DNA of 22,790 bases from a virus, in the IMG/VR virus record IMGVR_UViG_3300040808_001080, positions 1-22,790 of that record, one strand, 5' to 3'. The notes below the pieces were generated by a model that saw only the letters and a program-made list of their open reading frames with translations, was not told where the DNA came from and did no database searches. This document shows positions 1 through 22,790 of the stretch, one piece after another. Both the position numbers and the translations under genes were made by a program. Numbering within the stretch: the first letter of the stretch is position 1; every line of letters begins with the position of its first letter.

Positions 1-388
1 TGTAGTCTCCCTCCGGGTCTATACGATCTAGGGTCATGCCCTCTGGACGCTCCCCCATATCCTCTAAGAAAGCCTCAAAACTCTCTTTCCAGCGATCACA
101 TACAGAGACATGCGAGTAAGAAGATCTAACTTCGCAGCGCCGTATCATCTGTCTCCAAGATGAATACTCAGGCCTTCTACTATTGCCGTGAGTAGTCCAT
201 CTATCAGCACACAAGTCTTTTTTCAGACATCCACAAGACTTGGTCGACTTTACCTGCCGGACTTTAATCTCGTTACCGCAGTCACATTTACATAACCACA
301 ATATCTGTCCATGAGAGTTACGACCGGCTGGCGCAATCGCTACCAGCCGACCATTTCTATACCCGGCGTAATCCTTGAACGCGGGCAT
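1..388 (-). CDS. Zinc-module / HNH-type phage endonuclease-like protein, 3' end cut by window edge
   Basis: An open frame starts at ATG 386-388, three bases after the nrdJ stop, and runs off the left edge without a stop (129 codons visible, beginning MPAFKDYAGYRNGRL). Residues about 30-55 hold a Cys cluster (WLCKCDCGNE then KSCGCLKK) typical of a small zinc module. After it come a SSWRQMIRRC segment and a DRWKESFEAFLEDMG...LDRIDPEGDY segment. This arrangement is characteristic of a widespread phage family annotated as HNH or AP2-like homing endonucleases. The C-terminal half, where catalytic or DNA-binding residues would lie, is outside the window, so activity cannot be judged. Such genes often sit as free-standing insertions beside phage metabolic genes. 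The close spacing suggests co-transcription with nrdJ. Family assignment is by pattern only. Confidence 0.7.
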   Translation of the reverse strand, partial: MPAFKDYAGYRNGRLVAIAPAGRNSHGQILWLCKCDCGNEIKVRQVKSTKSCGCLKKDLCADRWTTHGNSRRPEYSSWRQMIRRCEVRSSYSHVSVCDRWKESFEAFLEDMGERPEGMTLDRIDPEGDY

Positions 389-391
389 CGA

Positions 392-2446
392 CTACCTAAT
401 TGGGCAGGCCCCTGTAAGACATGACGCTTCCAGATCCTCTACGAGAGAGGATACAGAGTCAAAATCTACAGGCTTGAGAGTAGAGACGTATGCTTCGTAC
501 TCTTGTTTTGTTACGACAGATTGAGGGAGATAAGCGTACCCGAGGTCTTCTGCTGTTTTTGTTGGGTCGTTCCGGAAAATGAACGAGACGCCTACATAGC
601 TGTCCCAATTCTCCAAAACCCAATCAATAATCTCGGGTACTTCGTCTACGTCGTACGAAACAGTGATACTAGCGTTATGGTCCACATAATGATCCATGAG
701 AAGCTTGTAGCGGTGCAGCTGATCAACTGCGGTTTCTAGATTGACCTCTTTTCCATCGACAGTGTCGAACTTCACGTCTTCATAGGCGACAGGAAAACAT
801 ACTAGGACGCTGTCAGGCTCAAATGGCTTAGGCTCGATAAGGTAACCAGCGGCAGCAAGAGCCGGTATGACTTCATCATACTTGGAATACGTTACACGGT
901 TGAAGATATACTTTCCCAATGGTCTGTGGAGACCTTCAGTTGTATCAAAGACCTTGCCAACAGTACCATCAGGCTTCACCGTGGTGACCGCCTTCGGACG
1001 CGGCATGCCCAGCTCGTCTGCCATCGAAAAGGCACCGTTACGAGCCGCCAGACGGGCCTCAGTCAACCAGTTGATGATCGTGTTCTCGTCTTTCAGATGG
1101 TCGAACATCTTGACGATACCAGCAGCACCTACACCACACAGACGCAGGAACTCGTTCAGCTCATGCCATGTCTCCTGCAGGATGCCATCCTTGAGGTTCA
1201 CGCATGTCTGGCGGTAGTTCGCACGGGCGATGATCCACAGGACGCGCAGAGCATCCATCATTGGCATCTGCGCCAGCTTGCCCCAATCCGGAGTGACGAG
1301 GTTACAGAACGACTTGTTGCCCAGCAAGATTTCGGCGCAGGGGTTCACACCCTTGAACCATGCCGCCCGCTTGTATGCAGCCTGACCGTTGATGAAGCCC
1401 GGTTCCGAGCCACCAGCTGCCACGATCTTGTCGAAGATGTTAGTCAGCTCTTCCTTCGTGGGCTTGCGCCAGAACACGATGGAGTTGTTCGACTGCTGAC
1501 GGTGGAAACGCTGAGAGGCTCCCGGAGTACCTTCCGGAACCTTGTTCCCGGCTTCGTCATACCACTCCCAGAAGTCCTTCTTCGCCCCAATGAAGTCGTC
1601 GATTTCAGGGTTCTCTGCGTCCATCATGGCAATCTCTGCCGACCGACGAGAAGACAGGGTTGTCCCGAGCCAGTTCAGGATGTCCTGAATGTCCATCGCC
1701 GTCAGGAGCTTACCTGCCCGCTTGTTCAGGATCTTACAGAGTTCAGTCATGGCAACGGAAATGGTCTCGTCCCCGGAGCTGATCCAGCCGTAGCCCTTGA
1801 GACGCATGCCTGCAGCCCGGACTTCGGAGAAGTCGATCACGATCTTCTTGACGGACGCTTTCAGAGCCAGCAGCTTACCGGGGAGCTTTGCCCACGCCTC
1901 TGCACTGTCTCCCACAGAGATATAGAAGGTGTCCCCGCGTACCTCTGCGAAGTTCTCTTCGAAGCCTTTTGGATCGCCCAGAACCTTCTGAGACCGGATC
2001 ACCTCGACTTCTACCGGCGAAGTGAACCCAGACAGGATACCCGGAACAGCCTTGAAGCCGACACCACAGCCCTGCAGGAGCAGCCAGAAACAGTCCACGA
2101 CGTCATGGACAGTCTCAACCAGAGCGAACGAACAATTGAACTGAGACGCCTCACGATGCTTGGCTACATCCGTGCCGCCCAGCCACAGAGTACGGCCAGA
2201 AGGAGTACCGACTCGCATCAGCATGATCTGACGCAGCTCTTCCAGCTCGTCGAGTTCTGCATTGGTCAGGTCCGCACCCTTGGCACGTTCCCAGAGCCAT
2301 TTCTGGTGGTTAATCACACGATCAACGGTTTCCGGCCATGTCTCAAACTGAGTGGCCGCATCATCGATAGGTCGGTTGTAGGTGCGTCGGGTGATCAGCT
2401 CTGCTCGAGCAGACGGAGTCGTATTGGGGTACTTGTTTGACAGCAT
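392..2446 (-). CDS. nrdJ: Class II ribonucleotide reductase, adenosylcobalamin-dependent
   Basis: 684 aa, close to the monomeric Lactobacillus-type ribonucleoside triphosphate reductase. It reduces ribonucleotides to deoxyribonucleotides with a B12 radical and no separate radical subunit. Visible active-site residues match that family: Cys105 in QFNCSFA (reductive disulfide partner), Asn368-Pro-Cys370-Ala-Glu372 (thiyl radical Cys and catalytic Asn and Glu), Cys381 in SFCNL, and the C-terminal redox pair Cys676 and Cys681 in CLTGAC. All key residues are present, so the enzyme should be active if the host supplies cobalamin. The ATG at 2444-2446 is preceded by a modest GAGG Shine-Dalgarno. A strong terminator lies only about 31 bases upstream of this start, so expression may depend on read-through. 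It fits with ThyX and the MazG-like protein as the phage dNTP supply. Confidence 0.95.
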   Translation of the reverse strand: MLSNKYPNTTPSARAELITRRTYNRPIDDAATQFETWPETVDRVINHQKWLWERAKGADLTNAELDELEELRQIMLMRVGTPSGRTLWLGGTDVAKHREASQFNCSFALVETVHDVVDCFWLLLQGCGVGFKAVPGILSGFTSPVEVEVIRSQKVLGDPKGFEENFAEVRGDTFYISVGDSAEAWAKLPGKLLALKASVKKIVIDFSEVRAAGMRLKGYGWISSGDETISVAMTELCKILNKRAGKLLTAMDIQDILNWLGTTLSSRRSAEIAMMDAENPEIDDFIGAKKDFWEWYDEAGNKVPEGTPGASQRFHRQQSNNSIVFWRKPTKEELTNIFDKIVAAGGSEPGFINGQAAYKRAAWFKGVNPCAEILLGNKSFCNLVTPDWGKLAQMPMMDALRVLWIIARANYRQTCVNLKDGILQETWHELNEFLRLCGVGAAGIVKMFDHLKDENTIINWLTEARLAARNGAFSMADELGMPRPKAVTTVKPDGTVGKVFDTTEGLHRPLGKYIFNRVTYSKYDEVIPALAAAGYLIEPKPFEPDSVLVCFPVAYEDVKFDTVDGKEVNLETAVDQLHRYKLLMDHYVDHNASITVSYDVDEVPEIIDWVLENWDSYVGVSFIFRNDPTKTAEDLGYAYLPQSVVTKQEYEAYVSTLKPVDFDSVSSLVEDLEASCLTGACPIR

Positions 2447-2477
2447 TCAAGCCTCATTTTTGTTGGGGTTTGGGGGT

Positions 2478-2503
2478 AAAAAAGGCCCGCACAAAGGCGG
2501 GCC
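2478..2503 (-). terminator. Rho-independent terminator upstream of nrdJ
   Basis: On the minus strand a 7-bp GGCCCGC/GCGGGCC stem with a 6-base loop is followed by six T. It lies after the gene ending at 2533 and only about 31 bases before the nrdJ start, which leaves little room for a complete promoter between them. Confidence 0.85.
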
Positions 2504-2532
2504 AAGCAGGACTCAGGGAGGAGAAAGTCCTG

Positions 2533-2859
2533 CTATTTCTGGGTTCGTGTCTCAGAGATTTTGTCGTATTGTGTCACGAACGACTGGGCTGCGTTGCGCA
2601 GTTTCTGGCCATCTTTCTCAACAGCACGGGAAAGCTCTACCCACCGATTGATAGTCAGGCGAAGCTCTTCCTGTGCAGCCTCTGTGGCCTCCTCTACGGT
2701 GGCCTCGTGGGTGTTGACGATTGCCTGCAGCCGGTCGATTTCTTGGACTGCTTCACGGAGTAGGAAGATAGCCTCCCGCTCCTCTTTCGTTACGATCCAA
2801 TCCCCGGCCACAACATAGCGACCGGTGATTTTCTCTGCTATAGGGTTACGTTCTGTCAT
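2533..2859 (-). CDS. Hypothetical coiled-coil protein, 108 aa
   Basis: Not recognised. After a short N-terminal part (MTERNPIAEKITG) most of the protein is predicted helical and charged, with long Glu/Ala/Gln-rich stretches (about residues 25-85) suggesting a coiled coil. There are no Cys residues, membrane segments or catalytic motifs. The start ATG overlaps the stop of the preceding small gene in a TAATG arrangement, so translation is probably coupled. It is the last gene of the unit that begins at the promoter near 3600 and ends at the terminator at 2478-2503. A structural or regulatory accessory role is possible but unsupported. Confidence 0.7.
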   Translation of the reverse strand: MTERNPIAEKITGRYVVAGDWIVTKEEREAIFLLREAVQEIDRLQAIVNTHEATVEEATEAAQEELRLTINRWVELSRAVEKDGQKLRNAAQSFVTQYDKISETRTQK

Positions 2860-3020
2860 TATCTGAACCTGTTGTTGATGCCTTCTGGGCCGAAGAAGTC
2901 GTCGGCCTCCAGATCGAGAAGGGGTTGCTGGAGTTCTTCAACCAGACGCTCCAGCATTTCCTCGTCCATGTTCTCGACCGCGATACGAAAATCTTCCGGA
3001 TCGATGGTCAGGGCCTTCAT
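2859..3020 (-). CDS. Small acidic hypothetical protein, 53 aa
   Basis: A 53-residue frame (begins MKALTIDPEDFRIAVENMDE, ends NNRFR) fits exactly between its neighbours. Its ATG overlaps the upstream stop as ATGA, and its TAA overlaps the next start as TAATG. The protein is acidic and mostly helical in composition. No family is recognised. The tight double coupling is the main evidence that it is real, because the gene is too short to be convincing alone. Confidence 0.7.
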   Translation of the reverse strand: MKALTIDPEDFRIAVENMDEEMLERLVEELQQPLLDLEADDFFGPEGINNRFR

Positions 3021-3526
3021 GCCACCAGATCCTCCAACTTGGCTTCCTCGTAGTTGGGGCCTTTGAGAACCTTGCCGTCTTCACGACGGATCGGTCTCCC
3101 GTCCTCACCCAGCTTCGACATGTTGGAGACATGCACACGATAGAACGCCTTCTGCATGGTCTCGTAGTCGAACGGGATGTCGGTGCGACCGGCCAATTCT
3201 GTGATAGCCTTGTCCGTGGCCATGATACGCTGACCGAGGTCGCTGTCTGGGCTTACCAGAGCCTCGAAATGAGGGACCAGAACTGCGTTCATGCCCACCA
3301 GAACATAGCGAAGGTCGGCAATCTCTTTCAGCAGAGCGGCCTTGTTTTCCGTGGTCTTGTCGGCCAGATAGGCGTCGAGAGCCTCAATCACCTCGGCATG
3401 CTCTTCTTCGATCAAGGTGATCCAAAGAGCGGGGTCCAGAGACGCCTCAAATGTGGACATAAATTCCACCATCAGGGTTCCCTCGAATTCCCGCGCCGGG
3501 GCAGAAATAAACGTCTTGATATCCAT
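3017..3526 (-). CDS. MazG-like / PRA-PH-type nucleoside triphosphate pyrophosphohydrolase
   Basis: 169 aa. Residues 38-75 carry the metal-binding pattern of the all-alpha NTP pyrophosphatase superfamily: Glu41-Glu42-x-x-Glu45, then Glu68-x-x-Asp71 in KEIADLRYVL. The C-terminal part, with VHVSNMSKLGEDGRP and REDGKVLKGPNY, is the typical phage version of the PRA-PH/MazG-like family. These enzymes hydrolyse NTPs or dNTPs to monophosphates and PPi. In phages they are thought to adjust the nucleotide pool or alarmone levels. The gene is first in its unit, preceded by a putative promoter with operator-like inverted repeats and by a copy of the repeated CCTAACAGACC leader, with AGGA as Shine-Dalgarno. 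Its stop overlaps the next start (ATGA). Confidence 0.85.
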   Translation of the reverse strand: MDIKTFISAPAREFEGTLMVEFMSTFEASLDPALWITLIEEEHAEVIEALDAYLADKTTENKAALLKEIADLRYVLVGMNAVLVPHFEALVSPDSDLGQRIMATDKAITELAGRTDIPFDYETMQKAFYRVHVSNMSKLGEDGRPIRREDGKVLKGPNYEEAKLEDLVA

Positions 3527-3541
3527 GTTATATCCTGTTTT

Positions 3542-3552
3542 GGTCTGTTAGG
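3542..3552 (-). repeat. Start-associated leader repeat, copy 1
   Basis: The minus strand reads CCTAACAGACC followed by AAAACAGGA and, after six bases, the ATG of the MazG-like gene. The ACCAAAACAGGA part (3533-3544) recurs upstream of the secreted-protein gene at 13890-13901. Confidence 0.75.
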
Positions 3553-3560
3553 GTAGTCGT

Positions 3561-3610
3561 TAAGGTAACAACGTATGAGCGTTCTACCCCATCGCTGTTA
3601 CCTTAGTCAA
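3561..3610 (-). promoter_or_regulatory. Putative sigma70 promoter with inverted operator pair
   Basis: On the minus strand TTGACT (3605-3610) is followed at 17-18 bases by GTAGAA or TAGAAC (3581-3587). TAAGGTAACA at 3561-3570 and its exact inverse TGTTACCTTA at 3596-3605 form a 10-bp inverted repeat about three helical turns apart, flanking the -10 region. One arm overlaps the -35 box. This suggests control by a dimeric DNA-binding protein. The -10 match is moderate. Confidence 0.55.
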
Positions 3611-3622
3611 GCACTTTCTGGC

Positions 3623-4096
3623 TTAGATATGCTCCCCCCTGTGATACTGCTCGATCAGGCGTTCAGCAAAAAATTTAATTTTGTTCAGGTCGTAGAGGAG
3701 GTCTACACCCTCCTTTTCACCCAGCCTGTAGCAGGCCTTGAAGATGTTGCCACGGTTGAACGACATGCCTTTGTGGTCGATCAGGTGACCTAGCTCTTTG
3801 GCGTGGTCGGGGAGCTTGTAATAGTCCGAGCTGGAGCCATCCGAGGCGATCTTACCTTTGGATCGATCCGAGGGAGCCTCAGCCTTAACCCGCTTGAATT
3901 CTGATATCGACGTCGTCTGACCTACGCCCTTATCACAAGGGATGTAGAGGTTACCTCTTTGGTTCTTCTGTACAATGTAGGCCCTTCCTCTCGTGAAGGT
4001 GCTAGTTTTGGCCGACCACACACATTCCAATTTATCCCCTTCACGGCAGAGGGGCAGTATATCTTGAAGAGTTTCACCAGACACCAGTACAGACAT
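3623..4096 (-). CDS. DUF3310-like protein, 157 aa
   Basis: The C-terminal half (about residues 88-150: SSDYYKLPDHAKELGHLIDH, MSFNRGNIFKACYRLGEK, DLLYDLNKIKFFAERLI) resembles DUF3310, a small helical domain found in many phage replication regions. It is sometimes annotated as a nucleotide kinase, without firm biochemical support. The N-terminal half (residues 1-65) is a separate, possibly beta-rich region (KLECVWSAKTSTFTRGRAYIVQKN), followed by a Ser/Lys-rich linker. The start overlaps the upstream stop as TGATG. It is the last gene of the nuclease unit. After its stop come only a few bases before the divergent-looking operator region at 3561-3610, and no terminator hairpin is obvious. Confidence 0.7.
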   Translation of the reverse strand: MSVLVSGETLQDILPLCREGDKLECVWSAKTSTFTRGRAYIVQKNQRGNLYIPCDKGVGQTTSISEFKRVKAEAPSDRSKGKIASDGSSSDYYKLPDHAKELGHLIDHKGMSFNRGNIFKACYRLGEKEGVDLLYDLNKIKFFAERLIEQYHRGEHI

Positions 4097-4431
4097 CAGT
4101 TCGGTCTCCCTTTGAATGTAACCACGTTCTCCAGATCGACCTCCTCTGGCTTTACCTGCTCTCCCTGTCCTTTAGGGTTAGAATACATCGTGTCGTAGAT
4201 GTTTTTCAGCTGATTAAACTCCATCCGAGCTTCTACAGCCTCGTTCGCAATCTCTTGGGGGTCGGACCCCAGAAGAACCAAACCCTCACGAAGGGCATGG
4301 AAGAACGGCAGCTCGTCGTCCGGTACACCGTCCATGTTGAAGGCGATACGAGACTGGAGATTGCCATCCTCCGTACGCACGATGGTCAGACTAATCTGTC
4401 CGGGATCTGGGTATTTCATGTCTTTGGTCAT
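4096..4431 (-). CDS. Hypothetical protein, 111 aa
   Basis: Not recognised. A longer in-frame ORF exists upstream but would overlap almost half of the neighbouring nuclease gene. The ATG at 4429-4431 gives an ATGA overlap with that gene's stop, so the shorter protein (starting MTKDMKYPDPGQISL) is chosen. The first 40 residues look like beta strands (ISLTIVRTEDGNLQSRIAF), followed by helices (PFFHALREGLVLLG, EIANEAVEARMEFNQL). It sits between a resolvase-like nuclease and a DUF3310-like gene, so a replication or recombination accessory role is possible but only by context. Confidence 0.7.
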   Translation of the reverse strand: MTKDMKYPDPGQISLTIVRTEDGNLQSRIAFNMDGVPDDELPFFHALREGLVLLGSDPQEIANEAVEARMEFNQLKNIYDTMYSNPKGQGEQVKPEEVDLENVVTFKGRPN

Positions 4432-4781
4432 GTTAGGCGTCCTTTCATCAGGTCTAGAAAATACTCTGCGTCGATCACTGCGAGGGGCTTCTTCCTGTCG
4501 CCTTTGATAAACAGGACAGGCTCCATACCCTTCGGAGCGTTGGTCGTCGCTTGGTCGTAATCGTTGTAGAGGGCGAAACTCTTGCGGGCCTTGCACTCTA
4601 CACTGATCGGGATCAGTTGGCGGGCAGCGGGAGAGAGCTTTATGTCTTCTCCAGATTCACCCATAATCGCACAGGTCACGTCCCCCTGCTCCAGAGAGGG
4701 GAAGCACTTGTAGATGGTGTCTCTTACCCAATCCTGAAGGCGTCTAGCCTTGGCTTTAGCAGAAGAGGTTTTAATCGGCAT
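4428..4781 (-). CDS. PD-(D/E)XK endonuclease, probable Holliday-junction-resolvase-like
   Basis: 117 aa. The N-terminus (AKARRLQDWVRDTIYKCFPS) followed by Gly-Glu45-Asp46-Ile-Lys-Leu-Ser and Val-Glu62-Cys-Lys64 is the signature of a common small phage nuclease family. Its core is Glu/Asp plus ExK of the PD-(D/E)XK fold, related in design to T7 endonuclease I and other junction-resolving enzymes. The conserved end YDQATTNAPKGMEPVLFIKG also fits. It probably cuts branched DNA during replication or recombination in the cytoplasm. The start overlaps the upstream Fe-S nuclease by 11 bases and the stop overlaps the next start as ATGA. The exact substrate is inferred, not shown. Confidence 0.75.
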   Translation of the reverse strand: MPIKTSSAKAKARRLQDWVRDTIYKCFPSLEQGDVTCAIMGESGEDIKLSPAARQLIPISVECKARKSFALYNDYDQATTNAPKGMEPVLFIKGDRKKPLAVIDAEYFLDLMKGRLT

Positions 4782-5664
4782 CTTCCACCTCCATTTCCGG
4801 GTGCTTCAAATACCAATTACGGGCGGGGTTCTTCGCCTTGCTACCGGGCTGGGGCAGGAACTTTGCCTCGGGCCAGCAGCGGTGCTTGTGGTCGCAGAAA
4901 CCACACTGATTAGGGATCTTCACAGCCCCTGTCGGCTTCCGGTAGTAGGTCTCGACCACAGGTTCGAACCGGCGCATGAACGGTAGATTGTCACGGAGAG
5001 TCATGACCGTATTCTCACGCTCCTGACGGATACGGGCTTTGTCTTCTTCCGAACCTTCGAAAGACACAAACTCCCATTCCCCCGTGGACTTGTTGATAAC
5101 TACCCAGCCACCGGGTTCCTTGTCTTGAGCGTCAGAGTAGCCCATGATCTGACCGATGTAGCCAAAGCTGTCGTCCTCGGCCAAACCTGCGTAGCCCTTC
5201 ATCCACTTATTGGTGAAACCCCACGGGCTGGTCGATTTGATATCCCAAACCTTCCGGTCAATATCGATATCACTCTCGCCCTTGATCTTCTCACCGGCCA
5301 CGTCCAGCTCAACCTTATCCCCGTCAGATGTGACGTTGATTCCGGCGATCTTCATCACGAACCGGCTGATTACTTCTACCGAGTCACCGATCACCATCCG
5401 CATGACGTGGTTGTACGGCATACGGGGTCTGGCTTCCCCTGCCTCCAGAAGGGCTTTCTCCTGCTGTAGCTGACACAGTGGGCGACCAATATTGGACATG
5501 CGGACACGGAACTTGTCGTTATTTTCTCGGGGAACGAATTGCTTCCGAAGAGCGTCCTTGAACTGCTCACCGGCTTCCTCGATCCACGCTTCGTCGAAGT
5601 CCACAGGCTCATTGTTGGAGACCTTGTCCAACACCTGAAAGACTTGGAGCTTCATTAAATTCAT
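4771..5664 (-). CDS. Cas4/AddB-like PD-(D/E)XK exonuclease with probable Fe-S cluster
   Basis: 297 aa from ATG 5662-5664. An earlier in-frame start at 5700 lies inside the upstream terminator, and GAGGT sits four bases before the chosen ATG. The nuclease core is visible: GDSVE near residue 93, Ser-Asp132-Ile-Asp134, then Trp-Asp141-Ile-Lys143-Ser (the D/E-x-K pair), then Gln172-x3-Tyr176 as in the RecB-type QxxxY motif. One Cys at 64 and three at 254, 257 and 263 (NQCGFCDHKHRCWP) match the split Cys arrangement that holds a 4Fe-4S cluster in Cas4 and AddB. The protein probably resects DNA ends for phage recombination or host DNA degradation. It heads a four-gene unit with the resolvase-like nuclease. 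Confidence 0.8.
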   Translation of the reverse strand: MNLMKLQVFQVLDKVSNNEPVDFDEAWIEEAGEQFKDALRKQFVPRENNDKFRVRMSNIGRPLCQLQQEKALLEAGEARPRMPYNHVMRMVIGDSVEVISRFVMKIAGINVTSDGDKVELDVAGEKIKGESDIDIDRKVWDIKSTSPWGFTNKWMKGYAGLAEDDSFGYIGQIMGYSDAQDKEPGGWVVINKSTGEWEFVSFEGSEEDKARIRQERENTVMTLRDNLPFMRRFEPVVETYYRKPTGAVKIPNQCGFCDHKHRCWPEAKFLPQPGSKAKNPARNWYLKHPEMEVEDAD

Positions 5665-5683
5665 ACGTACCTCAACTTGGAAC

Positions 5684-5711
5684 AAAAAAGGGGGACACAA
5701 AGGCCCCCCTT
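5684..5711 (-). terminator. Rho-independent terminator after the putative ssDNA-binding gene
   Basis: The minus strand forms an AAGGGGG/CCCCCTT stem followed by a T run. It lies 20 bases after the upstream gene's stop and only about 20 bases before the start of the Fe-S nuclease gene, with no clear promoter between. It may therefore act as a partial terminator. Confidence 0.8.
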
Positions 5712-5730
5712 GGTTTGGACAGACCCCGGA

Positions 5731-6579
5731 TTAGGCGGCGTCTTCGAAGTCAGCGTCCAAGTTGCTGTCGCCGTAGTCGATACTGTCGTAGACGTCTGCG
5801 TCACCGTTTTTACGGGCCAGCGCCTTCTTGTAAGCTTCTTCGACCTTGGCGTTGTCGGCCTCGACCATAGCTGTGAAGTGCTTGATGGTCTCGAATGTGG
5901 GAACATCAACCGGTGCCGGTGCCGAGAAGTCAGCTGCGAACTGGATAATGTAGTAAACTACAGAACCGTTCTTCTCACGCTTCGGGGACAGATCGATCCA
6001 ATAGTCCCAGACCATCCGACCATTCGGCAGAGCCTTCATGTACTGCTCTTCGAACGGCATGAAGTTCGAACCCTTGAGACGAAGAACGCAGGGGACGTTC
6101 TCGACCGTCACCTTCTCGCCGTCCTTGGTTTCACCTTCATACGAGACGATGCCGCGAACGAGACGAGAGCAAGTAATGTCCTCGTACTTCTTCTTGGCCT
6201 CTTCCGGCATGTTCTTCCATTCCTGACCGCCCGGTCGACCGCAACGGATAGTGCCATTTGTGTCCCGGAATTCCTGCTGGAACGAGGTGTTCTGCAAGGT
6301 GCGAGAGACCATCTTGTTCTCTTTACCATCGTAGTGCGTGTACTGCAGGTGATGGGTCAGAGGACGGAACCGGACGTTCTTGGCGTAAACCGTCACATCC
6401 TGATCGGTGACGAAGAAGCTTCCGCGAGGGAGGGTTGTGCCGTCCGCGTCTTCATCTTCCATGTTGACCTTAAGCTGCGGAACGCGAGGACCGCTGTTTG
6501 CGGTCGGGTCGGCACCTGCTGCGCCTGCGAGTGCTGCCAGTTCTGCTGCGTTTACAACTGCTACTTCTGTGCTTGTCAT
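5731..6579 (-). CDS. Putative phage single-stranded DNA-binding protein, 282 aa
   Basis: The ATG at 6577-6579 (MTSTEVAVVN) follows GGAG and lies downstream of the promoter at 6608-6636. The longer frame back to 6639 would begin within the promoter and is rejected. An Ala-rich N-terminus leads into a folded middle with beta-like segments (PRGSFFVTDQDVTVYAKNVRF, VENVPCVLRLKGSNF, YWIDLSPK). The last 35 residues are strongly acidic (DADVYDSIDYGDSNLDADFE). An acidic C-terminal tail is typical of phage ssDNA-binding proteins such as T7 gp2.5 and T4 gp32. The position just before a nuclease and a resolvase recalls T7 gene 2.5-3 order. The family is not firmly recognised, so the function is an inference. 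A strong dedicated promoter fits a protein needed in large amounts. Confidence 0.5.
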   Translation of the reverse strand: MTSTEVAVVNAAELAALAGAAGADPTANSGPRVPQLKVNMEDEDADGTTLPRGSFFVTDQDVTVYAKNVRFRPLTHHLQYTHYDGKENKMVSRTLQNTSFQQEFRDTNGTIRCGRPGGQEWKNMPEEAKKKYEDITCSRLVRGIVSYEGETKDGEKVTVENVPCVLRLKGSNFMPFEEQYMKALPNGRMVWDYWIDLSPKREKNGSVVYYIIQFAADFSAPAPVDVPTFETIKHFTAMVEADNAKVEEAYKKALARKNGDADVYDSIDYGDSNLDADFEDAA

Positions 6580-6607
6580 GGGTACTCCACGTTGAAATTG
6601 TCTGACC

Positions 6608-6636
6608 ATATTACCGTCACTAAGGTAACTTGTCAA
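6608..6636 (-). promoter_or_regulatory. Strong sigma70-type promoter with operator-like element
   Basis: The minus strand has TTGACA (6631-6636), a 17-base spacer and TAATAT (6608-6613), close to consensus. The spacer holds GTTACCTTA (plus strand TAAGGTAAC at 6621-6629), and TTACC/GGTAA form an inverted repeat (6611-6628). The stop codon of the upstream gene (6633-6635) lies inside the -35 box. It drives the putative ssDNA-binding gene. Confidence 0.8.
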
Positions 6637-6905
6637 CACTTTGTTCCGGTCGTTTCACTGTTTGTTCTCATGATTTCTAGACGCACGGGGACGATCCGGT
6701 ATCCTCTGTCGTGCCAATGCTGGATGATGCGGGATCGTTCGAGCTTCGGGACGTTCCTAGGGCCGAACTGGCAGTGCCTATGCCATGCCTCTGCAGGTGT
6801 CCTGCCAAGGGTGCGATATGCACTGTCCAGCTCGATTAAGTCCCGGTTGGTTCCATCCCACGGAGATATTGGTGGGACGACAGCGTACCCGGACATAGAG
6901 GCCAT
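6633..6905 (-). CDS. Hypothetical protein, 90 aa
   Basis: Not recognised. It starts at ATG 6903-6905, overlapping the upstream stop as TGATG, and ends inside the -35 box of the next promoter. The C-terminal half is basic and rich in His and Arg (AWHRHCQFGPRNVPKLERSR, HWHDRGYRIVPVRLEIMRTN), with Cys residues at 50 and 90, too few for a clear zinc site. The middle segment RTLGRTPAEAWHRHC suggests a helix-turn-helix-like pair of helices, but this is weak. It is the last gene of the polymerase cluster. Confidence 0.6.
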   Translation of the reverse strand: MASMSGYAVVPPISPWDGTNRDLIELDSAYRTLGRTPAEAWHRHCQFGPRNVPKLERSRIIQHWHDRGYRIVPVRLEIMRTNSETTGTKC

Positions 6906-7063
6906 CAGTCGGCCTCCTTAGACCGCATGTAGGCTGTGTCTGCCTTCCGGCTGCAGGCCATAAGGAAGCCCCAGATATGGAACGAGCCTGTCAGCTTGTA
7001 GGCGACGTAGGTTGCGTCTGTGAGGGCGTCCCACAGTTTCACTTGTGTCTTGATCGGGATCAT
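6905..7063 (-). CDS. Small hypothetical protein, 52 aa
   Basis: The frame begins MIPIKTQVKLWDALTDATYV and ends MRSKEAD. The start overlaps the upstream stop as ATGA (7060-7063) and the stop overlaps the next start as TGATG (6903-6907). Residues 19-37 (YVAYKLTGSFHIWGFLMAC) are fairly hydrophobic, but the stretch contains Lys and His and is not a convincing membrane span. No family recognised. The coupled position is the main support. Confidence 0.65.
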   Translation of the reverse strand: MIPIKTQVKLWDALTDATYVAYKLTGSFHIWGFLMACSRKADTAYMRSKEAD

Positions 7064-7335
7064 TCTTCTTCTCCCCAATGAATTTCAATCCAGAGGTCCA
7101 TAAACTGACGGGCCTCACTACGACGCTTGATCTTGAACCCTGCATCTACCAGAGACTTTTCAAGGCCCTCTGCTTTGAAGCGCGTATGATAGCCTTTATT
7201 CCGTACGTACCCGCCCGGAACACGGATAAAGGTCTTGCCGTGTACTGCCGCATGCCGGATCAGTTTCTCCAACTGGATCAGATCGGTCTCTTTTTGGCGG
7301 GGGTTTAGGCTTCTGGCCTCTTCTGCTGTGATCAT
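7060..7335 (-). CDS. Hypothetical basic protein, 91 aa
   Basis: Not recognised. The ATG overlaps the polymerase stop as ATGA, and the stop overlaps the following small gene in the same way. The sequence combines helices (AEEARSLNPRQKETDLIQLEKLIRHA, written here in part) with a basic central region (FIRVPGGYVRNKGYHTRFKA) and an acidic end (HWGEEE). Placement directly after the DNA polymerase suggests a replication-linked role, without direct evidence. Confidence 0.65.
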   Translation of the reverse strand: MITAEEARSLNPRQKETDLIQLEKLIRHAAVHGKTFIRVPGGYVRNKGYHTRFKAEGLEKSLVDAGFKIKRRSEARQFMDLWIEIHWGEEE

Positions 7336-9602
7336 GCTGCAAACAACTCCTCTAGATTATCATCGATAGGGTGACCGGGCATCTTCACGCCCGGATCTGG
7401 TACTTCTTCTTCGGATAGACGCATCCAGCTCTCACCAGCCTCCATTTCCACGGCCAGAGGGATCGTCATTTCGTAGTCCCAACGATGCTTGATTTCCTCG
7501 TGAACGCCCTGCATCGCCCAAGACAGAGCCGCCTTCACCTTTTCCAGCTCACCCGGATAGACATCGACCACGATGGAGTCGTGAACCGTGATGATCAGGA
7601 GAGACTTGAGCTTATCCTGACGGAAACGGCGCAAAGCCCGGACACAGGCCAGAGGAACAATGTCTCCGGTCGCAAAACCCTGAACAGGGTAGTTGACGAT
7701 GTTCGTCTGGTTGCTGACACGGCCCCCCCGGAAACGACGCACGTTCTTGAACTTGTATTGGCGACCGGAGGGGATTTCGACGATCCCGGTTACCAGAGCG
7801 GACTCACACCACTTCGTCTGCTGTTCCTTCATCCCCTTGTAGATGTTGAAGAACTCTTGGAAGTACTTCTGAACATGTGGAGGCTCAGACGCACCCATAC
7901 CGCCATAGAGAGGGGCAAAGGTGTACGGCTTCGCTGCCTGACGAAGATCTTTCGTGACCTCCGACTCCGGTATCTGGCCGATGATCGTGGCTGTCTGTTT
8001 GTGGGTATCCTTGCCGTTGAAGATATCCTGAATGATCTGCTGATCACCGGACAACTCCCCTGCCCCACGGAACTCGAGGCCTGAATAGTCCACCTCAAGG
8101 ATCAAGCCTCCTTTGAACCGGCTGCGAACAGCGTCCCGGACAGGGAATTTCCCGCCCTTGGGCTGGTTCTGAAAGTTGGGCTTGCTAGAGGATAGGCGAC
8201 CGGTAGCAGCAACCGTCTGGTTGAAGTTAGGGTGCAGGATACCGTCTGGCCGGAGCCAGTACAGGATGCCGTCCACGAACGAGCTGATGTAGGTCGAAAC
8301 AGCGTTCAACCGGATCATCTTCGTCAGGAATTCGACCGCCAGAAGGTTGTCCTTCTCTTGGGCTTTGTAGATCAGCTTCTTGATCGTGTCCTTGTCGGTC
8401 TTGAAGCCACCCACAGCAGCATCAGCTGGTCCGTCAGGGGACAGACGCAGACCGGCTACCTTACCAGAGTCGAGATAGACAGCACCAGCCCCGCTGCAGG
8501 TCGGACACTTGTTCCGATTTTTGTACGGGGTCTTGTCCTTCTTGTATTTCTGGATCGTACCCTCACCACCGCAGGTATGGCAGCAATGGGCCACCTGACG
8601 CTTGGCAATCGTCGTGGTCGCCCGTACAGCCCCCGCGAATTGCGTGGGAGACATCCTAGGCGGATACTTAGGCCTGCCACGGTCGTCCGTCCCGAGATTG
8701 AAGACCTCCTTGTGAAGTTTCTTGTCCTTAACCCTACGGCTGTAGATCACGGCTGATAGGTCGTCGTTAGACGCCAGATTGATCGGGGTGTCACCCATGA
8801 CCTCTTCGACGATTTCGTAGAGGCGCTTCTCAATCTCAGCCTTCTCTGCGCGGAAGTCTTCCCCAACCTGTTCAAGGATTTCCCGCTCGATCTTGATGCC
8901 GTTACCTTCAATCTCGGCCACGAACACGAGCATGTCATTCATCAGGTCACAGACCTGCCAGAGCTTGCCGCTCTCTGGGCGATGAAACTCGATCAGCTGG
9001 TCGATGAAGACTTCGGCACAGGACACGACGTCGGCCTCGGCATACTCCTGCACGATGTCCTTCGGCATTTGCTCGAAGCCGAGCTTCTGCTTTTTGAACA
9101 TGTCGTTGATCAGGTCGGCTTTCTTGGCTGTGACCCGACGACGCTTGGCTGTCTCCTCTAGTGACAACGGCATCTTCTGACCTCGAGCGAAGATATACTC
9201 TCCGATCATGGTACAGAACACCAACTCAGGGGGATTAAACCCTGTGCAATTGAGCCATTGGAAGTCGAACTTCGCGTTATGCGCTACGAACAGGTCGGCC
9301 TTGGCCAACGCTGCCTGCAGAGCGATAGGCGTATCTGGGTGTGATACATCATTATGGTAATACCATGAGGTGCTTACAGGCGGAACTTCTCCTTCTGCCA
9401 GAGTTTTCTTGAGGGCCTTCAACTGATCTAGGTCTTTGGGGTTGACCTGCAGATGCAGCCAGTGGCCTGATACGAGTTTGTTCTTGGGGTGGAAGGGGGA
9501 CGGATCGTCATCCCTCTTACTGTCACCCCGTTGTACGGTCGTCTCTGCGTCGAACACCACGACGTTCAAGAGACGATCTTGGAAACGGGAAATGTCTAGC
9601 AT
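7332..9602 (-). CDS. polA: Family A DNA polymerase (Pol I type) with 3'-5' exonuclease and a DnaJ-like zinc insertion
   Basis: 756 aa, the phage replicative polymerase. The exonuclease domain shows Asp18-x-Glu20 (FDAET), Asp113 (NAKFDFQ) and Asp191 (YAEAD). The polymerase domain shows motif A around Asp505 (EVDYSGLEFR), motif B Arg554-x3-Lys558 with TFAPLYGG, and motif C His674-Asp675-Ser676 in TVHDS. There is no 5'-3' exonuclease domain. Between exonuclease and polymerase, residues 340-374 carry two CxxCxGxG-like modules (CHTCGGEG and CPTCSGAG), which look like a DnaJ-type zinc ribbon and are unusual for this family. The start is ATG 9600-9602, two bases after the stop of a 27-residue membrane peptide gene, with AGGA as a weak ribosome site. 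The stop overlaps the next gene as ATGA. Confidence 0.95.
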   Translation of the reverse strand: MLDISRFQDRLLNVVVFDAETTVQRGDSKRDDDPSPFHPKNKLVSGHWLHLQVNPKDLDQLKALKKTLAEGEVPPVSTSWYYHNDVSHPDTPIALQAALAKADLFVAHNAKFDFQWLNCTGFNPPELVFCTMIGEYIFARGQKMPLSLEETAKRRRVTAKKADLINDMFKKQKLGFEQMPKDIVQEYAEADVVSCAEVFIDQLIEFHRPESGKLWQVCDLMNDMLVFVAEIEGNGIKIEREILEQVGEDFRAEKAEIEKRLYEIVEEVMGDTPINLASNDDLSAVIYSRRVKDKKLHKEVFNLGTDDRGRPKYPPRMSPTQFAGAVRATTTIAKRQVAHCCHTCGGEGTIQKYKKDKTPYKNRNKCPTCSGAGAVYLDSGKVAGLRLSPDGPADAAVGGFKTDKDTIKKLIYKAQEKDNLLAVEFLTKMIRLNAVSTYISSFVDGILYWLRPDGILHPNFNQTVAATGRLSSSKPNFQNQPKGGKFPVRDAVRSRFKGGLILEVDYSGLEFRGAGELSGDQQIIQDIFNGKDTHKQTATIIGQIPESEVTKDLRQAAKPYTFAPLYGGMGASEPPHVQKYFQEFFNIYKGMKEQQTKWCESALVTGIVEIPSGRQYKFKNVRRFRGGRVSNQTNIVNYPVQGFATGDIVPLACVRALRRFRQDKLKSLLIITVHDSIVVDVYPGELEKVKAALSWAMQGVHEEIKHRWDYEMTIPLAVEMEAGESWMRLSEEEVPDPGVKMPGHPIDDNLEELFAA

Positions 9603-9604
9603 GA

Positions 9605-9688
9605 TTATCCTATCAGGTCAGAGACGATAACGAGGAGGAGAAGGAAGAAGAGGAACGATGCCCCTAGGGCTACTAGTTGATCATTCAT
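9605..9688 (-). CDS. 27-residue single-pass membrane peptide
   Basis: The frame begins MNDQLVALGASF and continues with an uninterrupted Phe/Leu/Val/Ile stretch (about residues 6-23) to SDLIG. That is one clear transmembrane helix with almost no soluble part. It starts inside the end of the upstream gene (8-base overlap) and stops two bases before the DNA polymerase start. No family can be assigned to such a short peptide. Holin-like, toxin-like or purely translational-coupling roles are possible. The reality of the gene is supported by its exact fit and composition. Confidence 0.55.
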   Translation of the reverse strand: MNDQLVALGASFLFFLLLLVIVSDLIG

Positions 9689-9896
9689 CGGCGGCGCTTC
9701 CCTCCATGATCCACTCGGGCTGGCTATCCACCCACCACGTACGGGTCTCACCACCCACAATCCCTGCGTTGAACTCTGCCACGAAGCCTGTTACTTCGTG
9801 CTGCAGGACCACGAGCTGCTTACGTCTAAAAATGCCCACAGTTACGACCTTATGACGGGTTCGGCCAGTTCGCTTAGGTCTAAGATGTTCATTCAT
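9681..9896 (-). CDS. Hypothetical basic protein, 71 aa
   Basis: Not recognised. The ATG at 9894-9896 overlaps the upstream stop as TGATG, and a GTG one codon earlier is less likely. The N-terminal 30 residues are very basic (MNEHLRPKRTGRTRHK, RRKQ). The rest looks like short beta strands (LVVLQHEVTGFVAEFNAGIV, TRTWWVDSQPEWIM). The size and alternating hydrophobic pattern could fit a small beta-barrel, but there is no firm evidence. Confidence 0.6.
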   Translation of the reverse strand: MNEHLRPKRTGRTRHKVVTVGIFRRKQLVVLQHEVTGFVAEFNAGIVGGETRTWWVDSQPEWIMEGSAADE

Positions 9897-10417
9897 CACA
9901 CCGCACTCCTCGAGTTGGTCAGGAAGGCCCAGAGCTTCTCTGGAGACGCCAGATCGGCCTGTGTCACAGCTGCAGCCCGTTTACCGCCACCCATGTCGTG
10001 GGCTTGGCATGTCCCCTTGAACCGGGACTGAGTGATCCAGCCAGCAATCCGCAGAAGGCGATCATCCTCTGGACAGTCCGTGACGAAGACAGCCAGATCG
10101 GCCTTGAAGGCATCCACAGACTTGAACACCAGCTTTCCTTCTCGGTGGAACGAGGCCTTAACGTCGATCCCAATCTCGTCCGAGAACATATCGCTGCCCT
10201 CGTCGATCCCGAGGTTGTACGGGTTGAAGTTTAGACCGTAAGCCTTGGCTACGGCCATTTCAGCACGGATGCCCAACAGATCGACGTCAGCGTCAGACCG
10301 GCTATCATCCCGGCGCTGGTTCTTAACACCGGCCATACGAGCCATCTGCCAACGGAATGACGCAGCCTGCTTGCAGTCGTTCAGCTCTTCACGGGTTAGT
10401 CGAACAAACACGTCCAT
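9896..10417 (-). CDS. PD-(D/E)XK-like nuclease-fold protein, 173 aa
   Basis: The ATG at 10415-10417 overlaps the upstream stop as TGATG. Residues 48-63 (LGIRAEMAVAKAYGL) form a helix with Glu53. They are followed by an acidic turn (DEGSDMFSD) and a strand Ile-Gly-Ile-Asp85-Val-Lys87-Ala-Ser, then strands KLVFKS and LAVFVTD. This order (helix-Glu, Asp, Asp-x-Lys, strands) is the PD-(D/E)XK nuclease-fold pattern seen in many restriction-like and repair enzymes. No subfamily is recognised, and it could be an inactive or structural relative. It lies between the helicase and polymerase genes, so a role in replication-linked DNA processing is plausible. Confidence 0.55.
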   Translation of the reverse strand: MDVFVRLTREELNDCKQAASFRWQMARMAGVKNQRRDDSRSDADVDLLGIRAEMAVAKAYGLNFNPYNLGIDEGSDMFSDEIGIDVKASFHREGKLVFKSVDAFKADLAVFVTDCPEDDRLLRIAGWITQSRFKGTCQAHDMGGGKRAAAVTQADLASPEKLWAFLTNSRSAV

Positions 10418-10797
10418 CACTTCTTCCCCATCACAAAGTCCACGAACCGTGTGACCGGTGTGCGGAGGTCATGGATCAGTTCTGCCTGCCTATCGAGGCG
10501 GTGTTTAAGATAGAGGGTGTGGTCTTTGTATTGTGTAATGGTTCGCTGATACCGAGACACTGTTCTACTGTGAGCCGCCTGCATTACCACAAGCTGCTCT
10601 TCCCGGTTCAGGATGTCCGTCTCCTGCTCGGAAATCAGGCTGGAGAGTTGGCCGATTTCTTCCTGCATCATTTCGATCTGCATGCGCAGCTTCTGACGCT
10701 CTTCGTAGTCGAGCTGACGAAGCCGCTGCAGGTTCTCAATGGTCTCTGCCATTTCGGCGTTTTTCTTGGAAGGAACAATTCGTGTAAGCATGGTCAT
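10417..10797 (-). CDS. Hypothetical coiled-coil protein, 126 aa
   Basis: Residues about 12-100 are an almost continuous charged helix (NAEMAETIENLQRLRQLDYE, QMQEEIGQLSS-like heptads), a predicted long coiled coil. The C-terminus is basic (VTRFVDFVMGKK). Three ATG codons lie close together. The second, 10795-10797, is seven bases from AAAGGA and is preferred over the first, which is only one base away. The leader repeat CCTAACAGACCAAAGGA immediately precedes it and overlaps the stop of the upstream gene. Function unknown. It could be a scaffold between replication proteins. Confidence 0.65.
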   Translation of the reverse strand: MTMLTRIVPSKKNAEMAETIENLQRLRQLDYEERQKLRMQIEMMQEEIGQLSSLISEQETDILNREEQLVVMQAAHSRTVSRYQRTITQYKDHTLYLKHRLDRQAELIHDLRTPVTRFVDFVMGKK

Positions 10798-10804
10798 AGT
10801 CATG

Positions 10805-10821
10805 TCCTTTGGTCTGTTAGG
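10805..10821 (-). repeat. Start-associated leader repeat, copy 2
   Basis: The minus strand reads CCTAACAGACCAAAGGA. The TAA inside it is the stop codon of the upstream gene, and the AAAGGA end is the ribosome site of the coiled-coil gene. No -35 or -10 pair is visible in front of this copy. Confidence 0.8.
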
Positions 10822-10999
10822 TCGTCTTTGAGTTGAGCATTTCGCCGTATACTTGGTGCGGCTCTAAGTGAGGGAACAGTCTTCTAGCTACCTCGTCAGC
10901 GTCTTCATCTTCGAACCCGGAATAAAGCTCTACCACTGCAGGAAGGTAGACATTTGCCCCCTCAACGAAGACAGTGATCATCATATTCTTACGCGACAT
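10817..10999 (-). CDS. Hypothetical protein, 60 aa
   Basis: Not recognised. The ATG at 10997-10999 (MSRKNMMITVFVEGAN) overlaps the helicase 3' end by 11 bases. A longer frame to 11041 would lie further inside the helicase and is not needed. It has a beta-like start (MMITVFVEGANVYLPAVVEL) and an acidic helix (GFEDEDADEVARRLFP). The stop codon TAA lies within the leader repeat of the next gene. Confidence 0.65.
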   Translation of the reverse strand: MSRKNMMITVFVEGANVYLPAVVELYSGFEDEDADEVARRLFPHLEPHQVYGEMLNSKTT

Positions 11000-12200
11000 A
11001 TCGGGAAATCTCCGGCTGGATCTGGGCGAGAATCGTTCCATGCCACCCGGACAGCTTGTTCTTTGATACGGTCAGGTATCGGGTGATGCTCTCGTCGTCC
11101 TGATCCTTTCCGATACCGATGATCAGGTCTGCTTCGGCGGCTTTACCGATTTTTGAGCCTTCCATCATGGAGTAGTCGAGGCGGGTACGGCCACTGGCGT
11201 CGTTGGAAGCCTGAGAGACACCGATCAAAGCACAGTTGTGGCGCTTTGCCATTTCCCGTGCCTGCCGGTACAGCTCACGAAGACGCTCGTGACCCTTCTC
11301 GAATTTACCATCAACCGATACCTTATCGAGCTGGTCGATGATAACGACGTCAGGCTTCTTCTTCGCCAGATAGGCGTTCACCTTCTCGAGCGTCCAATCC
11401 TGAATATCCTTGAACACCAGCTTGTCACGGGTCTTGCCCTTGTAGATGGCGATGGCTTTCTCGGGGTCGTCTTTGATCTGTTCCCCGGTGAAGCCGGTGA
11501 CACACTGGTAGGCACGGACAACCGTCCGTTTGGTGGCCTCTTCGTTTCCTAGGATCACAACCTTCTTGCCCTGATCAGTGAAGCCATCCGGACCACAGCA
11601 GAGGGATACAATAAAGGCCGTCTTGCCCGTCTCTGGTGTGGCAAACACGATCCCAAACTCTTGGGGGCCAATACCGTAGACGCGATTAGACAATGTCGGG
11701 ATGTTGAACTTGAACCGGTGGTCATCCCCAAACATATCGAGGAGGTCTTCCAGCTCCTGAGACGTGTCCTCGCCAAAGTCGTCCGCTACAAACCCGTCAC
11801 CAACGGACTCTACCAGCTCCCGCAGTTGGGCCATAACAGCGTCACTGCCTTCCGAAATTTCGAGGCCCATCGAAGCGATCTTCTTGCCTGTATCCCGACG
11901 CCACAGAGCTGTGATCGTGTCTGGGACAAGCTCTCCTGTCAGCGCCTGCGCATCCTCGATATCTTCAACCAGCTCTCGGAAGTCGTTCTTCTGGGCTGCA
12001 GTCGCCACCGGGTTCTGGGCCGACCAAAGGGCCATAAGATCGCCGGTCGTAAGGTCTTTTCCGTATTTCTCATGGGCATCAACCAAGATGCGGTAGACGT
12101 CCCTGACATCCTCCGCAAACAGGCTGGCCCGAAGCCGTTCCTTGGACTCTTCGTATACCGAATGAGTCAGGAGGCTTTTCACCATCGCTGTATCGATCAT
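10989..12200 (-). CDS. DnaB-like replicative helicase
   Basis: 403 aa. An N-terminal helical region (residues 1-165) precedes a RecA-fold helicase core. The core has Walker A ATPETGKT (187-194), the LGNEEATKRTVVRAY segment, Walker B VVIIDQ (285-290, Asp289), motif LIGVSQAS (about 326-332) and the C-terminal region with KNKLSGWHG. It unwinds duplex DNA ahead of the phage polymerase, working with the Toprim primase encoded just upstream as a separate protein. It starts at ATG 12198-12200 and is preceded by two operator-like elements and a terminator from the primase unit. No clean -35/-10 pair is visible in front of it. It heads the cluster that contains the polymerase. Confidence 0.9.
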   Translation of the reverse strand: MIDTAMVKSLLTHSVYEESKERLRASLFAEDVRDVYRILVDAHEKYGKDLTTGDLMALWSAQNPVATAAQKNDFRELVEDIEDAQALTGELVPDTITALWRRDTGKKIASMGLEISEGSDAVMAQLRELVESVGDGFVADDFGEDTSQELEDLLDMFGDDHRFKFNIPTLSNRVYGIGPQEFGIVFATPETGKTAFIVSLCCGPDGFTDQGKKVVILGNEEATKRTVVRAYQCVTGFTGEQIKDDPEKAIAIYKGKTRDKLVFKDIQDWTLEKVNAYLAKKKPDVVIIDQLDKVSVDGKFEKGHERLRELYRQAREMAKRHNCALIGVSQASNDASGRTRLDYSMMEGSKIGKAAEADLIIGIGKDQDDESITRYLTVSKNKLSGWHGTILAQIQPEISRYVA

Positions 12201-12212
12201 TGTTCACCTTCG

Positions 12213-12234
12213 TAAGGTATTGCTTAGGGTAACA
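12213..12234 (-). promoter_or_regulatory. Operator-like pair upstream of the helicase gene
   Basis: The plus strand shows TAAGGTAT at 12213-12220 and TAGGGTAACA at 12225-12234, with ATTGCT/AGCAAT arms (12219-12224 and 12233-12238) forming an inverted repeat around the second site. It resembles the operator family found at other promoters here. The sigma70 hexamers are poor, so activation or another start site is possible. Confidence 0.45.
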
Positions 12235-12254
12235 GCAATAACACGAGTGAAGGC

Positions 12255-12285
12255 AAAAGAAAAGCCCCCAGATTTCTCTGAGGGC
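12255..12285 (-). terminator. Rho-independent terminator of the primase unit
   Basis: On the minus strand a 9-bp stem starting GCCCTCAGA with a GAAA loop is followed by TTTTCTTTT. It closes the primase transcript just before the helicase regulatory region. Confidence 0.85.
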
Positions 12286-12314
12286 CAAAAAGTTTGAAAT
12301 ACGCGGGGCGGTGT

Positions 12315-12518
12315 TTACGAAGTGCGGAACTTCATCGCCCGCAGATCGGGACGCTTGTCACCACGACGTTCCTTGATATCGCAGTCATAGAACACGACGC
12401 GAGGGTTGCCAATGGCAAGCTCCTTCATAGCCGCTTCCAGACGTGCCTGTTCCTTGGCGATGTCTGTCAAACTTCCGGGGAAGTCATAATCAATTACTAT
12501 TACACCACGAGCTTTCAT
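12315..12518 (-). CDS. Hypothetical protein, 67 aa
   Basis: The ATG overlaps the primase stop (ATGA, 12515-12518). The order is strand (GVIVIDYDFPGS), helix (LTDIAKEQARLEAAMKELAI), strand (PRVVFYDCDIKERRG), then a basic end (RPDLRAMKFRTS). This compact pattern recurs in small phage proteins beside primases and helicases, but no function is known to me. It is the last gene before the terminator at 12255-12285. Confidence 0.65.
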   Translation of the reverse strand: MKARGVIVIDYDFPGSLTDIAKEQARLEAAMKELAIGNPRVVFYDCDIKERRGDKRPDLRAMKFRTS

Positions 12519-13291
12519 AGCAGTCTCTCCAAATCTTTTTGCGTTGCGTATTTCAAGTCTTCCTCGAGAAGAACAACTCTAGTAGGAACCCGGCTTTCAA
12601 ACATCCCCTTTAGCCGAAGGGCCTTCCTAGAAGCGTCCTTATCGAGAGCAATTACCACCTCATTAAAACGCCTTAACTGTCTTCTAGCTAGGGTAGTAAC
12701 ATGGGTTCCTAGTATCGCGCAACCTGAACATTTAGGGAACATGCGAGAAACTGAACACGCAGATGCCACATCCTCGACAACTACCGCAGTACCTCCCGTG
12801 CCGATCTGCATTATACCATCCACTTCGCCATAGACTTTCCACTTAGGTTTCTGACCAGAAAGAGACCGAGCAACACATCCCTCTCCGTCTTTCGTGTAAA
12901 ACGCCACCCGATTATCCGCCGGTAAGTACCGCACCTTTACTAGACCTTGTTCCACCGCGAACAGAGAATTTACCGACTCCAGATACCTGATCGCAGCAGG
13001 GTGGTTCCTGACATTTGAGGTAATTACTGGCAGGGGAGTACTCTTCCTATTCGGAGTCCTTTCCTCCGATTGCTCAAGTCGTTTCCGAATTGTCTCGCTC
13101 GACATTTCTGTGTCCACTGTTCCCTTTGATGGACAAGAAGCTTTATAGCAGTTCCAAAAGAGTTTTCCAGACACACGATCAGCTGTAAATGTTTTTCCAC
13201 CACCACAGAAGGGGCAGTTTATCCGCCTACTCTCACCCTCGCGGATTTTGAGGCTTTCCACAAACTCTTTTTGCTCCCGGAAGGTGGCCAT
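12515..13291 (-). CDS. DNA primase with N-terminal zinc ribbon and Toprim domain
   Basis: 258 aa from the ATG at 13289-13291. An earlier ATG at 13303 lacks a ribosome site, and the GGAGAG after it serves the later start. The N-terminal zinc ribbon has Cys26, Cys29, Cys48 and Cys53 (CPFCGGGK, NCYKASC). The Toprim region shows Glu173 in VVVED and Asp217-x-Asp219 in ALDKDAS, the metal ligands for RNA primer synthesis. It is shorter than bacterial DnaG and lacks a fused helicase, so it probably works with the DnaB-like protein encoded next. It has its own TTGACA promoter. The gene seems somewhat richer in A/T than its neighbours. Confidence 0.85.
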   Translation of the reverse strand: MATFREQKEFVESLKIREGESRRINCPFCGGGKTFTADRVSGKLFWNCYKASCPSKGTVDTEMSSETIRKRLEQSEERTPNRKSTPLPVITSNVRNHPAAIRYLESVNSLFAVEQGLVKVRYLPADNRVAFYTKDGEGCVARSLSGQKPKWKVYGEVDGIMQIGTGGTAVVVEDVASACSVSRMFPKCSGCAILGTHVTTLARRQLRRFNEVVIALDKDASRKALRLKGMFESRVPTRVVLLEEDLKYATQKDLERLL

Positions 13292-13322
13292 AGTACTCTC
13301 CATGTAGGGAAAACGCCCGAGG

Positions 13323-13352
13323 TTTATACTACCTTAGCAGATACCCTGTCAA
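13323..13352 (-). promoter_or_regulatory. Sigma70-type promoter of the primase unit
   Basis: The minus strand has TTGACA (13347-13352) with GTATAA or TATAAA 17-18 bases downstream (13323-13329). The spacer contains the operator-like TAAGGTA (plus TACCTTAG at 13330-13337). Confidence 0.75.
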
Positions 13353-13381
13353 CTACCCAGTGGAGGTACGTAGCCCCTACC

Positions 13382-13523
13382 GTGGATATGTAAGTTATTG
13401 ATGGAAAAGGAAAGGATCTGAACGCTTTGGTTGCGGGTTCAAGTCCTGCCGGGCCTACCAACCGCCTGATTTTGTTGATTTTTTTAATGTGAAAATCCGT
13501 GGATACCACCCAAAAATATCCAC
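13382..13523. other. Candidate phage attachment site (attP): tRNA core with arm-like repeats
   Basis: The non-coding stretch 13353-13553 holds a tRNA 3'-end fragment (13433-13460). It is flanked by GTGGATA at 13382-13388 and 13499-13505 and the inverse TATCCAC at 13517-13523. CCGTGGATA is a 9-base direct repeat (13380-13388, 13497-13505). A tRNA 3' end plus short repeats on both sides is the usual design of attP for tyrosine integrases. The integrase gene is about 7 kb away, which is unusual, so the call is tentative. Confidence 0.55.
13433..13460 (+). other. tRNA 3'-end fragment (T arm, acceptor strand and CCA)
   Basis: T stem GCGGG (13433-13437), loop TTCAAGT (13438-13444) and CCTGC (13445-13449) pair as in a tRNA. 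They are followed by acceptor strand CGGGCCT, A and CCA (13450-13460). The matching 5' acceptor strand AGGCCCG is absent upstream, so it is not a complete tRNA. The adjacent upstream bases (from about 13414) resemble the end of an anticodon arm. The isotype cannot be stated safely. Confidence 0.8.
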
Positions 13524-13553
13524 TACACTAGCCACTCCACCTATTATTACACC

Positions 13554-13577
13554 AAAAGAAAAGGCCCCGAAGGGCCT
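13554..13577 (-). terminator. Rho-independent terminator, copy 1 of a 29-bp repeat
   Basis: The minus strand has AGGCCC, a TTCG tetraloop, GGGCCT and TTTTCTTTT. It ends the unit carrying the secreted-protein gene. The 29 bases 13554-13582 are identical to 14983-15011. Confidence 0.9.
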
Positions 13578-13600
13578 GATCTAAGATACTTTTTGTTCTG

Positions 13601-13882
13601 TTATTGCTGATCCGGGAAACACTGCATTCCGACAGGGTTGGTCTGGCCGAATGCCATGACGCAGGTGTAATCCGGCTGAGTTTTCGGCTTGAATTCGTAG
13701 ACACGGACGTCATAGCCCATTGCGTTTACCCGGTGAGCCACAGAAGGGGACTCCTCGAGCTTGCTGTTCTTATACAGCGTCCAGAGGTCTGCATTGGCCG
13801 GTTGTGCGAACGAGACAACCGCGACACCTACCATAGCAATGGCCGCTGCAGCATACGCAAAGAGTTCAAGTTTCTTTTTCAT
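13601..13882 (-). CDS. Small secreted protein with signal peptide, 93 aa
   Basis: The N-terminus has a classic signal peptide: MKKK, a hydrophobic core (AYAAAAIAMVGVAVVSFA) and a likely cleavage after Ala31 (PANA|DLW). The mature 62-residue part holds two Cys (74 and 88), able to form a disulfide in the periplasm. No family is recognised. AGGA precedes the ATG, and the ACCAAAACAGGA element seen before the MazG-like gene is repeated here (13890-13901). It is the last gene before a strong terminator, next to the candidate attP, which is a common place for lysogenic-conversion or superinfection-exclusion genes. That role is inference. Confidence 0.75.
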   Translation of the reverse strand: MKKKLELFAYAAAAIAMVGVAVVSFAQPANADLWTLYKNSKLEESPSVAHRVNAMGYDVRVYEFKPKTQPDYTCVMAFGQTNPVGMQCFPDQQ

Positions 13883-14103
13883 GATGTTCTCCTGTTTTGG
13901 TAAAGGGCCTGCGCCAGCTCCATCGGCACAGGTATTTCTTCTGGGGATTGGTCAGGGGTCAGATGCCCGTTAGCTGAGTCGCAGATTTCCTTGGCATCGA
14001 TCAGGGTGTAGACACCCGCATTTGCCACGTTACTGACGTAACCTGCCCTGTTCGGTCCCCACCAGAGACGTCGGGATGTGCAGAAGATCAGATACCGATC
14101 CAT
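13879..14103 (-). CDS. Hypothetical protein, 74 aa
   Basis: The ATG at 14101-14103 overlaps the upstream stop as TGATG, and its own stop overlaps the next start as ATGA. The pattern MDRYLIFCTSRRLWWGPNRAG followed by GVYTLIDAKEICDSAN and an acidic end is one I associate with small phage proteins of unknown function. No catalytic motif is visible. Likely a coupled member of the promoter-14977 unit. Confidence 0.65.
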   Translation of the reverse strand: MDRYLIFCTSRRLWWGPNRAGYVSNVANAGVYTLIDAKEICDSANGHLTPDQSPEEIPVPMELAQALYQNRRTS

Positions 14104-14480
14104 CACAGATCCTCGTATTCCGGGACCGGGCTTTCGAGGTCGTACAGATCTGCAATGTCCTTAATTTTCCGGTCCCAATAATCCCGGAAATCCCCATCGT
14201 CTCCTCTGTAGTAGGAGTCATGTGCGTTTTGTAGAGACGCCAGAAGAGCGTACGAAGGCTCCATCCACCCCGGAATTCCGTAGTGATCCCAAATAGCGTG
14301 GAGACCTTTCCACTGCCGTTTGTCCCATTCTCTTGCGGTATCGTCGTCAAGCAGACACCCTACCGCACATGCGGTGTTGTCCACGCCGCGATAGCGGCAC
14401 GCACCTGTCGCCGTGGTAGATTGCCTGCCCTGATCGGAGATACGCTCGTAGACCGTGTCCAAAACCTCTTGAGGGGTCAC
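14103..14480 (-). CDS. Hypothetical protein, 125 aa (GTG start)
   Basis: No ATG fits. GTG at 14478-14480 overlaps the upstream stop as GTGA and gives a protein beginning (M)TPQEVLDTVYERISDQ. An upstream in-frame ATG at 14621 would lie deep inside the previous gene. Residues about 23-47 contain ATGACRYRGVDNTACAVGCL, with three Cys, followed by charged helices. This Cys/Gly segment recurs in phage proteins of unknown function. A metal site is possible but unproven. Confidence 0.65.
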   Translation of the reverse strand: MTPQEVLDTVYERISDQGRQSTTATGACRYRGVDNTACAVGCLLDDDTAREWDKRQWKGLHAIWDHYGIPGWMEPSYALLASLQNAHDSYYRGDDGDFRDYWDRKIKDIADLYDLESPVPEYEDL

Positions 14481-14917
14481 GCCGAGACCTCCTCTTTTGC
14501 CGGTGCGATGATCGACCAGTCCACCTCGCCGGTCGCAATCAGGTGACGGATCACCTTGGCGCAGTTTTCCGGGTTGAGGTCTTCTGGTGAAATGCGATGC
14601 GTCCAAGAGTCGGAATCCCACGGATAAAACAGGTCGTGTGCAACATCGCTGTCCAAACCCACGTCGTCTCCTGATAAACCGTAGTCAAGATCCGCAGGTG
14701 TCCCTGTTTCCCGTGAGAACTGCTCCAAGGCACCTCCGATACACATCACAGATCCGCACTCACCTACCCAAGGCATTGCGGCATCGTCTTCACACATAGC
14801 GTCCTTCTCAGACACCCAGTACTCCATGTGAAAGCCTGTCACCCGGCCATCATCTGTCACATGCTTCGCGCCTCCCTCGAGCCACTCAGCAACCTTAGTC
14901 AATGCTTCTACGTTCAT
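14477..14917 (-). CDS. Hypothetical acidic protein, 146 aa
   Basis: It starts at ATG 14915-14917 (MNVEALTKVAEWLEGGAKHV) after AGAGGTG and the repeated leader. The longer frame to 14977 would run through the promoter. The protein is acidic, with Cys residues near GECGSVMCIGGALEQF. This N-terminus plus central Cys segment is a recurrent pattern in phage proteins of unknown function. First gene of a four-gene unit with its own promoter. Confidence 0.65.
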   Translation of the reverse strand: MNVEALTKVAEWLEGGAKHVTDDGRVTGFHMEYWVSEKDAMCEDDAAMPWVGECGSVMCIGGALEQFSRETGTPADLDYGLSGDDVGLDSDVAHDLFYPWDSDSWTHRISPEDLNPENCAKVIRHLIATGEVDWSIIAPAKEEVSA

Positions 14918-14930
14918 GATTTCACCTCTA

Positions 14931-14941
14931 GGTCTGTTAGG
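14931..14941 (-). repeat. Start-associated leader repeat, copy 3
   Basis: The minus strand reads CCTAACAGACC, followed by TAGAGGTG and the ATG of the 146-aa gene. Its first base is exactly 30 bases after the TTGACA box, which places it at the likely transcription start. Confidence 0.75.
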
Positions 14942-14948
14942 TGCGTAA

Positions 14949-14977
14949 CCCTTACTATTACCTTTGTGAGGTGTCAA
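14949..14977 (-). promoter_or_regulatory. Promoter of the 14917-13601 unit
   Basis: A perfect TTGACA (14972-14977) is followed at 17 bases by a weak TAAGGG (14949-14954). Operator-like AAAGGTAA lies in the spacer (plus TTACCTTT, 14958-14965). The weak -10 may mean that an activator is needed. Confidence 0.6.
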
Positions 14978-14982
14978 TAGAA

Positions 14983-15006
14983 AAAAGAAAAGGCCCCGAA
15001 GGGCCT
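14983..15006 (-). terminator. Rho-independent terminator after thyX, copy 2 of a 29-bp repeat
   Basis: AGGCCC, TTCG, GGGCCT and a T-rich tract on the minus strand, five bases beyond the thyX stop. Identical over 29 bases to the terminator at 13554-13582. Confidence 0.9.
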
Positions 15007-15010
15007 GATC

Positions 15011-15754
15011 TTAGTACTCCCCATGCACCAGAGCCGCCCAGCTGACCGGGAACAGCTCTTTCATCTGCTCGTCGATCTGGTTGGCGATAATCCGGGTCTC
15101 TTCCTGTGCGTCTGTCCGGATGCGGTGCTGACACATCTTGGCAATCGCCCCCAGAGAACCAGACCAGTACCATTCGGTAATAAGGTTCAGAGGCAAGACA
15201 CCTCGAGCCTGTTCCTCGCAGACACCCAGACCAAGAAGGCGCTTATATGCCTTGTACGCAGCATTATGAAGATCCATCATTTCACTTCTAGCGTCGTGGT
15301 TGAGACCCCAGCACAGATGCTCTCCAGAACCCTGCTTCTTGTCTGTAGCCTTAGAACGAAACTGCTCCGGCACGAAGAAGTCTGGCTCAAACTCGACATA
15401 CCGACCAGAAATCTCATTCCACGGCATGTACTCGTGCTTCACCAGCTGACGGGCGACATAGATCGGCCCCTTGCAGTGGAAGGTGGCGAAGGCATGGTTG
15501 AACGGGGACTTGTGCAGAGGGACGTTCCGGAAGTCTTTCAGGATCGCTTCGATTTCCTCCGCTGCGTCTGCCTCGAGCATAACTTCGTCTACGAGGTTAC
15601 CGAAGTCCTTCGAAGACATCCCACGAGCCAAGAACTTGATCAGGTTGGCGTCTTTGTCGGTAAACTCTTCGGAGCGTTTCCCGTATGAGACCCTTGCACT
15701 TTGCACCACGGTAAGATCACTTCCCATATGGTCAATCAGTTTTGCTTCGATCAT
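15011..15754 (-). CDS. thyX: Flavin-dependent thymidylate synthase, divergent signature
   Basis: 247 aa from ATG 15752-15754, which overlaps the upstream stop as ATGA. A longer frame to 15799 is not needed. ThyX makes dTMP from dUMP with FAD, NADPH and methylene-tetrahydrofolate. The family motif is visible as RQLVKHEYMPWNEISGRY (residues 102-119). Asn113-Glu114, Ser116, Arg118 and Tyr119 are kept, but the usual Arg-His-Arg is Lys106-His107-Glu108. The RIRTDAQEETR segment near the C-terminus matches the conserved R-x4-AQxE region. The variant signature suggests a phage subfamily rather than a dead enzyme, but activity is unproven. It is last in a long unit, before a strong terminator. Confidence 0.88.
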   Translation of the reverse strand: MIEAKLIDHMGSDLTVVQSARVSYGKRSEEFTDKDANLIKFLARGMSSKDFGNLVDEVMLEADAAEEIEAILKDFRNVPLHKSPFNHAFATFHCKGPIYVARQLVKHEYMPWNEISGRYVEFEPDFFVPEQFRSKATDKKQGSGEHLCWGLNHDARSEMMDLHNAAYKAYKRLLGLGVCEEQARGVLPLNLITEWYWSGSLGAIAKMCQHRIRTDAQEETRIIANQIDEQMKELFPVSWAALVHGEY

Positions 15755-16053
15755 TCCAGCTCTCCCATAAGTTCGTAGGCGTAGCTGATGCCGTCCCAAT
15801 TATCTACTCCAGCTGCCTCAAGGCTATTTGCCCACTTCTCCGCTTCCAGAAGCTTATTAAGCCGGTCAGTGTCGATCATCGAGATTTCGAACACCTCGAC
15901 GTCGGAGCGGTTGAAAAGACGTTCCCGCTTCTGGCGTTGCCCCAGAGCATTGCTCAGAGAGCCTTTCGAGTTGAACACCTGTTTTCCCCGAAGGCTGGTG
16001 AATAGCTTGCCGGTTACCTTGTCTCGGGCTGCATAGAATGGTCCGTATGACAT
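15751..16053 (-). CDS. Hypothetical protein, 100 aa
   Basis: Not recognised. It sits between the RNA ligase and thyX with overlaps on both sides (TGATG at its start, ATGA at its stop). The N-terminal part is basic with beta-like segments (MSYGPFYAARDKVTGKLFTS, LRGKQVFNSKGSL), and a Gln/Arg helix (ALGQRQKRERLF) follows. The rest, DVEVFEISMIDTDRLNKLLE, looks like a strand-helix unit. The layout suggests a small nucleic-acid-binding or GIY-like fold, but too few motif residues are visible to claim it. Confidence 0.65.
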   Translation of the reverse strand: MSYGPFYAARDKVTGKLFTSLRGKQVFNSKGSLSNALGQRQKRERLFNRSDVEVFEISMIDTDRLNKLLEAEKWANSLEAAGVDNWDGISYAYELMGELE

Positions 16054-16949
16054 CAGAACACCTCCGGCAGAGCTTGCTTCGTCTTCATTTTGCAGAGGCG
16101 GTTCAGGTTACCGAAGTCGATCTTCGGGTTCTTGAACTTCTTGATCGCCTCCCAGATTTCCTCCGTGATCAGGTCATGCCAGACCATCCCGAGGAGCTGG
16201 GGGATTTTGCGCTGGTGCCAGCCATCCTCTTCGTTGGACAGCTTTGCGAAGGTCTTCTGGACGAGGTGATCCGTGACGTACGTATCAACGATCTTCTCTT
16301 CGACCGTCTGCTGGCCTACCAGAGGGCTTCCCATGACCTTGTGGGCCTCTTCCTTGAAGGCATTCGTGATGATCTTTGCCCAGACCACGTTCCCCCAACG
16401 GTTCACGAAGTCGTAGTTCTTGATCACGATGCCCTCACCGACGCCCTTGCCGTCTTGGATCAGGAAGGTATTCCGGTCGAGGCACCCCTGATAGATTTCA
16501 TGGTTGCCGTTCTTCACGATGGCAATTGGGGCCAGATAGTCGAGGCCGAACTGATCCATCGCAGGCTTGTACTCGTCGTACGTCAGGAACTTCTCTCCGT
16601 CGAAGACATCGAAGACGTAGAACCGACGCCACGCATCATCGCGGTAGGTTTTGAGGCTGTGAGGAACAAGCCATTCGCCGTAGACTATCCAGCTAGGATG
16701 CGCCAAGAGAAGCTCTTCGATAGCCTGATCACTCTCAGCGAAAGCCCGGAATCCGGCATTGTCAGAAGCACCTTCGACTGACAGATCGCGGTTACGAGAG
16801 CCTGCCTTCACTTCCCCGTCTTCTCCCAGCCAAACGCTGGCATTGGTCCCGTCGAGCTTCGGGAACACGTATGTCGTGCCTACTTCGATCCCGTTCACTG
16901 ACGAGGTGCCGAACCGCTCAAGGTGCATGTATTTCGTGAATTGAGTCAT
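16053..16949 (-). CDS. ATP-dependent RNA ligase, Rnl2-like
   Basis: 298 aa. The nucleotidyltransferase motifs are visible: motif I FPKLDGTN with the adenylated Lys31, GSRNR (50-54), YGEW with Glu91, motif III FYVFDVF (about 109-115), motif IV EGIVIKN with Glu171, and motif V VWAKI with Lys191. A helical C-terminal domain follows. This arrangement fits the Rnl2/REL family, which seals 3'-OH/5'-phosphate breaks in RNA. In phages such enzymes are linked to repair of tRNAs cut by host defence nucleases. The gene is preceded by the leader repeat CCTAACAGACCAAAGGA and lies about 950 bases from the rtcB stop, giving two different RNA-sealing chemistries. No partner polynucleotide kinase is seen in this window. 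Confidence 0.88.
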   Translation of the reverse strand: MTQFTKYMHLERFGTSSVNGIEVGTTYVFPKLDGTNASVWLGEDGEVKAGSRNRDLSVEGASDNAGFRAFAESDQAIEELLLAHPSWIVYGEWLVPHSLKTYRDDAWRRFYVFDVFDGEKFLTYDEYKPAMDQFGLDYLAPIAIVKNGNHEIYQGCLDRNTFLIQDGKGVGEGIVIKNYDFVNRWGNVVWAKIITNAFKEEAHKVMGSPLVGQQTVEEKIVDTYVTDHLVQKTFAKLSNEEDGWHQRKIPQLLGMVWHDLITEEIWEAIKKFKNPKIDFGNLNRLCKMKTKQALPEVF

Positions 16950-16956
16950 GTGTCTT

Positions 16957-16973
16957 TCCTTTGGTCTGTTAGG
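16957..16973 (-). repeat. Start-associated leader repeat, copy 4
   Basis: The minus strand reads CCTAACAGACCAAAGGA directly after the stop of the upstream gene. AAAGACAC follows and then the RNA ligase ATG. It is base-for-base identical to the copy at 10805-10821. Confidence 0.85.
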
Positions 16974-17282
16974 TTAGAAGGGTATTTCGTCGTCGAGGTC
17001 GACGCCTCGGTTCTGTCCGGGGTAAGACCCCGTGGAGCCAGTCTGAACTGTCCCCGGAGGATCACCAGATTGATATCGCTGTCCTGCGTTATCAAACATA
17101 GACACCGTCACCGGACCCTCTCCGGGTAACCCCGCAAGGTTGATATGACGGTCAAGTAGAATGTAGGGTCCGTACTGCCCCTCCAGAACAGACCCGATCC
17201 TCTGCCAACGTGTCCTCTGCTGGCCCATGTCGTCCGTGTAGGTGGATACCTTCACAGACAGGTCGTGTGTCTTCTTGCTCAT
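16974..17282 (-). CDS. Putative SSB-like protein with SSB-type C-terminal tip, 102 aa
   Basis: The ATG at 17280-17282 (MSKKTHDLSVKVSTYTDDMG) lies one base after the upstream stop. A longer frame to 17363 is rejected because it would overlap that gene. The first 60 residues are beta-rich (QRTRWQRIGSVLEGQYGPYI, LLDRHINLAG). A Gly/Pro/Ser-rich linker follows, and the last residues are DLDDEIPF. That end closely matches the DDDIPF tip by which bacterial SSB recruits replication and repair proteins. A small OB-like ssDNA-binding protein is the best guess. It could also be a host-protein recruiter that only imitates the SSB tip. Confidence 0.5.
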   Translation of the reverse strand: MSKKTHDLSVKVSTYTDDMGQQRTRWQRIGSVLEGQYGPYILLDRHINLAGLPGEGPVTVSMFDNAGQRYQSGDPPGTVQTGSTGSYPGQNRGVDLDDEIPF

Positions 17283-17283
17283 G

Positions 17284-17655
17284 TCACGCCCCGAAAAATG
17301 GGAAGAGGTGGATCTGGCCGGTGCTGTCTTCCTGAACAACAATAGACCGGGGTTCAGCTGCATATCCGGGGGACTCGATCACCGTGATCTGTTCAGGTGT
17401 CCAGTTGTCCACGTCCTTCTCCAGTTCGATCACGACGTCGATCCCGCTCCACGACAGAGTGAACGTCTCGTCGCCCGAATGGACGGTCTTGTTCTGGAAG
17501 GTGATGGTGGCTGCTGCGCCTTCCATCGTAGGCTCGTGCAGCTCGACATAGCTGACATGGCCATGGTCTCCGGGGAAGTCCCCACGCCACACCTTGACGC
17601 TGTCAAAAGAAGAGGCAGAGGCCATAACAACCCCTGCCATCAATAGTGCTTTCAT
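17284..17655 (-). CDS. Hypothetical protein with possible signal peptide, 123 aa
   Basis: Begins MKALLMAGVVMASASS, a short hydrophobic N-terminus with one Lys that could be a signal peptide cleaved near Ala14-Ser16, though it is shorter than usual. The remainder is mostly beta-like and acidic (VKVWRGDFPGDHGHVSYVEL, AATITFQNKTVHSGDETFTL) with no Cys. Not recognised. A strong GGAGG precedes the ATG, and the gene has its own promoter and a leader-like CCTAATAGACGG. If exported, it would act in the periplasm. Confidence 0.6.
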   Translation of the reverse strand: MKALLMAGVVMASASSFDSVKVWRGDFPGDHGHVSYVELHEPTMEGAAATITFQNKTVHSGDETFTLSWSGIDVVIELEKDVDNWTPEQITVIESPGYAAEPRSIVVQEDSTGQIHLFPFFGA

Positions 17656-17663
17656 TGGTGCCT

Positions 17664-17675
17664 CCGTCTATTAGG
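17664..17675 (-). repeat. Start-associated leader repeat, diverged copy
   Basis: The minus strand reads CCTAATAGACGG, running into the GGAGG ribosome site. As at 14931-14941, it begins exactly 30 bases after the -35 box. Confidence 0.6.
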
Positions 17676-17682
17676 TACGGAG

Positions 17683-17711
17683 TTGTTACCTTAAGAGACA
17701 CCCTTGGTCAA
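17683..17711 (-). promoter_or_regulatory. Internal promoter with operator-like element
   Basis: TTGACC (17706-17711), 17-base spacer, TAACAA (17683-17688) on the minus strand. TAAGGTAACA (plus TGTTACCTTA, 17684-17693) covers the -10. The stop of the upstream gene (17708-17710) lies inside the -35 box. Confidence 0.65.
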
Positions 17712-17905
17712 CCCTTTTCTTTGAACTCCCCACAGACAGAAGTTTCGAATGTCTTCGGGAAATCCGACACTTTCTGAGGTTCCGAAGTGACCGGTGGATA
17801 GCGTCGACAAGAGCCAAACCTCGCCTCCGTCCACTCTCCCTTGAATTGGTACATACTTCTGAGCCAGTAGATGCAGTTTTCACATTTGATCGAGAGGTCT
17901 CTCAT
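17708..17905 (-). CDS. Small Cys4 (probable zinc) protein, 65 aa
   Basis: The ATG at 17903-17905 overlaps the rtcB stop as ATGA. A longer frame to 18073 lies inside rtcB. Cys8 and Cys11 (CENCIYW), Cys33 (GSCRRYPP) and Cys58 (SVCGEF) form a spaced Cys4 set with a conserved C-x2-C-x-YW ... C-R-R-x-P-P ... C-G-E-F pattern. This is a common small family in phages and bacteria of unknown function, probably a zinc-stabilised mini-fold. It is co-translated with RtcB. Confidence 0.7.
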   Translation of the reverse strand: MRDLSIKCENCIYWLRSMYQFKGEWTEARFGSCRRYPPVTSEPQKVSDFPKTFETSVCGEFKEKG

Positions 17906-19173
17906 GCCCCCTTCCTCCACGGTTTGTCCTTCTCCCAGTCCCCGGCCATGATCGAGCCATAGGGATTGATCTGCCCAACCAGACGGCCAAGCTTGTACTG
18001 ATCCAGATCCCCCAAAACCTTGCTGGCAGGCTTGTACGCGCTGGGCAGCTCGGATGGGTCCGGGTTCCCGCACCAGAACCGGATATCGTATTCAGACACG
18101 TCGTCTTCGATCCCCAGACGCTTGAACTGTGTACGGCTCATGTTCCGGCCTGCCCCATGAGGAAGCCAGCCTGTTCGTGCCTCGTCGAGGATCAGGATTG
18201 GCTCCGACATGTTCAGAGGTAACAGCGCCGGTCCTTCGAAACCGGGTGTCGCACCCTTCGCATGCCACCAGAGTCCATCCTTTGGGAATACGAAGTTGTG
18301 GATCGTCCACATGTCGTATTCCATCGACGGCTCTTTCCGGGCTAGGTTGTGGACAGTCAGGTGGTTCTCCATCGTCCACATCTTCACGATCTGCAGAGCG
18401 TTCCGGTACTCGAAACCTTCCACGCTGTCAGTGGGTATCCATGCGCTGCCCTTGGGTGTCTCTGGAGACAGCTTCTGACGAAACCGTTCAGCGACCTGCA
18501 TACCCTTCTTGTAGAGCTTGGCCCCTACCCCACGAGACCCATGATGGGTTACCAGCCAGAGCTGTCCAGATGTATCGTGGCCGACGTAGGAGAAGTGGTT
18601 TCCGTCGCCCTGTGTCCCCATGTGGTAGTGTCCAACGTCCACCAGATCTTGGAGAAACATGTTCCCCAGCATGCAGGCGGTTAGATAGTCAGACATGCGA
18701 AACCGATCCCGGCCACCGGGTCCGAAATGGGTGTTCTCGTGAACCAGATCGAGCAGCTCCTTGGCTGTCATACCGTCCACCTTCGTGGCCATGACCGAAC
18801 AGCATATATCGGCAGAGTGCCAGCCCGGATGGATTGCATCACGAGCTGCAGCCACGCCACCCACAGGGATAGTCCCGGCAGGACAGGCGTCAGGCATCAC
18901 CATAGCCCGCTCAACAGTGGGGACACAGGTAAGCTCCTGCATCGCTGACATGACACCTTCGAAGTTCTCAATCTCCAGATCGGTCTCCGGCGTCAGGAAG
19001 ACGTCAGGATGGAACCCCTCGGTCAGAGGAAGGTGTTTCGGAACCAGAGGATCGCAGATCGCCATGATCTGCTTCTCGTCCATGTCTTCGTCCAGCTGGG
19101 CCAGAGCGTCCTTGAACCAAGGTCCGGGTTTGTAGCCCAGATCGATCAGCGTCTTTCCTGTGAGGGTAGTCAT
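17902..19173 (-). CDS. rtcB: RtcB-type RNA ligase
   Basis: 423 aa. RtcB joins RNA 3'-phosphate or 2',3'-cyclic phosphate ends to 5'-OH ends using GTP and Mn2+. Family features are present: MPDACPAGTIPVGGVA (93-108), Ala-Asp122-Ile-Cys124-Cys125 (metal site), Gly-Asp-Gly-Asn-His193-Phe, His-His211-Gly-Ser-Arg-Gly, His292 in TIHNFVF, Ala-Lys306-Gly-Ala, and His339-Gly-Ala-Gly-Arg-Asn-Met-Ser-Arg with the guanylated His. All ligands seem intact. In phages it probably repairs tRNA or mRNA cut by host ribonucleases that leave cyclic phosphate ends. The start overlaps the next upstream gene (ATGA), and no Archease partner is seen here. Confidence 0.92.
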   Translation of the reverse strand: MTTLTGKTLIDLGYKPGPWFKDALAQLDEDMDEKQIMAICDPLVPKHLPLTEGFHPDVFLTPETDLEIENFEGVMSAMQELTCVPTVERAMVMPDACPAGTIPVGGVAAARDAIHPGWHSADICCSVMATKVDGMTAKELLDLVHENTHFGPGGRDRFRMSDYLTACMLGNMFLQDLVDVGHYHMGTQGDGNHFSYVGHDTSGQLWLVTHHGSRGVGAKLYKKGMQVAERFRQKLSPETPKGSAWIPTDSVEGFEYRNALQIVKMWTMENHLTVHNLARKEPSMEYDMWTIHNFVFPKDGLWWHAKGATPGFEGPALLPLNMSEPILILDEARTGWLPHGAGRNMSRTQFKRLGIEDDVSEYDIRFWCGNPDPSELPSAYKPASKVLGDLDQYKLGRLVGQINPYGSIMAGDWEKDKPWRKGA

Positions 19174-19421
19174 GTCTCGGACCCTTCTCGGTAGGCGGCT
19201 AGGGCGGATTTTGCAGCTTTGTGGGCTTCAACCTTCTCTTGCCAGTCGTGGCATGGCGGATTGTAAGGATACGTGTTCCGCATCAGGACAAGAGCCTCCG
19301 CCAGCGCATCCGCCTTGGCGATATGGGCTTTGAGGGCTTCGATGCGGTCAGCGGCTGCATTGCCAAGCGTCGGCCACCCTTTACTGTTACGTAGCTGATT
19401 TATAAGTTCACGATCACCCAT
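19170..19421 (-). CDS. Hypothetical helical protein, 83 aa
   Basis: AAAGGAGAG precedes the ATG at 19419-19421, and the stop overlaps the rtcB start as ATGA. The sequence MGDRELINQLRNSKGWPTLG, followed by AAADRIEALKAHIAKADALA, resembles the short helical proteins with an AADRIE segment common in phage accessory regions. Function unknown. Its coupling suggests it is co-expressed with RtcB. Confidence 0.65.
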   Translation of the reverse strand: MGDRELINQLRNSKGWPTLGNAAADRIEALKAHIAKADALAEALVLMRNTYPYNPPCHDWQEKVEAHKAAKSALAAYREGSET

Positions 19422-19626
19422 CTTTCTCTCCTTTCAGAACTCGTTTCAGAGGCTTGGCCAATTTCCCAATCAGGCGTCCACACGACAGGCAGAAATAGAT
19501 GTGCTGGCCTCGGTTGCGGGGGGAATAGGTGTAGATGCAATCCTCCCCCGGTTCGATGTCTCCGTCACACCCCCGACATGTGCAGGGGCGTACGGCAGCT
19601 CGGCGGGTGATATCAGTCGAGGACAT
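19414..19626 (-). CDS. Small zinc-finger-like protein, 70 aa
   Basis: The ATG at 19624-19626 (MSSTDITRRAAVRP) overlaps the upstream gene by 14 bases, and a longer frame to 19656 is unnecessary. Six Cys at 15, 17, 20, 30, 46 and 49 (CTCRGC ... EDCIY ... FCLSC) are arranged like a zinc ribbon or treble-clef. The C-terminal tail is basic (KLAKPLKRVLKGEKDG). Probable nucleic-acid- or protein-binding mini-protein of unknown role. Confidence 0.65.
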   Translation of the reverse strand: MSSTDITRRAAVRPCTCRGCDGDIEPGEDCIYTYSPRNRGQHIYFCLSCGRLIGKLAKPLKRVLKGEKDG

Positions 19627-20146
19627 TTGCAGCCTCCCTGATACGCTCGATACCATCCATCAGGCGCTTGAGCTTATTTACAGCTTGTGTCTGGTTGTTA
19701 GCCCCGAGAAGCTCCCAGAGCTGTTTCAGAGCGGTCTCTTTGACCTGCTCTTCGACAGTCTCTTCCGGCTTGGAGACAGCGCGGTAGACCTCTTCATGAT
19801 ACCACCCCGGACCTGTCCCAGAAACAGTATGCCAGTCGCCTTTCATCCGAGAGTGGTACATGTAAGGCCCATCCCACTCTTTGAGCTTCTGCTGCTGCCC
19901 CTCTTCCAGCAGACCGAACGGGATCTTGTTGTTGAAGATTGTCCACTCTTCCTGATCTACCCATTCAGAAATCAGGTCGTCGACCTCGGTCATACCAAGG
20001 CTGGGTTTGTGTGTGCCGTCGGATTTCCATTCAGGGTCCGTTCCTTTACTTTTACCCTTTTCATAGAAGTCGCCCTTGATATTACGCATCGGCCCGATCT
20101 TCCGGCCATCGCGGGTGCGGTAGTATTTTCCGTACTCCAGTCTCAT
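19613..20146 (-). CDS. Hypothetical protein, 177 aa
   Basis: Not recognised. It begins MRLEYGKYYRTRDGRKIGPM, a YxTRDGRKxGP pattern that recurs in small phage proteins. A Trp- and Gly-rich middle follows (EWKSDGTHKP, WDGPYMYHSRMKGDWHTVSG) and then a long C-terminal helix (about 127-177, EETVEEQVKETALKQLWELL). The leader-like CCTAGCAGACAGACCAAGGA precedes it. No catalytic residues can be picked out. Confidence 0.65.
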   Translation of the reverse strand: MRLEYGKYYRTRDGRKIGPMRNIKGDFYEKGKSKGTDPEWKSDGTHKPSLGMTEVDDLISEWVDQEEWTIFNNKIPFGLLEEGQQQKLKEWDGPYMYHSRMKGDWHTVSGTGPGWYHEEVYRAVSKPEETVEEQVKETALKQLWELLGANNQTQAVNKLKRLMDGIERIREAANVLD

Positions 20147-20152
20147 GTCTTT

Positions 20153-20173
20153 CTCCTTGGTCTGTCTGCTAGG
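20153..20173 (-). repeat. Start-associated leader repeat, copy 5 (with small insertion)
   Basis: The minus strand reads CCTAGCAGACAGACC followed by AAGGAG, nine bases before the ATG of the 177-aa gene. Compared with the other copies it has an extra AGAC unit. Confidence 0.65.
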
Positions 20174-20177
20174 TTGG

Positions 20178-20411
20178 TTATTTGTTCAATCCGTGGGCCG
20201 CTAAATACAGCCTCTGGGCCACTTCATCTGCGTAGGACACAGTGATCTTCCCTTCTGCACAGAGGGCCTCAAGCTCTTGGGAGACGTCATCTACGCTCCC
20301 TATTGGGGCAGGCCACTCGTCTACGAAGTACGGGCCGTGATCCTCTCCAGTGAGCTGCTTCAATTTCTCGCCGTCTTCGATCAGGGCTTGCATAAGTTCC
20401 GAGTCAATCAT
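20178..20411 (-). CDS. Hypothetical acidic protein, 77 aa
   Basis: The ATG at 20409-20411 overlaps the upstream stop as TGATG (a second ATG one codon earlier is equally possible). Acidic and helical: MIDSELMQALIEDGEKLKQL, then GPYFVDEWPAPIGSVDDVSQ and a C-terminal helix (SYADEVAQRLYLAAHGLNK). Not recognised. It is followed after a few bases by the leader repeat at 20153-20173. Confidence 0.6.
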   Translation of the reverse strand: MIDSELMQALIEDGEKLKQLTGEDHGPYFVDEWPAPIGSVDDVSQELEALCAEGKITVSYADEVAQRLYLAAHGLNK

Positions 20412-20653
20412 CATCCAAGCTCCTTGTAAGGATGCTCGATCCCGGTCAGCTCGGTCAGTTTGTCGAGGAAGGCTTTCTTGGCATTGTCGGCCTTGTCCCA
20501 TTCTCTTTTCATGCGGGTCGTGCTGTTGGAGGTGCTATCAACTACCCATGCGATACCTAAGTTATTGGTGTAGGCTTCAAACAGCTTCCCAATCTCTGTC
20601 TCGCGCCATGCTTTTAGGCGCTGTTGATGCTGTACAATTTCGTCTCTGGTCAT
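20411..20653 (-). CDS. Hypothetical protein, 80 aa
   Basis: AAGGAGAG sits a few bases before the ATG at 20651-20653 (MTRDEIVQHQQRLKAWRETE). The longer frame to 20785 lies inside the integrase and is rejected. Mostly helical and charged, with Trp residues, ending TGIEHPYKELG. It lies 13 bases after the integrase stop and probably shares its transcript. Not recognised. Confidence 0.6.
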   Translation of the reverse strand: MTRDEIVQHQQRLKAWRETEIGKLFEAYTNNLGIAWVVDSTSNSTTRMKREWDKADNAKKAFLDKLTELTGIEHPYKELG

Positions 20654-20666
20654 GTTTTCTCTCCTT

Positions 20667-21815
20667 TCACCCCAACAGCTTCGTGATATCTGGCTGCTGG
20701 ATTGGTTTGGTTTCAGTTTTCTTCGATGCCCTACCCGTGAGGCTGACACGCTTCTCCATCCCGCGCTGGGCGATGCCACCCCCAAGCTGGACGTAGGTAT
20801 TCAGGATCTGGCGGGTCTTGTGTCCGGTGACAGCACGAAGCTCGTCTTCGGTGGCACCCATTTCAGCCAGCTCTGTGGCCCCTGTCCGACGCATGTCAGC
20901 CACCCAATGGTTCTTGGGAAGTCCAGCATGCTCCCGGATCAGTTGGGCCTTACGCGCCAATAAACGGCGGTCAAATGGCTTGCCTGTGACCGGGTAGATG
21001 AACATGAAGTCGTCGTCTTTGCCACGCACACGACCAGCCAGACGGGCTTCGATGTCAGGGGTCGAAGACAGTCGCAGATGTGTACCTGTCTTGCTCTGGG
21101 TGATCTGGAACCGGCCACCCTGATAGGCACTCCATTTCAGGTTCCTGATATCCACAGGACGCTGACAGAGCTGGTGACACACGATCAGGATATCCCCGAC
21201 CACAGACAGGTCCAGATCGTCGGCTGCTTCCATGAACCGGGTGATCTGCTCCGGTGTCCAGAGAACGGTTCTCGAGGGCGTGGACTTGCATTTCACACGG
21301 GTGAAAGGGTTACCTGTGACCTTCTGCTGGTCGAAGGCGACATTCCAGACGACTTTCATAACCTTGACAGTCTGGTTGGCTGCATGCTGGCTCTTTTCCT
21401 TCCAGATCGTCGTGTGAAAGGACCGAGCCATCGTCACATCGACTGTGGAGGCCTTGAGCTGTCCAAAAGGCACCTTGTATCCCGGCAGGACCGTCTCCAG
21501 AGCCAGTTTGATCTGTGTCCGGTAGGCCTGCTGGCTGTTTGGCTTGAGTTGGAAATAGTTTGCAGACTGGTAGTAGTTCGAAACCAGACCGGCCACGGAT
21601 GTAGGATCGATCTTGATCGTCCCTGTCTCTTCCAGACGGCGCTTGGTCTCAAACTCGTCTGCGACCTTCTTGGCATAGCGGACTGCAGCAGCCCGATCCG
21701 GACCAAAAGACTGATATGTGCGACCAGTGACATCACGGACATACTTTGGTGGGTTCACGACGTAGGACGTGCCAGCCTTCCGGTCACGCTCTTCTAGGTA
21801 TTTGATTTTCTTCAT
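20667..21815 (-). CDS. int: Tyrosine-family integrase / site-specific recombinase
   Basis: 382 aa. An N-terminal arm-binding-like segment (1-75) and a core-binding SAM-like helical domain (75-165) precede the catalytic domain. Catalytic residues: Arg219 (CQRPVDIRNLKW), Lys242 in the beta hairpin (SKTGTHLR), Arg309 (ADMRRTGATE), His332 (TGHKT) and Tyr341 (ILNTYV). The first position of the HxxR box is Ala306 instead of His, which occurs in some integrases. The enzyme would insert the phage genome at a host site, plausibly a tRNA gene given the fragment at 13433-13460. The region upstream holds several operator-like sites, but no clear sigma70 pair. Confidence 0.92.
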   Translation of the reverse strand: MKKIKYLEERDRKAGTSYVVNPPKYVRDVTGRTYQSFGPDRAAAVRYAKKVADEFETKRRLEETGTIKIDPTSVAGLVSNYYQSANYFQLKPNSQQAYRTQIKLALETVLPGYKVPFGQLKASTVDVTMARSFHTTIWKEKSQHAANQTVKVMKVVWNVAFDQQKVTGNPFTRVKCKSTPSRTVLWTPEQITRFMEAADDLDLSVVGDILIVCHQLCQRPVDIRNLKWSAYQGGRFQITQSKTGTHLRLSSTPDIEARLAGRVRGKDDDFMFIYPVTGKPFDRRLLARKAQLIREHAGLPKNHWVADMRRTGATELAEMGATEDELRAVTGHKTRQILNTYVQLGGGIAQRGMEKRVSLTGRASKKTETKPIQQPDITKLLG

Positions 21816-21835
21816 TCTTCGTCTCCATACCTTTC

Positions 21836-22016
21836 TTAGGGTAAGAAGTAGCCGAAGTTATGAGGCTTATCAACCCTTATTTTTACCTTAGTAGTGGTAT
21901 TTTTTTCTTGACGGATTGTTTGGATATGTGTACCCTGCGAGGGCGTTCCGCCCGAGCCAATACCCTATAAGGGTAGGCTTAGTTGAAGACACTAGGACGT
22001 CTTAGATTTACCCTAG
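21836..22016. promoter_or_regulatory. Operator-rich intergenic region upstream of the integrase
   Basis: The 276-base non-coding stretch 21816-22091 contains TTAGGGTAAG (21836-21845), TTACCTTAG (21883-21891), the palindrome TACCCTATAAGGGTA (21961-21975) and TTACCCTAG (22008-22016), all of the TAAGGTAAC family. GGGCG/CGCCC (21941-21951) and AAGAC/GTCTT (21986-22002) form further small hairpins. This is the densest cluster of such sites in the window and may control int and/or a divergent transcript. Confidence 0.55.
21908..21936 (+). promoter_or_regulatory. Possible divergent promoter
   Basis: TTGACG (21908-21913), 17-base spacer, TACCCT (21931-21936) on the plus strand. No plus-strand gene follows. 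A transcript would meet a terminator about 130 bases on. The -10 box is weak. Confidence 0.35.
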
Positions 22017-22033
22017 CTAAAACCCAGACAAAG

Positions 22034-22071
22034 AAAAAGGCCGAGGATTGATTTCCCCGGCCTTCTTTTTT
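22034..22071. terminator. Bidirectional rho-independent terminator
   Basis: A stem AAGGCCG/CGGCCTT (22037-22043, 22058-22064) with flanking A and T tracts gives T-runs on both strands. On the minus strand it ends the unit finishing at 22092. On the plus strand it could end a short RNA from the possible promoter at 21908-21936. Confidence 0.85.
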
Positions 22072-22091
22072 GGTCTACCTGCGCGTGAGAC

Positions 22092-22409
22092 CTATTTCCG
22101 TCTTCCGTACAGCTCCTCGTCTATCCGAGCGACAATCACATGCATGGCATCCACCAGATACTGCAAAGGCAACGTCCTGACAGCATCCATGAAGGCAAGC
22201 TGACTATTGATAGGTTTTGCCGATGTTTGTTGCCGATCTTTATCAGGTTCTGGTGTAGGTATCTCTTCTGACCCCTTCAATCGATCAGCAACACAGGACA
22301 GGATAGGCATGTGATCTACCTTGTTCGACTTGGCTGACTTCTCGATCACGTCGATCATCTTGTGGATCTTCTCCACCCGTGGTTGGTTGATGCGTTCGAA
22401 CTCGGTCAT
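22092..22409 (-). CDS. Hypothetical protein, 105 aa
   Basis: Not recognised. Helical N-terminus (MTEFERINQPRVEKIHKMID, VIEKSAKSNKVDHMPILSCV), a Pro/Glu/Lys linker (GSEEIPTPEPDKDRQQ) and a C-terminal helix with a hydrophobic face (AFMDAVRTLPLQYLVDAMHV). The two-helical-parts-plus-linker design would suit a DNA-binding or oligomerising regulator, but no helix-turn-helix motif is clear. It starts one base after the upstream stop and ends before the bidirectional terminator. Confidence 0.65.
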   Translation of the reverse strand: MTEFERINQPRVEKIHKMIDVIEKSAKSNKVDHMPILSCVADRLKGSEEIPTPEPDKDRQQTSAKPINSQLAFMDAVRTLPLQYLVDAMHVIVARIDEELYGRRK

Positions 22410-22410
22410 A

Positions 22411-22790
22411 TCACTCTCCGAACTTTTTGAAGCTATCAGAGACCTCTTTGACCTTCTCGATCAAAGCCCCCAACTCTGACATCCTGACTGTCTTCTTCAT
22501 ACGGAAAGCCCACCCGCGATGCTCTTCGAACGTGACCGTGACCTTGCCCTCGACACGTTGAGACAGTTCGATCCAGACCTTGTAGCAGTCTGTGAACTCT
22601 CGAGGAGACATGTTGAACATCCGGTTCCACATTTCCTTGTTGGTCTCGAGGACGCCCTTCCTGTACCTCTCGTTCTGGATACGGAAGACGCACAGGGACA
22701 CGGCCTCGAGCAGCGACTTCTTGTTCAGGGTGCCATCTTTACGGATCACAAACCGGGCGTCTTTGTATCCCTGCGTCCTGATCCGGAAGA
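22411..22790 (-). CDS. Hypothetical protein, 5' end outside the window
   Basis: The frame is open from the right edge: before the first usable start codon in the window (GTG 22747-22749) it still reads FRIRTQGYKDARF without a stop, so the true start probably lies outside. Visible part: VIRKDGTLNKKSLLEAVSLC, helices around RIQNERYRKGVLETNKEMWN, and a basic centre (VEGKVTVTFEEHRGWAFRMK). Not recognised. It forms a unit with the 105-aa gene. Confidence 0.6.
   Translation of the reverse strand, partial: FRIRTQGYKDARFVIRKDGTLNKKSLLEAVSLCVFRIQNERYRKGVLETNKEMWNRMFNMSPREFTDCYKVWIELSQRVEGKVTVTFEEHRGWAFRMKKTVRMSELGALIEKVKEVSDSFKKFGE

Follow-up and report, generated by a model that had tools for sequence, protein, structure and literature searches.

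Tandem half-sites with lineage-specific spelling at predicted promoters of an HMO-2011-type marine phage: candidate operators of a phage-encoded repressor

The window analysed here, which is the whole of a 22.8-kb virus fragment (the 22,790-nt record IMGVR_UViG_3300040808_001080), is by its gene content the early arm of a podovirus of the HMO-2011 type, a marine phage. All called genes lie on the minus strand and include, in the HMO-2011-type order, those for integrase, ThyX-like protein, primase, helicase, polymerase, 282-aa gene, MazG-like protein and ribonucleotide reductase; the gene calls, and with them the coding mask, were set by hand and leave 1240 non-coding bases (5.4%). The group is marked by a DNA polymerase A with an inserted partial DnaJ domain that contains two CXXCXGXG motifs (PMC9038755), and both are present in the translation of the window polymerase as CHTCGGEG and CPTCSGAG. 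The module of integrase, primase, helicase and polymerase with ribonucleotide reductase downstream, likewise a trait of the group, is also found; in the group a structural and packaging module also occupies the other strand, and the window is a 22.8-kb fragment.

The nearest isolates are the Roseobacter phages CRP-3, CRP-212, CRP-235 and CRP-738, whose polymerases are 50-57% identical to that of the window. Gene order, the atypical DNA polymerase, the integrase and CYTAR-type sites at the same promoters are common to them and the window, as is an attP-like tRNA end that precedes the primase gene; what differs is the spelling of the sites. CRP-3 integrates at tRNA-Met (PMC6918029), and at least one relative is therefore temperate. 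Upstream of the window primase gene, as in CRP-3, the plus strand carries at 13424-13457 a tRNA-like 3' half that comprises the T arm and the acceptor end (Rfam tRNA score 16.8 bits, below the cut-off) and is likely the attP core. A 32-bp terminator-like sequence occurs twice in the window, at 13554-13585 and 14983-15014, the two copies being 97% identical. The following genes have operator-like sites in their promoters or upstream regions:

3017-3526, minus strand: MazG-like pyrophosphohydrolase gene (PHROG 671, 5e-24)
5731-6579, minus strand: 282-aa gene after the DNA polymerase gene (35-38% identity to the CRP orthologues)
10989-12200, minus strand: replicative helicase gene (46-56% identity to the annotated CRP helicases)
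12515-13303, minus strand: DNA primase gene (PHROG 47, 7e-19)
20667-21815, minus strand: tyrosine integrase gene (Pfam PF00589, 1.5e-8; 32-37% identity to the CRP integrases)

The motif that recurs upstream of these genes, and is present at almost all predicted promoters of the early genes, is real and far above chance. The decamer TAAGGTAACA, with one mismatch allowed, has 7 matches in the window compared with 0.70 in shuffled sequences, none of 100 shuffles reaching 7, and three copies are exact (3561-3570, plus strand; 3596-3605 and 17684-17693, minus strand). The initial annotation had listed the motif or a close variant at twelve places and had described two exact 10-bp arms facing each other at 3561-3605, all of which are present. 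TARGGTA occurs 16 times, with 12 copies in non-coding DNA where 0.9 would be expected (P = 1e-12), and RRGGTA 50 times, with 21 non-coding copies against 2.7 expected (P = 4e-14), values that are optimistic because the site definitions were refined after inspection of the sequence. The enrichment is strong but not absolute: that all sites are non-coding is true of those listed earlier, but the list omits four coding copies of TARGGTA, one at 838 within the gene for ribonucleotide reductase (TAAGGTAACC) and the others at 8457, 11319 and 12689.

Although decamers occur, a half-site of 6-7 bp, mostly arranged in tandem with a 12-bp step, describes the repeated unit better than the 10-bp operator first proposed. 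With the half-site written as RRGGTA, six promoters carry two same-strand copies at a distance of exactly 12 bp (3550/3562, 12214/12226, 13342/13330, 14959/14947, 17699/17687 and 21884/21872). Random placement in the same intergenic segments yields 0.22 such pairs on average and six in none of 5000 runs, although this P value too is optimistic, the half-site pattern for the spacing test having been refined post inspection; with an earlier and broader pattern 12 was also the commonest spacing, self-overlaps aside. Window sites outside the tandems form dyads (6611-6628, 21828-21843 and 21961-21975) or are single half-sites. The sites are arranged as follows:

3550-3570, plus strand: tandem AGGGTA-GTCGTT-AAGGTAACA with a 12-bp step, just downstream of the likely MazG-like start site (start codon 3526, minus strand)
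3585-3605, minus strand: TAAGGTAACA directly after TTGACT (-35, 3610-3605), with a weaker GGGGTA 14 bp further on
6611-6628, plus strand: dyad TTACC-gtcactaa-GGTAA inside the spacer of TTGACA(6636)-N17-TAATAT, the promoter of the 282-aa gene
12205-12234, plus strand: tandem AAGGTA-TTGCTT-AGGGTAACA (12214-12234) and an opposed half-site at 12205, between the likely -10 and the helicase start codon
13330-13347, minus strand: tandem AGGGTA-TCTGCT-AAGGTA, filling the spacer of TTGACA(13352), the primase promoter
14947-14964, minus strand: tandem AAGGTA-ATAGTA-AGGGTT after TTGACA(14977), accessory gene 14477-14917
17684-17704, minus strand: tandem AGGGTG-TCTCTT-AAGGTAACA after TTGACC(17711), accessory gene 17284-17655
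21828-21843, plus strand: dyad TACCTTT-CT-TAGGGTA between the likely -10 and the integrase start codon (21815)
21872-21889, minus strand: tandem AAGGTA-AAAATA-AGGGTT, overlapping TTGATA (-35, 21873) of the integrase gene
21961-21975, no strand assigned: perfect palindrome TACCCT-TAT-AGGGTA, integrase upstream region
22009-22015, minus strand: single half-site TAGGGTA, integrase upstream region

Across the MazG-like promoter the minus-strand site at 3596-3605 faces the plus-strand tandem at 3550-3570; a third, weaker half-site (TGGGTA) lies 12 bp upstream of the primase tandem, and the integrase upstream region holds a single AGGGTA at 21931.

Promoters in the window are predicted, with -10 elements and start sites assigned by eye, and the sites overlap those of the integrase, primase, helicase, 282-aa and MazG-like genes and of two accessory units. 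A TTGAC hexamer stands beside them at five promoters (3610, 6636, 13352, 14977 and 17711), whereas the integrase promoter has TTGATA instead and that of the helicase neither; the earlier statement that most sites lie in or beside a TTGAC promoter therefore needs qualification for these two genes. The placement relative to the promoter elements varies considerably: sites occupy the spacer (282-aa gene, primase), follow directly upon the -35 (first MazG-like site), cover the -10 (accessory genes at 14917 and 17655), lie past the start site (helicase, second MazG-like site, second integrase site) or reach upstream into the -35 (integrase), and they use both strands although all called genes are on the minus strand. 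Of the promoters in the scanned region, that of the 282-aa gene alone reached a high score in a strict sigma-70 scan. An exact 11-mer, CCTAACAGACC, occurs four times on the minus strand (3542-3552, 10811-10821, 14931-14941 and 16963-16973), each copy closely followed by a likely ribosome-binding site and start codon, with variants at 17665 and 20163; it resembles the start-associated sequences that exist in some mycobacteriophages.

Related phages bear sites at the corresponding promoters; the core of these sites, TARG, is constant, and the bases that continue it depend on the lineage. CYTAR-type sites lie between TTGAC and -10 at many orthologous promoters (about 50 relatives), at the promoter of the 282-aa gene many relatives keep the site in the same position relative to -35 and -10, and a block of the GTTACCYTAA type at the helicase start is kept in ten related phages. 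When all three-base continuations of TARG were tested in each genome, the word with the highest non-coding enrichment differed by phage, namely TARG+GTA in the window (12 of 16 non-coding, P = 1e-12), TARG+TGC in CRP-3 (8 of 16, P = 1e-5), TARG+TGT in CRP-212 (13 of 24, P = 1e-9) and TARG+GGG in CRP-235, where the figure is inflated by terminators; the same test gave no clear word in CRP-738. The window word itself recurs in a 28-kb relative, G002, in which 11 of 21 copies of TARGGTA are non-coding (2.4 expected, P = 5e-6, gene starts set by hand) and none of the other TARG words tested is enriched. Tandems with the 12-bp step are present in G002 (AAGGTATTTCTTAAGGTA) and L095 (AAGGTATCAACAAGGGTT), L011 and L091 also have the tandem at a TTGACA promoter upstream of the primase gene, and among the phages nearest to the window L102, L095, L097 and L100 carry the window word not just at the helicase gene but also at the integrase, primase or 282-aa gene. 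CRP-212 has both a candidate tandem operator (TAACTAAGTGTC) and several sites that are near-perfect dyads (ACACYTAACTARGTGT). Sites in the complete genomes of CRP-3 and CRP-212 also precede the coat gene, a DUF1127 gene and the gene that adjoins a conserved 0.8-kb gap, so that in complete relatives early and late units alike bear them. The gap itself (about 0.8 kb without annotated genes, L005:48353-49212) is conserved in place, with matching gaps in CRP-212, CRP-235 and CRP-738, contains the shared block GGTCATTTACGGT...GTATACG...GGGTACCCCC and is possibly a packaging or end site.

Across the family, in 66 dereplicated phages, the upstream regions of different genes share better 9-base words within a phage than they do with GC-matched other phages (P = 1e-4, 2e-6 and 5e-3 for three gene pairs). 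Most of the best-shared words are without the TARG core, and part of the within-phage similarity is therefore due to other shared promoter features; in two of the three gene pairs the core was not significantly commoner in the best-shared words within phages than between them. For direct repeats the 12-bp step gives a clear peak only in front of the integrase gene and a weak one elsewhere, and a family-wide scan for inverted arms revealed no preferred gap, which implies that the dyads are local rather than general. Searches with the integrase, polymerase and 282-aa protein as single queries against viral contigs returned one distant polymerase match and none for the other two, and in bacterial genomes a search for HMO-2011-type prophages gave 24 matches, all distant (26-34% identity), among which no group member was recognised.

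The reading that we favour, with a probability of roughly 0.6, is that the sites are operators of a single lineage-specific DNA-binding protein that the phage encodes and that most likely serves a temperate phage of the HMO-2011 type as its immunity repressor. Its subunits would bind half-sites of the form TARGGTA(AC), head to tail with a 12-bp step at most promoters and head to head at some, and the bound protein would cover the -35, spacer, -10 or start site and thereby exclude RNA polymerase. One repressor could in this manner keep the integrase, primase, helicase, 282-aa and MazG-like genes and the two accessory units switched off together, and in relatives it may also silence the coat gene and other right-arm units. 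Each lineage would possess its own repressor and operator spelling around the constant TARG core, as expected of separate immunity groups. CRP-3, CRP-212 and CRP-235 share one host strain, FZCC0040, and because phages of one host strain differ in spelling the binding protein is most likely encoded by the phage. Two features general to immunity-repressor operators are found, overlap with early promoters (here predicted ones) and a specificity that varies from lineage to lineage but not within one phage, CRP-738 lacking a clear word. The operator reading is well supported by comparison; we infer binding and lysogeny from sequence, and repression in a lysogen by an immunity repressor would be the most economical mechanism. 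The proposal of the initial annotation that one regulator governs replication, integration and accessory genes is accordingly supported by the sites on promoters, their placement retained in relatives and their spelling, but its parallel with stoperators is not supported.

Among the alternatives the one that survives best, although we deem it unlikely, is that the phage encodes an activator of lytic growth, or a regulator of its timing, to which the sites belong, for instance a CII- or OmpR-like protein that recognises head-to-tail half-sites. Phage lambda CII and the OmpR/PhoB-type activators use direct repeats at about one helical turn, a tandem geometry like that seen here, and since only one promoter in the scanned region passes the strict sigma-70 scan the others could need help. 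HMO-2011-type subgroups IV to X, moreover, are without lysogeny genes (PMC9038755). Activator sites, however, hold a fixed distance and face to the promoter, whereas the present ones, in either orientation, are found ahead of the hexamers, over them, in the spacer and beyond the start site, and in complete relatives they are not restricted to early or to late units. Steric repression is favoured over activation because the offset and orientation of the sites vary.

The conserved position at the promoter of the 282-aa gene would also suit a lineage-specific promoter part read by RNA polymerase or a phage-modified polymerase, an explanation rendered improbable by sites that elsewhere in the same phage follow the start site or precede the -35 in the other orientation, and by phages of one host that differ in their motif. 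Global regulators of alphaproteobacteria use short repeated sites and the window sites adjoin host-type TTGAC promoters, as if the phage exploited a host regulator; this is highly improbable given that CRP-3, CRP-212 and CRP-235 differ in their words despite a common host, the spelling tracking the phage lineage. The weak or single sites (21931, 22009) and the presence of int and the attP-like tRNA fragment within the window might point to a mixed origin, in which a few real operators are joined by fortuitous matches and by arm-type sites of the integrase close to int and attP. This is hardly credible, because the enrichment and the exact 12-bp spacing are seen again at genes remote from int and attP and in another phage, G002.

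As to the identity of the putative repressor, none of four complete relatives, two longer contigs and the window itself yielded a cI-type HTH_3 protein over the cut-off, and the published accounts of CRP-3, CRP-212, CRP-235 and CRP-738 that were consulted (including PMC9038755 and PMC6918029) report neither a repressor nor a regulatory site. The earlier suggestion that the regulator is encoded outside the window agrees with the scanned window genes, among which no regulator was recognised, although no regulator gene emerged from the relatives searched either. Several candidates were considered and rejected: a helix-turn-helix and coiled-coil protein (CRP-3 gp56, CRP-212 gp55; weak HTH_23 match) with no homologue detected in CRP-235, CRP-738 or G002; a Fis-like protein seen in G002 only; an 85-aa protein of all four CRP genomes, with a low-confidence model and no fold match; a 67-aa protein encoded between primase and helicase, with a single helix and too conserved for a regulator that changes specificity; and two window genes upstream of int that lack a family match. 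The 67-aa gene (12315-12518, minus strand) lies just before the helicase gene in the window and in many relatives, and its product has a conserved MKAR start and a KERRGD...MKFR end and no Pfam, PHROG or fold match. The Fis-family DNA-binding protein (L337:3258-3554, plus strand; PF02954, 2.5e-6) is encoded in a right-arm operon of a TARGGTA-carrying relative. Proteins encoded on the minus strand at L009:147-704 and L010:1914-2579 combine an N-terminal helix-turn-helix with a variable recognition helix, a coiled coil of variable length and a conserved C-terminal tail (AERLAECRNRGFWARVF), and their genes adjoin a DUF932 gene. A tentative extension of the repressor hypothesis would be an undescribed family without a recognisable cI-type domain that acts on head-to-tail half-sites with a 12-bp step at early and late promoters, and whose half-site (TARG plus a lineage code) has diversified into many separate immunity groups, even for phages that share a host strain.

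HMO-2011-type phages are a dominant marine group and among the most abundant phages known in the ocean, and at least one of them integrates. The putative operator code would predict which phages are mutually immune and which promoters are silent in a lysogen, and provides a bait for finding the regulator; its spelling points to separate regulatory specificities in phages that co-occur on one host. The cI/cro operators of phage lambda (OL/OR) are 17-bp dyads in two control regions, next to which the repressor gene lies. Like them, the sites described here are repeated sequences that overlap the -35, the -10 and the start site and would keep polymerase out; they differ in that head-to-tail half-sites dominate the window and stand upstream of seven genes, with no cI-type gene seen. 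The lambda activator CII recognises TTGC-N6-TTGC with a 10-bp step at one fixed place around the -35; both systems have a pair of short half-sites that point the same way across an N6 gap, but the sites described here have a 12-bp step, their place varies, and no repeat is centred on the -35 with the CII step. The stoperators of L5-group mycobacteriophages run with transcription and lie mostly away from promoters (PMC6550527), are 13-14 bp long without dyad symmetry and bind a monomeric repressor that stops elongation. The window sites, for which this parallel had first been drawn, are not of this type because their orientation is mixed and they are linked to promoters: both strands are used, often as 12-bp tandems or dyads, and sites cluster upstream of genes, five with TTGAC hexamers. 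L5-type sites number 20-30 genome-wide, compared with 12 non-coding TARGGTA in the window fragment, 13 TARGTGT in complete CRP-212 and 8 TARGTGC in CRP-3. What the two systems have in common is many short sites over one phage genome and a lineage-dependent consensus, which in Cluster A mycobacteriophages such as L5 and Bxb1 matches the immunity groups (PMC6550527), and which in the HMO-2011-type phages suggests that each lineage may have its own master switch.
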